Assembly: GCF_009831625.1 (NCBI RefSeq)
Contig: NZ_WUUS01000005.1
Coordinates: forward strand, 62,001 to 126,000
Direction of reading: 5' to 3'
DNA length: 64,000 nt
Source of the DNA: Halobaculum saliterrae
GTDB taxonomy: Archaea > Halobacteriota > Halobacteria > Halobacteriales > Haloferacaceae
Positions 1 to 64,000 of this stretch are shown here, one piece after another. The notes beneath the pieces are model-generated. The model saw only the letters and a program-made list of their open reading frames with translations. It had not been told where the DNA came from and searched no databases. The position numbers and the translations under genes are program-made. Within the stretch, counting starts at the first letter, position 1. The number at the start of each line of letters is the position of its first letter.

Positions 1-135
1 ATGCCGACGGCGGTCTCGACGTTCGTGTACGCCAGCGCCCTCGGCGGCGACGAGGGCCTCGCCTCCGTCAACGTGTTCGCGACCACCGTCGCCTCCGCGG
101 CGACCTTGCTTCCGGTCATCTGGCTGGTCGGGTAG
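1..135 (+). CDS. AEC family transporter, C-terminal end (partial)
   Basis: The window opens inside a gene whose last 44 codons are visible, ending in TAG at 133-135. The peptide carries a PTAVSTFVYA-type segment followed by a hydrophobic helix ending in LLPVIWLVG. This resembles the last two membrane segments of auxin-efflux-carrier (AEC) permeases, including the final helices of the complete AEC protein at 53459-54415. The true start lies left of the window, and the ATG at position 1 is only an internal Met. The substrate cannot be inferred. Confidence 0.6.
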   Translation: MPTAVSTFVYASALGGDEGLASVNVFATTVASAATLLPVIWLVG

Positions 136-160
136 CGGGGTCTCCCCCGCGCCCAGCCGG

Positions 161-1408
161 TCAGGGCTCGACGACGACCTCGAACCGGGCGCCGCCCGCC
201 TCGCTGTCGGTCACGTCGACGCTCCAGCCGTGCGCCTCGACCACGCGCCGAACGATCGTCAGGCCCAGCCCGGTCCCGCCCGACTCACCGGAGTGACCCT
301 GGTCGAACGGGTCGCCCATGTCGTCGGGCATCCCCGGCCCGTCGTCGGCGACGTAGAACCCGGTTCGACCGTCCGACAGGCCGCCCACGGTGACCTCGGT
401 GTCGTCGCCGCCGTGTTCGATCGCGTTGCGGAAGAGGTTCGAGAAGACGTCGGTCAGCCGCCGCCTGTCGGCGTCGTACTGGCCCGGCGCGTCGACGACG
501 AGGGTCGCGCCGTCGGTCGCGACACCCTCCCAGGCCGTCCGGGCGACCGACCCGACACCGAGCATCTCGGTCTCCCCGATGTCCTGTCCGGACCGAGACA
601 GTCCCAGCACCGTGTCGATTATCTCGTCGATCCGGTCGGCCGACCGGCTCGCGCGGTCGAAGTGTTCGTCGTCGCCGGTCCGTCTGGCCATGTCGAGCGA
701 GCCGGTGAGGACGTTCAGCGGGTTCCGGAGATCGTGAGCGACGACCGACGCGAACTCGTCGAGGCGGTCGTTCTGCGCGGCGAGGTGTCGCTCCCGCTCC
801 ATCCGTTCCAGCGAGGCGGCGATCATGTCCGCGAGGGACCGAACGAGCACGACCTCGTGGTCGGCCCAGCGATCGCGGCCGGATCGCCCGGCGAACACGA
901 GCGCGCCCCACAGCTCGTACTCCCGGACGATCGGAACCGCCAGAAGGCACCCGTCGGAGTCGCTTCCGTCGCTCGCGTCGTTCGCAGTCTGCCCCTCGGC
1001 GGTCGCGGCCCCGGCTTCGGCTCCGGCGACGCGAACCGCGTCGGATCCCTCGACGCGCCCCAGCGCCTCGTTCACCAGAGAGCCGATGGCCGTGGGCAAC
1101 GGCTCCTCGGGTTCGATGTCGTCGCGGTGCCACCCGTAGCGTCGTTCGAACGTCCCGGGCCCCCGTCCCCGGTCCGACTGTCCGCTCCCGTCCGGGACCT
1201 CGTGGACGCCCGCGTACTCCGCTCCCAGCCCGGTCGCGACGCTCCTGAGCGTCCACGTCAGTTTCGTGTGTAGCTCGTCGGGGTTCGCCGACAGCAGCGT
1301 CGTCGACGCGTCGATCACCAGTGCCTGCAGGTCCACGTGACGAGCGGTGCCGTCGCCGGCGCCCCCCTCCTCGGGCGGCGAGCGGCTCGTCCCCGCGACG
1401 CCGTTCAT
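161..1408 (-). CDS. GAF-domain sensor histidine kinase
   Basis: A soluble 415-residue two-component kinase. Residues about 25-205 form a GAF-like sensory domain with a low-complexity Gly/Ala/Asp insert around 125-152. A HisKA domain follows with the H-box VVAHDLRNPLN, phospho-acceptor His at about 225. The ATPase domain has N-box NLFRNAIEHGG near 324-334, DDGPGMP near 355 and GTGLGLTI near 378. No membrane segment or receiver domain is present, and no response regulator gene lies nearby, so it is an orphan kinase. A TATA-like ATTTAC about 25 bases upstream suggests a leaderless transcript. The ligand is unknown. It shares its catalytic half with the kinases at 38199-39362 and 50982-52118. Confidence 0.9.
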   Translation of the reverse strand: MNGVAGTSRSPPEEGGAGDGTARHVDLQALVIDASTTLLSANPDELHTKLTWTLRSVATGLGAEYAGVHEVPDGSGQSDRGRGPGTFERRYGWHRDDIEPEEPLPTAIGSLVNEALGRVEGSDAVRVAGAEAGAATAEGQTANDASDGSDSDGCLLAVPIVREYELWGALVFAGRSGRDRWADHEVVLVRSLADMIAASLERMERERHLAAQNDRLDEFASVVAHDLRNPLNVLTGSLDMARRTGDDEHFDRASRSADRIDEIIDTVLGLSRSGQDIGETEMLGVGSVARTAWEGVATDGATLVVDAPGQYDADRRRLTDVFSNLFRNAIEHGGDDTEVTVGGLSDGRTGFYVADDGPGMPDDMGDPFDQGHSGESGGTGLGLTIVRRVVEAHGWSVDVTDSEAGGARFEVVVEP

Positions 1409-1430
1409 AGCCGCCGTGCGTCCCGGTGAG

Positions 1431-1436
1431 GTAAAT
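1431..1436 (-). promoter_or_regulatory. TATA-like element of the GAF kinase gene
   Basis: On the minus strand this reads ATTTAC, 23-28 bases before the ATG at 1408. That is the spacing expected for a haloarchaeal leaderless transcript. The call rests on sequence and spacing only. Confidence 0.4.
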
Positions 1437-1538
1437 GGCTATGCGTCCGAGTATCACGGCTGAAACCGACCCGCTCCGGCGGGATCTATCCGGCCGGGAC
1501 CGGTTCGCCTAAGTCGCACGCGGCGGTTTCGAAACGTA

Positions 1539-3476
1539 ATGAGTGCCGAGGAGGAGAGCGCCTTCGACGTCTACCGCGACCGCGTCGACCGGCCGCTGTA
1601 TCGCCTGTTCACCGAGTACGGCCTCGACAAGTGGCCGTGGCTCCTCGTCGGCATGACTGCGAACGTGATCGCTCGCGGCGCGAGCCTGCTGCCGCCGCTG
1701 GTGCTGGGTGTCGCCATCGACGCCGCGTTCACCGGCGACGAGCCGTTCACGCTGCCGCTGGTTCCCGCGGCGTGGCTCCCGACGAACGCGCCCGACGAGG
1801 CACAGTTCTGGTTCTCGGCGTGGCTGATCGTCGGCTCCTTCGCGGTGACCGCCGCACTGACGTGGGTGTACGGGGTCTCCGCGAACAACTTCGCCCACCG
1901 CGTCATGCACGACGTGCGGACGGACTCCTACGCGAAGATGCAGGACCTCGACATGACGTTCTTCGACGACAAGCAGACGGGGGAGGTCATGTCCGTCCTC
2001 AACAACGACGCGACGAACCTCGAACGGTTCCTCGACGACGCCCTCCAGAACTCCGTCCGGCTCGGCGTGATGCTGCTCGGGATCGGGATCGTCCTGTTCG
2101 AGCGCAACGCGCAGCTCGCGCTGGTGACGCTCGTCGTCGTCCCGGGGATGGTGCTGTTCACCTACTGGTTCATGAAGGCGGTCGAGCCGCGATACGCCGC
2201 CCAGCGCGAGGCCGTCGCCGACCTCAACACCCGACTCGAGAACGCCCTCGGGGGGATCCAGCTCGTGAAGACGACCGGAACCGAGGAGTACGAGACGAGC
2301 CGCGTCGAGGACACCTCCTACAACTACTTCCGCAAGACGCTCTCGATGCTCCGCCTGAACTACGTGTACCGCCCCGGGATGGAGCTGTTCGCGGGGATCG
2401 CGTTCGCGACGACGTTCGTCGTCGGCGGCCTGTGGATCGTCTCCGGCACGGCGCCGGGCCCGCTGACCGGCGAGCTTCGGGCGGGGACGTTCGTCACCTT
2501 CCTCTTCCTCACCCAGCGGTTCGTCACGCCGCTGGCGGAGGTGTCGAACATCGTCTCGCAGTACGAGAACGCGAAGGCCTCCTGTGAGCGCGTGTTCGGC
2601 CTGCAGGACATCCCGGCGTCGGTCACGGAGGCGCCCGACGCGGTCGCCCTCGACGACGTCGACGGGGCGATCGAGTACGACCACGTCGACTTCGGCTACG
2701 AGGACGAGGACGAACTCGTCCTCCGCGACGTGGACTTCACGGTCGCCCCCGGCGAGACGGTCGCGCTCGTCGGCCCCACCGGCGCCGGCAAGTCCACCCT
2801 GCTGAAGCTGCTCATGCGGCTGTACGACGTGGACGACGGCGCGGTCCGCGTCGACGGCCACGACGTGCGCGAGGTGACGCTGCGGAGCCTCCGCGAGTCG
2901 GTCGGCTACGTCAGTCAGGACACCTACCTCTTCGACGGGACCGTCGCCGAGAACATCCGATACGGGCGGTTCGACGCGGACGACGAGGACGTTCGGGAGG
3001 CGGCGAGGGCGGCGGAGGCCCACGAGTTCGTCGCGAACCTCCCGAAGGGGTACGACACCCGGATCGGCGAACGCGGCGTGAAGCTCTCCGGCGGCCAGCG
3101 GCAACGCCTGTCGATCGCCCGCGTCGTGCTGCAGGACCCGGACGTGCTCGTCCTCGACGAGGCGACCTCCGCGGTCGACACCGAGACCGAACTGCTGATC
3201 CAGCGGAGCCTCGACCGCCTCGCCGAGGACCGGACGACGTTCGTCATCGCCCACCGCCTCTCGACGGTGAAGGACGCCGACGAGGTGCTCGTGTTGGAGG
3301 GCGGCGAGGTCGTCGAGCGCGGCGGACACGAGGAGTTGCTTTCGGCCGACGGGCTGTACGCGAAGCTGTGGGGCGTGCAGGCCGGCGAGATCGAGTCGCT
3401 GCCGGAGGAGTTCGTCGAGCGAGCGAGGGAGCGGCAGGCCGAGACGCTGGCGGGGTCCGGTCCCGCGACGGACTGA
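1539..3476 (+). CDS. ABC transporter, fused permease and ATPase (exporter type)
   Basis: A 645-residue half-transporter with the permease domain first and the ATPase domain second, as in MsbA-like and multidrug exporters that act as dimers in the membrane. Six membrane segments lie between residues about 30 and 330, including the ABC membrane motif FFDDKQTGEVMS near 141. The ATPase has Walker A GPTGAGKST at about 412-420, Q-loop VSQD, signature LSGGQ at about 516-520, Walker B VLVLDEAT at about 535-542 and the H-loop His near 572. All catalytic residues are present. The start is supported by a TAAG-type TATA element near 1510. It stands alone on its strand. The cargo (lipid, drug or peptide) cannot be told from sequence. 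Confidence 0.93.
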   Translation: MSAEEESAFDVYRDRVDRPLYRLFTEYGLDKWPWLLVGMTANVIARGASLLPPLVLGVAIDAAFTGDEPFTLPLVPAAWLPTNAPDEAQFWFSAWLIVGSFAVTAALTWVYGVSANNFAHRVMHDVRTDSYAKMQDLDMTFFDDKQTGEVMSVLNNDATNLERFLDDALQNSVRLGVMLLGIGIVLFERNAQLALVTLVVVPGMVLFTYWFMKAVEPRYAAQREAVADLNTRLENALGGIQLVKTTGTEEYETSRVEDTSYNYFRKTLSMLRLNYVYRPGMELFAGIAFATTFVVGGLWIVSGTAPGPLTGELRAGTFVTFLFLTQRFVTPLAEVSNIVSQYENAKASCERVFGLQDIPASVTEAPDAVALDDVDGAIEYDHVDFGYEDEDELVLRDVDFTVAPGETVALVGPTGAGKSTLLKLLMRLYDVDDGAVRVDGHDVREVTLRSLRESVGYVSQDTYLFDGTVAENIRYGRFDADDEDVREAARAAEAHEFVANLPKGYDTRIGERGVKLSGGQRQRLSIARVVLQDPDVLVLDEATSAVDTETELLIQRSLDRLAEDRTTFVIAHRLSTVKDADEVLVLEGGEVVERGGHEELLSADGLYAKLWGVQAGEIESLPEEFVERARERQAETLAGSGPATD

Positions 3477-3486
3477 GCGAGGCCGA

Positions 3487-3593
3487 GTGAGTGGAACGAA
3501 CGAGCCTCGGTAGAACGGCGGCGAGGTCTCCGTGCCGAGCCGCCCATAACACCCACCGGTGAGCGGAACGAACGAGACCTCGGAAAAACGGCG
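3487..3593. repeat. Imperfect direct repeat, two copies about 35 bp
   Basis: Two near-identical segments start at 3487 and 3559, both reading gtgag(t/c)ggaacgaacgag and continuing into a ctcgg...aaacggcg or agaacggcg end. They lie in the gap between the convergent ABC exporter and GYD genes. They look like the short haloarchaeal intergenic repeats rather than an insertion sequence, because there is no ORF and no terminal inverted repeat pair. Confidence 0.5.
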
Positions 3594-3624
3594 TTCACAA
3601 ATACCGTCGCGATTTGTGCGCTCG

Positions 3625-3641
3625 CGAGACCTGCGGTCTCG
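3625..3641. terminator. Stem-loop between convergent genes
   Basis: CGAGACC and GGTCTCG form a perfect 7-bp stem with a TGC loop. The site lies 38 bases past the end of the GYD gene on the minus strand and about 150 bases past the ABC exporter on the plus strand. It could help terminate either transcript, but no T-run follows, so this is tentative. Confidence 0.3.
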
Positions 3642-3678
3642 TGAACGGCGGGAGATCCCCAAGCTGTCGATGCCGAGA

Positions 3679-3966
3679 TTAGAGGTCCTCGACGAGTTCG
3701 CCCATGCGCTCGATCGGGACCGCGCGCATCGTCTCGGTGTCCAGCCCGTGCCCCTCGATTGCGATCGCGATCTGGAGGGCCGCCTCCTCGTCCTCGACTT
3801 CGAAGGTGAGCAGGAAGTCGTACTCGCCGACGAGGGCGTGACTCGCCCGGAGTTCGCCCCCGAGGCGCTCGATGTCCTCCCGGACGCCGCCCCAGATCGA
3901 CACCAGTTCCTGCGGGTTCTGGAACTGCGCCTCGTTCGCGTCCGCGAGTACGGTGTATGTCGGCAT
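3679..3966 (-). CDS. GYD domain protein
   Basis: A 95-residue protein starting MPTYTVLA. The start at 3966 is chosen over an upstream in-frame ATG because the family begins with this beta strand. GYD proteins are small ferredoxin-like alpha/beta proteins, often dimeric, with no settled biochemical role. The GYD-type motif appears here as LVGEYDFLLTFEV around residues 46-58, where the usual Gly-Tyr-Asp is Gly-Glu-Tyr-Asp. The protein is acidic and soluble. It is divergent from the FAD oxidoreductase gene at 4082, with a 115-base shared upstream region, so the two may be co-regulated. That is inference. Confidence 0.8.
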   Translation of the reverse strand: MPTYTVLADANEAQFQNPQELVSIWGGVREDIERLGGELRASHALVGEYDFLLTFEVEDEEAALQIAIAIEGHGLDTETMRAVPIERMGELVEDL

Positions 3967-4081
3967 ACCACAGGGTACTGGACTCACGAGGAAATGCCTT
4001 CCCACGCTCCCACCGGCGATGGAATCCACCACGGCGGGTCGGATCGTGGTACTGAAGCCGGCGTGAACTGACCGGTCGGGC

Positions 4082-4870
4082 ATGACCGACACGACACTCG
4101 ACACGGACGCCGACTACGACGCGCTCATCGTGGGCGGCGGCGTCGCCGGGCTCACCGCGGCGACCTTCCTCGCGCGCGCCGGCCTCGCGACGCTCGTCGT
4201 CGACGGCGACGAGTCGATCCTCCGACGCAACGCCCATCTGGAGAACGTCCCCGGCTTCCCGGCCGGCGTCAACCCCCGGTTGTTCGCGGACATGCTCCGC
4301 GAGCAGGCAGAGCGCAACGGCGCCGAGATCAGCACCGGGTTCGTCGAGGGCGTCACCGGGGAGGCCGGCGAGTTCACCGCCGCCGTCGACGACGGCGCCA
4401 CGGTCACGGCCGCGCGGGTCGTCGCGGCGTCGTGGTCGGACCTCGACTACCTCGACGGGCTCGGCGTCGAGGCTCGCGACGCCGGGAGCAAGCGCTACGC
4501 CGAGGAGCACGCCCTCAGTCGGACCTCCGTCGACGGCGTGTACGCCGCCGGCCGGATCGCCGAGCGCTATCACCAGGCGGTCGTCGCCGCGGGCCACGGC
4601 GCCGAGGCGGCGATCACGCTGCTGCACGACGCCGAGGTACCCTTCTATCACGACTGGGTCGTCCCCGATGGGTACTTCACCGACCGCGGGCGGGAGGTGC
4701 CGCCCGGCTGTGAGGAGATCACCGCCGCCGAGCAGGAACGCCGCGCCGCCGAGTCCCGGGAGACGATGCGGGCGTACTTCGCCGAGGAACACCCCGATCG
4801 GCAGCGTACCCACCCGAGCCTCGTCGACGACGACCTCGGCCGCGTCGACCCGGAGTGGTACGAGGACTGA
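4082..4870 (+). CDS. Small FAD-dependent oxidoreductase, thioredoxin-reductase-like
   Basis: 262 residues with an N-terminal Rossmann FAD site (IVGGGVAGLTAA, residues about 16-27) and a second FAD contact region near VYAAGRIAE, where thioredoxin reductases have GDxxE-type sequence. The protein is shorter than thioredoxin reductase (about 310-340 residues). It lacks the CxxC redox pair and most of the NAD(P)H-binding subdomain: the chain jumps from a short middle part to the C-terminal FAD region. It may therefore use another electron source or bind FAD in a non-reductase role. The 65-residue C-terminal tail is charged (REVPPGCEEI onward). Substrate unknown. Confidence 0.75.
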   Translation: MTDTTLDTDADYDALIVGGGVAGLTAATFLARAGLATLVVDGDESILRRNAHLENVPGFPAGVNPRLFADMLREQAERNGAEISTGFVEGVTGEAGEFTAAVDDGATVTAARVVAASWSDLDYLDGLGVEARDAGSKRYAEEHALSRTSVDGVYAAGRIAERYHQAVVAAGHGAEAAITLLHDAEVPFYHDWVVPDGYFTDRGREVPPGCEEITAAEQERRAAESRETMRAYFAEEHPDRQRTHPSLVDDDLGRVDPEWYED

Positions 4871-4934
4871 TCCTCCCGCGATCGCTCCCCGACACCGCGA
4901 GGATTTACCACCCGTACCCGCCAATCCCCCGCCA

Positions 4935-6131
4935 ATGAGCGATCTCCTCGCCGACACCAACGTCGCGCTCGGCGTCTCCGGCTCCATCGCGGCCGTGAAG
5001 GTGGTCGAACTCGCCCACGAGCTCCGACGCCACGGCGCCTCGGTCCGCGCGGTGATGACGGACGCGGCGACCGGGATCATTCACCCGTGGGCCGTCGAGT
5101 TCGCGACCGAGCACGACGTCGTCACCGAGATCACTGGCCGCGTCGAACACGTCGAGCTGTGCGGCCGCGACGGCTGGGCGGACGTGCTGCTGCTCGCGCC
5201 GGCGACCGCCAACACCGTCGGGAAGGTCGCCGCCGCCGTCGACGACACGCCGGTCACGACCTGTGCGACGACCGCGCTCGGTGCGGACGTGCCGGTCGTG
5301 TGCGCGCCGGCGATGCACGAGCCGATGTACGATCACCCCGGAGTGCTGGACGCGATCGACCGCGTGGAGTCGTGGGGCGTCGAGTTCGTCGACCCGCGGA
5401 TCGAGGAGGGGAAGGCGAAGATCGCGACCGAGGACGCGATCGTCACTGCGACGGCGCGCGCCGGCGATCGGCCGCTGGCCGGGACCCGCGTCGTCGTCAC
5501 CGCCGGGGCGACGAGCGAGGCCGTGGACGACGTGCGCGTGCTCACGAACCGTTCGTCCGGGCGCACCGGCCGGGCGGTCGCCCGCGCGCTCGCCGTCCGC
5601 GGCGCCGACGTGACCCTCCTCCACGACGCGGACGCGGCGAGGGGGCCGGGCGACGCGGGCGACGTGCCGTACGCGGACGTGGTGGACGTGGAGTCGGCCG
5701 CGGAGATGACCGACGCCGCGCTCGCGGCCTGTGCCGACGCAGACGCGCTGATCTCGGCGGCGGCCATCTCGGACTACACCGTCGACCAGCACGAGGGGAA
5801 GATCCGGTCGGGCGAGGCGTCGCTGACGCTGGAACTCTCGCCCACGCCGAAACTGCTGGACGCCGTCCGCGAGGAGTACCCCGATCTCACCCTCGTGGGG
5901 TTCAAGGCGGAGCCCGGCGGCGACGACGAGACGCTCGCCGCGAGGGCGCGCGAGACGCTCGACCGGGTCGGCCTCGCGTTCGTCGTCGCCAACGACGCCG
6001 CCGTGATGGGGGCGGCAGACACCCGCGCGCTCGTCGTCCGCCGGGACGGGTTCGACGCCTACCGAGGGTCGAAGCTCGGGCTCGGGCTCCGGGTCGCGGA
6101 CGAACTCGCGACCGTCGTGGGGGAGCGGTAG
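4935..6131 (+). CDS. coaBC: Bifunctional phosphopantothenoylcysteine decarboxylase / phosphopantothenate-cysteine ligase
   Basis: 398 residues covering two steps of coenzyme A synthesis: joining 4'-phosphopantothenate to cysteine (CoaB) and FMN-dependent decarboxylation of the product (CoaC). The CoaC half (1-180) has GVSGSIAAVK, an active-site His in RVEHVELC and the flavin motif APATANTVGK. The substrate-binding motif reads PAMHEPMY, with His where bacterial enzymes have PxMNxxMW. The CoaB half starts near 185 with VVVTAGATSEAVDDVR and has NRSSGRTG, SAAAISDY and KIRSGE. The ATG at 4935 is chosen because the protein then begins directly before the Rossmann strand. It stands 64 bases after the oxidoreductase gene. 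Confidence 0.93.
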   Translation: MSDLLADTNVALGVSGSIAAVKVVELAHELRRHGASVRAVMTDAATGIIHPWAVEFATEHDVVTEITGRVEHVELCGRDGWADVLLLAPATANTVGKVAAAVDDTPVTTCATTALGADVPVVCAPAMHEPMYDHPGVLDAIDRVESWGVEFVDPRIEEGKAKIATEDAIVTATARAGDRPLAGTRVVVTAGATSEAVDDVRVLTNRSSGRTGRAVARALAVRGADVTLLHDADAARGPGDAGDVPYADVVDVESAAEMTDAALAACADADALISAAAISDYTVDQHEGKIRSGEASLTLELSPTPKLLDAVREEYPDLTLVGFKAEPGGDDETLAARARETLDRVGLAFVVANDAAVMGAADTRALVVRRDGFDAYRGSKLGLGLRVADELATVVGER

Positions 6132-6161
6132 ATCGTGTCAGTCCCCGTGCGCTCACGTCCG

Positions 6162-6186
6162 GCGGATCACAACGGTTTTGATCCGC
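6162..6186. promoter_or_regulatory. Inverted repeat between coaBC and the mrp operon
   Basis: GCGGATCA at 6162-6169 and TGATCCGC at 6179-6186 are perfect 8-bp arms separated by nine bases that include TTT. The site is 31 bases after the coaBC stop and 98 bases before mrpE. It could be a terminator of coaBC or an operator for the antiporter operon, and the sequence does not decide between them. Confidence 0.4.
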
Positions 6187-6283
6187 TCAATCCAACGACG
6201 GCACAAGATCCCGTGATACCAACCAGCTACCGCCGACGCACTCGCCGCGATCGGCCTGGCGACCGCGGGCCGGGGGGGACGCC

Positions 6284-7351
6284 GTGACCGACGGGGACGC
6301 CGAACCCACGGAGGACCCTGAACCGGCTCAGGACGCCGAACCCGCCGGCGACGTCGTCGTTCCGGTCGAGGAGTCGAGCACGCTTCGGAACACGGTCGGA
6401 TACGTCGTTCGACAGGCCGTCGAGTCCGGCGACCCGTCGACGCTGCACTTCGTGTACCCGCTGTCCAGCCGCGGGACGGTCGGCGACGAGCACGACCGGG
6501 CAATGGACCTGCTCGAACGGGTCGAGCTGTGGGTCGAGGAGGACCGGGAGGAGAGCGGCGCCCTCGTGTCCGTCGAGACCGCGGTGGTCGGCGCCGACGA
6601 GTACCTGTTCAGCCCCGGCGACTACACCGACGCGATCGCCGGATACGCCGAGCGGAAGGGCGTCGACCGGGTCGTGCTCGACCCAGAGTACCGACCGACC
6701 GGCACGACGCCGCTGCTCCCGGCGTTGGAGCGGGAGATCCGCGGAACGGGCCTCGACGTCGAGGAGGCGCCCGTCGAGCGGGAAACCCGACGGGGACGGC
6801 TCGCCCGCCGGTCGGGCGTCGGCCAGTTCCTGCTGCTGTTCGGCCTGTCCGCGGGCTTCTATCTGTTCCTCTCCGGGTGGTCGCTCAAGCCGTACACGAT
6901 CGTCACCGGGGCGGTGTCCGCCGGAGCGGTCGCCGCCACGCTGTGGCACGTCTCGTTCACCGGCGCGGTCGAACCCCGTCGGCTGACCGCCCAGTTCGGG
7001 CGACTCAGCCTGTACGCGGTGTTCCTGTTGTGGGAGATCGCGAAGGCGAACCTCCAGATCGCGTACGTGGTGCTGCACCCGTCGCTGCCGATCGACCCGA
7101 AGGTGGTCGAGTTCGACGCCGACGTGTGGTCGACCGTTCCGGCGGCGACGCTGGCGAACAGCATCACCCTCACCCCGGGAACCCTGACGGTCGACGTCCA
7201 GCGCCGACACTTCACCATCCACTCGCTGACCGCCGGCGCCCGCGAGGACCTCCTCGACGGGAAACTCGAGCGGGCCGTCCGGTTCGTCTTCTACGGCCGG
7301 TCGGCCGCCCGACGCCCGACGCCGAACGAGCGCGAGGAGGTGGAGGAGTGA
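6284..7351 (+). CDS. mrpE: Mrp antiporter subunit E with N-terminal stress-protein-like domain
   Basis: 355 residues, about twice the usual MrpE length of about 160. The C-terminal half (from about 185) is a normal MnhE domain: hydrophobic helices including LFGLSAGFYLFLSGW, the conserved WEIAKANLQIAYVVL, and the typical end region LANSITLTPGTLTVDV. The N-terminal half (about 20-150) begins VVVPVEESSTLRNTVGYVV and ends in a VDRVVLDPEY strand, like a universal-stress-protein alpha/beta fold that would face the cytosol. GTG start at 6284. It is the first gene of the operon, and its stop overlaps the mrpF start (GTGA). The USP assignment is by pattern only. Confidence 0.85.
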   Translation: MTDGDAEPTEDPEPAQDAEPAGDVVVPVEESSTLRNTVGYVVRQAVESGDPSTLHFVYPLSSRGTVGDEHDRAMDLLERVELWVEEDREESGALVSVETAVVGADEYLFSPGDYTDAIAGYAERKGVDRVVLDPEYRPTGTTPLLPALEREIRGTGLDVEEAPVERETRRGRLARRSGVGQFLLLFGLSAGFYLFLSGWSLKPYTIVTGAVSAGAVAATLWHVSFTGAVEPRRLTAQFGRLSLYAVFLLWEIAKANLQIAYVVLHPSLPIDPKVVEFDADVWSTVPAATLANSITLTPGTLTVDVQRRHFTIHSLTAGAREDLLDGKLERAVRFVFYGRSAARRPTPNEREEVEE

Positions 7352-7623
7352 GCCTCGTCGCCGACGCCCTGTTGACGGCGGCCGCGGGGTTCATGCTCAT
7401 CTCGATCGTGGTCCTGTATCGGGCCGTCAAGGGCCCGACGATGCAGGACCGCGTCATCGCGGTGAACGTCGTCGGGTCGAACACCGTGGTGGTCGCGGCG
7501 CTGTTCGCGGCCGCGACCGACACGCCGGGCGCGCTCGACATCGCGCTCGTGTACGCGCTGCTCAACTTCCTGATGAGCATCGCGATCTCGAAGTTCACCG
7601 TCGAGCGCGGGGGTGTGCTGTAG
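7348..7623 (+). CDS. mrpF: Mrp antiporter subunit F
   Basis: 91 residues starting at a GTG that overlaps the mrpE stop. It has three hydrophobic helices, as usual for MrpF/MnhF, with the family signature RAVKGPTMQDRVIAVN at about 24-39 followed by ALFAAATD and LVYALLNFLMSIAISKF. MrpF is a small membrane subunit needed for assembly and activity of the Na+/H+ antiporter complex. The stop TAG directly abuts the mrpG ATG. Translational coupling is likely. Confidence 0.92.
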   Translation: MSLVADALLTAAAGFMLISIVVLYRAVKGPTMQDRVIAVNVVGSNTVVVAALFAAATDTPGALDIALVYALLNFLMSIAISKFTVERGGVL

Positions 7624-8028
7624 ATGGTGACCGTCACCGAGGCGGTCGTGATCGCGCTGCTGTTCGGCGGCCTCTTCTTCGCGTTCGTCGCCGCCGTCGG
7701 GTTGATCCGGCTGCCGGACCTGTACACCCGGGCCCACAGCGCCTCCAAGAGCGACACGCTCGGGGCGGTGCTCACGCTCGGGGCGGCGGCGATCGCGCTC
7801 GACACGGGCGTCGACACGCTCAAGCTCGTGCTGTTGATCGTCTTCATGTTCATCACCAATCCGACCGCCGCCCACGCGATCGCGCGGGCGGCCGCAGACC
7901 AGGGCATCGAACCGTGGACCGCGGACGACGCCGACCCCGACGGGCCCGCCGACGGCGACCCGGCCGACGCCGGCGGGGACCCCGACGACCCCGACGGCGC
8001 CGTCGCGGACGGGGGTGACCGCCGGTGA
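7624..8028 (+). CDS. mrpG: Mrp antiporter subunit G
   Basis: 134 residues. The first 90 are a canonical MrpG/MnhG membrane subunit with three helices and the conserved GLIRLPDLYTRAHSASKSDT at about 25-44. A 40-residue acidic, Gly/Pro-rich tail (DADPDGPADGDPADAGGD and on, ending GAVADGGDRR) is probably disordered and cytosolic. A similar AVADGG string occurs in two other subunits of this operon. The stop overlaps the next gene start at 8025 (GTGA). Confidence 0.92.
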   Translation: MVTVTEAVVIALLFGGLFFAFVAAVGLIRLPDLYTRAHSASKSDTLGAVLTLGAAAIALDTGVDTLKLVLLIVFMFITNPTAAHAIARAAADQGIEPWTADDADPDGPADGDPADAGGDPDDPDGAVADGGDRR

Positions 8029-8558
8029 CGCCCGTCGAGTGGGCGGTCCTCGCGTTCGTCCTCGGGAGCGCGCTCGCGACGGCGCTGTTGCGGGACGTGC
8101 TCGCGTCGATCATCGCGTTCGCGGCGTACAGCCTCGGGATCGCCGTCGTCTGGCTCCTGTTGCGTGCCCCGGACGTTGGGCTGACCGAGGCGGCCGTCGG
8201 GGCCGGGGTGACGACGGTGCTGTTCCTGTTGACGATCGCCAAGACCGTCCGGCCCGCCAGCGACGACCTGTTCGTCGACGTCGACCTCACGGCGGCCGGC
8301 GTCTCCGCGCTGCTCGTGGCCGCGCTGGCGACGACGCTGTCGGCGCTGCCGCCGGTCGGCTCCTCGTCGACGCCGGTCGCGACCTCCCGGGTGACGAACT
8401 ACTACCTGGAGAACGCCTACACCGAGACGGAGGTCGAGAACGCCGTGACGGCGGTTCTCGCGGCCTACCGCGGGTTCGACACGCTCGGCGAGGCGGTCGT
8501 CGTGTTCGCCGCGCTCATCGGGCTGCTCGTCGTGCTCGACCGGGGGGTGTTGGCATGA
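8025..8558 (+). CDS. Mrp/Mbh subunit, DUF4040 (MbhD/MbhE-like)
   Basis: 177 residues, GTG start overlapping mrpG. The N-terminal part (about 5-85) has three helices with SIIAFAAYSLGIAVVWLLL and DVGLTEAAVGAGVTT, typical of DUF4040/MbhD, the segment that forms the C-terminal end of long MrpA in bacteria. The remainder, with two more helices and FDTLGEAVVVFAALIGLLVVLD, resembles MbhE or the MrpB leader segment. Here the bacterial MrpA tail is thus a separate gene, as in archaeal Mbh and Mrp clusters. Its stop overlaps the mrpB ATG (ATGA). Confidence 0.85.
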   Translation: MTPVEWAVLAFVLGSALATALLRDVLASIIAFAAYSLGIAVVWLLLRAPDVGLTEAAVGAGVTTVLFLLTIAKTVRPASDDLFVDVDLTAAGVSALLVAALATTLSALPPVGSSSTPVATSRVTNYYLENAYTETEVENAVTAVLAAYRGFDTLGEAVVVFAALIGLLVVLDRGVLA

Positions 8559-9058
8559 GTTCCTCGTCGACCGCCGACGGCGACGACGAGTTCTCCCTCG
8601 GGAACGGTCCCGATCGGCCGTACGTCGAGAGCCCGATCATCATGGCGACCGTCCGCATCGTCGCGCCGTTCGTGTTCACGCTCGGCGCGTTCGTGATGTT
8701 CCACGGCGCCGACTCCGCCGGCGGCGGCTTCCAAGGCGGTGTCATCGTCGGGACCGCGATCCTGATGATCGCGATCGCCTTCGGCGTCGGGCCGACCCGC
8801 GACTGGCTCTCCGCGTCGATGCTCACGGCGCTCGTGGTCCTCGGCCTCGCGCTGTTCATGGGGATCGGCCTCGCCGCGGTCGCCTCGGGCGGCGCGTTCC
8901 TCGAGTACACCGCCATCCCGGTGGCACACTCCAGCAAGTACGGCATCGAGCTGGTCGAGGTCGGGATCGGGATCATCGTCTCCGTCACCGTCGTCGGGCT
9001 GTTCTTCGCGCTGGCGGCCGGCCACTCGAACGAGGACGACGAGGAGGTGGAGCAGTGA
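8555..9058 (+). CDS. mrpB: Mrp antiporter subunit B
   Basis: 167 residues. After an acidic, hydrophilic N-terminus of about 30 residues comes the MnhB domain with four helices. It includes IVAPFVFTLGAFVMFHGADS with the conserved HG, and the loop AGGGFQGGVIVG that is diagnostic of the family. The ATG at 8555 overlaps the previous stop, and its own stop overlaps mrpC (GTGA at 9055). It is part of the membrane antiporter complex. Confidence 0.92.
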   Translation: MSSSSTADGDDEFSLGNGPDRPYVESPIIMATVRIVAPFVFTLGAFVMFHGADSAGGGFQGGVIVGTAILMIAIAFGVGPTRDWLSASMLTALVVLGLALFMGIGLAAVASGGAFLEYTAIPVAHSSKYGIELVEVGIGIIVSVTVVGLFFALAAGHSNEDDEEVEQ

Positions 9059-9411
9059 TCGACGTGCTCGTCGACCGGGCGTACTTCGTCGTCGCGTTCC
9101 TCCTGCTCGGGATCGGCGCCCACATGGTGATCGGGGATCGAAACCTCGTCAAGAAGGTGATCGGACTGAACGTCTTCCAGTCGGGGATCTTCCTGTTCCT
9201 CATCGCCTCGGCGTACGTGACCGGCGCGTCCGCGCCGCTGCTGTCGGAGCCGGGGCCGTACGTGAGCCCGCTGCCGCACGTACTCATCCTGACGGCCATC
9301 GTCGTCGGGGTGAGCCTCACCGCGGTGGCGCTGGGACTCATCGTCCGCATCTACGGGGAGTACGGGACGCTCCGTGCGGATCTGGTCTCGGAGGTGAGCG
9401 ACGGTGAGTGA
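9055..9411 (+). CDS. mrpC: Mrp antiporter subunit C (NuoK-like)
   Basis: 118 residues with three helices, the usual MrpC size. It is homologous to NuoK of complex I. Family landmarks are GLNVFQSGIFLFLIASAY and the closing helix PHVLILTAIVVGVSLTAVAL. The LTAIVVG segment is the conserved quinone-subunit-like stretch. GTG start overlapping the mrpB stop. The gene overlaps mrpD by eight bases. Confidence 0.92.
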   Translation: MIDVLVDRAYFVVAFLLLGIGAHMVIGDRNLVKKVIGLNVFQSGIFLFLIASAYVTGASAPLLSEPGPYVSPLPHVLILTAIVVGVSLTAVALGLIVRIYGEYGTLRADLVSEVSDGE

Positions 9412-10927
9412 CCTCCCGGCGCTGCTCGTCGTGCTCCCGATCCTCGGGGCGCTCGTGTCGCTGCTCGCGGGGATCCGCCTCGACCGCTCCGGCTGGTACG
9501 TCGCGGCCGCGACGCTGTCGGTGCAGGTCGCCGGCGCGGTCGCGTTCGCCGCCGACGGGCTCTCGGGCGCACCCGGGAGCTACGCCGTCGGGGACTTCAC
9601 GATCCCGTACGGGATCGAACTGCTCGTCGACGGGCTGTCGGCGACGATGGTGGTGCTGGTTGCGGTCGTCGCGCTCGGCGTGCTCGCGTACGCGCGCCAT
9701 GCCGGGCCGCGCTCGAACCGGTTCTACTCGACGTATCTCCTGCTCGTCACCGGCCTCACCGGGATGTCCGTCACCGGCGACGCGTTCAACATGTACGTCT
9801 TCCTCGAGATCACCGGGCTGACCGCCTACGCGCTCGTCGCCAGCGGCGAGGGCGGCCGCTCCGCCGTCGCCGGGCTGAAGTACCTCCTCGTGGGGACGTT
9901 CGGCGCCTCGCTGTACCTGCTCGGCGTCGGCTACGCGTACATCGCCACGGGCACGCTGAACATGGCCGACCTGTCGGCCGAGCTCGCCGCCGTCGGCTAC
10001 GCGTCGCCACTCGTCCGGGCGTCGTTCGCGTTCGTCGTCGTCGGGCTGTTCGTCAAGGTCGCTATGTTCCCGCTGCACACCTGGCAGCCGGAGGCGTACG
10101 CCGGCTCGCCCGACTCGGTGAGCGCGCTCATCGCCTCGCTCGTGTCGACGGTGAGCGCGTACGCGCTCGTCCGGATCGTGCTCACGGTGTTCACGCCGGA
10201 GTTCCTCGAGGCGGTGCCGTTCGCCCGCCCGCTGCTGGCCGCGACCGCGGCCATCAGCATCGTCGTCGGGAGCGGGCTCGCGGTCGCTCAGACGGAGATC
10301 AAGCGGATGCTCGCGTACTCGTCGGTCTCGCAGTTCGGGCTCGTCGTCGCCGCGCTGTCGGTGACGAACGCGACGGCGCTGGTCGGACTGGCGATCCACC
10401 TCGTGGGCCACGCGGTGATGAAGGGCGGGCTGTTCCTCGCGGCCGGGCTGGTCGCCACCGGCGTCGGCGGTCGCTCCGTTTCCGACTACGACGGCCTCGG
10501 CTCGCGGATGCCCGCCGCGGCGGCCGCCTTCGGCGTGCTCACGCTCGGAATGGTGGGCGTGCCGCCGGCGATCGGCTTCTTCGGCAAGTGGTACATCGTC
10601 GTCGGCACGCTGGAGGCGGGCGCGTGGGGGCTCGCGGTCGTCATCCTCCTGTCGACGCTGCTGACGCTCGCGTACTTCGCGCGACTGCTCGAACGGATGT
10701 TCTTCCGCGAGGCGCCCGCCGGGGCCGAGACCGGCCCGGCCGACGCCGCCGTCGCCGACGGCGGCGAGGGACACGACGTCGGCAGCGGCTCCTCGGCCGA
10801 CAGCGGCGTCTCGCTCGGAATGGTCGCCGCCGTCCTCGCGGCGGCGCTGCTCGCCGTCGGCCTCGGGGCGGCCGTCCCGGCGTACGAGTCAGCCCTCGCC
10901 CCGACCGTGGAGGTGCTCCTCTCATGA
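9404..10927 (+). CDS. mrpD: Mrp antiporter subunit D, first copy
   Basis: 507 residues of the NuoL/M/N antiporter-like family with about 14 helices. The key ion-path residues are present: the TM5 Glu in NMYVFLEITGLTAYAL (about 130) and the TM7 Lys in LFVKVAMFPLHTWQPEAY (about 222). The EIKRMLAYSSVSQFG segment near 298 is also present. A hydrophilic insert near 445-470 (AETGPADAAVADGGEGHD and on) is acidic and probably cytosolic. GTG start inside the mrpC end. The stop overlaps the next subunit (ATGA at 10924). It is expected to catalyse Na+(or K+)/H+ exchange. Confidence 0.92.
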   Translation: MSDLPALLVVLPILGALVSLLAGIRLDRSGWYVAAATLSVQVAGAVAFAADGLSGAPGSYAVGDFTIPYGIELLVDGLSATMVVLVAVVALGVLAYARHAGPRSNRFYSTYLLLVTGLTGMSVTGDAFNMYVFLEITGLTAYALVASGEGGRSAVAGLKYLLVGTFGASLYLLGVGYAYIATGTLNMADLSAELAAVGYASPLVRASFAFVVVGLFVKVAMFPLHTWQPEAYAGSPDSVSALIASLVSTVSAYALVRIVLTVFTPEFLEAVPFARPLLAATAAISIVVGSGLAVAQTEIKRMLAYSSVSQFGLVVAALSVTNATALVGLAIHLVGHAVMKGGLFLAAGLVATGVGGRSVSDYDGLGSRMPAAAAAFGVLTLGMVGVPPAIGFFGKWYIVVGTLEAGAWGLAVVILLSTLLTLAYFARLLERMFFREAPAGAETGPADAAVADGGEGHDVGSGSSADSGVSLGMVAAVLAAALLAVGLGAAVPAYESALAPTVEVLLS

Positions 10928-12588
10928 CCGATATCACGTCACTCAGACCGCTCGCGGCCGTGCTCGTCTCCGCCGTCGCGATCGCGCCGATCCTGCTGTC
11001 CGGGAGCCGACCGAACGTCCGAGAGTCGTGGACGGCGGTCGCGGCGCTCGCGAAGTTCGGCATCGTCGTCAGCATGGTTCCCGGCGTGCTCGCCGGCGAC
11101 ACGTACGTCACCGACCTCGGGTCGTTCCTCCCGGGTGCCCGGTTCGCGCTGGAGGCGGACGCGCTGGGCGTCCTCTTCGCGCTGTTGGCGAGCTTCCTGT
11201 GGATCGTCACCAGCAGTTACAGCATCGGCTACATGCGCGGACTCGACGAGCACGGCCAGACGCGCTACTTCGCCGCCTTCGCCGCAAGCGTCTCGGCGGC
11301 CGTGGGCGTCGCGTTCGCGTCGAACCTGCTGGTGATATTCGTGTTCTACGAGCTGCTCACGGTCGCGACGTACCCGCTCGTCGCCCACGACGAGACCGAC
11401 GAAGCCCGCTCGGCCGCCCGGAAGTACCTCGCGTACACCTTCGGCGGCGGCGTGGCCGTCCTCGCCGGGACCGCCCTCGTCTACTGGCTCACCGGGACCG
11501 TCGCGTTCACGCCCGGCGGCATCGAGGGGCTCGCCTCGGCGGACCCCATGTTCGCCCGCCTGGCGTTCGCGCTGCTCGCGTCCGGGTTCGGCGTGAAGGC
11601 CGCGCTGATGCCGCTGCACTCGTGGCTGCCGGACGCGATGGTCGCGCCGACGCCCGTCTCCGCGCTGTTGCACGCGGTGGCGGTCGTCAAGAGCGGCGTC
11701 TTCGGCATCGCGCGCGTCGTCCTCGACGTGTTCGGCCCGGAGACCGTCGGGAACCTCGGAATGGGGCTCCCGTTGGCGGCGGTCGCCGCGTTCACGCTCG
11801 TGGTCGCGTCGGTCATCGCGCTCAGACAGGACAACCTCAAGCGCCGACTCGCCTTCTCGACGGTGAGCCAACTGTCGTACATCGTGCTCGGGCTGGCGGT
11901 GCTGGCGCCCACATCGTTGGTGGGCGGCCTGCTGCACATCCCGGCGCACGGGTTCATGAAGATCACCCTGTTCTTCGCCGCCGGCGCGCTCCACGTCGAG
12001 ACCCACACCGACGACATCTCCGACATGGCCGGGATCGGGAGACGGATGCCACTGACGATGGCGGCCTTCGCCGTCGCGGCGGCGGGGATGGCCGGAATTC
12101 CACTGGTCGCCGGCTTCGTGAGCAAGTACTTCCTGCTCATCGGGTCGATATCGGCGGGACAGACCCTGTTCGCGGTCGCGCTGCTCGTCTCGGGCGTGCT
12201 GAACATCGGCTACTTCTGGCCGGTCGTGTACACCGCGTTCTTCGAGTCGCCCGAGGAGACCGACGAGAAGCCGCTGATCTCGGGACCGCTCGGCGGCCGG
12301 CTGTCGTGGGGTCGCGCGGCCGTCGCCGATCCTGCTGCCGATGACCACGCCGGCGCCGACGCGGTCGCGGACGGCGGCGGCGACGCGTACGGCCACGAGG
12401 GCGGCCACGACCACGCGGCCGGCTGGGAGCGCCGCAAGTGGACCGGCGGCGAGTCGACGTGGTTCATGATCGCGCCGATCCTCGTCACCGCCCTCGGCTC
12501 GATCGTCCTCGGGATCGTTCCCGACGGCGCGGTGTTCCTCAGGATCGTCCGCCTGATCGTCGCGGGCGCCACGGGGGTGCACGTCTGA
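10924..12588 (+). CDS. mrpD: Mrp antiporter subunit D, second copy
   Basis: 554 residues, a second large NuoM-like subunit. TM5 Glu is in FVFYELLTVATYPLV and TM7 Lys in GFGVKAALMPLHSWLPDAM, with NLKRRLAFSTVSQLS following, so the proton path appears intact. Between the last helices there is a hydrophilic insert (about 455-510) rich in Ala, Asp, Gly and His: it contains AVADGGGDAYGHEGGHDHAA, with five His in a short span, which could bind a metal. Its stop shares one base with the ATG of the next subunit (TGATG). Confidence 0.92.
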   Translation: MTDITSLRPLAAVLVSAVAIAPILLSGSRPNVRESWTAVAALAKFGIVVSMVPGVLAGDTYVTDLGSFLPGARFALEADALGVLFALLASFLWIVTSSYSIGYMRGLDEHGQTRYFAAFAASVSAAVGVAFASNLLVIFVFYELLTVATYPLVAHDETDEARSAARKYLAYTFGGGVAVLAGTALVYWLTGTVAFTPGGIEGLASADPMFARLAFALLASGFGVKAALMPLHSWLPDAMVAPTPVSALLHAVAVVKSGVFGIARVVLDVFGPETVGNLGMGLPLAAVAAFTLVVASVIALRQDNLKRRLAFSTVSQLSYIVLGLAVLAPTSLVGGLLHIPAHGFMKITLFFAAGALHVETHTDDISDMAGIGRRMPLTMAAFAVAAAGMAGIPLVAGFVSKYFLLIGSISAGQTLFAVALLVSGVLNIGYFWPVVYTAFFESPEETDEKPLISGPLGGRLSWGRAAVADPAADDHAGADAVADGGGDAYGHEGGHDHAAGWERRKWTGGESTWFMIAPILVTALGSIVLGIVPDGAVFLRIVRLIVAGATGVHV

Positions 12589-14348
12589 TGGTCGCAGTCG
12601 ACCCGCTGATCCCGCCGTTCCTGTTCGTGCTTGTGGCCGCGATCCTCGTCCCGCTGCTGGGCCGGCGCGGGGGGCACGCCCTTGGCGTGCTCGCGACCGC
12701 GGCGGTCGTGCCGTACGCGTGGCTCGTGCCCGGCGGCGAGCACCTCCCGACGCTGCTGTTCGGCTTCGACGCCGTCCTGTTCAACGTCGACGGCTTCTCG
12801 CGGCTGATGGGCGTCATCTTCGGCTTCATCGGGTCGATAGCGGTGCTGTACTCGTGGGCGAGCGGCGCCGACGAGCGCCAGACCGCCTTCGCGCTCGGCT
12901 ACGTCGGCACGAGCCTCGGCGCCGTCTTCGCCGGCGACTGGCTCACGCTGATCCTCTTCTGGGAGCTGATGGCCGTCACCAGCACGCTGCTGGTGTGGCA
13001 CTACGGCGGCCGCGCGGTCCGGGCGGGCTTCCGGTACGCCCTGCTTCACGGCGTCGGCGGCACGCTCCTGCTGGGGGCGATCGTCTGGCACTACGTGGCC
13101 GCGGGGACCTTCCTGTTCACCGGCGACGGGCTCGCGGGCGTCGTCGCGCCGGTGCTCGCCGCGGTGGGCATCGGCGTCAACGTCGGCTTCATCGGCCTGC
13201 ACGCGTGGCTGCCGGACACGTACCCGCGGCCGCACATCGCCGCAAGCGTCTTCCTGTGCGTGTACACGACGAAGACCGGCGTGTACGGCATGTTCCGTGC
13301 GTTCCCGGAGGGCGAGCTCGCGATCGCGTACATGGGCGGCCTGATGGCCGTCTTCGGCGCCGGGATGGCGCTGCTCCAGGGGGACATGCGCCGCCTGCTC
13401 TCGTATCACATCCAGTCGCAGGTCGGCTACATGGTCGCGGGCGTCGGCCTTGGCGGCGCACTCGCGACCGCCGGCGCGTTCGGGCACGTCTTCAACCACA
13501 TCCTCTACAAGAGCCTGCTGTTCATGACGGTCGGCGTCGTCATCTACCGGACCGGCGAGGAGCACCTGGAGGACCTGGGCGGTCTCTGGCGAAAGCTGCC
13601 GCTCACCGCCGTCGCGTTCCTCGTCGCGGCGCTGTCGATCGCCGGGTTCCCCGGGTTCAACGGCTTCGTCTCGAAGGGGATGGTGCTCGGGGCCGCACAC
13701 AAGAAGCACTACGACGTGCTGTGGTACCTGTTGCTGGCGGGGGGCGTCGGCACGTTCCTCTCGTTCATCAAGCTGGGCTACTACGTGTTCCTCCACGGCG
13801 AGTACGACGGCGACGTGCGGCCGGCGAACGTCGGCCAGAAGGTCGCCATGGTCGCCGTGGCGATCCCGTGCGTGGTGCTCGGACTGTATCCGCCCGCGCT
13901 GTTCGCGGTGTTGCCCGACACCGGGAGCTACGACTACACGACCTACACCGTCGGCCACGTCCAGGAGGGCCTGATCCTCGCGGCGCTCGGCGTGGTCGGG
14001 TTCGTGATCCTGAAGAAGCCGCTCTCGAAGGTGGGCCGCGTCCCCGACGTGGACGCGATCTACAACCGCGCCGGCTTCTACGGCACCCGAGCGCTCGTCG
14101 TCGGGGTCACCGAACTGTACGCGGCCGTGGACCGCGCGGTCGTCGCCGGCTCGGGCGCCGTCGCGGGGGCCGTCCGCGACCCGGCGGGAACGCTCGACCG
14201 GCTCGGCGCCGTCGGCGTGATCGCCGGCGACGACGCGTTGGCAAACGACGCACGCGAACGGACCGACATCGACCTCCGCGCCGGGTTCGGAACGAGCGTG
14301 CTGCTCGTGACCGCGCTGCTCATCGTGGCGCTGGTGCTCGTGGTCTGA
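12588..14348 (+). CDS. Mrp antiporter subunit A/D-like, third large subunit
   Basis: 586 residues, with a NuoL/MrpA-type core and a long C-terminal extension. TM5 Glu is kept ([12 protein letters not shown], near 126), but the TM7 Lys found in both preceding subunits is Asn 198 here ([16 protein letters not shown], codon AAC at 13179-13181), and the following Pro is Gly. The later segment reads [17 protein letters not shown], with Arg where the others have Lys. The C-terminal 100 residues hold an amphipathic region and a final helix ([17 protein letters not shown]). It closes the operon. It may be a structural or altered ion-path subunit rather than a normal antiporter module. Confidence 0.88.
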
Positions 14349-14381
14349 ACCCCTCGGGTCGCCTCCTCGGATCCGTCAACC

Positions 14382-14386
14382 TTTAC
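14382..14386 (+). promoter_or_regulatory. TATA-like element of hpt
   Basis: TTTAC lies 24-28 bases before the hpt ATG at 14410, so the transcript is probably leaderless. This gives hpt its own promoter, separate from the mrp operon that ends at 14348. Confidence 0.45.
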
Positions 14387-14409
14387 GGGGTCGTCGCCGT
14401 CGGGTCGAC

Positions 14410-14976
14410 ATGGACCGCCTGCGCCAGTCCCTGCTGGACGCGCCGATCATCGAGAAGGGCGAGTACCAGTACTTCGTACATCCCATCAGCGACGGCGTTC
14501 CGATGCTGGAGCCCGAACTCCTCCGGGAGATCGTCATCCGGATCATCCGGAAGGCCCAGATCGAGGACGTCGACAAGATCGTCACCCCCGCCGCGATGGG
14601 GATCCACATCTCCACCGCCCTCTCGCTGATGACCGACATCCCGCTGGTCGTCATCCGCAAGCGCGAGTACGGCCTCGACGGCGAGGTCGCGCTCCAGCAG
14701 GAGACGGGCTACTCCGAGGGCGAGATGTACATCAACGACGTGTTCGAGGGCGACAGGGTGCTCGTGCTCGACGACGTGCTCTCGACGGGCGGCACGATGA
14801 AGGGCATTCTCGACGCGCTCACCCACATCGGCGCCGACGTGGTCGACGTGGTCGCGGTGATCAAGAAGGCGGGCCCGAACAAGCTCGACGACACCGACCA
14901 CTCGGTGAAGACGTTGATCAACGTCACCGTCGAGGACGGCGAGGTCGTCGTCGTCGACGAGTACGGCGACGGCTGA
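14410..14976 (+). CDS. hpt: Hypoxanthine/guanine phosphoribosyltransferase
   Basis: 188 residues of the archaeal HGPRTase-like family. It would convert hypoxanthine or guanine plus PRPP to IMP or GMP in purine salvage. The PRPP-binding motif is [16 protein letters not shown] at about residue 117-132. The flexible-loop region and the dimer motif [14 protein letters not shown] are present. Haloarchaeal members are often annotated as adenine or hypoxanthine enzymes, so the base preference is uncertain. A separate promoter is seen upstream, and a T-run at 14996 probably ends the transcript. Confidence 0.88.
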
Positions 14977-14995
14977 GGCGGCCGACTCCCCCGCG

Positions 14996-15000
14996 TTTTT
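14996..15000 (+). terminator. T-run after hpt
   Basis: Five T residues after a GC-rich stretch, 20 bases past the hpt stop, fit the poly-T termination seen in archaea. The same bases are 25-29 upstream of the next ATG (15025), so they might instead serve as its TATA-like element. Confidence 0.4.
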
Positions 15001-15024
15001 CAGGACGGCGCGCCCACATACGGT

Positions 15025-15450
15025 ATGGTCTCGACTCGCTTCCTCGGCGTGATCTCCACGGCGATGCTCGTCGTCGGCGCCCTCTCGATCGGACAGGCGC
15101 TGCACCTCTCGGTCGTCACCGGCGAGGTCGCCCTGACCTCGACGCCGGTCGTCGTGTACTCCGTCGCCGGCGTCGTCGCGCTCGCATTCGGCTACCGTGC
15201 CCGGAGGCCGATCGCCGAGGAGTACGGGCTCACCAGCGACGCCCGCGAGCGCGGCGAACACGAGCGTTCGCGTCGCGACCGCGACTCACCCTCCCACTCG
15301 GTGAACCGACCGGACGCGGACACGGACGCCGAGGGCCCGACCGGCGACGGGTCGGAGTTCGACCCGGCGATGAGCCCCCTCGGCGACGCCGAACCCGGGG
15401 AGGCCGAACGCGACCGTCGCGGCGCCGGCGACGATCGGGACGACCGATAG
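15025..15450 (+). CDS. Small membrane protein with acidic tail
   Basis: 141 residues. Two hydrophobic segments (about 5-27 and 42-62) form a hairpin. A hydrophilic tail follows, rich in Arg, Asp, Glu and Gly (DADTDAEGPTGDGSEFDP), probably disordered and cytosolic. I do not recognise a family. Composition and codon bias match neighbouring genes, so it is likely real. It stands between hpt and the pair at 15560-16348. Confidence 0.65.
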   Translation: MVSTRFLGVISTAMLVVGALSIGQALHLSVVTGEVALTSTPVVVYSVAGVVALAFGYRARRPIAEEYGLTSDARERGEHERSRRDRDSPSHSVNRPDADTDAEGPTGDGSEFDPAMSPLGDAEPGEAERDRRGAGDDRDDR

Positions 15451-15525
15451 CCGGCGGGGGTCGGATGGGCCCGTCGCCTTCCCCCTCCGTTGCACCCCGA
15501 CCCATGCCACCTCGTAACGAGGGAA

Positions 15526-15530
15526 TTAAG
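15526..15530 (+). promoter_or_regulatory. TATA-like element before 15560
   Basis: TTAAG within GGAATTAAG, 30-34 bases before the ATG at 15560. It would start a transcript for the two-gene unit 15560-16348. Confidence 0.4.
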
Positions 15531-15559
15531 ACCCGCGAATCCGCTACGAACACGTACGA

Positions 15560-15805
15560 ATGTCCGTGAGCAATCGCGTCCCCGACACCCTCAAGGGTCC
15601 ACTCGGCGCCGTCTCCCTCGGCGTCATGATCGTCGGACTCGTCGTGGGCTACATCTTCACCATCCTCGGGATCACCCTCGTGCTCAATCTGAACGGGATC
15701 GAGGGGATCTCGGACGTGGAATCGCTGACCGTGGTCGGGGCCGGCGTCGCGTGCATCGTCGTCGGCTACTTCGGCTGGAAGGGCTTCATGGGGTTCGCGT
15801 ACTGA
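15560..15805 (+). CDS. Small two-helix membrane protein
   Basis: 81 residues with two clear membrane helices (about 15-40, VSLGVMIVGLVVGYIFTILG, and 56-76, VVGAGVACIVVGYFG), joined by an acidic loop. No family is recognised beyond haloarchaeal hypothetical proteins. The stop TGA directly abuts the ATG of the next gene, so the two are probably cotranscribed and may work together. Confidence 0.7.
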   Translation: MSVSNRVPDTLKGPLGAVSLGVMIVGLVVGYIFTILGITLVLNLNGIEGISDVESLTVVGAGVACIVVGYFGWKGFMGFAY

Positions 15806-16348
15806 ATGCAGTACGACATCCGCGAGCACCCTCAGGCGCCCCCGGTCGAGGAGCTCCGGGAGTTCACGATGGTGCCGATCTCCCGCGAGGAGATCCTGTC
15901 GCGAGCCGACGAGGGGACCGCCTTCGAGGAGGTCAACCTCCGGGAGGCGCGTGACGACGTCAACATCGAGCTCGAGCCGGACCCGACCGACCGCGGCAGC
16001 TTCGACGACATCGGTACCGCCCTCTACCGACTCGTGCAGCTGTTCGGAACGCCGAACGTTCCCGGGTTCGACGCGGGCGACGACCTCTCCAGCCGCGAGG
16101 ACACGACGTTCAAGTACCTGCTCCGCGTCATCAACGAGTCCGACCCCGACGAGCGCACCCTCCCCGACGAGTGGCTGATCACCGTGTACGACTACCACGT
16201 CCAGTTGGGTATCGGGATCGCCGCCTGGGAGGACGACGACGTCGACCCGAGCGAGTACGACGACGCCGTCGAGATCGTCTCGATGGCGCTGGCGACGAAC
16301 GTCGTCACCGAGCCCCTCCAGTGCGTGTACAAGGACAAGTGGTTCTGA
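15806..16348 (+). CDS. Conserved haloarchaeal protein of unknown function
   Basis: 180 residues, acidic and soluble, with no signal peptide or membrane helix. Recognisable features are an N-terminal MQYDIREHPQAPPVEELREF, a central IGTALYRLVQLFGTPNVPGF and an end EPLQCVYKDKWF. No catalytic motif is visible. It follows the small membrane protein without a gap, which suggests a membrane-tethered partner relationship. I cannot assign a function. Confidence 0.7.
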   Translation: MQYDIREHPQAPPVEELREFTMVPISREEILSRADEGTAFEEVNLREARDDVNIELEPDPTDRGSFDDIGTALYRLVQLFGTPNVPGFDAGDDLSSREDTTFKYLLRVINESDPDERTLPDEWLITVYDYHVQLGIGIAAWEDDDVDPSEYDDAVEIVSMALATNVVTEPLQCVYKDKWF

Positions 16349-16452
16349 GTCGGGTCGCGTCCGTCTGAGCCCGCTCGGTCGCCCGCATCCCCGTTTCTCT
16401 TCCGTCCCGTTCTATCGGAGTTCGGCGTCCGTCTAGATGGCCGACAGCGGAC

Positions 16453-16713
16453 TCACCGCCCGGTCGTGACGTGCATCACGGCGAACACGCCGGCCACCCC
16501 CGCGACGAGCAGGCCCGCGAACACCGGGACCACCGTCGACTCGGCGTAGAGGCCGGCCCAGAAGCCGACGTACGCGAGGGTCACGAACGCGGGCACCGAC
16601 AGGAGGAAGAACAGCGACGAGAGGTACGACGCCAGCGTCGGGTCGTTGCCGTCGTTGGCGTAGGTCCCGCGCTCGCGCACCGACTTCTCCTCGGTCGGGA
16701 TCTCCTTCGGCAT
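16453..16713 (-). CDS. Small two-helix membrane protein
   Basis: 86 residues with a charged N-terminus of about 30 residues (PKEIPTEEKSVRERG) and two helices (about 31-55 and 60-82). Family unknown. It is the last of three small minus-strand genes that follow the peptide transporter operon. Those genes read 17704 to 17225, 17232 to 16768 and 16713 to 16453. Confidence 0.65.
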   Translation of the reverse strand: MPKEIPTEEKSVRERGTYANDGNDPTLASYLSSLFFLLSVPAFVTLAYVGFWAGLYAESTVVPVFAGLLVAGVAGVFAVMHVTTGR

Positions 16714-16767
16714 GTTCCCGGATAGCTGTCACCGGGCAAAAGACCTGTCGTCGGCCGCCGGGCGCGC

Positions 16768-17232
16768 TCAGGCGGTCGCGCCGTCGTAGACGATCGCGAC
16801 GAGGTAGCCGAACAGCAGCAGCGGGACCTGTCCGAACACCAACAGCGTGATCACGTCGCGAAGCTCCGGCAGCAGCGCGATCCCGCCGAGCGTCCCGATG
16901 TCGAGCAGGAGGTACGGCGCCACCGCGGCGGCCGCCGTCATCGCGGCACCGACGACGACCGCGATCGACAGCGCGAGCACGCTCGTCTTGAGGTTCTGAC
17001 ACAGCAGCTTCACCAGCGCGCCCGCCGCGAACACGAGCGACCCCATGACGGTGTCGCCGGCCCATCCGGGCGCGAGCGCCCCCTGCCACAGCGTGTACGT
17101 CGCCATGGCCGCCGACACTCCCGTGAGCAGTCCGACCGCGACGGCCGAGACGAGTCGATCGCGGCGCGAGCCGTAGGAGGCGTGAGACGGGTGAGTCATC
17201 GCCTTCCACAGCCCCGACGTGTCCTCAGACAT
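16768..17232 (-). CDS. Four-helix membrane protein of unknown function
   Basis: 154 residues with four hydrophobic helices (about 27-47, 60-77, 83-108, 125-150) and a short charged N-terminus containing HPSHASYGSRRDR. No family assigned. Its start overlaps the end of the upstream gene by eight bases (17225-17232), so translation is probably coupled. Confidence 0.7.
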   Translation of the reverse strand: MSEDTSGLWKAMTHPSHASYGSRRDRLVSAVAVGLLTGVSAAMATYTLWQGALAPGWAGDTVMGSLVFAAGALVKLLCQNLKTSVLALSIAVVVGAAMTAAAAVAPYLLLDIGTLGGIALLPELRDVITLLVFGQVPLLLFGYLVAIVYDGATA

Positions 17233-17704
17233 CCGCCTGGAAGCTTCGGCCGCGGACGGTCACGGCGAACGTTCCGGAGGGAACCGCGCGTCCGGAGTCG
17301 ATCGCCGACTGCGCCTGCTCGACGGTGTCGGGCGAGACCGACGCGACGAGGCTCACCGTCGCCGTCTCGCCGGCGGCCACCGTCGCGTCCCTGTCGCCCT
17401 CGAGCCGCTCGGTCCGCGGAACCGTCAACGCATCGCCGGCCGCGGGGTCGCCGTCGTACACCACCAGCGAACCCGTGCGAACCCTCGCGTCGACGCTCGT
17501 CGGGTTTCGCACCTCGAAGGTCACCCGCAGCACCGGGTCGTCGCCGTCGACGAGCTCGTAGTCGGCCGGTCGGAAGTCGATGGTGTCGCGCTGTTGCCAC
17601 GCCAGCTGCGCGCTCGCCGTCGCGACGAACGCGGCGGCGCTGACCGCGAGGACGACCACGAGGCCGGCGAGGAGGGCGCGTTGGCTTCGCGAGGACCGGA
17701 CCAC
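17225..17704 (-). CDS. Membrane-anchored LEA14/WHy-like protein
   Basis: 159 residues, GTG start at 17704. One N-terminal helix (about 8-30, LLAGLVVVLAVSAAAFVATA) could be a membrane anchor or a signal. A beta-rich domain follows with VTFEVRNPTSVDARVRTGSL, the pattern of LEA14/WHy (water stress and hypersensitive response) domains, so the domain would lie outside the membrane. Only three bases separate it from the end of oppF, so it may be read from the peptide transporter operon. Function not known. Confidence 0.7.
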   Translation of the reverse strand: MVRSSRSQRALLAGLVVVLAVSAAAFVATASAQLAWQQRDTIDFRPADYELVDGDDPVLRVTFEVRNPTSVDARVRTGSLVVYDGDPAAGDALTVPRTERLEGDRDATVAAGETATVSLVASVSPDTVEQAQSAIDSGRAVPSGTFAVTVRGRSFQADV

Positions 17705-17707
17705 CGG

Positions 17708-19099
17708 TCAGTCCTCCGCCGGAGCCGCGTTGAGGCCCCCGTTGGAACCGCCGATCGCCCCCGTGTTCGCGTCCCCGTCCTCGTATCGGTGACACGCGAC
17801 CTCGCGCGTGCCCGACGGGAGGGGACGCGGCTTGCGCGAGGCGCACGGGGTCGTGACGACCTCGTCGAGCGCCGCGACGGCCGCGTCCTGGTCGCCGTCG
17901 AGCAACGCCTCCGCCGCCTCGTCGAGCGCCGTCCGGGCGTCGGACGGCAGATCCAACGAGGCGGCGTCGGTCCGGTGTCCGCCGGTCTCGATCTCCCGCT
18001 CGGACCGATACTCCTCGGGGACGTCCAGAGTCAGTCCCTGTTCGACGAGCGACTCCACCGGATCGCCGTCGTCGCTCGCCGCCTCGGCGTCGAGCTCCCC
18101 GCGTTGTACCTTCAGTTTGAACTGGAACGCCCGTCGGAACGCGGCCTGACTGCCGCCCCAGTCCTCCGGCGGGATGATGTGTGCACACCGGGGGTGGTAC
18201 CGACAGCCGCTCGGCGGGTTCCTCGGGGAGGGGACCTCCCCGGTCGCGTTCGCGCGCCGACGGTCGTCCCCGAGTTCCACGTCCGGAACCGCGTCGAACA
18301 GCGCCTCCGTGTACGGGTGTTTGGGGTCGTCGATGACGTCGTCGGTGGGACCCTGTTCGACCATGTTGCCGAGGTACATGATCCCGGCGCGGTCACACAT
18401 GTAGCGGATGAGCGAGAGGTCGTGGCTGATGAACAGGTAGGTGAGATCGTACTCGTCCTGCAGGTCCTGCATCAGGTTCAACACGCCCGCGCGGATGGAC
18501 ACGTCCAGCATGGACACCGGCTCGTCGCAGACGACGAAGTCCGGGTCGACGACGAGCGCCCGCGCGATCGCGACCCGCTGGCGCTCGCCGCCTGACAGCT
18601 CGTCCGGGAACGCGTCGAGGTACACCTCGGCGGGCCCCAGGCCGACGTCCTCGAGTACCTGCTTCACCCGCGACCGCCGCTCGTCGTACCCGTCGACCAT
18701 CTCGTTGATCTTGAGCGGCTCGGAGACGGTGTCGTACACCGTCATCCGGGGGTTGAGCGACTCGAAGGGGTCTTGGAAGATCATCTGGACCCGCTTGCGG
18801 AACTGGCGTTCGTCCTCGCGGGTCATGTCGGTGACGTCGTCCCCGTCGAAGCGGATCGTTCCCTCGGTCGGCTCGTACAGCTTCACCAGCAGTTTCCCGA
18901 GGGTCGTCTTCCCGCAGCCCGACTCGCCCGCGATGCCGACGGTGTCGCCCGGATAGATGTCGAGCGAGACGCCGTCGACGGCCCGGACTGGCTGCGGCTC
19001 GCGACCCAGGACGGTGTCGACGATGCCCTGTGACTGGTCGAAGAGCTTCCGCAGCCCCTCGATCTCTACTAGCGGCTCTCGATCGTCTGGTCGGTCCAT
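17708..19099 (-). CDS. Peptide ABC transporter ATPase, OppF type with C-terminal insertion
   Basis: 463 residues. The ATG at 19099 is chosen because it leads straight into EPLVEIEGLRKLF, and it overlaps the end of the OppD-type gene by 31 bases. Walker A is GESGCGKTT, signature LSGGERQRVAIARAL, Walker B FVVCDEPVSMLD. The C-terminal oligopeptide motif starts normally (SGCRYHPRCAH). It is then interrupted by about 115 hydrophilic, acidic residues with an Ala-rich helix (ARTALDEAAEALLDGDQDAA) before the closing Cys-containing stretch CASRKPRPLPSGTREVACHR. The family is usually about 320-340 residues. It energises peptide import together with the OppD-type subunit. Confidence 0.9.
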   Translation of the reverse strand: MDRPDDREPLVEIEGLRKLFDQSQGIVDTVLGREPQPVRAVDGVSLDIYPGDTVGIAGESGCGKTTLGKLLVKLYEPTEGTIRFDGDDVTDMTREDERQFRKRVQMIFQDPFESLNPRMTVYDTVSEPLKINEMVDGYDERRSRVKQVLEDVGLGPAEVYLDAFPDELSGGERQRVAIARALVVDPDFVVCDEPVSMLDVSIRAGVLNLMQDLQDEYDLTYLFISHDLSLIRYMCDRAGIMYLGNMVEQGPTDDVIDDPKHPYTEALFDAVPDVELGDDRRRANATGEVPSPRNPPSGCRYHPRCAHIIPPEDWGGSQAAFRRAFQFKLKVQRGELDAEAASDDGDPVESLVEQGLTLDVPEEYRSEREIETGGHRTDAASLDLPSDARTALDEAAEALLDGDQDAAVAALDEVVTTPCASRKPRPLPSGTREVACHRYEDGDANTGAIGGSNGGLNAAPAED

Positions 19100-20226
19100 G
19101 TGGATTCGTTGATTGCGTCGGTTCGGATCTGTTCGAGCTCGTCGATTCGGTAGCAGGCCGTCGTGTGTGCTCGCCGGTCGGTCGATTCGACCGCCCGCCC
19201 CTCCGCGTCGGCGGTGGCGACGTCGTACATCGGCGGATGCGCCGCGTGACACTCCTCGACGGCGAACGGGCACCGCTCGCGGAAGCGACACCCCTCGTCC
19301 GGGTCGCGCAGCGTCGGCGGCGTCCCGGGGATGGAGACGAGGTCCTGGTCCTTCGAGGTGATCGTCGGGAAGGAGTTCTTCAGCCCGAGCGTGTAGGGGT
19401 TGGCCGTCGCGTCGAAGATCTCCTCGGTACGACCGGACTCCATCACCTTCCCGCCGTACATCACGGCCATCCGGTCGCAGATCTCCGCCATCACCGAGAT
19501 GTCGTGACTGATGACGAGGATCGAGACGCCGAACTCCTCCTGGAGCGCCTCCAGCTCCTCGAGGATCCGGTCCTGGATGATCACGTCGAGCGCGGTGGTC
19601 GGCTCGTCGGCGATCAGCAGGTCGGGACCGCAGGCCATCGCCATCGCGATGACCGCCCGCTGTTTCATCCCGCCGGAGAACTGGTGGGCGTAGTCGTCCG
19701 CCCGGTCGGGCTCGATCCCGACGCGCTCGAGGAGGTCGCGTGCCCGTTCGTGTGCCTCCTCGGCGGTCGTCTCCGGCTCGTGCCGGAGGATCGCTTCGAC
19801 GATCTGGTCGCCGACCTTGTACACCGGATTCAGCGCGTTCATCGCCGACTGCGGGATGATGGCGATGTCGCGCCAGCGGATGTCGCGGATCTGTTTGCTG
19901 TTGAGCTGCGCCAGGTCCGTCTTCCCGTCGGCGCGAACCGGCTTGTCCGGGTCGTCGATGACCGACTGCTTCGGATCACCGTTCTCGTCGGCCCACTGGG
20001 GGAGCGTCGTCTCGAACCACACCTCCCCGTCCTCGATGTACCCGTTGTCGTCGAGCAGGTGGACGAGACTCTTCGCCAGCGTCGTCTTTCCGCAACCGGA
20101 CTCGCCGACGAGCCCGTAGGTCTCCCCGGGCTCGACGGAGAAGTTCACGTCGTCGCTGGCGTGAACCGCCGAGCCGTCGTCGACCGCGTATCGGATCGAG
20201 AGGTCGTTTACTTCGAGTAGTGTCAT
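19069..20226 (-). CDS. Peptide ABC transporter ATPase, OppD type
   Basis: 385 residues. Walker A GESGCGKTTL near 37, signature FSGGMKQRAVIAMAMAC, Walker B LLIADEPTTALD, followed by the C-terminal Cys motif GCRFRERCPFAVEEC and a final TACYR, which in related DppD proteins ligates a 4Fe-4S cluster. Between Walker A and the Q-loop there is an extra segment of about 30 residues (TTLPQWADENGDPKQSV and on) not usual for the family. It sits third from last in a five-gene transporter operon and starts 11 bases after the OppC-type gene. Confidence 0.92.
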   Translation of the reverse strand: MTLLEVNDLSIRYAVDDGSAVHASDDVNFSVEPGETYGLVGESGCGKTTLAKSLVHLLDDNGYIEDGEVWFETTLPQWADENGDPKQSVIDDPDKPVRADGKTDLAQLNSKQIRDIRWRDIAIIPQSAMNALNPVYKVGDQIVEAILRHEPETTAEEAHERARDLLERVGIEPDRADDYAHQFSGGMKQRAVIAMAMACGPDLLIADEPTTALDVIIQDRILEELEALQEEFGVSILVISHDISVMAEICDRMAVMYGGKVMESGRTEEIFDATANPYTLGLKNSFPTITSKDQDLVSIPGTPPTLRDPDEGCRFRERCPFAVEECHAAHPPMYDVATADAEGRAVESTDRRAHTTACYRIDELEQIRTDAINESTWTDQTIESR

Positions 20227-20237
20227 TGGATATCAGA

Positions 20238-21200
20238 TCACCGCTGCGGGTTGGTCACGTCCTCCATCGAGAAGCCGATGAAGTAGAACGATGCGGCCAT
20301 CAGCATCAGCGCGATACCCGGCGGCAGCAGCCACCACCAGGCGTCGAAGATGTAGCCCTGCGATTTGATGTTCTCGAGCATGATGCCCCAGGAGTTGGCG
20401 GTGAAGTCCGCCAGCCCGAGGTACGCCAGCGACGCCTGCGTGATGACCGCGCCCGCGGCGTCCTGCGCGAGGAACACGAACGAGATGGGGAGGACGTTCG
20501 GCATGATGTGCCGGAAGATGATCCGGGTGTCGGAGGCCCCGGCGACCTTCGCGGACTCGACGTACGACCGCTCCTTCAGCGAGAGCGTCTCCCCGCGGAT
20601 CGTGATGCAGTTGTTGAGCCAGGAGGTGACCGCGATGCCGATGATGATGTTGGTCGTCGTGATGCCGCGGATCGCCACGAGCACGATGAGGAACGGCAGG
20701 AACGGCAGGCCGTACATGATGTCGACGAACCGTTGGATCGCCTCGTCGATCCACGTGTCGCCGTAGAACCCCGAGATCAAACCCAGCGGGACACCCACGA
20801 GGCTGGACAGCAGGCCGGCGGCCAGCCCGATGTACATGGCGTTGCTCGCCGAGTAGATCACCAGCGAGAGGATGCCGTTCCCGTTCGCGTTCGTCCCCAG
20901 CGGGGCGAAGAACGGGTCGCCGAACGCCGGGGGGTGCGGCAGCGAACGGACCTGTTCGGCGGTTAGCCGGCTTTCGATGGGCGGCTCCCCCAGGTACGCG
21001 ACCCAGTCGGTCGAGTGCGGCGCGAAGACGCCCGGCACCACCGCCCACAGGCTGAATATTCCGAGGATGACGAGGCCGAGGATACCGATGTTGTGTTCGG
21101 AGTACCTGCTCCAGCCCCGCTTGAGTCGCTCGAGTCGCGGCTCCCAGCGCCGCGTGTACGATTCGCCGTCGCTTTCGGTGTCTCCTTGTCCGGTTGCCAT
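20238..21200 (-). CDS. Peptide ABC transporter permease, OppC type
   Basis: 320 residues with six predicted helices. A hydrophilic N-terminus of about 40 residues (GDTESDGESYTRRWEPR) precedes TM1. The large extracellular loop between TM1 and TM2 holds the PHPPAFGDPFFAPLGTN region (Gly-Thr-Asn or -Asp is conserved). The coupling EAA-type loop reads SYVESAKVAGASDTRIIFRHIMPN. Its start overlaps the OppB stop by one base (TAATG). It forms the translocation pore with OppB. Confidence 0.92.
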   Translation of the reverse strand: MATGQGDTESDGESYTRRWEPRLERLKRGWSRYSEHNIGILGLVILGIFSLWAVVPGVFAPHSTDWVAYLGEPPIESRLTAEQVRSLPHPPAFGDPFFAPLGTNANGNGILSLVIYSASNAMYIGLAAGLLSSLVGVPLGLISGFYGDTWIDEAIQRFVDIMYGLPFLPFLIVLVAIRGITTTNIIIGIAVTSWLNNCITIRGETLSLKERSYVESAKVAGASDTRIIFRHIMPNVLPISFVFLAQDAAGAVITQASLAYLGLADFTANSWGIMLENIKSQGYIFDAWWWLLPPGIALMLMAASFYFIGFSMEDVTNPQR

Positions 21201-22189
21201 TATTCACCCTCCCCGAACTTGATCCGGGGGTCGAGGTACGTGTACACGACGTCGGTGACCAGCCGCATGATGACGACCAGTACGGCCAGCAGGAAGAACG
21301 TGGCCTGGGCGACCGGGAAGTCGCGGTTGAGCACCGACGTGACGATTATCTGCCCCATACCCGGCCAGTTGAACACGTTCTCGATGATGATCGAGCCGTC
21401 GATCAGGAACGCCAGCCCGACGACCGCGCCGGTCGCGACCGGGATGAGCGCGTTGCGCGCGGCGTGTTTGATCATCACCGTCCGCTCCGACAGGCCCTTG
21501 GCGTGCGCGAGGAACACGTAGCCCTCGTCGGTCACCTGGTTCATCGTCGGGCGCATGATGAGCATCGAGCCGACCCAACCGATGAACGTGAGGCTCATGA
21601 TCGGCAGCGCGATGTGATACAGCACGTCCCGCATCACCGTGAATGCCGTCCACTGGAACTCGGGGAACTGGGTGAACATGTACGCGCTCGGCAGCCAGCC
21701 GAGCTCGTAGTTGAACACCCAGATGAACAGCCACGAGATCCAGAAGCTGGGCATCGAGTACAGCAACAGCGAGGTGCTGAAGATGGACTTGTCCTTCTTC
21801 GACCCGCGCCACCAGCCGAGATACATCCCGACGAGCGGGCCGATGATGAAGCCGATCAGGAACGTCGCGCCGAACAGGACCAGCGTACGCGGCATCCGAC
21901 GGATCATCAGGTCCGCGACGGGGGCGTTGTACGTCGGCGACCGGCCGAAGTTGCCGGTCTGGTAGTTGATCATGAAGTCGATATACTGTCTCCATAACGG
22001 TTCGTTGAGTCCCCACGTCTCCCGGATCTGCTGTATCTGTTCGTTCGTCATCCCGGAACTGATCATGCTCGTGATGAACGAGCCGGGCATGCTCCGGAGG
22101 AGGACGAACAGCAACGACATGATCACGAGGAGCGTCAGGTACGAAACGACGATCCGCTTTGCGAGGTATTTTCCACTGATTCTGGTCAT
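21200..22189 (-). CDS. Peptide ABC transporter permease, OppB type
   Basis: 329 residues, six helices. The N-terminal LAKRIVVSYLTLLVIMSLLFVL helix is typical of OppB/DppB, and the coupling loop reads YVFLAHAKGLSERTVMIKHAARN. The end region IVTSVLNRDFPVAQATFFLLAVLVV is conserved in the family. It lies 176 bases after the solute-binding protein gene, with no obvious promoter of its own. Confidence 0.92.
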   Translation of the reverse strand: MTRISGKYLAKRIVVSYLTLLVIMSLLFVLLRSMPGSFITSMISSGMTNEQIQQIRETWGLNEPLWRQYIDFMINYQTGNFGRSPTYNAPVADLMIRRMPRTLVLFGATFLIGFIIGPLVGMYLGWWRGSKKDKSIFSTSLLLYSMPSFWISWLFIWVFNYELGWLPSAYMFTQFPEFQWTAFTVMRDVLYHIALPIMSLTFIGWVGSMLIMRPTMNQVTDEGYVFLAHAKGLSERTVMIKHAARNALIPVATGAVVGLAFLIDGSIIIENVFNWPGMGQIIVTSVLNRDFPVAQATFFLLAVLVVIMRLVTDVVYTYLDPRIKFGEGE

Positions 22190-22365
22190 GCGTTTTGTGG
22201 GACCGTTTCGCGTACTACTGTGTCACGAAGGCTGCCGTTTGAACCTGTTGAATCGTCCGATACCCGACGGGCGACGCCGTCAGGAACCCCGGCTCGCCCG
22301 ACCGCGGGCGATGAGGGTGCCCGACGTCGCGCGTCAGTCGGACGCGACGATCGGTTTCGAGGGCG

Positions 22366-24438
22366 TTACTCGCTCTGGTGGATCTGCATGATCTGGGTCC
22401 CGAGGTACGTCGAACCCGGGCCCGGGATGTTCTCGAGGGCGCCCGACCACTCGGCCGAGACCGGCCACTTCGGCACGCCGTAGTCGACGACCATCGTCGG
22501 GAAGTCGAGGTAGATCCGCTCGACCGCCTCCCGGGAGGCCTGGTTCCGCGCCTCCGGCTCGAGGGTGGTCCGCGCCTCGTCGATGAGGTCGTCGGCGCCG
22601 GCGTCGTCGAACACCCCGTACCCCATCGCGTTGTTGAGCAGCGTCGAGGTGTTCTCGTCGTCACCCTCGGTCTCAGCGACCGAGTGGTCGTCGGCGTTGT
22701 CGGAGTGGAACAGGCTGTACAGCGTGTTCGTCGCGAACGGCGAGAGGTTCACCCAGCCCATGCTGAACGCGTCGTAGCTCTCCTCGCCGTACGCCCGCGT
22801 GACGCGGGTGTTGAACGAGACGACCTCGCGGTCGATCGGGATCCCGATCTGCTGGAGCGAACTGATCCAGTCCTGGATCATCTGGGCCGACTGGGGCGCC
22901 TCCTGTGCCGGAGACATCAGCATCGTGAGCGGCCCGTCGTTGATCTCGGGGATCGTCTCGCCGTTGACGCGGATCTCCTGATCGGGGTCCTGATCGGACT
23001 CCTGAAGGACGTCGGACTCGACGGGACCGAAGCTGTAGTCGTGCTTCGGCTCCGTCTGACTCGCGGTGACGCCGGTGAGGCTACCGGGGTAGTCCTGTCC
23101 GACGTACGTCCCGCCCTCGCCGGTGATGACCTGCCCCTCGGTGAGGAACGCCCGGATGTTCTCCACGTCCGGGACGCTGGGGCTCGACTGACGGAAGGAG
23201 AACGCCTGCGTCGACGGTCCGTCGAGCAGTTCCTGGTCCGACCCCGTCTCCGGGCGGACGGCCGTGTAGCCGGGCGGCATCACGAAGTCGCCCTCCTGCG
23301 CGTAGCCGCGCTGGAGCTGCTGGGTCCACAGGACGTCGTCGAACGCGAACCCGAGCACCTGCCGGAAGGGCAGGTCGTCGAGCGGCGTGTTGCGGAGGTT
23401 GAACGAGTAGTGGCCGTAGCCGGTGTCGAAGCCGTCGAGCAGGTTGATGTTCTCGTCCTCCTGTGCGTCGGAGATCCGCGAGGTGCGGACCCCCTCGTAC
23501 AGGGAGTCGATGTCGCCCTGGAACAGCGCCTGGTGCAGCGCGGACTGCGAGGAGTACACGCGGATCCGCATGGCGTCGATGAACGGACCGCCGGCGATGA
23601 CGCCGGGGACCTCCTCGCGCCAGCTGAGCTCGGAGAGGTTGTACTCGCCCTCGCGCTCGGCGAAGGAGACCTCGACGGACGTGTCGGGGTCCCACTGGGT
23701 GACGACGCCCGGACCGAGCCCCACGGGACCGAAGTCGGTGTCGGCCGGCTCGTAGGTGGTGTAGTCGTCGACGTCGCTCCACCGGTGCTCGGGGAGGATC
23801 GGGAGGCCGAACTGGTCGTACGCGAACGTCCCGTTCGGCTGGTTCAGGGTCATCACGCAGTCCCAGTCGCCGTCGTCCTCCTCCACGCTGACGATGGGGC
23901 TGAGGGACGCCGCGTACCCGCCGGGGTTCTGCTCCAGCAGGTAGTTGTACGAGAAGATCACGTCGCTGACGGTGAACTCCTCGCCGTCGTTCCAGGTCAG
24001 CCCGTCCGTGCGGACGTTGAAGTAGATCTCGACGTTCGACTGGCCGTTGTCGCCGGTCTCGTCGAGCACCTCGGATTCCCAGTCGGTGAAGACGTTCGGG
24101 TGCATCTCGAAGTTGACCGGGTCGATCGCCGCGCCGGACTCGTAGATCCGGTCGGTGATGACGCCGACGTACGCCGAGGAACTCGAGAGCGCGTTGAGCG
24201 TGTTCGGGTTCGTCCCCATCCCGAAGTTGAAGATCCCGCCGGTCGGGATGTCGTCTGCGTCGTCCTGTGCCTCGGTCGGCGTCTGATCCGGCGTCGGCGT
24301 GTCTTCGTCGTCGCCGGAGGTTTCGGTACCGTCGCCGTCGCCGTTGCCTGAGCAGCCGGCGAGGCTTGCGGAGACCGCCGCGACGCCGGTTCCCTGCAGG
24401 AACCGACGCCGGGTGGAACCGGACTGGTTGTCTGACAT
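22366..24438 (-). CDS. Peptide ABC transporter solute-binding lipoprotein (Tat)
   Basis: 690 residues of the family 5 extracellular solute-binding proteins. The N-terminus has a twin-arginine signal (STRRRFLQGTG) and a lipobox (SLAGC, Cys at about 29), so it is exported folded through Tat and lipid-anchored at the cell surface, common in haloarchaea. An acidic Thr/Asp linker follows, then the binding domain (YEFAD-like segments; GLTWNDGEEFTVSDVIFSY is the family hallmark near 145). It is longer than bacterial OppA (about 540). Peptide or sugar cannot be told apart from sequence alone. It is the first gene of the transporter operon, with a TATA element at 24465-24470. Confidence 0.92.
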   Translation of the reverse strand: MSDNQSGSTRRRFLQGTGVAAVSASLAGCSGNGDGDGTETSGDDEDTPTPDQTPTEAQDDADDIPTGGIFNFGMGTNPNTLNALSSSSAYVGVITDRIYESGAAIDPVNFEMHPNVFTDWESEVLDETGDNGQSNVEIYFNVRTDGLTWNDGEEFTVSDVIFSYNYLLEQNPGGYAASLSPIVSVEEDDGDWDCVMTLNQPNGTFAYDQFGLPILPEHRWSDVDDYTTYEPADTDFGPVGLGPGVVTQWDPDTSVEVSFAEREGEYNLSELSWREEVPGVIAGGPFIDAMRIRVYSSQSALHQALFQGDIDSLYEGVRTSRISDAQEDENINLLDGFDTGYGHYSFNLRNTPLDDLPFRQVLGFAFDDVLWTQQLQRGYAQEGDFVMPPGYTAVRPETGSDQELLDGPSTQAFSFRQSSPSVPDVENIRAFLTEGQVITGEGGTYVGQDYPGSLTGVTASQTEPKHDYSFGPVESDVLQESDQDPDQEIRVNGETIPEINDGPLTMLMSPAQEAPQSAQMIQDWISSLQQIGIPIDREVVSFNTRVTRAYGEESYDAFSMGWVNLSPFATNTLYSLFHSDNADDHSVAETEGDDENTSTLLNNAMGYGVFDDAGADDLIDEARTTLEPEARNQASREAVERIYLDFPTMVVDYGVPKWPVSAEWSGALENIPGPGSTYLGTQIMQIHQSE

Positions 24439-24439
24439 G

Positions 24440-24449
24440 CGAACGTTCG
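24440..24449. promoter_or_regulatory. Palindrome at the expected start of transcription
   Basis: CGAACGTTCG is a perfect 10-bp palindrome directly before the solute-binding protein start codon (24438). It would overlap the transcription start of a leaderless message, and so could be a repressor site. Palindromes of this size occur by chance, so support is weak. Confidence 0.3.
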
Positions 24450-24464
24450 TTATGGAATCCCGAA

Positions 24465-24470
24465 CTTAAG
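24465..24470 (-). promoter_or_regulatory. TATA-like element of the peptide transporter operon
   Basis: CTTAAG (same on both strands), 27-32 bases before the ATG at 24438. It lies in a locally A/T-richer stretch that contrasts with the surrounding GC-rich sequence. The spacing implies a leaderless transcript. Confidence 0.5.
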
Positions 24471-24502
24471 CATGTGGGATCCTCTCATATCATGGACGAT
24501 CA

Positions 24503-24520
24503 CTGAAATCAGCATTTCAG
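24503..24520. repeat. Inverted repeat upstream of the transporter promoter
   Basis: CTGAAAT and ATTTCAG are perfect 7-bp arms around a CAGC loop, 65-82 bases before the solute-binding protein start. It may be a regulator site or the end of a transcript from the membrane protein gene at 24689-24964. Confidence 0.35.
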
Positions 24521-24688
24521 CTATTCGACTCACTGTTTCTACAGGTCTGGCCGGTAGAACTCACGAACGTTGACTCTCGTGTCGGATCGTTCGACGTTCG
24601 GGAGGTCGCGAAAACGGCCGGAAACGAAAGAAGGGTTTATTGTAGTTTCATCGATACGTTTCGCGCCGGGCGAGCCCAGTCAGACCGC

Positions 24689-24964
24689 TCACTCGCCCCG
24701 CGCGATCCCTCGCGCGCGCATCCCGAAGTACATCGCGAGGGTGACCGCGGCCGCCCCTCCCGAGAGGTACGTGTTCGCCGGGACCGACGCCTCCCCGCGC
24801 CGTGCCAACTCCATGCCCAGGAACGCCCACCCGGCGGCCGTCGCGAACCCGAGCGCCATCACCGCGTAGCCGGCGCTCTCCCGCTCGGTCGCGTGGAGGT
24901 ACACCCCCACCGTCAGGACGACGCCGCCGAGCAGGGCCAGCACGGTCCGCGTACCCACTGCCAT
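24689..24964 (-). CDS. Small membrane protein, three to four helices
   Basis: 91 residues starting MAVGTRTVLALLGG (ATG at 24962-24964). Hydrophobic segments are at about 5-22, 30-50 and 62-83, with short charged loops (TERES, LARRGEA). Family not recognised. It is divergent from the DJ-1/PfpI gene at 25103 and upstream of the peptide transporter on the same strand, 250 bases apart and probably independent. Confidence 0.7.
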   Translation of the reverse strand: MAVGTRTVLALLGGVVLTVGVYLHATERESAGYAVMALGFATAAGWAFLGMELARRGEASVPANTYLSGGAAAVTLAMYFGMRARGIARGE

Positions 24965-25102
24965 TGTCCGATGTTGTCGGGCGTCCGGGATAAACGACCC
25001 GGGACGGACCGGTCGGATCATCGCGGGAAGCCGGCCCGTTCCCCCGTACACTCGGTTCCGCCGACGACACGTTTTCCGGCGCCCGCCCCCGAACTGAAAC
25101 GC

Positions 25103-25798
25103 ATGACTGACACCACGGCGCTGTTCGTTGTCAGCGAGGAGGGGTACTGGGCCGAGGAATGCATCGAGCCGCTCACGACGCTCGACGCCGCCGGCGTCGA
25201 CGTGACCGTGGCGACGCCGTCCGGGTCGCCGCCGGTGGTCGACGAGCGTTCGCTCGATCCCGAGGACGTCGGCGAGGAGACGGTCGAGGAGTACCGCGAG
25301 ATCCACGAGACCGACGGCCGCCTGCGTGACCCCGAGCCGATCGCGGCAGTCGAGCCGGCCGACTACGACGCCGTCGTCTTCCCCGGCGGCCACGGCACCG
25401 TCTGGGACGTGAATCAGGATCGCCACGCTCGGACCGCGCTCCGTGAGGCCGTCGCGGGCGACGACGGCGTCGCGCTGGTCGTCTGTCACGCCGTCGGGAT
25501 CCTCGCGTTCACCCGGACCGACGACGCCGGCTTCCTCGTCGACGGGCGCGAGGTGACCGGCTTCCCGAACGAATGGGAGGAGGGGATCGTCGACGAGCAC
25601 GACCGCATCGAGGGGCGCAAGCTTCCCTACTGGGTCGAGGACGAGGTCGTCGCCGCCGGCGGGAACTTCGACGCCGAGCTCGACGCCGACACCTCCGTCA
25701 CCGTCGACGGCGACCTGATCACCGCCCGCGGGCCCGGGTCGTCGAGCGAGGCGGCGGAGACGCTGCTCGCGGAACTGGGCGTCGAGTCGACCGCGTAG
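25103..25798 (+). CDS. DJ-1/PfpI family protein
   Basis: 231 residues of the class I glutamine amidotransferase-like superfamily. The nucleophile elbow is VVCHAVGIL (Cys near 131), preceded by the FPGGHGTVWD loop that holds the partner residues. An acidic residue near the start (SEEGYWAEE) corresponds to the Glu that activates the Cys. Members act as glyoxalases, deglycases or chaperones, and the exact role is uncertain. The start is chosen at the ATG before TALFVVSEEGY. It is convergent with the HTH gene at 25821. Confidence 0.85.
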   Translation: MTDTTALFVVSEEGYWAEECIEPLTTLDAAGVDVTVATPSGSPPVVDERSLDPEDVGEETVEEYREIHETDGRLRDPEPIAAVEPADYDAVVFPGGHGTVWDVNQDRHARTALREAVAGDDGVALVVCHAVGILAFTRTDDAGFLVDGREVTGFPNEWEEGIVDEHDRIEGRKLPYWVEDEVVAAGGNFDAELDADTSVTVDGDLITARGPGSSSEAAETLLAELGVESTA

Positions 25799-25820
25799 TC
25801 GTCGACGCCCTCGCCCGCGG

Positions 25821-26108
25821 TCAGTCGGACTCGATCGTGAACTGCGGCTCCTCGACGGTCTCCCCCTTACACGAGGGACACCGTGACGGCGCGTTCACGA
25901 GGTCGTCGAAGTCGTCGAAGCCGCAGTCGCGACACGTCGGCGGCGCCACCAGGAACCGTTCGCCGTCGGGCAACGACTCCGCGACGTGGTCCAGGTGGTC
26001 GTACACGACGGAACGGGGCACGTCGAACTCGGCGGCGAGCGCGCTGCCGGAACACGCCCGCTCGCGCAGGGTCTCGGCGATCCGCTCACGGGTCGTCTGC
26101 TCGGGCAT
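25821..26108 (-). CDS. Small HTH protein with C-terminal zinc ribbon
   Basis: 95 residues. A winged-helix-like N-terminal half (about 5-48, ERIAETLRERACSGSALAAE then VPRSVVYDHLDHV) is followed by a zinc ribbon with CRDC (about 59-62) and CPSC (about 77-80). This architecture suggests a DNA-binding transcription regulator. The same layout, with unrelated flanks, appears at 52193-52528. It is divergent from the NDP-sugar pyrophosphorylase gene. Confidence 0.8.
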   Translation of the reverse strand: MPEQTTRERIAETLRERACSGSALAAEFDVPRSVVYDHLDHVAESLPDGERFLVAPPTCRDCGFDDFDDLVNAPSRCPSCKGETVEEPQFTIESD

Positions 26109-26239
26109 ACCCGCCCCAGGTCGCCGGCGCGGGAATCGGTTTCGGGCGAACGACGTCCCGTCGGCCGCCGTCGAGAACGTGTCGTTCCGGTGCGACGAGA
26201 GAGGAAAAGCCCTTGTCGGTCGGGTGTAACCGTGGTCGC

Positions 26240-27208
26240 ATGAAGGCAGTTGTGCTCGCAGGGGGATACGCGACGAGGCTCTGGCCGATCACGCGCAATC
26301 GGCCGAAGATGCTGCTCCCGGTGGGCGACGGAACGGTCATCGACGAGATATTCGCCGATCTGGAGGCCGACGACCGGATCGACGAGGTGTTCGTCTCGAC
26401 GAACGAACGCTTCGCCGAGGAGTTCGAGGCGTACCTCGCGGACACCGACTTCGAGAAGCCCACGGTCTCGGTCGAGGACACCAGCGCCGAGTCCGAGAAG
26501 TTCGGCGTCGTCGGCGCCCTGACACAGTTGATCGACCGCGAGAACGTGGACGACGACCTGGTCGTCGTCGCCGGCGACAACCTCATCTCCTTCGACGTCG
26601 GCGAGTTCGTCGACTTCTTCGCCGAGAAGGGGACGCCGTCGCTGGCGGCCTACGACGTCGGCTCCCGCGAACGCGCGAAGAGCTACGGGTTGGTCCAACT
26701 CGACGGCGACCGGGTCGTCGACTTCCAGGAGAAGCCCGACGACCCCAAGAGCACGCTCGTCTCCATCGCCTGCTACGCGTTCCCCCAGGAGACGCTTCCC
26801 GACTTCGAGGAGTACCTCTCGGACGGGAACAACCCCGACGAGCCGGGCTGGTTCATCCAGTGGCTCCAGTCGCGCCAGCCCGTCCACGCGTTCACCTTCG
26901 ACGAGGCGTGGTTCGACATCGGCACCCCCGAGAGCTACCTCGACGCCGTCTCGTGGTACCTCGACGGCGAGTCGGTCGTCCACCCGGACGCGACCGTCGA
27001 GAACTCCGAGATCGGGGAGGACGTGTACGTTCTCGGCGGCACGGAGATCGTCGACTCCTCGCTTGAGCGGTCGGTCGTGTTCGGCAACGCGACCGTCCGC
27101 GACGCCGACGTGCGCGGCAGCATCATCGACGAGGAGACCGTCGTCGACGGGCTCGACCTCTCGGGCGCGCTCATCGGCGCCCACTCGCGGCTGACGAACG
27201 ACGGCTGA
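26240..27208 (+). CDS. NDP-sugar pyrophosphorylase (glucose-1-phosphate thymidylyltransferase type)
   Basis: 322 residues. The nucleotidyltransferase domain (1-235) opens with AVVLAGGYATRLWPITRNRPKMLLPVGD, containing the G-G-x-x-T-R nucleotide loop and the catalytic Lys. Other landmarks are VVVAGDNLI and FQEKPDDPKS. The C-terminal part has left-handed beta-helix repeats (HPDATVENSEIGEDVYVLGG and on), typical of sugar-1-phosphate nucleotidyltransferases. It would make an activated sugar (dTDP- or UDP-hexose) for surface glycans or N-glycosylation, but the base and sugar are not determined. It stands alone. The gene ends three bases before the 50-bp repeat at 27211. Confidence 0.88.
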   Translation: MKAVVLAGGYATRLWPITRNRPKMLLPVGDGTVIDEIFADLEADDRIDEVFVSTNERFAEEFEAYLADTDFEKPTVSVEDTSAESEKFGVVGALTQLIDRENVDDDLVVVAGDNLISFDVGEFVDFFAEKGTPSLAAYDVGSRERAKSYGLVQLDGDRVVDFQEKPDDPKSTLVSIACYAFPQETLPDFEEYLSDGNNPDEPGWFIQWLQSRQPVHAFTFDEAWFDIGTPESYLDAVSWYLDGESVVHPDATVENSEIGEDVYVLGGTEIVDSSLERSVVFGNATVRDADVRGSIIDEETVVDGLDLSGALIGAHSRLTNDG

Positions 27209-27210
27209 CT

Positions 27211-27260
27211 ACTCCCCGAGTCGCGCGTCGGTCACCCGAATCCGCCCCCGCGTTCCGTCC
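27211..27260 (-). pseudogene. Duplicated tail of the Dph6-like gene, copy 1
   Basis: 50 bases match 27450-27499, the 3' end of the Dph6-like gene, at 48 of 50 positions. On the minus strand it reads as the same C-terminus, GTRGRIRVTDARLGE, and a stop codon (TAG instead of TGA). Homology ends sharply at the inner edge, so this is a fragment with no start. It lies 239 bases away from the real gene end. Confidence 0.8.
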
Positions 27261-27449
27261 GGCACCCACGGCTTGCGCTGCGCTCACTCACTTCGCTCAC
27301 GGGTCGCTATGCTCCCCGTTCGCCTCGCGGTCTCCCTCCGGTCGACCGCGCACCGTTCGCTCGGCAACCCGTGGATGACAAGCCGTCGTCGCTCCCGGCG
27401 GTCGCTCCTCGGCCCGCTCGGCTCGCCTCTCTCGCCTCGCGGCGGCGTC
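27261..27449. other. Intergenic spacer between the two tail copies
   Basis: 189 bases with no supported gene. It contains gcgctcactcacttcgct, a hairpin-prone string seen often between haloarchaeal genes, and is rich in Arg/Ser-type codons in every frame, which argues against coding. Nothing resembling terminal repeats of an insertion sequence is visible. Confidence 0.5.
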
Positions 27450-28191
27450 ACTCGCCGAGTCGCGCGTCGGTCACCCGGATCCGCCCCCGCGTTCCGTCCC
27501 ACTCCGTGTCGTACTCCAGTCGGATCCGGCGGTCCATGTGCGGCCCGTCGGTGACGAACGTCTCGAACTCGCCGCCCTCCCCGAGGACGTGGACGCCGTA
27601 CTCGTCGTTGAGCCGCTCCAGTTCCCCGAGGGCCTCACGGTCGATGGTACGGCCGAGCCACGACTCGTCGAGCCCCGCGGCCGCGACCTGCAGGATCCGG
27701 ATCTCGAACCCCGCGTCCAACATCTCCTCGGCGAGGGTCCGGGGATCGCGCTGCCACAGCGGCGCGAACAGATCGATCCCCAGCCGGTCGCACATCGCCT
27801 CGATCCGGCTCGTCTGGAACTCCGACTCGACGGCGCCGGCGGTGACGCCCGCGAGGGACAGATCCGTCGCGAGGTCGGTCAGCGCCGCCTCCATCGGCTC
27901 CAGCTCGCTGTCGCCCTGCGCGCCCGAGTCGGTCGCCTCGCCGGCTTCGAAGTCCGCGGGCTCGACCTCGACGAGGGGGAGCCCGATGCTCTCGGCCGCC
28001 AGCGCGGCCAGCCGGGTCTCGGGAACGTGGTACATGTACGAGTCGCCCGCGGGATGAACCGTCAGCAGGCGCTCGACCGGCAGTCCGCGCTCCAGCGCAC
28101 GGTACACCGCCCACGAGGAGTCCTTCCCGCCGGAGAACAGTCCGACATAGGCGCCGCCCGTGGTGGCGTCGCCGTCGGCGTCGTCGCTCAT
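27448..28191 (-). CDS. PP-loop ATPase, Dph6-like (diphthine-ammonia ligase family)
   Basis: 247 residues of the adenine nucleotide alpha-hydrolase-like superfamily. The PP-loop is LFSGGKDSSWAVY at about 18-30. Family landmarks GDSYMYHVPE, the TAGAVESEFQTSRIE segment near 130 and the ending GEGGEFETFVTDGP match Dph6/TIGR00290 proteins. These ligate ammonia to diphthine on elongation factor 2, completing diphthamide. Archaeal family members lack the C-terminal RidA-like domains of the yeast enzyme, as here. The tail of this gene is duplicated at 27211-27260. Confidence 0.85.
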   Translation of the reverse strand: MSDDADGDATTGGAYVGLFSGGKDSSWAVYRALERGLPVERLLTVHPAGDSYMYHVPETRLAALAAESIGLPLVEVEPADFEAGEATDSGAQGDSELEPMEAALTDLATDLSLAGVTAGAVESEFQTSRIEAMCDRLGIDLFAPLWQRDPRTLAEEMLDAGFEIRILQVAAAGLDESWLGRTIDREALGELERLNDEYGVHVLGEGGEFETFVTDGPHMDRRIRLEYDTEWDGTRGRIRVTDARLGE

Positions 28192-28407
28192 ACCGTGGCT
28201 ACGCGGCGAGGCGACCTTACCCGTGACGGTTCGGTGTCCCTGGCCGTTCTCCCGCTCGGCCCCGCCGGACGAACCGAACGGCGGGCAGAGGGCGTCGGAT
28301 CACCCTTCGAGGCGGAACGGCTCGCTGACGAACGCCGATACCTGAAAAGGTTCGTCGGATCGTCGATCACCCGAGCTCCCGTGCGGCGGGGCGTCAGCGT
28401 CCCGTCG

Positions 28408-29388
28408 TCACATGTAGCCGAGGTCGCGCAGGCGCTCCATCAGGTCCTCCTTGTCCTGGGCGCGGCCGGCGCGCTCGGTCGTGTTCTCCATGTCCTGCAG
28501 CCAGGCGGGCTCCTCGGCGGACTTGTCCGTCGAGATCTCCGAGCCCAGCGAGCGGAAGCCCGCGAAGTACTTCGGCGAGACGGGGATGTCCTCGATCTCG
28601 ATGCCCTCCGGCAGGTCGTCGAACCCCTGCGGGACGTAGCCGTCCTCGGGGTAGCCCTCGACCGTCTCCGGGACGACGAAGTACCAGAAGGCGTCCCACA
28701 CGTCGGCCTCCTCGAACTGCAGGATCGGCTGAATGCGGTCGTGAGGCGGGTAGATGTCGGGGTCGTGGCGCGGCGAGAAGAACGTCTCGTCGGCGCGCGC
28801 CTCCTGCTCGTCCCAGCGGATGCCCGAGATGATGCCGTCGATGTCCTCGGACTCCAGCGTGTCGTTGAGCGCGACCGTCTTCAGCAGGTGGTTGCCGACG
28901 TACGTGTCCAGCAGGAACGGGAACGTCTCCTCCTCGTACTCGAGGATGTTCCGGATGTGGTGCTGGTTGTGCTCGGAGAGCGCGTCGACCGGGATGTCGT
29001 CGCCCGGCTCCAGCCCGTTCTCGTCGACGTACTCGCCCACGTCCGTGTTCCGGGCCCACTTGACTTCCAGGTCCCACTCGTCGGCCCAGTGGCGGACGAA
29101 GTCCATCAGCTCGTCGAAGTGCTGATAGTGGTCGATGAAGACGGTGGTCGGCAGCTCCAGCTCGTCGTGCCGCTCGACGACCTCCTTCACGAAGTACAGC
29201 GTCAGCGTCGAGTCCTTCCCGCCGGTCCACATGACCGCGGGGTTCTCGTACTCGCGCAGGCCCGTCTCGACGACCTCCAGCGCCTTCTCGAGCTTGTGCT
29301 CGATGCTCGGGTAGTCGCCGGGCTGTTCGCCCTCGCCGTCGGTGTAGTCCACGTCCAGATAGTCCGGGAACTCCTGTGACTCGGCCAT
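28408..29388 (-). CDS. PP-loop phosphoadenosine phosphosulfate reductase family protein (CysH/CysD-like)
   Basis: 326 residues with the PP-loop VMWTGGKDSTLTLYFV (about 52-67) and the PAPS-reductase-family segments VFIDHYQHFDELMDFV and ISGIRWDEQEARADETFF. The tail PHDRIQPILQFEEADVWDAFW is shared with CysD (ATP sulfurylase small subunit) and CysH. No CysN partner or sulfite reductase lies nearby, so a role in sulfate assimilation is not shown. A TATA-like TTTGAAC lies 26-32 bases upstream. Alternative: a PP-loop protein in tRNA or cofactor thiolation. Confidence 0.82.
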   Translation of the reverse strand: MAESQEFPDYLDVDYTDGEGEQPGDYPSIEHKLEKALEVVETGLREYENPAVMWTGGKDSTLTLYFVKEVVERHDELELPTTVFIDHYQHFDELMDFVRHWADEWDLEVKWARNTDVGEYVDENGLEPGDDIPVDALSEHNQHHIRNILEYEEETFPFLLDTYVGNHLLKTVALNDTLESEDIDGIISGIRWDEQEARADETFFSPRHDPDIYPPHDRIQPILQFEEADVWDAFWYFVVPETVEGYPEDGYVPQGFDDLPEGIEIEDIPVSPKYFAGFRSLGSEISTDKSAEEPAWLQDMENTTERAGRAQDKEDLMERLRDLGYM

Positions 29389-29403
29389 GCGTAGTAATGA
29401 GAT

Positions 29404-29420
29404 GTAATTACAGGTTCAAA
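29404..29420 (-). promoter_or_regulatory. Promoter region of the CysH/CysD-like gene
   Basis: The minus-strand TTTGAAC (29420-29414) lies 26-32 bases before the ATG at 29388. The palindrome GTAATTAC (29404-29411) lies between it and the start. The palindrome could be a regulator site, but there is no independent evidence. Confidence 0.4.
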
Positions 29421-29591
29421 GGTTTTGTGTCCCTGACCTCGTGACAGGTTCTCACCCACGCCGGAGAACGCCGGCGGATACGGAGCGTGCGGCGGCAGAT
29501 GCGTTGCTATCGGCGGACACGTGGCTGTCGAACGCAACCGGCGTGTGAGAACTGACGACCCTCGACCGGCGTCCATCGCCGAACGCTCGTC

Positions 29592-30152
29592 TTACGAGAT
29601 GAACTTGTTGTCCCGCCACTCGACGCCACCCTTCTCGGAGTTCCGGTCCGGCGTCTCGACGACCTCGACGCTGGCGGGGCGTTCCTCGCCCTCCACGATG
29701 CGGTGGGCGTGCAGTTCGTCGTCGACCTCGGTGATCGCCGTCAGCGTCCCCTTCTCCGAGAGCAGCGCGATCTCACGGAGCACGATGAACATCTGGAACT
29801 GGAGGGCGGTGTTCTGGAGCACCGTCTCGCGGTCGCCCTTGAAGCAGGCGAACTCGACGAGTTCCGAGGGGATCTCCTCCTCCTCCTCCTGCATCCAGCC
29901 GCCGCCGGTTCGCGGCGGCTCCTCCTCGTACACGCGCGTCTCGGAGACGCTCGCCTTCAACTGCGCCGTCGGGGTGTACTTCCCGATCGATTCGTCGTCC
30001 GACACCGCCTTCAGGATCAGCGTGTTGTTCCGGCGTGTGATGTCGACGTCCTCGACGCCCTCCGGAAGGTCGGGGTCGGACGCGAAGTGGTCCTGCAGGT
30101 CTTCCAGTGGCAGTTCGAGCGTCGAATGAAGTCGGTATACGCGGCCTGACAT
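29592..30152 (-). CDS. Conserved haloarchaeal protein of unknown function
   Basis: 186 residues, acidic and soluble. The first 80 residues form a beta-rich segment (GRVYRLHSTLELPLEDLQDHF and on). A Glu-rich linker (WMQEEEEEIPSELVEF) is followed by a helical part ALQFQMFIVLREIALLSEKG and a tail RDNKFIS. No catalytic motif is visible. I believe this is one of the haloarchaeal DUF families, but I cannot name it with certainty. It is separated from the glutaredoxin gene by 161 bases. Confidence 0.7.
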   Translation of the reverse strand: MSGRVYRLHSTLELPLEDLQDHFASDPDLPEGVEDVDITRRNNTLILKAVSDDESIGKYTPTAQLKASVSETRVYEEEPPRTGGGWMQEEEEEIPSELVEFACFKGDRETVLQNTALQFQMFIVLREIALLSEKGTLTAITEVDDELHAHRIVEGEERPASVEVVETPDRNSEKGGVEWRDNKFIS

Positions 30153-30313
30153 ATGTGGGGATGGTGGGGTGGGTGCGACGAGGAAGCGCCGCGGCGTCCC
30201 GCGGTCGCCGTCCGTACGACCCTACTCGCCGGTAACTACGCACCCGACGCGTAAAACACCTGTCCCCGGGGGAGACGCCGCCCTACTGCGAGCGACATGG
30301 TCGCTCGGCGCCG

Positions 30314-30661
30314 TTACGCGTCGATCGCGAGGGTCTCGGCGAGCTCGCCGCGTTCGTCCAGCTCGGCGAGGACGTCGCTGCCGCCGACGAACTCGCCGTC
30401 GACGAACGTCTGCGGGATCGTCTCCCACCCGCTCACGTCCTCCAACGCGGCCCGGTACTCCGGCAGCGCCGGGAGGACGTCGATCGTCTCGAAGTCCTCG
30501 ACGTGCTGGGAGATGAGCCCGACCGCGCGCTTCGAGTAGCCGCACTGGGGCATCAGCCGGTTCCCCTTCATGAACAGCACCACGTCGTTCTCCGAGAGCG
30601 CCTCCTCGACGCGCTCGGCGGCCTCCTCGGCCGTCAGCTCGCTTTCGGATTGGAATGCCAT
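30314..30661 (-). CDS. Monothiol glutaredoxin (Grx4 type)
   Basis: 115 residues with the monothiol motif CGYS (about 43-46) after VVLFMKGNRLMPQ. The spacing fits class II glutaredoxins (CGFS type), which carry 2Fe-2S clusters and deliver them to target proteins. TIPQTFVDGEFVGGSDVL contains the cis-Pro and the GG(S/C)D glutathione site. The family signature WP(T)xPQ appears as WETIPQ. The start at 30661 is the ATG before AFQSESELT. Glutathione is generally absent from haloarchaea, so the thiol partner is probably gamma-glutamylcysteine (family knowledge, not seen here). Confidence 0.88.
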   Translation of the reverse strand: MAFQSESELTAEEAAERVEEALSENDVVLFMKGNRLMPQCGYSKRAVGLISQHVEDFETIDVLPALPEYRAALEDVSGWETIPQTFVDGEFVGGSDVLAELDERGELAETLAIDA

Positions 30662-30723
30662 GTGAGAAGATAGGCGGCTCCGGTTGATAGACGTTGTGAC
30701 GGTGGCGACGGGACCCGTCCGGG

Positions 30724-31368
30724 TTAGTCGCGACCGACGCCGACGACGTTGATCAGCGAGTGGACCGGAACGCCGTTGACCTCGTCGAGCCCCTGTTTGT
30801 CGACGATGACGACGCAGGCCTTCGGCTGACCGCCCTCCGCCTGCACGGCCTCGACGGTCTCCGTGAGCGTCGTCCCCGAGGTGACGGTGTCGTCGACGAC
30901 GAAGCACTCCCGGCCGCGGATCGTCGCGAAGTTGCGCGAGAAGCCGCCGCCGACGTCGTCGATGTCGCCCTCGTCCCACTGGTGTTTCGCCGGCGCGTAC
31001 GCCGCCAGGTCGGTGTCGAGTTCCCGTGCGATCGTCGTCGCCAGCGGCGTCCCCGCCTTCTCGATGCCGACGGTGAGGTCGACCGCCTCGCCCTCCTTGG
31101 CGAGCAGGTCGGCCATCGCGCGGCCGACGTGAGTGAGCCGCGTGGAGTCCCGTCCCACGGCCGACCAGTCGACGTGGATGTCCTGCGGGCCGGACGGACC
31201 GGTGGCGGCCGCGTCGTCGGTCGCGTCGGCGGGCGTCGCGCCCGACCGGTTGACGAGCCAGGAGGCCGTCTCCCGGGAGACGTTCAACTCGTCGGCGATC
31301 TCGCCCTTCGAGAGCCCGCGTTCGGCCAGCTCCGCCGCGTCGTCGATGAGGTCGTCGACGTTCTTCAT
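30724..31368 (-). CDS. gfcR: Transcriptional regulator GfcR (HTH plus phosphoribosyltransferase domain)
   Basis: 214 residues. The N-terminal HTH (about 15-42, SKGEIADELNVSRETASWLV) is fused to a PRTase-type I domain whose PRPP motif is CFVVDDTVTSGTTL at about 154-167. This is the layout of the haloarchaeal glucose/fructose catabolism regulator GfcR, which activates semi-phosphorylative Entner-Doudoroff genes. The PRTase domain is thought to sense a sugar intermediate rather than make a nucleotide. The start overlaps the gdh stop (ATGA), so the pair is translationally coupled, and feedback on its own operon is likely. Confidence 0.92.
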   Translation of the reverse strand: MKNVDDLIDDAAELAERGLSKGEIADELNVSRETASWLVNRSGATPADATDDAAATGPSGPQDIHVDWSAVGRDSTRLTHVGRAMADLLAKEGEAVDLTVGIEKAGTPLATTIARELDTDLAAYAPAKHQWDEGDIDDVGGGFSRNFATIRGRECFVVDDTVTSGTTLTETVEAVQAEGGQPKACVVIVDKQGLDEVNGVPVHSLINVVGVGRD

Positions 31369-32426
31369 CGTGAGCCGAATTCCACGGCCGTCTTGATAGT
31401 GGTGTCGTCGTCGTCGAACGCTCGCTCGAACTCGTCGAGGCCGTACACCCCGGTCACTAGGTCGTCCGTGAACCAGTCGGGCAGGGCGGCGACGGACTCG
31501 ACGGCGCGCCCGAAGTGGCGAACGTTCGAGTTCACCGAGCCGACGAGCGCCTTGTTGTGGAGGACGAGCTCACGGTGGAGCGCGCCGCCGTCGACCTCGA
31601 ACGTCCAATCGCCGGGTACACCCAACAGCGCGCCGACGCCGTTGGGCGCCAGCGCCTCGACCGTCTCGAAGGCGTGTCTCGCGTGCCCGGTCGCCTCGTA
31701 CACGAGATCCATCGGCTCGTACGCCGCCGGCACCTCGTCGACGGCGGTCTCGCGGGAGTCGACGTACGTCGCGCCCAGTTCGTCGATGAGGTCGATCGTC
31801 GGGTCCGGCCGGTCCCGTCGACCCAAGCAGTAGAGGCGGTCGAACGACTCCCGCAACATCGCGACCGTGAGCAGCCCGAGGCTGCCGTTGCCGAGCACGA
31901 ACGCCGACTCCGGATCCCATTCGAACGCGGACCGGCTGGCGCGGGCGTGTTCGATCGCCTTCTCGGTGATCGACGCCGGCTCCACGAGGAATCCGAGATC
32001 CGCCAGCTCGGGCGGACAGTGAACGAGATGCTCGGCGGGGCTGGTGAAGTACTCGGACATGAACCCGTGCGCGCCGTCGATGCCGCGCTCGTGGTACTGT
32101 TCCGCCGGCGCCATGTCCGGCTCCCCCCGAGCGAAGTAGTCGTTCGAGCCGTTCGGCCGCCGACGGACGGTCGGCACGACGACGTCCCCCTCGGACAGCC
32201 CCGTCCCGTTCGGGTCGACGACGACGCCGACGGCCTCGTGCCCCAGAACGATGTGGTCCTCCCCCTCCGGATAGCCGCCGTGGCTCCCCGCGATGACCTC
32301 GTGGTCGGTCCCGTCGACCCCGACGCGGAGCGTCCGGACGAGCGCCTCGCCCTCGTCCGGGTCCGGCCTCGGTTTCTCGACCACCGACGGGGACCCCTCC
32401 CCGCGACGAACGGCGATAGCCTTCAT
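31365..32426 (-). CDS. gdh: Glucose 1-dehydrogenase
   Basis: 353 residues of the zinc-dependent medium-chain dehydrogenase family. It oxidises D-glucose to gluconolactone, the first step of the semi-phosphorylative Entner-Doudoroff pathway in halophiles. The N-terminal catalytic domain has the haloarchaeal GDH pattern DGTDHEVIAGSHGGYPEG, where the usual zinc Cys is Asp, and LGHEAVGVV. The nucleotide site is VLGNGSLGLLTV near 181. The ATG at 32426 gives MKAIAVRRGEG, the normal start. It forms an operon with gfcR. A TrmB-like site precedes its TATA element. Confidence 0.92.
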   Translation of the reverse strand: MKAIAVRRGEGSPSVVEKPRPDPDEGEALVRTLRVGVDGTDHEVIAGSHGGYPEGEDHIVLGHEAVGVVVDPNGTGLSEGDVVVPTVRRRPNGSNDYFARGEPDMAPAEQYHERGIDGAHGFMSEYFTSPAEHLVHCPPELADLGFLVEPASITEKAIEHARASRSAFEWDPESAFVLGNGSLGLLTVAMLRESFDRLYCLGRRDRPDPTIDLIDELGATYVDSRETAVDEVPAAYEPMDLVYEATGHARHAFETVEALAPNGVGALLGVPGDWTFEVDGGALHRELVLHNKALVGSVNSNVRHFGRAVESVAALPDWFTDDLVTGVYGLDEFERAFDDDDTTIKTAVEFGSR

Positions 32427-32450
32427 GACCCGGCGTACCACGTGCGCGGG

Positions 32451-32457
32451 CAAAAGG
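32451..32457 (-). promoter_or_regulatory. TATA-like element of gdh
   Basis: On the minus strand this reads CCTTTTG, 25-31 bases before the gdh ATG at 32426. That is the spacing of a leaderless promoter. Confidence 0.4.
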
Positions 32458-32459
32458 CT

Positions 32460-32475
32460 TATTCTATGATGAGTA
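32460..32475 (-). promoter_or_regulatory. TrmB/GfcR-like operator before gdh
   Basis: On the minus strand: TACT, seven bases, GAATA. The published TrmB site of halobacteria is TACT-N7-8-GAGTA, which this matches at eight of nine defined positions. It lies immediately upstream of the gdh TATA element, an activator-like position. Because gfcR is in the same operon, the site could instead serve GfcR. Confidence 0.45.
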
Positions 32476-32901
32476 AATAGTTGTGTCAGCGGCGGCGGTC
32501 CGCGGAGCGTCACCGGCCACCACGCGGCGCTCCACCGTCTGTCACCACAGTACTGTCACCACGTGCGGGTCGCCGCCGCGTCCCGTGCCAGCGCCGTCCA
32601 CACCGACGCCGTGCATCAGCGCGGCGTCGTGGACGGGGCGTTCGGACACCCGTGACCCGGAGCCGTGGCTCCACCGCTGATAGGCCCTTCGACCCCTGCC
32701 GCGTCTCCGGGTCACCGACGCGCTCGTAGAAGCCGACCACGGGTGCGTCGTCACGACGCTCGTACCGGTCGTCGTCGCGTATACCGGCGATTCGCCGGTG
32801 TCGCGAAAAGGGGTCCGCCGATGCCGGGGAGAACGGCCCGCCGGCACGCGGAGCGGACGTGGTGCTCCGGTCGACTCGCCGCGACCGGCGCCGTGCGTCC
32901 G
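32476..32901. other. Intergenic region between psmA and gdh
   Basis: About 425 bases without a supported gene. Open frames exist on both strands, but their products are basic, Arg/Ser/Thr-rich and lack the acidic bias of real genes here. A stem-loop at 32783-32799 is the only structured element I see. Confidence 0.5.
32783..32799 (-). terminator. Candidate terminator after psmA
   Basis: ACCGGCG and CGCCGGT form a perfect 7-bp stem with a 3-base loop, about 105-120 bases past the psmA stop. On the minus strand it is preceded by CCCCTTTT (about 32811-32818), so the T-run rather than the hairpin may be the working element. Confidence 0.35.
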
Positions 32902-33681
32902 TTACTCCTCGGTCGTGTCGTCGTCCTCGTCGGAGGCCTCCTCCTCGTCGACCAGGTGGTCGAACTCGTCGAGGTAGCCCTCGACCGAGGCGGCGTCGTG
33001 GTCGACGTACCGCTCGTCGTCGACGTGGATCGTTCCCAGGCCGACGCCGTCGGGTTCGAGGCCGTCGTCCTCGCCGGCCTCCGCGAGCGCGGCGAGCGCG
33101 AGCTCGATCCCCTCCTCCATCGTGAGGTCGTCGCTGTACCCCTCCTCGAGGCGTTCGCGCACGTCGGCGCGGTTCGCGCCGATCGAGAGCGCCTTCCACT
33201 CGTAGGGCGTCCCCGAGGGGTCCGTCTCGAACAGCCGGGGCTCGCCGTTCTCGATGCCCCCGACGATGAGCGCGACGCCGAACGGGCGCGCGCCGCCGAC
33301 CTGCGTGTACTGCTGGATGTGGTCGGTGACGGTCTTCGTGAGCGTCTCGATACCCATCTCCTCGCCGTAGCGAAGCCGGTTGACCTGGGCCTGCCGACGG
33401 GCGAAGTCGATGAGCTGTCGGGCGTCGGCGACGTGGCCGGCGCTGGCGATGGCGACGTGGTCGTCGATCTTGTGGAGCTTCTCGACGGAGTCGGGCTCCA
33501 TCAGCTCCGAGCGCGAGCGCTTGTCCGCGGCGAGCACGACGCCCTCCGCCGTGCGCACGCCGACGCTCGCCGTCCCTCGTTTGACCGCCTCTCTCGCGTA
33601 CTCGACCTGATAGAGGCGTCCGTCCGGCGAGAAGATGGTGATCCCGCGGTCGTACGCCTGCTGTTGTGATTGTCCCTGCAT
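32902..33681 (-). CDS. psmA: Proteasome alpha subunit
   Basis: 259 residues. The alpha-type N-terminal signature YDRGITIFSPDGRLYQVEYAREAV (about 10-33), without a propeptide and without a catalytic Thr, marks it as an alpha ring subunit of the 20S proteasome. LAADKRSRSELMEPDS and GVALIVGG are conserved. The C-terminal tail is very acidic (EEEASDEDDDTTEE), typical in halophiles. It is the last gene of the cluster with Rpp30, methyltransferase and Pop5, starting 12 bases after the Pop5 gene. Confidence 0.97.
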   Translation of the reverse strand: MQGQSQQQAYDRGITIFSPDGRLYQVEYAREAVKRGTASVGVRTAEGVVLAADKRSRSELMEPDSVEKLHKIDDHVAIASAGHVADARQLIDFARRQAQVNRLRYGEEMGIETLTKTVTDHIQQYTQVGGARPFGVALIVGGIENGEPRLFETDPSGTPYEWKALSIGANRADVRERLEEGYSDDLTMEEGIELALAALAEAGEDDGLEPDGVGLGTIHVDDERYVDHDAASVEGYLDEFDHLVDEEEASDEDDDTTEE

Positions 33682-33693
33682 CGTGTCTGAGTC

Positions 33694-34230
33694 TCAGTGT
33701 CCGTCCGAGTCCGCGTCGTCGACCGGGTCGGACCGCCCCGGGCGGGAGGTGTCTCGGTCGGTCGCGCCCACGTACCCCGACGGCGTCGAGACGTCGACGG
33801 CGCCGTCGCGGCGACGGCGACCGGGTCCGCTCTCGTCGGCGACCGTGTGCTCGACCGTTCTCTCGTCAGTAAATCCGCCCGCGTCGCCTAAATAGCTTTC
33901 TTCACCGGCCCGTATCGTCCCCGAGACGCCGCGGACGCGCACGCCGACCGGGTGACCGTCGACGGCGTCGACGCACGCCAGCGCCGCCCGTCCGCGGTCG
34001 AGTTCCCCGCGGCGAACGCGAACGATCGCCGCGCCGGTTCCCGCCTCGAACCGGAAGCGGACGACCGTCAGGTCGGCGTCCGCGCTCCCCGGGTCGCCGA
34101 GGAGGTTCTGGGCGGCGTACCACACCTCGCGCTGGAACGGTCCCCGTGAGAGGTCGGCGTCGGGCCACGACTCCAGCCCGACGACGACGTAGCGCCACCG
34201 CGGGCGGAGGTGTTTGGGCAGATGCTTCAC
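33694..34230 (-). CDS. rnp2: RNase P protein component 2 (Pop5)
   Basis: 178 residues. The Pop5/Rpp14 domain covers about 1-115: it begins KHLPKHLRPRWRYVVVGLE and has GDPGSADADLTVVRFRFEAGTGAAIVRVRRG followed by GVSGTIRAGEESYL. It binds the specificity/catalytic core of RNase P RNA with Rpp30 for tRNA 5' processing. The last 60 residues are an acidic, Arg/Asp-rich tail, so the protein is longer than the usual 120-140. It sits between the methyltransferase and psmA genes. Confidence 0.9.
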   Translation of the reverse strand: MKHLPKHLRPRWRYVVVGLESWPDADLSRGPFQREVWYAAQNLLGDPGSADADLTVVRFRFEAGTGAAIVRVRRGELDRGRAALACVDAVDGHPVGVRVRGVSGTIRAGEESYLGDAGGFTDERTVEHTVADESGPGRRRRDGAVDVSTPSGYVGATDRDTSRPGRSDPVDDADSDGH

Positions 34231-34258
34231 GGGTGGCCGGGCACTGCGTTCGACTCGG

Positions 34259-34921
34259 TCACGACTCGCGGCCGCCCGAGACGACGCGCTCCGCGGTGAT
34301 CACGCCGACCTGGTCGTGGACGCGGTCGACCTGCGTCACGGCGTAGCCGGCGTCGGTGAAGTAGTCCACCAGCGTGCCGACGGTCGCCGGGTCGTCCACC
34401 TCGGGGCTGTAGAACGGCTCCTCGGGGTCCGGCTCACCGAAGAACATCACGTCGCCGAGGACGATCCGCCGCGGCCCGACCGAGTCGCTCCGGCTCGGCG
34501 CGACGCCGCCGTCGAGGGCCGCCCACGTCTCGATCGCCTCCCGCTTCTCCTCGTCCGCGAGGTGGTGCAGCGCGAAGTTCGAGGTGACGACCTGCGCCTC
34601 GCCGTCGTACTCGGGCGCGCGGAACTCGCCACGGCCGAACTCGACGTTCTCGACGCCCCGGTCCGCGGCCTTCCCCCTCGCCTGCTCCAGCATCCCCTCG
34701 CTCACGTCGCGGCCGACGACGCGACCGGCGTCCGCGGACAGCGCCAGCGCGATGGCCCCGGTTCCGGTGCCGAGATCCAGCACCGTGTCGGTTCCCGCGG
34801 GCGCCGCGCGGCGGATGACCAGCCCGGCGCACGCCTCGTACTCCTCGCTGTTCTGGTCCTCGTCGTAGTCGGCGGCGGCCTCGGAGAACCGCGCCGCGTG
34901 TTCAGCGATCGTCTTCTTCAC
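34259..34921 (-). CDS. Class I SAM-dependent methyltransferase
   Basis: 220 residues, GTG start at 34921 overlapping the end of the Rpp30 gene by 20 bases. Motif I is VLDLGTGTGAIALALS (about 48-63), motif II VVGRDVSEGMLEQARGKA and motif IV VVTSNFALHHLADEEK. An N-terminal KKTIAEHAARFSEAAADYDED fits the small-molecule or UbiE-like group. The substrate is unknown. Its fixed place between the two RNase P protein genes suggests an RNA- or translation-related role (inference). Confidence 0.88.
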   Translation of the reverse strand: MKKTIAEHAARFSEAAADYDEDQNSEEYEACAGLVIRRAAPAGTDTVLDLGTGTGAIALALSADAGRVVGRDVSEGMLEQARGKAADRGVENVEFGRGEFRAPEYDGEAQVVTSNFALHHLADEEKREAIETWAALDGGVAPSRSDSVGPRRIVLGDVMFFGEPDPEEPFYSPEVDDPATVGTLVDYFTDAGYAVTQVDRVHDQVGVITAERVVSGGRES

Positions 34922-35639
34922 ACCGGTCCACTCGGACCCCCGGGGAAATGAACTCCGCGGACAGGCGCTCGCGGTTGCGCGCCGCGAGCCGCCCCCACTC
35001 CGCGAGGCCCGCACGCAGCCAGGACTCGTCGAAGCCGAGTTCGGACCCCAACGCGACCAGCTCCCGCGACGACCGCAGTTCGAGATGGGAGGTCGGACGC
35101 GCACTCACCACGTACGGCGCGTCGTAGTGGCCGACGATCTCCCGGAGCTTTCGGAGCCCACCGAGCGCGCGCACTCGGGTGCCCCCGGACTCCCGCAACG
35201 CCGGCCCGAGGTCGAACTCCACGCGCGTTCCGTGGGTCGCCGCGGCCTTCGCGAGCACGTGGTTGAATCCCCCGTCGCCCGACAGCGGCGCCGCGAGCAC
35301 GTCGACGCGGTCCTGCTCGACGGCGAAGCGGTTGAGCGCGTCAGTTCCGCCCCGCACGAGCACCAGCGGGAAGTCGGGCCGGAAGTTGCCGACCGCGCCG
35401 CTGGCTGAGGAGGGCTCGTCTGCGACGACCTCGACCGCCGGCACCACGTCCACGTCGTACCGCTCGCGGAGCGCGTCCGGGTCGAAGTCGGCCTCGCGCG
35501 TTCGGATCACGAGCCCGTCGTAGCCGTACCGTCGGGCGGTCTGCGCGAGCCGGGCCGCGGTCGCGTCGCCGTCGGGGTGGGCGTACGCGGCCTCGTACGG
35601 CGACCGATCCCCCTCGTCGCCGGCGTCGCTCCCGGTCAC
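34902..35639 (-). CDS. rnp3: RNase P protein component 3 (Rpp30)
   Basis: 245 residues with a TIM-barrel fold of the Rpp30/PHP-like family. Landmarks are the N-terminal YEAAYAHPDGDATAARL, GYDGLVIRT, the VEFDLGPALRESGG strand and APYVVSARPTSHLELRSSRELVALGSELG. It works with Pop5 in RNase P. Its start overlaps the FolC-FolP stop by four bases, and its end overlaps the methyltransferase start, so all are probably cotranscribed. Confidence 0.9.
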   Translation of the reverse strand: MTGSDAGDEGDRSPYEAAYAHPDGDATAARLAQTARRYGYDGLVIRTREADFDPDALRERYDVDVVPAVEVVADEPSSASGAVGNFRPDFPLVLVRGGTDALNRFAVEQDRVDVLAAPLSGDGGFNHVLAKAAATHGTRVEFDLGPALRESGGTRVRALGGLRKLREIVGHYDAPYVVSARPTSHLELRSSRELVALGSELGFDESWLRAGLAEWGRLAARNRERLSAEFISPGVRVDRCEEDDR

Positions 35640-38173
35640 GCGTCCCCCTCGTCCTCGCTCCCGTCGTCCCGGCTCTCGGCGTCCGCGGGGGCCCCCGGCG
35701 CGTCGAACCCCGCCGGGTCCGCTGCGGCCGCGGCGACGCGGACCGCCGCGACGTTCTCGGCGGCGTCGTGCACGCGGACGATGTCGGCGCCGTTAGCCGC
35801 CGCCAGCGCCGTCGCCGCGATCGTTCCGTTCGGGGCGTCGCCGGCGGCCTCGCCGGTCAGTTCGAACATCGACTTGTGGGAGTGGCCGAACAGCACGGGA
35901 CACCCGAGCGCGTCGAACTCGTCCAGGCGCCCCAGCAGCTCGAAGTTCTCCCGCCTCGACTTCCCGAAGCCGATCCCGGGGTCGACGATCACGTTCTCGC
36001 GCGGGATCCCCGCCTTCTCCGCGAGCAGGACGCGCTCGCCCAGCTCCGCGATCACGTCCTCGACCACGTCGTCGTATTCGGGGTCGCGGTCCGGGTCGAC
36101 GGGCGCCTCGATGCTGTGCATCACGATCACCGGCACGTCGCGCTCGGCGGCGAGGAAGCGCATCTCGGGGTCCTCCAGCCCGGTCACGTCGTTGAGGACG
36201 TCCGCGCCCGCGTCGAGCGCCGCCTCCGCGACGGCCGCCTTCCGCGTGTCCACGGAGACCAGCGCGTCCACGTCGGCGATCGCCTCGATCACCGGCTCGA
36301 TGCGGGCGATCTCCTCGTCGTCCGGCACCGGGTCGGCGCCCGGACGGGTCGACTCCCCTCCCACGTCGATCACGTCGACGCCGGCGTCGACGAGCGCCTC
36401 CGCCCGGGCGAGCGCGTCGGCCTCGTCGAAGAACTCCCCGCCGTCGTGGAACGAGTCCGGCGTCACGTTCAGGACGCCCATCACCGCGGTGCCGTCGGTC
36501 CACGGGTACTCGCGGTCGGTCCCCTCCCTCGCAGTTCCGTCGTCGAGCCCGAGTGCGGCACGGAGGTCCGCCGCCACCCCGGAGAGGCCGTGTTCGAGGT
36601 CGTCCAGCGCCCCGGCCAGTTCGGCGAGCTCGGCGCGCGAGCCCGAGCAGACGACCTCCGCGAGCTCGCCGCCCCCGACGCCGCTGACGCCGCAGGCGGC
36701 GCCGACCCTCGCGGCTTCCCGGCGCAGGTGCGTCGCCTGCGTCTCCGAGACGCGCGTCTTCACCGTCTCGTGGACGCTCTCGCCGGCGACGTCGTCGATC
36801 TCCGCGGCCGGGACGTTCGCCGCCTCGAGCGTCTCCCGGGCGTCCGCCTCCCCGGGGAGCTCCTTCGGGACGAACCGGCGGGTCCACGTCGTTCGCGCCT
36901 CCGCGACGCAGAACAGCGAGCCGGTGAGGAGCACGCAGTCGTCGGGTTCGGCCGCCGCGCGCGCCGCCGTGAGCGCGTCCGGGACCGACTCGCCGGCGGT
37001 CACCGCCGCGTCCGTCTCCCGCTCGAACACGCGCGCGAGCACCTCGGGGTCCTCCGCGCGATCCAGCGACGGGGCGCAGGTGTGGACCGTCGCCGGCGCG
37101 GGCAGGGTGTCGGCCATCTCGCCGTGGTCCTTGTCGTGCATCGCCCCGAACACGAGGTGGAGGTCGTCGTAGTCGAGTTCCGCGAGCGTCTCCCCGAGGG
37201 TCTCGCAGGCGGCGGGGTTGTGTGCCCCGTCGAGCACCACCAGCGGGTCCGACTCCATCACCTCGAACCGGCCCGGCCAGTGGGCGTTCCGGAGCCCGCG
37301 CGCGAGCGTCGCGCCGTCCTCGACGCCCATCGCCCGGGCGAGCGCGGCGGCGACGCCCGCGTTCGTCGCCTGATAGGCGCCCAACAGCGGGATCCGGGTC
37401 TCCACGGACCAGCCGTCGCCGCCGAGCCCGACGCGCGACTCCTGTGGACTCACCGCGCCCTCGTACGTCGCCGTCAGGTCCGCCCCGCCGCCCTCGGTGC
37501 CCCCGGTCGGTCCGGACACCGTGATCAGGTCGGCGCCGCGGTCGCCGGCCACCTCGCGCACGGTCGCGAGGGCGTCGCCGTCGGTCGCCGTGACCAGCGG
37601 GCCGTCGGCGGGCGCGACCTTCGCCTTCGTTCGCGCGATCTCCTCGACGGTGTCGCCGAGGACCGCGGTGTGCTCCAGCGAGACGTTCGTCACCGCGGCG
37701 GCGACGGGGTCGACGACGCTGGTGGCGTCGAACTCGCCGCCCATACCGACCTCCAGCACCGCCACGTCCACGTCCGCGCGGTCGAACCGCCACAGCGCCA
37801 TCGCGGTGACCACCTCGAAGAAGGTGAGCGGCTCGCCGTCGGCCGCGCGGTCCACAAGCCACGGCTTCGCCGCCTCGACGAACGCCGCGACCTCGGCCCT
37901 CGGGACGGAGCGGCCGTCGACGCGCACGCGTTCGCGGACGTTCTCGAAATGGGGGGACGTGTAGAGGCCGACGCGGCGGCCGTCCTCGCGGAGGACGGAC
38001 TCGACCATCCGGGCGACGCTCCCCTTCCCGTTCGACCCCGCGACCTGGACGAAGTCGATCCCCTCGTGGGGGTCGCCCAGGTGGGCCAACAGGTCGCGCA
38101 CCGACTCGGTGCCCGGCTTGACCTGGAAGCGCCGGAGGTCGAGGAGGAAGTTCGCCGCCTCGTAGTAGCGCAT
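35636..38173 (-). CDS. FolC-FolP fusion: dihydrofolate synthase / dihydropteroate synthase
   Basis: 845 residues joining two folate enzymes in one chain. The N-terminal half (1-430) is a Mur-ligase-type FolC: P-loop QVAGSNGKGSVARMVE (about 43-58), DGRSVPRAEV and LDGAHNPAACETL. A helical linker of about 120 residues follows (GESVHETVKTRVSETQATH and on). The C-terminal part from about 560 is FolP: MGVLNVTPDSFHDGGEFF, DVGGESTRPGADPVP, VSVDTRKAAVAEAALD, VDPGIGFGKS and VLFGHSHKS. It would catalyse DHPP plus pABA to dihydropteroate and then glutamate addition. Haloarchaea with such fusions are known. First gene of the cluster. Confidence 0.92.
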   Translation of the reverse strand: MRYYEAANFLLDLRRFQVKPGTESVRDLLAHLGDPHEGIDFVQVAGSNGKGSVARMVESVLREDGRRVGLYTSPHFENVRERVRVDGRSVPRAEVAAFVEAAKPWLVDRAADGEPLTFFEVVTAMALWRFDRADVDVAVLEVGMGGEFDATSVVDPVAAAVTNVSLEHTAVLGDTVEEIARTKAKVAPADGPLVTATDGDALATVREVAGDRGADLITVSGPTGGTEGGGADLTATYEGAVSPQESRVGLGGDGWSVETRIPLLGAYQATNAGVAAALARAMGVEDGATLARGLRNAHWPGRFEVMESDPLVVLDGAHNPAACETLGETLAELDYDDLHLVFGAMHDKDHGEMADTLPAPATVHTCAPSLDRAEDPEVLARVFERETDAAVTAGESVPDALTAARAAAEPDDCVLLTGSLFCVAEARTTWTRRFVPKELPGEADARETLEAANVPAAEIDDVAGESVHETVKTRVSETQATHLRREAARVGAACGVSGVGGGELAEVVCSGSRAELAELAGALDDLEHGLSGVAADLRAALGLDDGTAREGTDREYPWTDGTAVMGVLNVTPDSFHDGGEFFDEADALARAEALVDAGVDVIDVGGESTRPGADPVPDDEEIARIEPVIEAIADVDALVSVDTRKAAVAEAALDAGADVLNDVTGLEDPEMRFLAAERDVPVIVMHSIEAPVDPDRDPEYDDVVEDVIAELGERVLLAEKAGIPRENVIVDPGIGFGKSRRENFELLGRLDEFDALGCPVLFGHSHKSMFELTGEAAGDAPNGTIAATALAAANGADIVRVHDAAENVAAVRVAAAAADPAGFDAPGAPADAESRDDGSEDEGDA

Positions 38174-38198
38174 ACTCGCAGGGACTTGCGGGGCCCGC

Positions 38199-39362
38199 TT
38201 ATGGTTGACGGGAGCCGTCGAACGTCAGGCGGAGGCCGCCGTCGGCGCTCTCGGACAGCTCCGTCGTCCAGCCGTGGGCGCGGGCGATGTCGGCGACGAT
38301 GGCGAGCCCGAAGCCGGTGCCGTCGTCGGCGGTCGTGTACCCCCGTTCGAGCGCCGCCTCGCGCTCCCCCTCGGGGATCCCCGGCCCGTCGTCGGCGACG
38401 AAGAAGCCGTCCGGGGTCGCGCCGACCACGACGGTCACGTCGCGGCCGGCGTGGTCAACCGCGTTGCGCAGGCAGTTCTCCAGCAGCGTGCGGAGCCGTT
38501 CGGGGTCGGCGGGGACCGTGGGCGCGTCCTCGACGACCAGCGTCGCCGCCGGCGCGTCGACGACCGCCCACGCCTCCCGCGCGAGGTCCCCGACGTCCGT
38601 CGGCTCCGTCTCCTCGACGTCCCGTCCCTCCCGAGCCAGCGACAGCGTCGCGTCCACGAGGTCCTCCATCCGGTCGAGCGCGTCGAGGGCCGCCGGAAGC
38701 TCGTCGGTGTCGTCCTCCTCGATCGCCAACTCCACGTACCCCCGCGCGACGTTCAGCGGGTTGCGGAGGTCGTGGCTCACGATGGAGGCGAACTCGTCGA
38801 GCCGCTCGTTCTTGCGGCGCAGCGACTCGGTTCGCTCGCCCAGCGCCGCCCGCCGCCGCGCGCGGTCCATCGCCGCCTCCACGTTCGCCGCGAGCACGCG
38901 GGCCAGCTCCACGTCCGCGGGGTCGATGCCGCCCTCGGTCGTCGACCCGAGGGTGAGAACCCCGTGTTCGCCGAGCGGGGCGACGAGCATGCTTCCGGAC
39001 CCCGATCGGGGTACGTCGTCGTCTATCTCGGTGACGTCGTCGAACACGAGCACCTCGTCCCCATCGAACGCCTCCCACTGGATCGTCTCGCCGCGCTCGT
39101 AGGGCGTCCGCTCGCCGGCGACCTCCTCCACTCCGGCGGACACTGCCGTCGGCATGAGTCGGTCGGTCCCCGGGTCGTACAGCCGGACCGTGTTCATTGG
39201 GAACCCGAGAACGTCCGTCGCGGCAGTCGCCGCGGTCCGTGCGACCGTCTCCCGCGACTCCGCGAGCATCATCGTCCGGGTCGCCTCGTGGAGGTTCGCC
39301 AGCCTGACCGACGTGGAGGGCACGGTCGCACTCGTGTCGACGGGCGTCACGTCCTCACTCAT
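38199..39362 (-). CDS. GAF-domain sensor histidine kinase
   Basis: 387 residues, soluble. An N-terminal GAF domain (about 25-170) is followed by HisKA with ASIVSHDLRNPLNVARGYV (His at about 197) and an ATPase domain with N-box LENCLRNAVDHAG, G1 DDGPGIPEGE and G2 GTGFGLAIV. The catalytic half is close to the kinase at 161-1408, with the shared HGW-x-x-x(V/L)-x-x-S ending. No response regulator is near. It is convergent with nothing and follows the folC-folP start by 25 bases in the opposite direction of reading, so it is a separate unit. Confidence 0.9.
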   Translation of the reverse strand: MSEDVTPVDTSATVPSTSVRLANLHEATRTMMLAESRETVARTAATAATDVLGFPMNTVRLYDPGTDRLMPTAVSAGVEEVAGERTPYERGETIQWEAFDGDEVLVFDDVTEIDDDVPRSGSGSMLVAPLGEHGVLTLGSTTEGGIDPADVELARVLAANVEAAMDRARRRAALGERTESLRRKNERLDEFASIVSHDLRNPLNVARGYVELAIEEDDTDELPAALDALDRMEDLVDATLSLAREGRDVEETEPTDVGDLAREAWAVVDAPAATLVVEDAPTVPADPERLRTLLENCLRNAVDHAGRDVTVVVGATPDGFFVADDGPGIPEGEREAALERGYTTADDGTGFGLAIVADIARAHGWTTELSESADGGLRLTFDGSRQP

Positions 39363-39465
39363 GCACGATCACGGATCTGTCACTAGAGCCGTACTCGGCT
39401 CTCATAACCGCTCCGGTCGCCGTTTCAGAGCCGATACTACTCCCTCCGAACGGGCCGAACTGGCG

Positions 39466-41061
39466 TCAGTCGTGCCGGAACGCGCGGTCGCCCGTGAACA
39501 CCATCGCCATGTCGTGCTCGTTTGCGGCCTCGATGACGTCGTCGTCGTTGACGGAGCCGCCGGGCTGGATGACCGCCTCGATGCCCGCATCGGCTGCCTC
39601 CTCGATGGCGTCGGGGAACGGGAAGAACGCGTCCGAGGCCATCACGGCGCCCTCCGCGGACTTCCCTTCTGCGTCCTTTTCGGCCTTCATCGATGCCAGC
39701 GTGACGGCGTCGACGCGGCTCACCTGTCCCATGCCGACGCCGACCGTCTCGGTGCCGGTCGCGAACAGGATGCCGTTGGACTTCACGTGCTTCATGACGC
39801 GCCACGCGAACAGCATCGTCTCGGTCTCCTCGTCCGTGGGCGCGCGCTCGGTGACGACCTCCAGATCGTCGCGCTCGGGCGCCTGCAGGTCGCGCTCCTG
39901 CACGAGTCGGCCGCCGACGATGGGCTTCTCGGTGAGGGGCTCCGAGCGCTCGCCCATCGTCCCCTCGTCACCCACATCGAGCACGCGGAGGTTGTCCTTC
40001 TCGAACAGCACGTCGAGGGCGTCGTCGGCGTAGCCGGGGGCGACGACGACCTCCTTGAACGAGTCGACGATCAGCTCGGCCGTCGCGGCGTCGCACCTCC
40101 GGTTGAGCGCGACGATGCCGCCGAAGGCGGACTTGGCGTCCGTCGACAGGGCGTCGGCGTACGCGTCCGCGAGCGTGTCGGCGGTCGCACAGCCCGCGGG
40201 ATTGGTGTGTTTGATGACGGCCGCGGCGGGCTCGTCGAACTCCTTCACGAGGTTGAGCGCGCCGTCGGCGTCGTTGTAGTTGTTGTACGAGAGCTTCTTG
40301 GCGCCCTCGTTGAGCTGGTCGGCGGCGACGACGTTCGCCTCCTCGCACGTCGTGTCCGCGTACAGCGCGGCGTCCTGATGGGGGTTCTCGCCGTAGCGAA
40401 GCTCCCGGACGCGGTCCTCGCTGGTCGTCCGTCGCGCGGGGAACCGACCGTCGCCGGCGTCGTCGCCCTCGACGGCGACCTCGTGGGCGTCCACGTCGAC
40501 CGTCACGCGGTCCTCCGCGAACCACTTCACCGCGCGCGGATACGCCGCGAACTCGGCCTCGTACAGCACGCGTTCCTTCAGGTCGGCCACCTCGTCGCCC
40601 TCGTAGACCGGTACCGCCTCCTGGGTGACGATCGGGCCGCCGTCGACCTCCTCGGTGACGACGTGGACGGTACAGCCGGTCTGACGAACGCCCGCGTCGA
40701 GGACGCGCTCGTGGGCGTTGTTGCCCGCGAACGACGGAAGCAGCGACGGATGGACGTTCAGCGTCGTGGGCGCGGCGTCGAGGAAGGTGTCCGTCAGGAC
40801 GCGCATGTACCCGTCCAGACACACCAGGTCGAAGTCGTAGTCGTCGAGCGCGTCGAGGACCCGTTCCTCGTGGGCCTCGCGCGTCTCGCCGTCGTCGCGC
40901 TCGACGACCTCCGTCGCCACGCCGCGTTTCGCCATCGCGTCCAACACCGGCGCGTCGGCGTCGTTCGCCACGACGACCGACAGCTCGGCGCCGCCCGGCG
41001 CCCGATCCGCGATGGTCCGAAGGTTGCGCCCGCGATTGCTCGCCATGCCCGCGATCTTCAT
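39466..41061 (-). CDS. purH: PurN-AICARFT fusion: GAR formyltransferase / AICAR formyltransferase
   Basis: 531 residues. The N-terminal 190 residues are a PurN-type glycinamide ribonucleotide formyltransferase (MKIAGMASNRGRNL start; catalytic TLNVHPSLLPSF and CTVHVVTEEVDGG). The rest, from about 215, is the AICAR formyltransferase domain of PurH (LRYGENPHQDAALYAD, KLSYNNYNDADGALNL, IKHTNPAGCA, SAFGGIVALN). The IMP cyclohydrolase (MGS-like) domain of bacterial PurH is absent. Archaea use separate PurO for that step. The ATG at 41061 is the normal PurN start. Divergent from purB with a shared 177-base promoter region. Confidence 0.92.
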   Translation of the reverse strand: MKIAGMASNRGRNLRTIADRAPGGAELSVVVANDADAPVLDAMAKRGVATEVVERDDGETREAHEERVLDALDDYDFDLVCLDGYMRVLTDTFLDAAPTTLNVHPSLLPSFAGNNAHERVLDAGVRQTGCTVHVVTEEVDGGPIVTQEAVPVYEGDEVADLKERVLYEAEFAAYPRAVKWFAEDRVTVDVDAHEVAVEGDDAGDGRFPARRTTSEDRVRELRYGENPHQDAALYADTTCEEANVVAADQLNEGAKKLSYNNYNDADGALNLVKEFDEPAAAVIKHTNPAGCATADTLADAYADALSTDAKSAFGGIVALNRRCDAATAELIVDSFKEVVVAPGYADDALDVLFEKDNLRVLDVGDEGTMGERSEPLTEKPIVGGRLVQERDLQAPERDDLEVVTERAPTDEETETMLFAWRVMKHVKSNGILFATGTETVGVGMGQVSRVDAVTLASMKAEKDAEGKSAEGAVMASDAFFPFPDAIEEAADAGIEAVIQPGGSVNDDDVIEAANEHDMAMVFTGDRAFRHD

Positions 41062-41066
41062 GGTGG

Positions 41067-41095
41067 AACGCTCCCCCGCCGCCGGAAAGAGCGTT
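41067..41095. promoter_or_regulatory. Inverted repeat over the purH promoter
   Basis: AACGCTC (41067-41073) and GAGCGTT (41089-41095) are perfect 7-bp arms 15 bases apart. On the minus strand the inner sequence contains CTCTTTCC, the probable TATA-like element 24-31 bases before the purH ATG. It is a candidate purine-responsive operator, but only sequence symmetry supports it. Confidence 0.35.
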
Positions 41096-41238
41096 GCGGT
41101 CTCGTGGGAAAACGTATCCACGAACTCGCATCGAAATCACGGTTGATCCCCGTACGATCGCCGGTCGTATGCACGGACGTGGTGGTCGAGGTGCCTCCCG
41201 ACCGAAACCGCTTTGCCGCCGGCGTCGGGAGCGCGGGT

Positions 41239-42633
41239 ATGGACATCCCACGCGAGGACCCCCTCGCCGCCGTCTCGCCGCTGGACGGTCGATACGCCGG
41301 CCGGACCGCGCCGCTCGTCCCGTACGCCAGCGAGGCCGGCCTGATCCGCGCCCGGGTCCGCGTCGAGGTCGAGTACCTGCTCGCGCTCGCCGACGAGTCG
41401 GGGGTCGACCTCGACCTCTCGGCCGCGGAGCGAGCCGACCTGCGCGCAGTCGTCGACGACTTCTCGGCCGAGGACGCCCGCCTGGTCAAGCGGCTGGAGA
41501 CCGAGGGCGCCGAGGGCTACGCGGCGACGAATCACGACGTGAAGGCCGTCGAGTACTTCCTGCGTACGGAGTCGCCCGAGCGTCTGCATCCGTGGATCCA
41601 CTTCGGTCTCACCAGCGAGGACGTGAACAACCTCGCCCAGCGCCTGCTCGTCAAGCCCGCGGTGGAAGAGGTACTGGTGCCCGAACTACGCGATATCCGC
41701 GACACCCTCGCCGAGGAGGCCCGCGAGTATCGCGACGTGCCGATGCTCGCGCGGACGCACGGCCAGCCCGCGACGCCGACGACGTGGGGGAAGGAACTCG
41801 CGGTCTACGCCGCCCGACTCGCGACGGCCATCGGTCGCGTCGAGGGCGCCGCCGCCGACCTCTCGGGGAAGCTCGCGGGCGCCTCGGGGACCTACGCGGC
41901 CCACCGTGCCGCCTACCCGGACGTGGACTGGCGGACGTTCTCCCGCGAGTTCGTCGCGTCGCTCGGGCTGGAACACACCGCGCTCGCGACGCAAGTGAAC
42001 CCCTGCGACGACCTCGCGGCGCTGTTCGACGCGCTGCGCGGCGTCAACAACGTCCTGCTCGATCTGGATCGGGACGTGTGGCTGTACGTCTCGGACCGCT
42101 ACCTCGGACAGGAGGCCGCCGCCGGCGAGACCGGCTCCTCGACGATGCCGCACAAGGTGAACCCGATCGACTTCGAGAACAGCGAGGGCAACCTCTCGAA
42201 GGCGAACTCCGATCTCACGTTCCTCGCCGACTACGTCACCACCTCCCGGCTCCAGCGCGACCTCTCGGACTCGACGGTCAAACGGAACGTCGGGGCGGCG
42301 CTCGCGCACTGTCTCATCGGCTACTCGAAGACCGCCGCCGGGCTCGCGAAGGTCGTCCCCAACGAGCGGATCATGCGCGAGGAACTGGAGAACACCCCCG
42401 AGATCGTCGGGGAGGCCGTCCAGACGATCCTCCGACGCGAGGGCGACACCGCCGCCTACGAGCGCGTGAAGGAGCTGACCCGCGGGGAGCGCGTCACGAT
42501 CGAGAACTTCCGCGACCTGTTCGACGATCTGGACGTGGACGAGTCGGTGCGCGAGGAACTGAGCGCGCTGACGCCCGCGGGATACGTCGGCTACGGCGGC
42601 GACCTCGTGAACGAACTGGACGAAGCGAAGTAG
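41239..42633 (+). CDS. purB: Adenylosuccinate lyase
   Basis: 464 residues of the fumarase/aspartase superfamily. It acts twice in purine synthesis: on SAICAR and on adenylosuccinate, releasing fumarate. The signature GSSTMPHKVNPIDFEN lies near 295. The catalytic His region MLARTHGQPATPTTWGKE (about 169) and the FGLTSEDVNN loop are intact. A C-terminal LTPAGYVGYGGDLVNEL is typical of archaeal PurB. The ATG at 41239 is chosen because the protein then begins DIPREDPLAAVSPLDGRY. A CTTTGCC element 24-28 bases upstream supports a leaderless message. Confidence 0.96.
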   Translation: MDIPREDPLAAVSPLDGRYAGRTAPLVPYASEAGLIRARVRVEVEYLLALADESGVDLDLSAAERADLRAVVDDFSAEDARLVKRLETEGAEGYAATNHDVKAVEYFLRTESPERLHPWIHFGLTSEDVNNLAQRLLVKPAVEEVLVPELRDIRDTLAEEAREYRDVPMLARTHGQPATPTTWGKELAVYAARLATAIGRVEGAAADLSGKLAGASGTYAAHRAAYPDVDWRTFSREFVASLGLEHTALATQVNPCDDLAALFDALRGVNNVLLDLDRDVWLYVSDRYLGQEAAAGETGSSTMPHKVNPIDFENSEGNLSKANSDLTFLADYVTTSRLQRDLSDSTVKRNVGAALAHCLIGYSKTAAGLAKVVPNERIMREELENTPEIVGEAVQTILRREGDTAAYERVKELTRGERVTIENFRDLFDDLDVDESVREELSALTPAGYVGYGGDLVNELDEAK

Positions 42634-42636
42634 TCG

Positions 42637-43200
42637 CTACCGGGACCGAACCGACGCGAACCGCTCGTCGTCGAGGTACACCGACCCGTCGCGCACCTCG
42701 ACCCCGACGGCGTCGAGTTCCTCGCCCACACACGGGCCCCACGTGCACAGGCCGTCGCCGCACTCGAAGCGCGCGCCGTGCTTGTGACAGACGATCTCTC
42801 CCCCGTCGACGCGGGCGCCGCGTCCGGGGTCGAGCGGCACCTCGGGCCTGTGCGGACAGGAGTTGCGCCACGCGAACACCTCGCCGGAGTCGGCGTCCCG
42901 GCGGAGGATGATCCCGACGCCCCGGCGCCCGTCCGGCCGCATCGCCGTCCGTCGGATCGTGGAGTCGGACGGCACGTCCGCCAGCGGCGCGACGAGTAGC
43001 GGATCCCCGTCGTCGCCGTCGGATTCCTCGTCGCGCGCGCCGGCCCCGCTCCGGTCACTGTCGCCGTTCGAATCTCCGGCGTCGCCGACGCTGAACCGAA
43101 CCGTCGCGTCGCCGGCCTCGACCTCTCCCTCCGAGTCGAAGACGTGCTCGCTTGTCGACTCGTCGGGCGTCTCGACGGTCACGCGTATCCCCTCGTCCAT
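42637..43200 (-). CDS. Rieske [2Fe-2S] domain protein
   Basis: 187 residues. An acidic N-terminal part (1-100) contains a beta segment (IRVTVETPDESTSEHVFDSE) and a low-complexity GDSNGDSDRSGAGARDEE stretch. The C-terminal Rieske domain has CPHRPEV (cluster Cys and His) and CHKHGARFE, spaced as in nitrite-reductase or dioxygenase ferredoxins. The later Cys pair DGLCTWGPC is near the end. No membrane anchor. The start is placed at the Met before DEGIRVTV, since upstream sequence is Arg/Pro-rich and unlike the protein. The electron partner is unknown. Confidence 0.85.
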   Translation of the reverse strand: MDEGIRVTVETPDESTSEHVFDSEGEVEAGDATVRFSVGDAGDSNGDSDRSGAGARDEESDGDDGDPLLVAPLADVPSDSTIRRTAMRPDGRRGVGIILRRDADSGEVFAWRNSCPHRPEVPLDPGRGARVDGGEIVCHKHGARFECGDGLCTWGPCVGEELDAVGVEVRDGSVYLDDERFASVRSR

Positions 43201-43331
43201 TCTGCCGTCGATAGCCGGAGAACGCGGATATGCGTGTCGCTCCGGGCGCTGGCAGCGAGCGAAACGCTCGACAGTCGCCGGCGGGAGCGGGAGAGGAACG
43301 AGTCGCGGGTCCGGTCCGGTTCGGTCCGGGT

Positions 43332-43685
43332 TCAGTACTCCTCGTACGCGAGGTTCATCAGCCACTGTGTGAACGCGTCGGAGTTGGGGTCGATCTCCTC
43401 CTCGCCGATGAACGGCGAGAGCATGTCCCCGGCCATCAGCAGCGAGAAGTTCAGGTCCTTCGCCGTGGGAGCCAGGAAGTACGTGTTGTGGCCGTTGTAG
43501 ACGGCGTCCTCGCGTTCGATCAGCCCGAGTCCCTCGAGCTTCTCCGCGATGCGGCTACCCTTGCGCGAGGAGACGTCCAGCTCCTTCCAGAAGTCGGACT
43601 GGTGGATGCCGCCGGTCTCGCGGACGAGTTCGAGGCCGGCGAGCTCGTCCTCGGCGAGGCTCGCTTCGGCGTCGGAGGCGCTCAT
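43332..43685 (-). CDS. Winged-helix transcriptional regulator
   Basis: 117 residues. An acidic N-terminus is followed by a winged helix-turn-helix (about 18-75, GGIHQSDFWKELDVSSRKGSR, with GLIEREDAVYNGHNTYFL as wing). The C-terminal part (LAPTAKDLNFSLLMAGDML) is of unknown fold. The layout is that of small haloarchaeal MarR/ArsR-like regulators. A TA-rich repeat (GGTAAA twice on the minus strand, 43711-43730) sits 26-45 bases before the start and may include its own operator. Confidence 0.82.
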   Translation of the reverse strand: MSASDAEASLAEDELAGLELVRETGGIHQSDFWKELDVSSRKGSRIAEKLEGLGLIEREDAVYNGHNTYFLAPTAKDLNFSLLMAGDMLSPFIGEEEIDPNSDAFTQWLMNLAYEEY

Positions 43686-43710
43686 ACACGCCCCAAGAAC
43701 GGCGTCCCCG

Positions 43711-43730
43711 TTTACCCTTTCCCTTTTACC
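43711..43730 (-). promoter_or_regulatory. Promoter region of the winged-helix regulator with repeated GGTAAA
   Basis: On the minus strand the string is GGTAAAAGGGAAAGGGTAAA, two GGTAAA units about 14 bases apart, 26-45 bases before the ATG at 43685. One unit is at TATA distance. Autoregulation is possible, but not shown. Confidence 0.4.
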
Positions 43731-43768
43731 CTGGGCCGGGAGCGGCCGGGGCGTCGCGACGCCCGTCC

Positions 43769-44509
43769 TCAGCGGTCGACGTCGACGCGCTCGAACGGCG
43801 TCTCGCAGGGGGGGCCGTCGGCGTGATCGTACCGTATCGATCCGTCGGCCCCCACGCGGATGAGCGTCGAGGAGACCGTGCCGAAGCCGCGCGCCTCGTC
43901 GTGGACGCACACGTCGAACGCGTGGTCGCCGAGCGCGGACCCCGCCCGGTCGAGCCACGCGTCGGCCGACTCTCCCCGCCGGGGTGTGAGTTCGCGCCGG
44001 AGCCGCGTCGCGTTTCGCGCCTCGGCGGGTCCCGCGTCCGGTCGCGCGGGTGGCTCGAAGTAGTGCCCGTCGTAGCCGGTGTTGCCGACGACGTGGACGC
44101 CGGGTCGAAACTCGGTCACCGACAGCTTGCCGTCCCACTCCAGCAGGAGCGCCGTCGTCGCGTCCGCGAGCACGAGGTTGAAGCCGTCGTACTCGTGTTC
44201 GCGACACGACTCCCCGACGTGGCCGGCCGCGTTCTCGGCGGATCCGGCGTGCAGGCAGTCGTCGACGAGCAGCCCTCGTGAGCGCTCCCCGGCCAGTCCC
44301 TCGACCCAGCGGTTGGTGATCCCGACGAACAGGCCGTCCCGGGTGACGCCCATCCACGTCCCGCCGGCCTTCGCGTCGCGGGGGGCGATCACCCCGTCGC
44401 TGCGGTCGGCCGGCGGCTCTGAGGGGCGGCCGTACGACTCGTCGCGGTTGGCCGCCACGACGACGGGAGCGTCGTCGAACGCCCGCCAAGCCAGCGTCAG
44501 GGTACACAT
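43769..44509 (-). CDS. NRDE/TANGO2-like protein
   Basis: 246 residues. It starts MCTLTLAW, so Cys 2 would be N-terminal after Met removal, as in Ntn-hydrolase-like NRDE proteins. VVVAANRDESYGRPSEPP contains the NRDE motif that names the family (about 21-24), and GGTWMGVTRDGLFVGITNRW is also conserved. The human homologue TANGO2 is linked to heme handling and lipid metabolism, but archaeal function is not known. The start was chosen at 44509, nine codons inside a longer frame, because the Met-Cys is conserved. Confidence 0.85.
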   Translation of the reverse strand: MCTLTLAWRAFDDAPVVVAANRDESYGRPSEPPADRSDGVIAPRDAKAGGTWMGVTRDGLFVGITNRWVEGLAGERSRGLLVDDCLHAGSAENAAGHVGESCREHEYDGFNLVLADATTALLLEWDGKLSVTEFRPGVHVVGNTGYDGHYFEPPARPDAGPAEARNATRLRRELTPRRGESADAWLDRAGSALGDHAFDVCVHDEARGFGTVSSTLIRVGADGSIRYDHADGPPCETPFERVDVDR

Positions 44510-44597
44510 GCCCCGTGGTACCGTCCCGGAGACCAAAGCGACGGCGGTCGATCGGACGACGCCGCCCCCGAACGACCGACGCCGGGGCGGCCCGACC

Positions 44598-45815
44598 CTA
44601 GCCGAGCAACGAGTCGAGGGCGCGCCGAACCGTCGCGGCGGCGTCGCGGACGCGATTGACGCGGACGTACTCGCGCTCGCTGTGGGCCACCGCGCCCTCC
44701 TCGTCGGCGAGGTGGCCCGGCCCGAAGACGACCGTCGGCGCGGGGGAGAAGTACGACGCCTCCGTCGCCGCGCCGAAGGGTCGGACCTCGCCGTCCGGGT
44801 CGGTGCTGTCGGCGGTAGCGTCGCCCCCGACCGCCCGAGCCGCCTCGCTCACGCCCCCCACAAGCGCGTGATCCGGATGCGTGTCGAACGCCTCCAGGAA
44901 CGGCGTCGGGCGTTCCGTCAGCTCGAACGAGACCTCGACGGCGTCGTCGACGGCCGCACGGACCGCGCTCTCCAACTCCGAGCGGAACCCCTCGGCCGTC
45001 TCCGGCGGCACCGACCGCCGGTCGAGGGTGATCGTCGCCGCCGCCGGAACCTGATTGGTCGCCTCGCCGCCGGTCACTCCCGTCGGAACGAGCGTCGGCG
45101 CGCCGAGCATCGAATGCGCCTCGGCGTCGTCGTCGAACCGGCGGACCGCCGCCAGCGCGTCCTCCAGCGCGGCGACCGCGTTGACGCCCGAGTCCGGCTC
45201 CGCGGCGTGGGCGGCGGAGCCGGAGAGCGTCAGCGTCCCCTCGAACCGACCGCGCGCGGCGACGCAGACGTCGCAGTCGGTCGGCTCTCCGACGAGGAAC
45301 AGGTCGCCGTCGACGGGGTCGACCGGACCCTCGGTGTGGTCCGCGTCGCGCCCGCGAACGAGCGCGTCGGCGCCGGTCGACAGGGTCTCCTCGTCGGGCG
45401 TCACCGCGAGCGTGACCGCGCCACGGGCGGGCTCAACGGCGAGAAACCCCGACAGCAACGCCGCGAGCGGGCCCTTCGCGTCGCAGGAGCCGCGGCCGCG
45501 GAACACCTCGTTCCCGAGGTCGTCGGTTCCCCGCTCGAAGGGCACGTGCGGCGGGACGGTGTCGATGTGCGTGTTGAGCACGAGGTGCGGTCCCTCCGCA
45601 GCGGCGTCCGCGTCCGGCGCGCGTCGCGTCGCCCGGACGTTCCCCGCGTTGTCGACCCACGGGTCCGCGCCGTGGTCGGCGAGCGTCTCGACGAGGAACT
45701 CCCGCATTCCGTCGACGGACTCGTGGGACGCGATCGGAACCGCCTCCGCGAGGAACGCGACCGGATCGAACTCGGTCGCCGGCGCCGGTTCGTCGCCGCC
45801 CTCGGCGTCGCTCAT
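44598..45815 (-). CDS. dapE: M20 family peptidase, probable succinyl-diaminopimelate desuccinylase
   Basis: 405 residues with the M20/ArgE/DapE di-zinc motifs: VLNTHIDTVPPH (His-x-Asp, about 83), GRGSCDAKGPLAALLS, DEETLSTGA (catalytic Glu pair) and LVGEPTDCDV, and a final His in the C-terminal FGPGHLADEEGAVAHSERE. In this operon it is expected to split N-succinyl-LL-diaminopimelate. The start overlaps dapF by four bases. It is the last gene of the lysine operon. Alternative: a related M20 amidase in another amino acid pathway, unlikely given the context. Confidence 0.9.
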   Translation of the reverse strand: MSDAEGGDEPAPATEFDPVAFLAEAVPIASHESVDGMREFLVETLADHGADPWVDNAGNVRATRRAPDADAAAEGPHLVLNTHIDTVPPHVPFERGTDDLGNEVFRGRGSCDAKGPLAALLSGFLAVEPARGAVTLAVTPDEETLSTGADALVRGRDADHTEGPVDPVDGDLFLVGEPTDCDVCVAARGRFEGTLTLSGSAAHAAEPDSGVNAVAALEDALAAVRRFDDDAEAHSMLGAPTLVPTGVTGGEATNQVPAAATITLDRRSVPPETAEGFRSELESAVRAAVDDAVEVSFELTERPTPFLEAFDTHPDHALVGGVSEAARAVGGDATADSTDPDGEVRPFGAATEASYFSPAPTVVFGPGHLADEEGAVAHSEREYVRVNRVRDAAATVRRALDSLLG

Positions 45816-46816
45816 TCGCCCTCCTCCGGCCCCGACTCAGGGACCGGGAGGTCCACGTCGAACTCCCGTGCCGCCGGCCCGGTCAGCGTCGCCGGGGCGT
45901 CGTCCGGGACCGTGATCCGCAGGGTGCCGCCCGGCGGCGACACGGCGAGGTCGGTCCGGCCGGTGATCCCCAGGCGGTGCGCGACGGTGCCCACCGCGAC
46001 GGCGCCGGTTCCACAGGCGAGCGTCTCCCCCTCGACGCCGCGCTCGTAGGTTCGCTGATCGAAGGTCCCGTCGCCGGTACGGGCGGCGAGCGTCACGTTC
46101 GCGCCCTCGGGGAAGGCGTCAGCGTGGCGGACGGGCGGGGCGACCGCGTCGAGGTCGACCGCGTCCACGCCGCCGGCGTCGCCGGCGTCGCCGGTGTCTC
46201 CACTGTCGTCCCCACGGTCGACGAACGCGACGGCGTGGGGGACGCCCGTGTCGACGGCGGTGACGGTCAGTCCCTCCACGTCCTCCTCGATCAGCGGGTC
46301 GTAGCGATCGTCGGCCAGCGGAACGTCTGCGGGATCGAACGACGGACGGCCCATCTCTACCTCGACGGTGACCTCGTGGCCGGCGGCGGCGGCGTCCGTC
46401 CCGTCGCCGTCACGGATCTCGGCGCGTCGAACGCCCGCGGGCGTCTCCAACTCGACCACGTCCGCGCCGGTGCGTTCGCGGACCCACGCCGCCGCACAGC
46501 GCGCGCCGTTGCCACACATCGCCGCGATCGAGGCGTCCGGTTGGACAAGCGTCATGGTAGCCGTGACGGGACCGTCGCCGCCGGCCGTGGACTCCTCGAT
46601 GTCCATGAACAGGACGCCGTCGGCCCCGGTCCGTTCGGCCCCCTCGACGCCGGTCTCGCGGTCGCAGTGGTGGACGGCGAACGCGCCGCGGTCGGGCACT
46701 CGACCGTCGGCGTCCGCGGCGTCGACGACGAGGAAGTCGTTGCCCGTGCCGTGGTACTTCACGGCCGGCACCGTCCGGGCTCCCGCGGAGGCGCTCGGTT
46801 CCGTCGACTCGCTCAT
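45812..46816 (-). CDS. dapF: Diaminopimelate epimerase
   Basis: 334 residues, about 60 longer than bacterial DapF. Both catalytic cysteines are present: MCGNGARCAAAWV (about 99) and LACGTGAVAVGTVAHRL (about 285). The N-terminal VKYHGTGNDFLVVD is the standard start motif. Acidic inserts (SGDTGDAGDAGGVDAVD near 215) account for the extra length. It converts LL- to meso-diaminopimelate. Overlaps lysA and dapE by four bases on each side. Confidence 0.94.
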   Translation of the reverse strand: MSESTEPSASAGARTVPAVKYHGTGNDFLVVDAADADGRVPDRGAFAVHHCDRETGVEGAERTGADGVLFMDIEESTAGGDGPVTATMTLVQPDASIAAMCGNGARCAAAWVRERTGADVVELETPAGVRRAEIRDGDGTDAAAAGHEVTVEVEMGRPSFDPADVPLADDRYDPLIEEDVEGLTVTAVDTGVPHAVAFVDRGDDSGDTGDAGDAGGVDAVDLDAVAPPVRHADAFPEGANVTLAARTGDGTFDQRTYERGVEGETLACGTGAVAVGTVAHRLGITGRTDLAVSPPGGTLRITVPDDAPATLTGPAAREFDVDLPVPESGPEEGE

Positions 46817-48096
46817 TCGCCTCCACCTCCGCGCTCCAAACGGGTAACTCCCGCGAGCGTCTCGCGCTCGCGGAGCACGTCGCCCGCGAGGCTCACCTCC
46901 GCGGGGCGCGGCCGGGAGTTGTACGTCGAGGCCATCTCGTAGCCGTACGCGCCGGCGTTGCCGACGGCGAGCAGGTCACCCCGCTCCGGGATCGAGAGGT
47001 CGCGCCCGTCACAGAAGGTGTCGCCCGTCTCGCAGATCGGCCCGGCGACGGTGACGGGTCCCTCGGCGCTCCCCTCTGACGCGTCGAGGTTCCGGATCGC
47101 GTGGTACGCGTCGTACATCGCCGGGCGAAGCAGGTCCGTCATTCCGGCGTCGACACCGGCGACCGTGGTCTCAGGGGTGGGCTTCACCGTGTTCACCCTC
47201 GTCAGGAGGACCCCGGCGTCGGCGACGACGTAGCGCCCGGGCTCGACCGCCAGCGTCGCGTCCACGTCGCCCAGCGCCTCGCGTGTCGTGTCGGCGACTG
47301 CGTTCAGATCGAGCGCGGGGTCGTCCTCGCAGTACGGGACGCTGAACCCGCCGCCGACGTCGACGAACTCCAGTTGCCCGTCGCCGACCTCGCGCGCCAA
47401 CTCGCCCATTCGAGCGACGAGGTCGCGGTGGGCGGCCAAGTCCTCCTCGCCGTGGATCCCCGACCCGGCGTGAGCGTGAAGCCCGACGACATCGAACCGG
47501 TCGCGCGCGTCGTCGACGACCTCCGGCGCGCGATCGTACGGAACGCCGAACTTCGGCGCGGCGCCCGTCCGGACCTTCTCGTGGTGACCCGCGCCGACGC
47601 CGGGGTTGACGCGGACGCAGACGCGGCCGTCGTAGCCGCGCTCCGCGAGGCGGTCGAGCGTGTCGCGCGCGCCGACCGTGATCGTGAGTTCGGGATGTTC
47701 CTCCCACCACTCGACCACGCTGTCGAGGTCGCGGGCGGGCGGATTGACCGCGGTGTAGTCGACGCGGTCGCCCGGGAAGCCGGCGTCGAGCGCTCGACGT
47801 ACCTCGCCTGCGGACGCGCATTCCGCGCCGAGTCCGGACTCGCGGACCGACTCCAGCACCGCGCGACCCGTGTGCGCCTTCACCGCGTACTTCACGTCCG
47901 CGTCCGGGAACGCGCCGCGCAGCCGTGCGCAGTTCTCCGCGACGCGGTCGAGGTCCGTGACGTACAGCGGGGTGCCGTGGTCGGCCGCCAGTTCGTGCAG
48001 GCGGTCGGCGTTCCACTCCGCGAGCCGCCGGATCGCCGGACCGCCCTCGGCGGTCGTTCGCCCCGGCTCCGGCGCGGACGACTGCTCGCCGCTCAT
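46813..48096 (-). CDS. lysA: Diaminopimelate decarboxylase
   Basis: 427 residues of the alanine-racemase-fold group IV decarboxylases. The PLP lysine is in VKYAVKAHTGRAV (about 57), HAHAGSGIHG and VGGGFSVPY bind the cofactor, and CETGDTFCDGRDL carries the active-site Cys from the second subunit. It makes L-lysine from meso-diaminopimelate. Flanked by dapD and dapF with four-base overlaps. Confidence 0.95.
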   Translation of the reverse strand: MSGEQSSAPEPGRTTAEGGPAIRRLAEWNADRLHELAADHGTPLYVTDLDRVAENCARLRGAFPDADVKYAVKAHTGRAVLESVRESGLGAECASAGEVRRALDAGFPGDRVDYTAVNPPARDLDSVVEWWEEHPELTITVGARDTLDRLAERGYDGRVCVRVNPGVGAGHHEKVRTGAAPKFGVPYDRAPEVVDDARDRFDVVGLHAHAGSGIHGEEDLAAHRDLVARMGELAREVGDGQLEFVDVGGGFSVPYCEDDPALDLNAVADTTREALGDVDATLAVEPGRYVVADAGVLLTRVNTVKPTPETTVAGVDAGMTDLLRPAMYDAYHAIRNLDASEGSAEGPVTVAGPICETGDTFCDGRDLSIPERGDLLAVGNAGAYGYEMASTYNSRPRPAEVSLAGDVLRERETLAGVTRLERGGGGE

Positions 48097-48938
48097 TCCC
48101 GGAGCGCGTCCTCGCGCCGCGTCGCCTCCAGCGTCTCGGTCTCCACGTCGGTGGCGACGACCGCGGGCTTGTACGCGCCGCCCTCGAAGAGGTCGTGGTC
48201 GCTGACGCTCGACTCGACGAACCGGGTGAACGCCCGACGGTTCTCGGGCAGGTGGCCGTAGACGACCTCCTCCTCGACGAGGTCGTACACCGGGATTCGG
48301 GGCGTGAGGAGCGTGTTCTCGCCGACGACCGAGTTCTCGCCGACTCGGAAGCCGGAGGTGACGCGACAGCCGGCGCCCAGCGAGACGCCGTCCTCGACGA
48401 TCACTGGCGCGTCCTCCACCGGCTCCAGCACGCCGCCGATCAGCGTGTTCGCGCCGAGCTTCACGTCCTCGCCGAGCTGGGCACAGGAACCGACGGTGTC
48501 ACAGGAGTCGACGAGGGTTCCGTCGCCGACGGACGCGGCGATGTTGACGAACGACGGGCTCATCATGATCGTGTCGTCGCCGAGGTGGGCACCCCGGCGG
48601 AGCACCGTTCCGTCGGGCGTGTTGCGCGCGCCCCTGGCTTCCAAGTCGTCGGTCTCGCGCAGCGGGAGCACGTCGTAGTAGCCGACGCCGCCGTACTCGC
48701 GGCGCTCTGTCTCGCGCAGGCCGAAGTTGAGGAGAACCCCCCGCTTCACCCACTCGTTGGCCTCCCACGAGTCGACGCCGGCGCCGGTCTTGCGGGCCGC
48801 TCTGACCTCGCCCGCCTCCAGCGCGTCGAGGAACTCGTCGAGGGTTCGGCGAACGCCGTCGTCGGCGTCGGCCGCGGTCAGTCCGTCGTCGTAGCGGTGC
48901 CACAGGTCGTCGATGTCTGATTCCAGTGTCGTCGTCAT
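48093..48938 (-). CDS. dapD: Tetrahydrodipicolinate N-succinyltransferase
   Basis: 281 residues with a left-handed beta-helix (hexapeptide repeats such as GDGTLVDSCDTVGSCAQLGE and LGANTLIGGVLEP) between about 140 and 245. The N-terminal helical part (TTTLESDIDDLWHRYDDGL) and C-terminal segment match DapD. It transfers succinyl from succinyl-CoA to the pathway intermediate. The ATG at 48938 is chosen because it overlaps the dapB stop by four bases. This marks the succinylase branch of the pathway. Confidence 0.92.
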   Translation of the reverse strand: MTTTLESDIDDLWHRYDDGLTAADADDGVRRTLDEFLDALEAGEVRAARKTGAGVDSWEANEWVKRGVLLNFGLRETERREYGGVGYYDVLPLRETDDLEARGARNTPDGTVLRRGAHLGDDTIMMSPSFVNIAASVGDGTLVDSCDTVGSCAQLGEDVKLGANTLIGGVLEPVEDAPVIVEDGVSLGAGCRVTSGFRVGENSVVGENTLLTPRIPVYDLVEEEVVYGHLPENRRAFTRFVESSVSDHDLFEGGAYKPAVVATDVETETLEATRREDALRE

Positions 48939-49726
48939 TCGAGTACCTCCGTGAAGTCGTATTCGCCGGCGTCGCGGCCGGCGAGCCACGCGGCGGCGTC
49001 GAGCGCGCCGGCGGCGAACACGCGCCGGGAGCCGGCGCGGTGGGTCAGTTCGAGCACGTTCTCGTCGCCGGCCATGAGCACCTCGTGCTCGCCGGCGACG
49101 TCGCCGGCGCGGCGGGCGTGAACGCCGATCTCGTCGTCGGTCCGCGGCGCGTCGCCCTCGCGGCCGTGGACGCGCTCGTTCAGGTCCGGCCGGGCGTCCT
49201 CGACGTCGTCGAGCAGGGTGAGCGCGGTGCCGCTGGGCGCATCGACCTTCCCGTTGTGGTGGGTCTCGGTGACCTCCACGTCGTAACCGGGAAGCGCTCC
49301 GGCGGCCGCCCGGACCGCCCGGCGCAGCGCGGCGATCCCCCGCGAGAAGTTCGAGGCGCGCAACACCGGCACCGCCTCGGCGGCGTCGAGGAGGGCGGCC
49401 TCCTGTTCGTCGTCGAAGCCGGTGGTGCCGACGACGCAGGCGACGCCGGCCTCGGCGGCGGCGGCGACGTACTCGACGCTGGAGTCGGGGCCGGTGAAGT
49501 CGACGAGCACGTCGACGGCCGGATCGGAGTCGACCGATCCGGCGTCGGCGAGCAGGTCCGGGAGGTCGTCCGCGTCCGCGACCTCGACGCCGGCGACCGG
49601 GTCGACCGGCGACCGGTTCACCGCGAGGGCGACCTCGCAGTCCTCGCGGTCGCCCGCGGCCTCGATCACTTCCCGACCCATTCGGCCGCCGGCGCCGGTG
49701 ACGGCGAGTCGGACGGGGTCGGCCAC
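48935..49726 (-). CDS. dapB: 4-hydroxy-tetrahydrodipicolinate reductase
   Basis: 263 residues. The NAD(P)H Rossmann motif is AVTGAGGRMGREVI (about 9-22). The catalytic segment ETHHNGKVDAPSGTAL (about 158) has the His-His, Lys and Asp-Ala-Pro-Ser-Gly-Thr residues of DapB. It is one base from the dapA stop, so coupled translation is likely. Confidence 0.95.
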   Translation of the reverse strand: MADPVRLAVTGAGGRMGREVIEAAGDREDCEVALAVNRSPVDPVAGVEVADADDLPDLLADAGSVDSDPAVDVLVDFTGPDSSVEYVAAAAEAGVACVVGTTGFDDEQEAALLDAAEAVPVLRASNFSRGIAALRRAVRAAAGALPGYDVEVTETHHNGKVDAPSGTALTLLDDVEDARPDLNERVHGREGDAPRTDDEIGVHARRAGDVAGEHEVLMAGDENVLELTHRAGSRRVFAAGALDAAAWLAGRDAGEYDFTEVLE

Positions 49727-49727
49727 G

Positions 49728-50642
49728 TCAGGCCTCCGCGGTGGGCGAGTCGGCGTCCTCCAACTCGGCGAGCAACTCCGTCAGCACCCGAAGGGTCTCG
49801 TCGCTGCCGCGAGTCAGCGGCGGGCGCATCTCGGCGGGCCCGTACCCGCGGATCGCCATCGCCTCCTTCACCGGGATCGGGTTCGTCTCGCGGAACAGCG
49901 CGCGCATCAGCGGCCCGAGCTCGTGGTGGATCTCCCGGGCGCGCTCGAAGTCGCCGTCGAGGGCCGCGCCGACCATCGCGCCGGTCCGTTCGGGCTCCAC
50001 GTTGGCGACGACCGAGATGGTGCCAGTCGCGCCCATCGACATGAGCGGGAGCGTCATTCCGTCGTCGCCCGAGAGCACGTCGAACGTCTCCCCGCGAGTG
50101 CGCTCGACGATCTCCGATATCCGGTTCGCGTCGCCGGAGGCGGCCTTGTACCCCTGCACGTTCTCGTGTGCCGCGAGGTCGACGACGGTGTCGACGTCGA
50201 GGTTCAGGCCCGTCCGGCTCGGGACGTTGTACACGACCTGCGGGAGGTCGACGGCGTCGGCGATCGTCGCGAAGTGCTCGTACTGACCCGCCGGCTCGGG
50301 CTTGTTGTAGTACGGCGAGATGAGCAGGAGCGCGTCCGCGCCGGCGTCGGCCGCGCGCTCGGAGAGCTCCAGCGCCTCCCGCGTCGAGTTCGAGCCGGTG
50401 CCGGCGATCACCGGGACGTCGGCGGCCTCGACGACGGTCTCGACGACCTCGGCGTGTTCGTCGTGGGTGAGCGTCGCGGCCTCGCCGGTCGAGCCGACCG
50501 GAACGAGGCCGTCGACGCCCGCGTTGGCGAGTCGGCGGGCGTCGGCCGCGAGCTGTTCGTGGTCGACCGCGTCGGTACCGTCGGTGAACGGCGTCGTCAT
50601 CGCCGGGTAGACCCCGGCGAAGGTGTCGTGGTGGATCGTCAT
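49728..50642 (-). CDS. dapA: 4-hydroxy-tetrahydrodipicolinate synthase
   Basis: 304 residues, TIM-barrel lyase. GSTGEAATLTHDEH (about 51) and YNVPSRTGLNLD (about 139) are conserved, and the Schiff-base Lys is in VQGYKAASGDANRI (about 167). It condenses pyruvate with aspartate semialdehyde, the committed step to lysine. It is the first gene of the six-gene operon reading from 50642 to 44598. The 205 bases between the TATA element at 50871 and this start hold a possible leader ORF. Confidence 0.95.
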   Translation of the reverse strand: MTIHHDTFAGVYPAMTTPFTDGTDAVDHEQLAADARRLANAGVDGLVPVGSTGEAATLTHDEHAEVVETVVEAADVPVIAGTGSNSTREALELSERAADAGADALLLISPYYNKPEPAGQYEHFATIADAVDLPQVVYNVPSRTGLNLDVDTVVDLAAHENVQGYKAASGDANRISEIVERTRGETFDVLSGDDGMTLPLMSMGATGTISVVANVEPERTGAMVGAALDGDFERAREIHHELGPLMRALFRETNPIPVKEAMAIRGYGPAEMRPPLTRGSDETLRVLTELLAELEDADSPTAEA

Positions 50643-50656
50643 TGATGTCGTGTGTG

Positions 50657-50684
50657 GTGTCGGGTTCGGCAGTCGTGTCGGGTT
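50657..50684. repeat. Two 10-bp direct repeats just upstream of dapA
   Basis: GTGTCGGGTT occurs at 50657-50666 and 50675-50684, 18 bases apart. An inverted copy (ACCCGACAC) lies at 50861-50869 beside the TATA element of the leader region. The placement suggests a regulator site, but there is no independent evidence. Confidence 0.35.
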
Positions 50685-50760
50685 GGCTGCTTTCGATTCG
50701 TGTACGATTACGGGCCGGAACTCGTCCCAGACCGGACGCTACGCCACGCCGGGGACGATC

Positions 50761-50847
50761 TCACACACGTTTCGGTTTCGCGGAGAAGACGGGGCGGACA
50801 CTCGACTCGACGGCGGCGGCCCTCGTCGAGGTCGGCGTCTCGCTCAT
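50761..50847 (-). CDS. Possible 28-residue leader peptide of the lysine operon
   Basis: An open frame begins ATG at 50847 and ends TGA at 50761. It has 28 codons and the C-terminal residues SAKPKRV, with both lysines encoded by AAA although nearby genes strongly prefer AAG. A good haloarchaeal promoter precedes it: GAAAC (50884-50880), a 3-base gap and TTTACT (50876-50871), centred 26-27 bases before the ATG, the spacing of a leaderless transcript. It lies 118 bases upstream of dapA on the same strand. It could control the operon or be a chance ORF. I consider it a hypothesis. Confidence 0.35.
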   Translation of the reverse strand: MSETPTSTRAAAVESSVRPVFSAKPKRV

Positions 50848-50870
50848 TACCGGACAACAGACCCGACACG

Positions 50871-50884
50871 AGTAAAGGCGTTTC
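50871..50884 (-). promoter_or_regulatory. Candidate promoter of the lysine operon
   Basis: On the minus strand the order is GAAAC, three bases, TTTACT, close to the haloarchaeal BRE/TATA pattern. It would start RNA near 50847, leaving about 205 bases before dapA. No better TATA element was seen closer to dapA. Confidence 0.5.
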
Positions 50885-50981
50885 CCTGTGGGCCGAATTT
50901 GCATCCGTGCTCCGACGTCCCGGCCGCCAAATCCGTGTGCCGACCGATCGCACGGCGGACGGGCCGCGCGGACTGTGTCCC

Positions 50982-52118
50982 CTACGATCCGACCAGTGTT
51001 TCGGGGGACTCGGCGGGGTCCTCGCTTCCACTCGCCGGCCCTTCGACGACCGTGACTCCCGTGACCTCGAATCGGGCGCCGCCGGTGTCGCTGTCGGTGA
51101 CACGGATCTCCCAGCCGTGTGCCCGGACGATACGGGCGACGATCGCCAACCCGAATCCGCTACTTTGGTTCGACGTCGTGTGACCCAGTTCGAACACCTC
51201 GTCGGCCTCGCTTTGCGGGATCCCCGGGCCGTCGTCCTCGACGAAGAACCCCGACCCGTCGGCCAACGGCCCGACTCGGACCGTCACCGCCTCACCGCCG
51301 TGTTCGATGGCGTTGCGGAAGAGGTTCTCGAAGACGTGACGGAGCCGATTGCCGTCGGCCTCGACCGTTGGGAGCGGCTCCGTGACGATCTCCGCGTCCG
51401 CCGTCTCGACGGTTGCCCAACACGTCTCGACGATCGCTCCGAGGTCGGTCCGTGTCGTCTCCCCGACCGCCTGCCCCTCGCGCGCCAACAGCAGGGTCTC
51501 CTCGATGATCGCGTCCATCCGCTCCAGCGCCGACTCGACCCTTTCGAGGTGGTCGTCCTCGCCCGTTTCCCGCGCGAGGTCGAGGTGACCCGTCGCGACG
51601 TTGAGCGGGTTTCTGAGGTCGTGGCTGACGATGCTGGCGAACTGCTCCAGGAGCTCGTTCTGTCGCTCCGTCGCTTGCTGCTCGGCCGCGAGCCGCTCCG
51701 CGACACGGGCTCGCTCGAAGGCCTGTGCTTGAGAGATCCCGATGAGCAACCCGACACCGCCACCGAATGAGAACGTCCACCGGGCCCACGCGACCGCGAG
51801 CGAGAGCGACTCCGGCGGAATCGAGATCATGAACAGGAGATTGAGTACCAGAAACCCCACCGCGCTCCCACCACACCATCCCGCTATCCGTCGATATCGC
51901 TCGCCGGAGAGGCCACTTCTCCGGATCCACCGTCTCGCATAGACGAGCGCTCCGATCGCCAGCAACGACGTGAGGAATCCGATGGCGAACTCCAAGGAGA
52001 ACGACCGTGGACCGACAGCGATGGCGATCGTTTCGCCGAGTAACACGAGGCCGAGACAGACACCCATGCCGGAGACGACGAGCAGCCAGTATTCGCTAGA
52101 ATCAAAACCAGTACCCAT
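50982..52118 (-). CDS. Membrane sensor histidine kinase, four-helix
   Basis: 378 residues. Four membrane helices (about 10-34, 42-60, 75-98, 103-128) form a sensor with little loop sequence, followed by a short coiled segment (ARVAERLAAEQQATERQ). HisKA has FASIVSHDLRNPLNVATGHLD (His at about 166). ATPase motifs NLFRNAIEHGG, DDGPGIPQSE and GFGLAIV are present. This sensor layout is common in haloarchaea. No response regulator is adjacent. A strong TATA element (52138-52150) precedes it. The signal may be a property of the membrane, but this is inference. Confidence 0.9.
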   Translation of the reverse strand: MGTGFDSSEYWLLVVSGMGVCLGLVLLGETIAIAVGPRSFSLEFAIGFLTSLLAIGALVYARRWIRRSGLSGERYRRIAGWCGGSAVGFLVLNLLFMISIPPESLSLAVAWARWTFSFGGGVGLLIGISQAQAFERARVAERLAAEQQATERQNELLEQFASIVSHDLRNPLNVATGHLDLARETGEDDHLERVESALERMDAIIEETLLLAREGQAVGETTRTDLGAIVETCWATVETADAEIVTEPLPTVEADGNRLRHVFENLFRNAIEHGGEAVTVRVGPLADGSGFFVEDDGPGIPQSEADEVFELGHTTSNQSSGFGLAIVARIVRAHGWEIRVTDSDTGGARFEVTGVTVVEGPASGSEDPAESPETLVGS

Positions 52119-52137
52119 ACTCGACCCATTCGATCGT

Positions 52138-52150
52138 AATATTTAATATT
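52138..52150 (-). promoter_or_regulatory. AT-rich TATA element of the membrane kinase gene
   Basis: AATATT-T-AATATT, an AT-only string in a GC-rich surrounding, lies 20-32 bases before the ATG at 52118. It is the clearest TATA box in the window. It is nearly symmetric, so it may also be a regulator site. Confidence 0.55.
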
Positions 52151-52192
52151 ATCTCGAGATCTCGACGGCGACGACGACCACAGCCCCGACGA

Positions 52193-52528
52193 TCACTCCG
52201 TTCGGAGCTGGGTGCCGCACTTGGGGCAGAACTGGACGGCTTGGAATATCGGATGGACGTACTTCACCTCGAACTCTCCGCCACACTTCCCACACCGATG
52301 TTTAGGTGGCTCCCGGATCCAGATGACCCGTTCGGATTCCGGTTTCTTTTTGCGAACCCGCTGCTCTCCCGCGAGAGCATCCAGTAGTCCGCGGACGACC
52401 CGTTTCGAGGCGTCGAGTATCGAAGCCAGCTCACCGGTCGTATACGGTTCGAGCGGATCCATCGTCTCGTACACCTGTTCGGCGTCCGGCTCCGACTCGC
52501 CCGGGTCGGAGTCTCTGGGGGCGGTCAT
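52193..52528 (-). CDS. HTH protein with C-terminal zinc ribbon
   Basis: 111 residues. An acidic N-terminus (about 1-25) is followed by a winged helix (YTTGELASILDASKRVVRGLLDALAGEQRV, about 29-58), then a zinc ribbon with CGKC (about 78-81) and CPKC (about 97-100). This is a DNA-binding regulator candidate with the same two-part layout as 25821-26108. Target unknown. It ends 43 bases before the TATA element of the kinase gene. Confidence 0.8.
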   Translation of the reverse strand: MTAPRDSDPGESEPDAEQVYETMDPLEPYTTGELASILDASKRVVRGLLDALAGEQRVRKKKPESERVIWIREPPKHRCGKCGGEFEVKYVHPIFQAVQFCPKCGTQLRTE

Positions 52529-52694
52529 ATCGGCGAGTCGTGGGCCCCGGTAGTAATTCTGTGCCGTCCCCTCGATGGAGGCGCCCGTTCTGCGACCGCC
52601 CTCGATCGTGGTGACTGAGCTGCTGAACAGTTCCCCCCGGTCGCCGGTCGGTATCAGATATGCCGACAGGTCCGTGAGGCCCTCTGTAAACCCT

Positions 52695-52700
52695 TATACG
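52695..52700 (+). promoter_or_regulatory. TATA-like element of the phosphoribosyltransferase gene
   Basis: TTATAC, 24-29 bases before the ATG at 52724. The spacing implies a leaderless transcript. Confidence 0.5.
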
Positions 52701-52723
52701 AACACCGGCACGAGAACCCGGTA

Positions 52724-53446
52724 ATGAGCGACCTCCCGGACGACTTCGACTGCACGGTCACCAATTGGGAGTACATCTACGGGCTGTGTCGGGACGTCTC
52801 CGATCAGGTGAAGGCCGCGAACTTCGAGCCGGACGTGGTCGTGGCGCTCGCGCGCGGCGGCTGGTTCGCGGGGCGGTGCATCTGCGACTTCCTCGGGCTC
52901 AACGACCTCACGAGCCTGAAGATGGAGCACTACGTCGGTACCGCCGAGAAGTCCGGCGAGCCGACCGTGCGCTACCCGATGCCGGAGGGCAGCGTCTCGG
53001 GGAAGGACGTGCTCATCATCGACGACATCGCCGACACCGGCGGGTCGATCAAGCGCGCCCACGAGTACGTCGCCGACCGCGACTGCGGCGAGGTGCGCAC
53101 GGCGACGCTCCAGCTGCTACAGACGTCGGAGTTCGAGCCCGACTTCGTCGCCGAGCAGCTCGAGGAGTGGACGTGGATGGTGTACCCGTGGAACTTCATC
53201 GAGGACATGATCGACCTCACCACGGGCGCGATGGAACAGGCGGACGCGGAGACGTTCACGCTCGAGGACGTGCGCAGGCTCCTCGCGGAGTTCCACGGCA
53301 TCGACCGCATCGAGATGGAGATCGCCCAGCCGGGACGCGTCGGGGAGGTGCTCGAGGAGATGGAGCGCCGCGACGAGGTGCGCGAGACGGCCGACGGCTA
53401 CCGCCTGCTCGACAACCGCGCCGGCGACGACGACGGCGAGGCGTGA
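52724..53446 (+). CDS. Phosphoribosyltransferase domain protein with C-terminal extension
   Basis: 240 residues. The type I PRTase fold has VVALARGGWFAGRCICDFLG (loop I) and the PRPP motif VLIIDDIADTGGSIK at about 95-109. Loop I PPi-binding residues are kept. After about residue 185 a hydrophilic segment (TLEDVRRLLAEFHGIDRIEMEIAQPGRV) resembles a winged helix by pattern only. It is annotated in relatives as xanthine or hypoxanthine phosphoribosyltransferase-like, and the true base is not determined. An AEC transporter gene follows after 12 bases on the same strand. Confidence 0.8.
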   Translation: MSDLPDDFDCTVTNWEYIYGLCRDVSDQVKAANFEPDVVVALARGGWFAGRCICDFLGLNDLTSLKMEHYVGTAEKSGEPTVRYPMPEGSVSGKDVLIIDDIADTGGSIKRAHEYVADRDCGEVRTATLQLLQTSEFEPDFVAEQLEEWTWMVYPWNFIEDMIDLTTGAMEQADAETFTLEDVRRLLAEFHGIDRIEMEIAQPGRVGEVLEEMERRDEVRETADGYRLLDNRAGDDDGEA

Positions 53447-53458
53447 CCGGGTGACGGC

Positions 53459-54415
53459 GTGGCGCTCCTCGACATCTTCGCGGGCGCGGTCCTGCCGATC
53501 GTCGCCGTCGCGGCGGTCGGGTTCGCGCTGGGGCGCGCGAGCGACGTCGACCCGGACCCGCTGAACACGGTCGTCGTGTACGTGCTCGCGCCCGCGCTCG
53601 TGCTCCACAGCCTCGCGACCGCCGCCTTCTCCGGCGCCACGATCGCCCGGATGACGATCGCGGTCACCGCGTACATCCTCGGGATGATCGTCATCGCCGA
53701 GGGGGTCGGGCGGCTCCTCGGTGAGTCCGAGCCCCGGCTGTCGGCGCTCGTGCTCGCGGCGACGTTCCCCAACTCGGGGAACTACGGCATCCCGCTGTCG
53801 GACTTCGCGTTCCCGGCGGGCGGTCGTGCGGCGGCGGTGCTGTATCTCGCGATCCAGTCGGTGCTCATCTACACCGTCGGCGTGTACGTCGCCTCCCGCG
53901 CCGGTGGCGGCGGCGGCCTGCAGGGGATCCGGCGCGTCGTCAAGATCCCGCTCGTATGGGCCGTCCCGGTGGCGCTCGGCGCACGCGCCCTCGGCGTCGT
54001 GCCGCCCGCCGACGGCACCGCGATGGGAACGCTCCAGCTCGTGGGCGACTCGTCGATCCCGGTGATGCTGTTGATCCTCGGGATCCAGCTGTCCCGAACG
54101 GACTACGGCGCCGCGCTCTCGCAGGCGGCGACCCCCTCGATCCTGAAGATGGTCGTCGCGCCCGCGGTCGCGGTCGCCATCGCGGCCGTCGTCGGCTTTC
54201 AGGACGACACCGTCGCGCGCGTGTTCGTCCTGGAGTCCGCGACGCCCGCGGCCGTGACCCCGCTCATCCTCGTCGGCGCGTTCGCCGACGACCTCGAGGT
54301 CGGCGGCGTCTCGGTTCCGGAGTACGTGAGCACCGTGATCCTCGTGACCACGCTCGCGTCGATCCCGATCCTGACCGGGCTGATCGCGCTGTTGGAGAGC
54401 GGATCCCTGGTGTGA
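53459..54415 (+). CDS. AEC family transporter
   Basis: 318 residues with about ten helices in the two-fold AEC/bile-acid-like fold. ATFPNSGNYGIPLSDF (about 100) is the N-half signature, and ESATPAAVTPLILVGAF the C-half equivalent. GTG start at 53459, 12 bases after the phosphoribosyltransferase gene, so the two may be cotranscribed. Members export or import organic acids or auxin-like molecules, and the substrate cannot be inferred. A homologous C-terminus opens the window (1-135). Confidence 0.88.
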   Translation: MALLDIFAGAVLPIVAVAAVGFALGRASDVDPDPLNTVVVYVLAPALVLHSLATAAFSGATIARMTIAVTAYILGMIVIAEGVGRLLGESEPRLSALVLAATFPNSGNYGIPLSDFAFPAGGRAAAVLYLAIQSVLIYTVGVYVASRAGGGGGLQGIRRVVKIPLVWAVPVALGARALGVVPPADGTAMGTLQLVGDSSIPVMLLILGIQLSRTDYGAALSQAATPSILKMVVAPAVAVAIAAVVGFQDDTVARVFVLESATPAAVTPLILVGAFADDLEVGGVSVPEYVSTVILVTTLASIPILTGLIALLESGSLV

Positions 54416-54521
54416 GCGTCGACTTCGGCGGACACGGGTCCGTCACCCGGGCCCCCCCGAGAGACGTGAGCCGTCACGCGAACCCCGGCAGCGACGGTCG
54501 TCACCGACTCCAACCCGGAAG

Positions 54522-55958
54522 CTAGTCGTCGGCGGGTGCCGCCGACGGCGGGTCGACGACCGAACTCGTCCACGAACCCCGGGCGAGCCACGCGAGCGCG
54601 ACGAGCGCGCCGACGACATCGCCGGCGACCACGGCCCACCAGATCCCGGCGGTGCCGAAGTCGTACACGAACACCGCCGCGTACGTCACCGGCACCCGGA
54701 CGATCCACACCGCGACCAGCGACAGCGCGAGCGCGGTCGTCGTCCGGCCGGCACCGCGGAACGTCCCGCGCGAGACCTCGAAGATCCCCGTGAAGACGAA
54801 CATCACCGACGCGACCCGCAGGTACGTCGACGCGTACCCGATCGTCTCGCCCGCCCCCGCGGAGCCGGGCGGGAGGAACAGCTGGACGATCGGCGTCGGG
54901 AACGCCGCCGCCAGCGCCGCCACCGGGAGCATCACCGCGGTCACGACGGTCAACGCGGCCCGAACGGCACGCCGCGCGCGGTCGGGTTTCTCCGCCCCGA
55001 GGTTCTGCCCGACGACGGTGTTCACGGCCTGGGCCAGCCCCATCGCCGGCAGGAACACCAGCGAAATGAGGCGGTTCCCGAGCCCGTACGCCGCCACGAT
55101 CGCCGGCGGGAACGTCGCCACCAGCGCCGTGAGCACGACGAACGCCAGGGCGACGCCCGACTGCTCCAGCGCCGATGGAACGCCGAGCCGGAGTACCTTC
55201 TTCACGATCGCCGGCTTCGGGACGAGGTCGCCGAGGCGGATCGACGGCCCGGCGGGCGTCCCGAACAGGACGTACCAGCCGACGACGGTCGCGATCGCCC
55301 GGGAGATCAGCGTCGCCCACGCGGCGCCCTCGATCCCGTAGGCGGGCACCGGTCCCCACCCGAAGATGAGCACCGGGTCGATGACGACGTTCACTGCGAC
55401 CGAGACGACCATCACGCGGAGCGGGGCTCGCGTGTCGCCGTACCCCCGCATGAGCGAGACGAACGTGAAGAAGCCGAACAGGAACGGCGTTGCGAGGAAG
55501 AACACTCGCATGTACGCCGCCGCCAGCGGGACGATGTCCGTGGCCGTCTGCTCGTCGGCGGGGATGAGCGCCAGCGCCGGCTCGACGGCGAGGTAGCCGA
55601 GCGCGCCCAGCACCATCGCCACGAGCATCACGAACCCGAGCGCCGTCCCGGCGACCTTGCCCGCCTCGCGGGAGCTTCCGGAACTCGCGGCGCTCGCGCC
55701 GGTGTGCTGGGCGACGAGGATCGCGCCCGCGGCGGTGAACCCGCCGCCGACGCTGATGAACAGGAACACGATCGGGAACGCCAGCGAGAGCGCGCCGACC
55801 GCGTCCGACGAGAGCCGCCCGAGCCAGAACGTGTCCGCGACGTTGTACATCACCTGCAGCAGCTGAATGAGCACAAGCGGCCACGCCACGCGTAGCATCG
55901 GGCGGAGGAGATCCCCCTCGACGAGATCCGACGCGTGCGCTGAGGAGGACCCGCTCAT
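54522..55958 (-). CDS. MATE family efflux transporter
   Basis: 478 residues with 12 membrane helices. Two-fold repeat landmarks are LLRPMLRVAWPLVLIQLLQ with MYNVADTFWLGRLSSDAVGALSLAFPI (N half) and VLRLGVPSALEQSGVALAF, with AAYGLGNRLISLVFLPAMGLAQAVNTVVGQNLGA (C half). It is a drug or cation antiporter coupled to Na+ or H+. The ATG at 55958 gives a normal charged, short cytosolic start. Substrate unknown. Confidence 0.92.
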   Translation of the reverse strand: MSGSSSAHASDLVEGDLLRPMLRVAWPLVLIQLLQVMYNVADTFWLGRLSSDAVGALSLAFPIVFLFISVGGGFTAAGAILVAQHTGASAASSGSSREAGKVAGTALGFVMLVAMVLGALGYLAVEPALALIPADEQTATDIVPLAAAYMRVFFLATPFLFGFFTFVSLMRGYGDTRAPLRVMVVSVAVNVVIDPVLIFGWGPVPAYGIEGAAWATLISRAIATVVGWYVLFGTPAGPSIRLGDLVPKPAIVKKVLRLGVPSALEQSGVALAFVVLTALVATFPPAIVAAYGLGNRLISLVFLPAMGLAQAVNTVVGQNLGAEKPDRARRAVRAALTVVTAVMLPVAALAAAFPTPIVQLFLPPGSAGAGETIGYASTYLRVASVMFVFTGIFEVSRGTFRGAGRTTTALALSLVAVWIVRVPVTYAAVFVYDFGTAGIWWAVVAGDVVGALVALAWLARGSWTSSVVDPPSAAPADD

Positions 55959-56059
55959 GACTCCTACGAAGCGAAGATGGGTCTTGAACGCTTCTCACGC
56001 GTGGTACCACGAAACACGGGGACGCAATCGCTTTCGGCCCGCTCCGCGATCCCGACCGT

Positions 56060-56509
56060 ATGGCCGACAGCTACGTCGTCAACGTCGACGCCGCGGTGTA
56101 CCGCCTCCGCGACGGCGACCCGGAGTACCTCCTGATCGAGCGCGGCGCCGAGGAGGAGCACGCGGGCGGGACGCTGGGGCTCCCGGGCGGGACGATGGAG
56201 GCCGCCCCCGGTGACTCGGATCCCATCGAATCGACCGTTCGCCGGGAACTCATGGAGGAGGTCGCCGTCGAGGTCGACGGGGTCCGAGTGGTCACGAGCG
56301 GCGTGTTCGAGTTGGACACCGGCGAGCCGTGTCTGAACGTCGTCTGTCTCGCCGAACACGCGACCGGAGACCCGTATCCGGCCACGCCCGACGAGGTCGC
56401 CGCCGTCGGGTGGTACACGCTCGACCGGGTCGCCGACGACGAGGACGTGCCCGGCTTCACTCGCGGGCACGTGGAGGCGGCGGAGGCGAAGCGGTCACGT
56501 ATCGACTGA
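56060..56509 (+). CDS. Nudix hydrolase
   Basis: 149 residues. The Nudix box is recognisable but altered: GLPGGTMEAAPGDSDPIEST before RRELMEEVAVEV, so about six extra residues sit between the first Glu and the RE, and the final EExG is EEVA. The catalytic Glu pair is kept. Members hydrolyse nucleoside diphosphates linked to another group, and the substrate is undetermined. It stands alone, divergent from the MATE gene and convergent with the deaminase gene. Confidence 0.85.
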   Translation: MADSYVVNVDAAVYRLRDGDPEYLLIERGAEEEHAGGTLGLPGGTMEAAPGDSDPIESTVRRELMEEVAVEVDGVRVVTSGVFELDTGEPCLNVVCLAEHATGDPYPATPDEVAAVGWYTLDRVADDEDVPGFTRGHVEAAEAKRSRID

Positions 56510-56524
56510 GCCGGATCGATCGCC

Positions 56525-57832
56525 TCAGTCCTCGACGCCGGGCACGTCGAACGCGTTCGCCTCGCGACGGATCCGGTCGGCGTCGAGCGTCCGGTGACCG
56601 CCGCGCGACTCGTCGTACAGCACCTCGCCGTCGACCATCGTGAGGCGCACGTCGTCGCCGTGGGCGGCGAACACGAGGTGGCTCACGGGGTCGTGCAGCG
56701 GCGTCGCCCGGGTCACGTCGGTATCGATACCCAGCACGTCCGCCTTCCACCCCTCGCGGAGCGCGCCAACCCGCTCGAACCCGGCGGCTGCGGCGCCGTT
56801 GCGCGTCGCCATCCGGAGGACCGTCCCGGCGTCGACGGCGGTCGGGTCGAGCGCGTCGATCTTCGCGAGCAGGCTCGCCTGCTTCAGCTCCGTGAACGGG
56901 TCGAGCGTGTTGTTGCACGGGGGGCCGTCGTTGCCGAGGGCGACGTTGACGCCGCGCGAGAGGTAGTCCTCGACGGGCGCGATCCCGGACGCGAGCTTCA
57001 TGTTCGAGGACGGGCAGTGCGTGACGTGGGTGCCGGTCTCGGCGATGATCTCGCGTTCCGTCTCGTCGGTGTGGACGCAGTGGGCGAGGATCACGTCCTC
57101 GCCCGTGAGGCCGACCTCGTGGAGGTACTCGACGTTGCGCTCGCCGGTTCGCTCCTCGACGACGGCGATCTCGTCCGTGTTCTCCGAGGCGTGGGTGTGG
57201 ATCCGCACGCCATCGTACTCGTCGGCGAGCTCGCGACAGCCGCGCAGACACTCGTCGGTGCAGGTGACGGCGAAGCGTGGCGTGACCGCGTACCGGACCC
57301 GCCCGTCGGCGGCGCCGTGGTAGTTCCAGATGAGCACCTCCGACTCCGCGAGCGCCCGCTCGGCGTCCTGTCGGAGTCCATCGGGCGCGTTCGTGTCCAT
57401 CAACACCTTCCCGGCGCGAGCGCGGATGCCCGACTCGACGGCCGCCTCCAGCGCCTGGTCGGCGTGATGGACGGACAGGTGGTCGATCACCGTAGTGACG
57501 CCGGACTCGATGCACTCCAGATAGCCCAGCTCCGCTGCGAGTCGCATTCCCTCGGCGCCGAGGCCGGCCTCCATCGGGAGCACGTGGTCGTTCAACCAGT
57601 CCAGGAGGGCCGTGTCGTCGGCGATCCCCCGCCCGAGCGACTGCACCGAGTGGACGTGCGCGCCGACGGTGCCGGGCGCGACGATCCCGAACTCGCGGCG
57701 CTCGTGGTCGGAGTAGCGGTCGCGGAGGGTCGCCTCGTCGCCGACGGCGGCGATCGCGTCCCCCTCGACGACGACCGCGCCATCCGCGATGACCGTCTCC
57801 GGGTCGGCGACGACGGTTCCGGCGAGTAGCAT
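56525..57832 (-). CDS. Amidohydrolase, probable S-adenosylhomocysteine / 5'-deoxyadenosine deaminase
   Basis: 435 residues of the TrzA/ATZ subgroup (metal-dependent). Metal ligands: AHVHSVQ (His-x-His, about 60), HTHASENTDE (about 219), LAHCVHTDE (about 247) and GNDGPPCNNTLDPF, where Asp closes the site. VEYLHEVGLTGEDVILAHC is typical of the MTA/SAH/5'-deoxyadenosine deaminase (DadD) group. The start at 57832 leads straight into MLLAGTVV, the normal family N-terminus. It is divergent from the MTA phosphorylase gene 57950, so the pair fits salvage of SAM by-products. Confidence 0.82.
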   Translation of the reverse strand: MLLAGTVVADPETVIADGAVVVEGDAIAAVGDEATLRDRYSDHERREFGIVAPGTVGAHVHSVQSLGRGIADDTALLDWLNDHVLPMEAGLGAEGMRLAAELGYLECIESGVTTVIDHLSVHHADQALEAAVESGIRARAGKVLMDTNAPDGLRQDAERALAESEVLIWNYHGAADGRVRYAVTPRFAVTCTDECLRGCRELADEYDGVRIHTHASENTDEIAVVEERTGERNVEYLHEVGLTGEDVILAHCVHTDETEREIIAETGTHVTHCPSSNMKLASGIAPVEDYLSRGVNVALGNDGPPCNNTLDPFTELKQASLLAKIDALDPTAVDAGTVLRMATRNGAAAAGFERVGALREGWKADVLGIDTDVTRATPLHDPVSHLVFAAHGDDVRLTMVDGEVLYDESRGGHRTLDADRIRREANAFDVPGVED

Positions 57833-57915
57833 TGATCCGACCGTTCTCCTGCCCGGTCGTACAAAGACGTGTGGATCGGCGGCGGGGGAGCGATCGCGGC
57901 GACCGATCCGCATGC

Positions 57916-57921
57916 CTTTAG
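57916..57921 (+). promoter_or_regulatory. TATA-like element of the MTA phosphorylase gene
   Basis: CTTTAG, 29-34 bases before the ATG at 57950, in the 117-base divergent region. Confidence 0.4.
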
Positions 57922-57949
57922 CCGGAACCGCCTGAATCGTGAGCCACGC

Positions 57950-58828
57950 ATGACCATCGGCTTCATCGGCGGCAGCGGCATCTACGAGGCGCTCCCGCTG
58001 CGGAACACGCGCACCGAGTCAGTCACCACTCCCTTCGGCGAGCCCTCCGCGGACCTTGAGATCGGCGAGTTCGGGGACACCGGCCGCGAGGTCGTGTTCC
58101 TCCCCCGGCACGGCTCCGATCACCAGCGTTCGCCCACGGACCTGCCGTACAAGGCGAACATCCACGCGCTGAAACAGGCCGGCGTCGAGTACGTCATCGC
58201 CAGCAACGCCGTCGGCTCGCTGAAGGAGGAGCTGTCGCCGCAGACGATCGTCGTCCCCGACCAGATCTACGACCGGACGAAGCACCGCGACCTCTCCTTC
58301 TTCGGCGACGGGATCGTCGTTCACCAGCCGTTCACGCGGCCGTACTCGCCGAAGCTCGCCGACCACCTCGCCGAGGCGGCCGAGCGCGCGCTCGACGACC
58401 TCGGCTCCGACTCCGACGTCGTCGACGAGGGGACCTACGTCTGCATCGAGGGGCCGCAGTACTCCACGAAGGCGGAGTCGGAGTTCTACAAGAGCCAGGG
58501 CTGGGATCTGGTGGGCATGACCGCGATCCCCGAGGCGAAACTCGCTCGCGAGGCCGAGATGGCCTACGCGACGGTCGCCGGCGTCACCGACTACGACGTG
58601 TGGAAGCAGGACGCCGAGGTGACCCTGGAGGAGGTGCTTGAGAACGCCGCCGCCAACGAGGAGGCGATCAAGGAGACCGTCGAGGAGGCCGTCCGGACGT
58701 TCCCCGAGGACATGGACTGCGAGGCCCACGGCTCGCTCGAGGGAACGATCAACACGCCCGCCGACGCCGTCCCCGAGGAGACGCGCGAGCGCGTCGGGAT
58801 CTTCGTGGACGAGTACCTGGACGACTGA
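57950..58828 (+). CDS. mtnP: S-methyl-5'-thioadenosine phosphorylase
   Basis: 292 residues of the PNP/UDP phosphorylase family. The start IGFIGGSGIYE and phosphate site LPRHGSDHQRSP (about 52) are typical. The substrate motifs NAVGSL and GMTAIPEAKLAREAEM are present, and the base-recognition motif TDYD at residues 213-216 selects 6-aminopurines. It splits MTA to adenine and methylthioribose-1-phosphate. It is about 20-30 residues longer at the C-terminus than many MTAPs, in an acidic, helical tail. Confidence 0.93.
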   Translation: MTIGFIGGSGIYEALPLRNTRTESVTTPFGEPSADLEIGEFGDTGREVVFLPRHGSDHQRSPTDLPYKANIHALKQAGVEYVIASNAVGSLKEELSPQTIVVPDQIYDRTKHRDLSFFGDGIVVHQPFTRPYSPKLADHLAEAAERALDDLGSDSDVVDEGTYVCIEGPQYSTKAESEFYKSQGWDLVGMTAIPEAKLAREAEMAYATVAGVTDYDVWKQDAEVTLEEVLENAAANEEAIKETVEEAVRTFPEDMDCEAHGSLEGTINTPADAVPEETRERVGIFVDEYLDD

Positions 58829-59128
58829 GCACGACGATTCGTCGCGCACATCTCCGCCAGCACGCCCCGCGTTGGTTCACCGACTGGCGACTGGATCAGC
58901 AGAGGAAGGACCGCCAACCGGTGTTCCGTACACGACGTGCGCCGTACACGTTCGTGACACAGTCGTTGACTGGACGGTCGCGGCACGGACTTGGCGAGCA
59001 TCGCTCTGGCGTCACGCTCTCGACCGGCACCCGGGCCGCCCCCGGCGAGGCACCGACTCAAGTCGGTGAGGCAGCTGCAGGGTCCGTCGACCGTCGAGAA
59101 AGGCTCGGACGCCCGGATTGGGCGGCGC
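58829..59128. other. Intergenic region after mtnP
   Basis: 300 bases between the mtnP end and the PRC-barrel gene end, both strands converging. Open frames are Arg/Ser/Thr-rich and lack acidic bias. I see no supported gene, RNA or repeat. Confidence 0.45.
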
Positions 59129-59374
59129 CTAGAAGCTGTCCTTTAGTCTGATTTCGTCGTCGGTAATGGTGTCGATTCGGTTCTCCTCGAGCGCGTAGTC
59201 GTCCTCGCTCGCGTGGCCCCAACCGAGTTTCGAACGGACCGAGTCGTTGAGGCCGGGGTCGGCGTCCACGTAGGCGGTTCCGGACCTGATCTCCGTGACC
59301 ATCCCGATCTTTCGGCCACTGGAGTCGACTACTGTCTTGCCCTCGTCGTCATCGGCAACGTGATCTCGTTCCAT
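59129..59374 (-). CDS. PRC-barrel-like small protein
   Basis: 81 residues, acidic. The core GKTVVDSSGRKIGMVTEIRSGTAYVDADPG (about 12-41) matches PRC-barrel beta-strands, and YALEENRIDTITDDEIRLKD closes it. PRC-barrel proteins bind partners in RNA processing and electron transport, so the role here is open. A TATA element TTTATTA at 59407-59413 stands 33-39 bases upstream. Confidence 0.8.
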   Translation of the reverse strand: MERDHVADDDEGKTVVDSSGRKIGMVTEIRSGTAYVDADPGLNDSVRSKLGWGHASEDDYALEENRIDTITDDEIRLKDSF

Positions 59375-60040
59375 TGCGATCGAGCGGATACCACCCGCGG
59401 TAATTGTAATAAAGAGTGTACCCGAGAGCGCTCGGTGGTAGACCCGCGTTGGATCCGGTGTGGCCGTCCATACCGGGCCGGCGTCGCGTGGGTTCGCTTA
59501 CTGCTTGTTCGGTCGGGTGCCACCGTCGTCCTGTGCGAGGACGGTCACGGAAACCGCGCTGTCCTCACCGGTTACCCGCGGGTCCGAATCGACGTCGATC
59601 GCCGGTGGAACATCCATGGTAGGACGTGATTGCTTGGACGTAGTGTGCAGTTATTTGAAGACGTCGGTCCTGATAAATCGACCGTACAGCGACCGGCAAG
59701 CGGTAGTTGTCGGGATCAGTTGCAGCCTACTGTCTGGGGATCCGGTCTTTGACGCCGGCTCATCGCGACGATCGGTGACGACGAGAGGTGGGATGCGATA
59801 CTCACCGGCGTCGAGACCTCGAATATCGGGACCCCGATCCTGCGCGCATCCTCGGGGCGAAACACGATTCTCGGGAAGGATACCCCATCGAATACCCCTC
59901 ACCCAGCGTGCTCATAGACAACGCCTGACCGATAACCCGATCCGTACCGTGTACGCAGCACGACCTTCCACCCCCTCGATCGACGGTGCACCCGACGAGC
60001 TAACGAGTGTCGCACCCGCTCGCTGACGATATGCGGCCCC
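59375..60040. other. Intergenic region with unusual composition
   Basis: 666 bases without a supported gene. It is richer in A/T than its neighbours, especially 59630-59720 and 59860-60000. A 188-codon open frame (59460-60026) exists on the plus strand but is basic, Arg/Ser-rich and Cys-containing, not like a haloarchaeal protein. Degenerate gene, regulatory RNA or plain spacer are all possible. Confidence 0.4.
59407..59413 (-). promoter_or_regulatory. TATA-like element of the PRC-barrel gene
   Basis: Minus-strand TTTATTA, 33-39 bases before the ATG at 59374, in an A/T-rich run of about 15 bases. Confidence 0.45.
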
Positions 60041-60901
60041 TCAGTCCGCGACCGCCTCGTCGCCCGCGGCGACGACGCCGGCGTCGCGCACCCACAGGTC
60101 GCCGAACAGGTCGTCCTGCTCCAGCGTGATCTCCCCGCGATGTGCGAGGAACAGCAGCGCGAGGTACGTCATCACGGCGGTGCTTCCCACGTCCGAGACC
60201 TCCCGGAACAGCACCTCGTTGCGTCCGCGCTCGTACTGCGGGCGCAGTCTCGTGCGCACGTCCTCGATGACCGCCTCGATGTCCTCCTCGTGTGCCGTCC
60301 CCGTCACGTCGTCCTCGCCGGGCTCGCCCTCGCGGCGGAGGTCGTCGGCGCCGTGGTACTCCAGCGTCTGCGTCCCGCGAGAGAACCCCCGCGGCGACTC
60401 GCTGGTGTCGTACTCGCGCGACTCCTTCCACCGAGTCTCCCGCTCGGCCTCCCGAAGCTCTCGGACCAACTCGTCGAGAGTCTCGGGCGACCCGCGGGTG
60501 CTCTTGCGCTCCAGTCGCCGGTCCATCTCGTCCTCCAGCGCGTTCACGGGGTCGAAGCCGTCGTCGATCGGGGCGTCGTCGACCATCCCGGCGTCCCCCT
60601 CGAACGCGCGCTCCCACGGTTCGAGGTCGTCCTCGGGGTCGTCTTCGTCGTCGGCCGCGAGCATGTCGTCGGACTTCATTCGCAGGAGGACGCTCGCGTA
60701 GAACAGCGCGCGTCCCCCGGTCCGGAGGTCGGCCTCGTCGAGTCGCTCGAGGAACGCGTCGGTCACCTCGACCACGTCGATGTCCCACGGGTCGATCTCG
60801 CCCTCCTCGGCGAGGCTGACGAGCACCTCGACGGGCTCGACCTCGTCGTCGTCGGTCCCGTCGGACGGGGCCGGAACGGGGTCGCCCGGCGCCTCAATCA
60901 T
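60041..60901 (-). CDS. scpA: Segregation and condensation protein A
   Basis: 286 residues of the kleisin family. The N-terminal part has VEPVEVLVSLAEEGEIDPWDIDVVEVTDAFLERL (about 20-53), the conserved helix that binds the SMC neck, and TGGRALFYASVLLRMKSDDML. The acidic linker (about 80-130) is longer than in bacteria. The C-terminal winged helix (DVGSTAVMTYLALLFLAHRGEITLEQDDLFGDLWV) binds the SMC head. ScpB is not seen. The start overlaps the smc stop by eight bases. Confidence 0.93.
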   Translation of the reverse strand: MIEAPGDPVPAPSDGTDDDEVEPVEVLVSLAEEGEIDPWDIDVVEVTDAFLERLDEADLRTGGRALFYASVLLRMKSDDMLAADDEDDPEDDLEPWERAFEGDAGMVDDAPIDDGFDPVNALEDEMDRRLERKSTRGSPETLDELVRELREAERETRWKESREYDTSESPRGFSRGTQTLEYHGADDLRREGEPGEDDVTGTAHEEDIEAVIEDVRTRLRPQYERGRNEVLFREVSDVGSTAVMTYLALLFLAHRGEITLEQDDLFGDLWVRDAGVVAAGDEAVAD

Positions 60902-63900
60902 CCGCCTGCACCTCCGGCACCGGCTCGCCGTCGTCGCCGAGTTGGATCCCCGTCACCGCCGAGACGTTGTCCGACTGCATCGTCACGCCGATGGCCCGCT
61001 CGGAGCGCTCCAACAGCGCCGAGCGGTGGCTGACGACGACGAACTGTGCCTCGCCCGCGAGGTCGTGGACCATCTCGCCGACGCGCTCGGCGTTGACCGC
61101 GTCGAGGAACGCGTCGACCTCGTCGAGCGCGTAGAACGGCGCGGGGTTGTGCCGTTGGATGGCGAAGATGAACGCGAGCGCCGTCAGCGACTTCTCGCCG
61201 CCGGACATCGCGTCGAGGCGCTGGACCGGCTTGTCCGCCGGCTGCGCCTTCATCGTCAGCCCGCCCTCGAAGGGGTCCTCGGGGTCCTCCAGCACCAACT
61301 CGCCGGTCCCGGCGGAGAGCCGCTGGAAGATCTCGGTGAACTGCTCGTCGATCGCCTCGAAGGCGTCCATGAACGTCGCCCGCTTCTGTGACTCGAACCG
61401 ATCGATGCGCTCCTCGATCGCCTCGCGCTCCTCGACGAGCACGTCGCGGCGCTCCTGAAGGTCCTCCAGGTCCGCCTGCACGTCGTCGTACTCGTCGATC
61501 GCGAGCATGTTGACCGGCTCCAGTTCCTCCATTTCCCCGGACAGCCGATCGATCTCGGACTCGACGGTGTCGTGGTCCGGGATCGCCTCGGGGTCGTAGC
61601 TGCCGACCTGCTCCTCCAGCGAGTCGATCTCCCACTCCAGCCGCTCCGCTGTCTCGCGCAGCGACTCAAGCTTCGAGACGACGCGCTCGACCTCGCTCTC
61701 CTGATCGTCGCGCTCGGCCTTCGCCTCGTGGAACGACTCCTTGACGGACTCGCGCTCCTCCTTGAGGTCCGCGAGCTCGTCCTCCAGCTCGGCGATGGCG
61801 TCCCGCTTCTCCTCCAGCGACGCCTCCTTCTCGTCGATCCGTTCCTCGAACTCGTCGATCCGCTCCTCGGCGTCCGCCTTCTTCGACTGCGCCTCCTCGA
61901 CGGTCTCGTGGAGGTCGTCGACGGCGTCCTCCGCGTACTGCTTCTCCAACTGGAGCTGGTTCAGCTCGCCGTCGAGGTCGTCCATCCGGTCCTCGAGGTC
62001 GTCGATCTCCGCCCGGATCTCGTCGGCTCGCGCCGACAGCTCCGGGATCTTCGAGTCGGCCAACTCGGCCTCCAGCTCCTCGATATCCGCCTCGATGGTC
62101 TCGATCTCCTCGTCGGCCGTCTCGATCTCGTCGTCGAGGGCCGTCATCTCCTCGTCGACGGACTCGCGCTCCTCGCGCAGCTCATCGAGGCGCTCCTCCA
62201 ACTCGCCGATCCGTCCCTCCTTCTCCTCGAGCTTCTCCTCGGCGCGCTCGATGTCGGACTCGATGTCGCGCACCTTCTCGGCGGCGTCGGAGGCTCGCGA
62301 GCGGGCGTCCTCCAGATCGTCGTCGACGTCGGCGATCTCCGCTTTGATCCGCTGGCGCTCGTCCTCTAGGTCGTGGATCTCCTCGGCGACGCGCTCCAGC
62401 TTCCCCTTCCCGGACTTCGAGAAGGAGTACCGGGAGCCGCCGCCCGAGCCGCCGGTCATCGCGCCGGACTTCTCCACGAGGTCGCCGTCCAGCGTCACCA
62501 TCCGGTAATTACCCATGAGGTGCCGGGCGGTGTCCATGTCCTCGACGACGAGCGTCGACCCGAGCACGTACGAGAAGATACCCTCGTACTCGGAGTCGTA
62601 GTCGACGAGGTTTCGCGCGAAGTCGACGACGCCGGGGTCGTTCGGCAGCGACGGGAGCCCGCGCTCGTCCATCTCCGTGATCGGGAGGAACGTCGCACGT
62701 CCGGCGTTACGCTGCTTCAGGTAGTCGATGCAGTCGGAGCCGACGCCGTCGTCATCGACGACCACGTTCGCGAGCCGGCCGCCGGCGGCGGTCTCACACG
62801 CCTTCGCGTACTCGCCGGGCACCGACGCGAGTTCGCCCACGGGTCCGTGGACCCCCGAGAACTCCGCGTTCGTCACCGTCGTCACGGCGCGGGGCCAGGA
62901 GGTGTCGCCGGAGTCGCCGGCTCGAGCCTCCAGCTTGGAGTACTCCTGTTGCTTCTCGCGGATCTCCTCCTCGACCCCGTCGAGTTCCTCCTGGAACTCC
63001 TCCCGCTCGGCGCGGAGGTCCTCGATAACGCCGTCGATGTTGGCCTTGTTCTTCTCGGCCTTGTCGAGCTCGGAGTGGAGGTTCGACACGCGCTCGTTCA
63101 GCTCCGGGATCGCCTCACGCGTCTCCTGCAGCTCGTCCTCTACGTCGCCGATCTCGTTCGAGCGCCGGCGAGCGTCGTCGAGCAGGCGGTCCTTCTCGCG
63201 CTGGAGTTCGTTCTTCTCGGAGCGCAGCTCCTCCAGCGACTCCTTCCTGTCGGCCAGCTCGGCCTTCAGCTCGTCGAACTCGGTGTCGACGCTGTCGATC
63301 TCGGCCTGAACGTCCGCCAGCTCGGTCTGCTTCGATTTGAGCGTCGACTTCAGGTTCGCCTTCTCGACTTTCGTCTCGCGGATCTCCGAGTCGAACTCCT
63401 CGATCTCCTCGCTCTTCTTGTCGATGGCGACGAAGGCGTCGCGCCGCTCGGTCTCGGCCTCCTCGATGCGCTCGCGCTGGTTCTCGATCTTCCCCTCGAG
63501 CCGGGAGACGTCGCCCTTGATCTCCTCGATCTCCGCCTTGATGGCGATCTGCTCGTCCTCGCCCTTGCGCTCGATCTCGCGGTTGATCTCGTCGAGGTCG
63601 TCCTCCAGATCGTCGACGCGGGCCTGTCGCTCGTCGAGTTCCGCGCGGATGTCCTCGAGTTCCTCCTCGCGGGACTCCATCGACTCGCGGGTGCCGGCGA
63701 GGTCCTCCCGCTTGTCCTCCAGTTCGGCGGCCTTCAGGTAGCCCTCGTACTCCTGCTTCTCGTCGCGGAGGTCCTGATACTGGAGGGCCGTCTCGCGCTC
63801 GTCCGCGAGCTGGTCGAGGCGGTCCTCCTTCTCCTCGATGCGGAGGTCGGCCTCGTCGATGCGCTCCTCGACCGTCTCCAGCTCCCCGAAGGCGTCCTCC

Positions 63901-64000
63901 TTCTTGGCGTCGAACTCGGCGACGCCGGCGATCTCGTCGACGATCCCCCGGCGCTCGTGGGGCGTCATGTTGATGATGTCGGTCACGTCGCCCTGCATGA
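60894..64000 (-). CDS. smc: Chromosome segregation SMC ATPase (partial, N-terminus outside window)
   Basis: At least 1035 residues, continuing past the right edge. The first visible part, MQGDVTDIINMTPHERRGIVDEIAGVAEFD, lies after the missing Walker A, about residue 150 of the full protein. Long coiled coils rich in Glu, Arg, Asp and Lys flank a hinge near 365-500 (GVHGPVGEL, VVVDDDGVGSDCIDYL, FLPITEM). The C-terminal head has the ABC signature MSGGEKSLTALAF (about 931), Walker B FYALDEVDAFLD and the D-loop. With ScpA it forms the condensin that folds the chromosome. Met at 63998 is internal, not the start. Confidence 0.95.
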   Translation of the reverse strand, partial: MQGDVTDIINMTPHERRGIVDEIAGVAEFDAKKEDAFGELETVEERIDEADLRIEEKEDRLDQLADERETALQYQDLRDEKQEYEGYLKAAELEDKREDLAGTRESMESREEELEDIRAELDERQARVDDLEDDLDEINREIERKGEDEQIAIKAEIEEIKGDVSRLEGKIENQRERIEEAETERRDAFVAIDKKSEEIEEFDSEIRETKVEKANLKSTLKSKQTELADVQAEIDSVDTEFDELKAELADRKESLEELRSEKNELQREKDRLLDDARRRSNEIGDVEDELQETREAIPELNERVSNLHSELDKAEKNKANIDGVIEDLRAEREEFQEELDGVEEEIREKQQEYSKLEARAGDSGDTSWPRAVTTVTNAEFSGVHGPVGELASVPGEYAKACETAAGGRLANVVVDDDGVGSDCIDYLKQRNAGRATFLPITEMDERGLPSLPNDPGVVDFARNLVDYDSEYEGIFSYVLGSTLVVEDMDTARHLMGNYRMVTLDGDLVEKSGAMTGGSGGGSRYSFSKSGKGKLERVAEEIHDLEDERQRIKAEIADVDDDLEDARSRASDAAEKVRDIESDIERAEEKLEEKEGRIGELEERLDELREERESVDEEMTALDDEIETADEEIETIEADIEELEAELADSKIPELSARADEIRAEIDDLEDRMDDLDGELNQLQLEKQYAEDAVDDLHETVEEAQSKKADAEERIDEFEERIDEKEASLEEKRDAIAELEDELADLKEERESVKESFHEAKAERDDQESEVERVVSKLESLRETAERLEWEIDSLEEQVGSYDPEAIPDHDTVESEIDRLSGEMEELEPVNMLAIDEYDDVQADLEDLQERRDVLVEEREAIEERIDRFESQKRATFMDAFEAIDEQFTEIFQRLSAGTGELVLEDPEDPFEGGLTMKAQPADKPVQRLDAMSGGEKSLTALAFIFAIQRHNPAPFYALDEVDAFLDAVNAERVGEMVHDLAGEAQFVVVSHRSALLERSERAIGVTMQSDNVSAVTGIQLGDDGEPVPEVQADD

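Follow-up and report, generated by a model that had tools for sequence, protein, structure and literature searches.

A conserved leaderless-type ORF ending in AAA lysine codons points to leader-peptide control of the haloarchaeal DAP/lysine operon

In bacteria, the control of amino-acid genes by leader peptides is textbook knowledge, with ribosome-mediated attenuators described for the trp, his, thr, leu and ilv leaders and for pheST, whose leader is pheM. Bacterial lysine biosynthesis genes are also controlled by the lysine (L-box) riboswitch, RF00168, and regulatory uORFs of eukaryotes include the arginine attenuator peptide at CPA1. According to the description of the ilvB-II motif, a uORF of Corynebacterium ilvBNC is conserved upstream of ilvB (PMC10272879). 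For the haloarchaea, a transcription start site study of Haloferax volcanii tabulates 16 uORFs in long 5'-UTRs (PMC4983044, Table 2), among them one of 26 aa at pheS (HVO_2948) and one of 23 aa at a tryptophan--tRNA ligase gene; its uORF table has no entry at dapA or ilvB, and its text judges structured leaders not to be typical of haloarchaea (PMC4983044). Haloarchaea are described as making lysine via the DAP pathway, which is given as absent from Halobacterium salinarum (PMC8305020). A search of the openly licensed full-text literature (subscription papers and preprints lay outside its scope) gave no archaeal leader-peptide attenuation among the matches listed, and an earlier, sequence-only reading of the present DNA likewise named no established haloarchaeal lysine case.

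We analyzed a window of 64,000 nucleotides from Halobaculum saliterrae (contig NZ_WUUS01000005.1, positions 62,001 to 126,000), within which Pfam matches confirmed an operon for DAP/lysine biosynthesis preceded by a short ORF. The features of the locus, in window coordinates, are as follows.

50871..50884, minus strand: leader promoter (BRE/TATA-like), GAAAC-GCC-TTTACT, read from the sequence
50761..50847, minus strand: leader ORF of 28 codons plus TGA, MSETPTSTRAAAVESSVRPVFSAKPKRV, predicted to be leaderless (sequence, conservation and frame tests)
50770..50778, minus strand: leader Lys codons, AAA-CCG-AAA (sequence)
50794..50843, minus strand: hairpin A, to which the leader ORF contributes its first half (coordinates taken from the minimum-energy fold of this leader)
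50722..50758, minus strand: hairpin B, directly 3' of the leader stop codon, with loop T-R-G-C-R (fold, covariation and matches to the covariance model R1)
50643..50721, minus strand: spacer, C-rich, T-poor and weakly structured, reaching up to the dapA start (composition and fold)
49728..50642, minus strand: dapA, 4-hydroxy-tetrahydrodipicolinate synthase, first gene of the operon (Pfam DHDPS, 5.3e-86)
48935..49726, minus strand: dapB, ORF as listed (Pfam DapB_C and DapB_N)
48093..48989, minus strand: dapD-like gene, ORF as listed (Pfam THDPS_N_2 and Hexapep)
46813..48096, minus strand: lysA-like gene (Pfam Orn_Arg_deC_N and Orn_DAP_Arg_deC)
45812..46816, minus strand: dapF (Pfam DAP_epimerase)

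The sequence-only reading had described a GAAAC-N3-TTTACT promoter at leaderless spacing from a 28-codon ORF, and checking base by base bore this out exactly: on the minus strand GAAAC occupies 50884-50880, GCC 50879-50877 and TTTACT 50876-50871, which places the TATA-like TTTACT at -29 to -24 relative to the leader ATG at 50847. A longer in-frame reading from an ATG at 50904 (47 aa) would begin upstream of this promoter. The other particulars of that reading were likewise exact. The ORF ends in SAKPKRV, with both of its Lys codons AAA (50778-50776 and 50772-50770); 118 nt separate the end of its stop codon at 50761 from the dapA ATG at 50642; and the nearby genes prefer AAG, with 14 AAG and no AAA in dapA, dapB, dapD, lysA and dapF against two AAA in the leader. 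The spacer at 50643..50721 contains no Shine-Dalgarno-like site, promoter or T-run. The nearest named relative of this dapA is that of Halobaculum litoreum, at 90%.

To see how widely this arrangement is shared, upstream regions were compared at a starting set of 80 named dapA loci, whose titles are nearly all haloarchaeal, and at 10 close dapA loci found in 11 genomes belonging to the same genus. Nearly all of these loci carried a short ORF with a K-x-K-R-like tail and a hairpin immediately 3' of it. A covariance model of hairpin B built from 46 sequences, which we call R1, matched all 90 of the named and genus loci, 260 of 292 class genomes (E up to 0.01), mostly once per genome, and 67 among 392 phylum genomes, with all 67 falling in the same order. 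In the Halobaculum saliterrae genome the dapA copy scored E 1.3e-4 and the next-best match 0.045. Together with 70 further R1-selected loci and 11 weak matches, the named and genus loci made up a set of 171, and in every one hairpin B shared the strand of dapA and preceded that gene by 20-218 nt. We retained 158 of them as distinct leaders; these are related sequences, and counts made on them are non-independent. Among the 32 class genomes that R1 did not match, 20 were followed up: three were without dapA of this type (E up to 1e-60), while 17 had dapA, and 11 of those 17 gave a weak R1 match at E up to 0.05. Inspection by eye found a Lys-ended ORF at three loci without an R1 match (L184, L185 and L191) and no leader feature at L197, where dapA is present; L196 was ambiguous, and the end of its contig truncates L199. 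In 15 class genomes R1 matched a second time at E up to 0.01. Of the strongest three, two overlap long ORFs (L212 and L213) and one lies outside any obvious operon (L214), with no lysine gene noticed, and the remainder are probable chance matches. The ORF, its lysine codons and its promoter thus persist across haloarchaea, the comparison that the sequence-only reading had named as its check, and a conserved hairpin comes in addition. Because the same order of promoter, start, Lys codons, stop, hairpin and dapA recurs across the class, the leader is more than a product of chance.

In the 158 distinct leaders the conserved ORF is mostly 24-40 aa long, and lysine is concentrated at its end. Within the final 14 codons every leader has at least one Lys and 147 have two or more, and Lys accounts for 20.5% of the ten terminal residues versus 0.4% elsewhere in the leader. 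Codon choice is reversed relative to the neighboring genes: AAA:AAG stands at 308:24 in the leaders, whereas the dapA genes at those loci have 20:467. Upstream of the leader start the sequence is A-rich at -34/-33 and has T, A and A at -28 to -26 in 88, 80 and 75% of the 158 leaders, which is the AT-rich pattern expected of leaderless haloarchaeal messages; the position-specific composition from -37 to -24 agrees with the leaderless type, in which the TATA box lies some 28 nt before the start codon and leaves no room for a 5'-UTR.

The leader frame had initially been chosen by its Lys codons, with one mis-pick (L032) and with L032 and L069 as length outliers. We also scored starts by the promoter alone, in the 142 leaders where it is clear (the other 16 of the 158 were omitted). 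From the promoter-scored start, the first in-frame stop fell no more than 20 nt from hairpin B in 142 of 142 leaders, compared with 4 and 38 of 142 for the other two frames, and 277 AAA codons lay in frame versus 65 and 71 out of frame. Since the promoter matrix had been trained on the same starts, the test was repeated with ATG leaders for training and GTG leaders for testing, and then the other way round. The stop again lay at the hairpin in all leaders with a clear promoter, 35 of 35 (44 GTG leaders tested) and 94 of 94 (112 ATG leaders tested). Codon-position entropy in the leaders showed no third-position excess, so the peptide outside the tail is not conserved as a protein; the N-terminal part is poorly conserved and variable in length, and only the K/R tail is kept. 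The tail is enriched in Arg as well (0.191 versus 0.143), and in 141 of 158 leaders the residue right after the last Lys is Arg, which leaves some room for a polybasic arrest or an Arg component. The Lys codons hold a three-base register, with occasional change of AAA to the synonymous AAG. These are signs, at the level of sequence, that the ORF is read as codons. Frameshifting at a slippery A AAA AAC in Halorubrum-type tails was considered and rejected, as the heptamer does not fall in frame in those tails, and AAA CGN AAA or AAA CCN AAA is read in other lineages. By standard wobble rules AAA is read only by tRNA-Lys(UUU). The Halobaculum saliterrae genome carries both a tRNA-Lys(CUU) (L291) and one intron-bearing tRNA-Lys(UUU) (L314, 1501-1608), and the latter is the presumed sensor of the AAA codons.

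Both hairpins are supported by comparison between species. In the window hairpin B folds at -21.0 kcal/mol (z -2.25). Over the 46 sequences it has 14 pairs, nine of them changed on both sides, with a covariation score of 0.320 versus 0.173 when shuffled; shifting the partner by 1-3 columns lowered the score to 0.18 or less. With 80 distinct rows, in an alignment fitted to the model, the values were 0.276 versus 0.156. The T and the C of the T-R-G-C-R loop are invariant in the 46 sequences. Fold statistics were computed on 90 leaders (79 for the spacer), and here the hairpin A region had a mean z of -1.39 versus -0.26 for the control region; compensatory changes in hairpin A were found in the 26-codon ATG group. 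We also exchanged arms between species for nine regions, 36 region pairs in all, in 51 thinned leaders. Cognate arms paired better than swapped arms for hairpin A (z -5.4) and hairpin B (z -6.9), and no pairing between A and B was significant among the 36 pairs and 51 leaders, in a test that is blind to pairings invariant between species. A weak third signal joined the Lys/stop tail with the region before dapA (z -3.3). Its permutation p was 0.0004 at n=51, 0.005 at n=100 and 0.15 at n=12, the pairing was weak against a shuffled-RBS control (mean z -0.43 versus 0.06), and the duplexes differ between species. In the fold of the window, GTGTGTGA around the leader stop (50761-50768) pairs with CACACAC just before dapA (50649-50658). 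We regard this long-range pairing as a weakly supported lead.

The distance from the last Lys codon to the stem of hairpin B is 13-16 nt in 143 of 158 leaders, and in the window the first base of the last Lys codon lies 14 nt before the hairpin, the commonest spacing. In five leaders (L009, L012, L120, L122 and L180) the stop has moved into hairpin B and the ORF extends to a TAG inside it. The distance in these five is still 14, and hence the spacing of Lys codons to hairpin is held more tightly than the position of the stop.

Beyond hairpin B, the spacer in sampled leaders is 40% C and 10% T, and its fold z of -0.26 indicates structure no greater than that of the control region. By score, the region before dapA showed no promoter of its own (median -12.9 versus a background median of -13.6), and an alternative dapA promoter was rejected on this basis; a Shine-Dalgarno-like site was present in only one of the 135 leaders, out of 156, in which the dapA start could be located. 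A transcript start downstream of the ORF, which would have spoken against the sequence-only reading, thus left no sign in promoter score or ribosome-binding site, as judged from sequence. A run of four or more T between hairpin B and dapA occurred in 12 of 158 leaders, and a T-run terminator was rejected as a general feature on this count; the few lineages with T-runs right after hairpin B include L078, L081 and L159. An Rfam search of 50500-51100 (E up to 1) returned no family, including the lysine riboswitch and the T-box.

Four other genes, ilvB, pheS, trpC and hisG, were scanned with the promoter matrix in 29 class genomes each. At ilvB a short leaderless-type ORF with an Ile/Val-rich [I/V/L]VG tail was present at 26 of 29 loci (L257-L284, with Halobaculum saliterrae as L266). 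The last ten codons of these leaders contained 32 GTA and 27 ATT, whereas sampled parts of the ilvB genes used GTA for 6 of 1146 Val codons and ATT for 25 of 504 Ile codons. A GTAGGGG...CCCC inverted repeat stands at the stop codon in all 26 leaders, and because this repeat itself favors GTA, ATT is the cleaner codon signal. At pheS, where loci L345-L373 were examined (Halobaculum saliterrae is L347), 21 of 29 had a short ORF whose final nine residues include three or more Phe, as in GFGFFFAR, and the sequence 3' of these leaders folds stably in most cases. These leaders mostly use TTC (67 of 80, versus 330 of 345 in genes), and as TTC is common in both, pheS lacks a strong rare-codon pattern. 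A GGYGGA...GAAACC-like element was also seen at 18 of the 29 pheS loci. The scan found no Trp-rich leader at trpC (29 loci, top three promoter-scored starts within 450 nt) and no consistent His-rich leader at hisG (29 loci, top three promoter-scored starts within 600 nt), where short ORFs with at least three His occurred at three of 29 loci, none of them alike. A candidate operator palindrome at trpC failed when counted. The amino acid of the leader therefore matches that of its operon at three of the five genes examined, dapA, ilvB and pheS. By gene and length only, the Haloferax volcanii pheS uORF HVO_2948 is probably this Phe-rich leader, and the 23-aa uORF tabulated before the tryptophan--tRNA ligase gene could be a further candidate (PMC4983044).

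Conservation, reading frame, codon bias, both hairpins, their spacing and the parallel leaders at ilvB and pheS were all observed directly in the sequences compared. On these grounds we consider it likely that the haloarchaeal DAP/lysine operon is controlled in cis by a translated leader peptide, in which a ribosome short of charged tRNA-Lys(UUU) would stall at the AAA codons and dap would thereby be derepressed. We infer translation, stalling and the direction of control along the following lines. Transcription would begin at or next to the leader start codon, as the promoter spacing suggests, and a ribosome would translate the 24-40 codons and meet the clustered AAA near the end of the ORF. 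With charged tRNA-Lys(UUU) scarce, the ribosome would wait at these codons with its leading edge against the base of hairpin B, if the 13-16 nt spacing is a guide, and hairpin B would stay folded. With lysine ample, it would reach the stop codon, disturb the lower stem of hairpin B and leave. The position of the ribosome would then set how much dap mRNA is translated or survives, such that expression would rise in lysine starvation. For the downstream step we lean toward control of the translation or stability of the dapA message over premature termination of transcription, because the spacer is T-poor and no competing pairing between A and B was found.

Premature termination, as in classical transcription attenuation, is an alternative with the same sensing step: hairpin B, or a structure excluded by B, would act as a terminator, with release once the leader is fully translated, either by RNA polymerase alone or by FttA/aCPSF1. 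Attenuation is the rule among bacterial leader peptides, and the few lineages with T-runs right after hairpin B fit it as well. Against it, T4 or longer is confined to the 12 leaders noted above in a spacer of about 10% T, the swap test, which responds only to pairings that vary between species, gave none of significance between A and B, and with a ribosome paused at the Lys codons hairpin B would stay folded, the opposite of what a terminator would require. FttA, an archaeal termination factor, is described as preferring U-rich RNA (PMC11616081), and with so little T in the spacer we do not favor termination within the leader. We hold this reading to be rather unlikely, though of appreciable weight. 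A further proposal, which we think improbable, dispenses with the ORF altogether and has the RNA act alone, as a lysine riboswitch or through a protein that binds hairpin B, the ORF being incidental. It would account for hairpin B and its T-R-G-C-R loop being the most conserved part of the leader, beyond what a plain barrier to the ribosome would need. It is difficult to reconcile with the frame kept from promoter to hairpin in 142 of 142 leaders, with Lys codons that hold a three-base register and sometimes exchange AAA for synonymous AAG, with tails at other operons made of their own amino acid, or with the absence of any Rfam match.

The tail itself could instead be what matters, if the ORF encoded a small basic protein or a K/R-rich nascent peptide that arrests the ribosome independently of tRNA charging. 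Polybasic stretches can slow ribosomes, and the K-x-K-R-like tail is widespread, with R next to the last Lys in 141 of 158 leaders. Against it stand a poorly conserved N-terminal part, varying length and no third-position signal, the preference for AAA, rare in dapA, over AAG, and the ilvB and pheS leader tails, which are unrelated to this one and matched to their own operons. We give this explanation little credence. Finally, short ORFs are common in GC-rich DNA, and the sequence-only reading had itself allowed that this might be a chance ORF without function. That reservation is contradicted by an ORF, a promoter spacing, a codon choice and a hairpin that are all conserved throughout the class, and the probability that remains to it is negligible.

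Returning to control by a translated leader peptide, the occurrence of matching leaders at further operons raises a broader proposal, on which we are evenly divided: haloarchaea may possess a general system of leaderless leader peptides, each with codons for its own amino acid and an RNA structure specific to its operon, operating in the absence of a terminator, in which the stalled ribosome would control translation or stability of the message. In this general system the stalled ribosome might, at dapA, do so by preventing base pairs between the Lys-codon/stop region and the ribosome-entry region of that gene. Leader-peptide control would be new to this domain of life, here in a leaderless form that apparently operates in the absence of a terminator. 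If true, it would place codon-level amino-acid sensing in Archaea, on leaderless messages that mostly have no T-run terminator. The significance we attach to it rests on the class-wide element, the reversed Lys codon choice and the matching leaders at two further operons. The cross-talk of archaeal ribosomes with RNA polymerase, or with mRNA decay, in a 5' leader would become open to testing in a genetically tractable organism, and the leader could find use as a reporter for tRNA charging in haloarchaea.

Among known systems, the lysine riboswitch RF00168 differs in that the dap leader has no Rfam match and conserves a Lys-rich ORF. The CPA1 uORF resembles the dap leader as an amino-acid-responsive uORF 5' of a biosynthetic gene, the response of the dap leader being predicted, but it needs a conserved arrest peptide where the dap leader conserves only a codon-rich tail. 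The Haloferax volcanii uORFs are, like the dap leader, small haloarchaeal ORFs, and they lie in mapped 5'-UTRs; the uORF section of that study, unlike the present account, is without discussion of amino-acid codons or attenuation (PMC4983044). The Corynebacterium uORF and the haloarchaeal ilvB leader both lie upstream of ilvB, the former in a bacterium, and they are likened here by description (PMC10272879). Compared with the bacterial attenuators, the dap leader is archaeal, has a leaderless start and precedes a dapA without a Shine-Dalgarno-like site; 146 of 158 leaders have no T4+ run before dapA, no competing antiterminator pairing was detected, and the terminator hairpin with a U-run before the first gene, which defines the trp type, is mostly lacking. 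In the broad sense it nevertheless bears the signature of ribosome-mediated leader-peptide control, a short ORF of cognate codons with the operon directly downstream and structure at ribosome distance. As in the bacterial attenuators, the cognate codons are clustered just 5' of the operon with hairpins before and after them, and this likeness extends to the haloarchaeal ilvB and pheS leaders.
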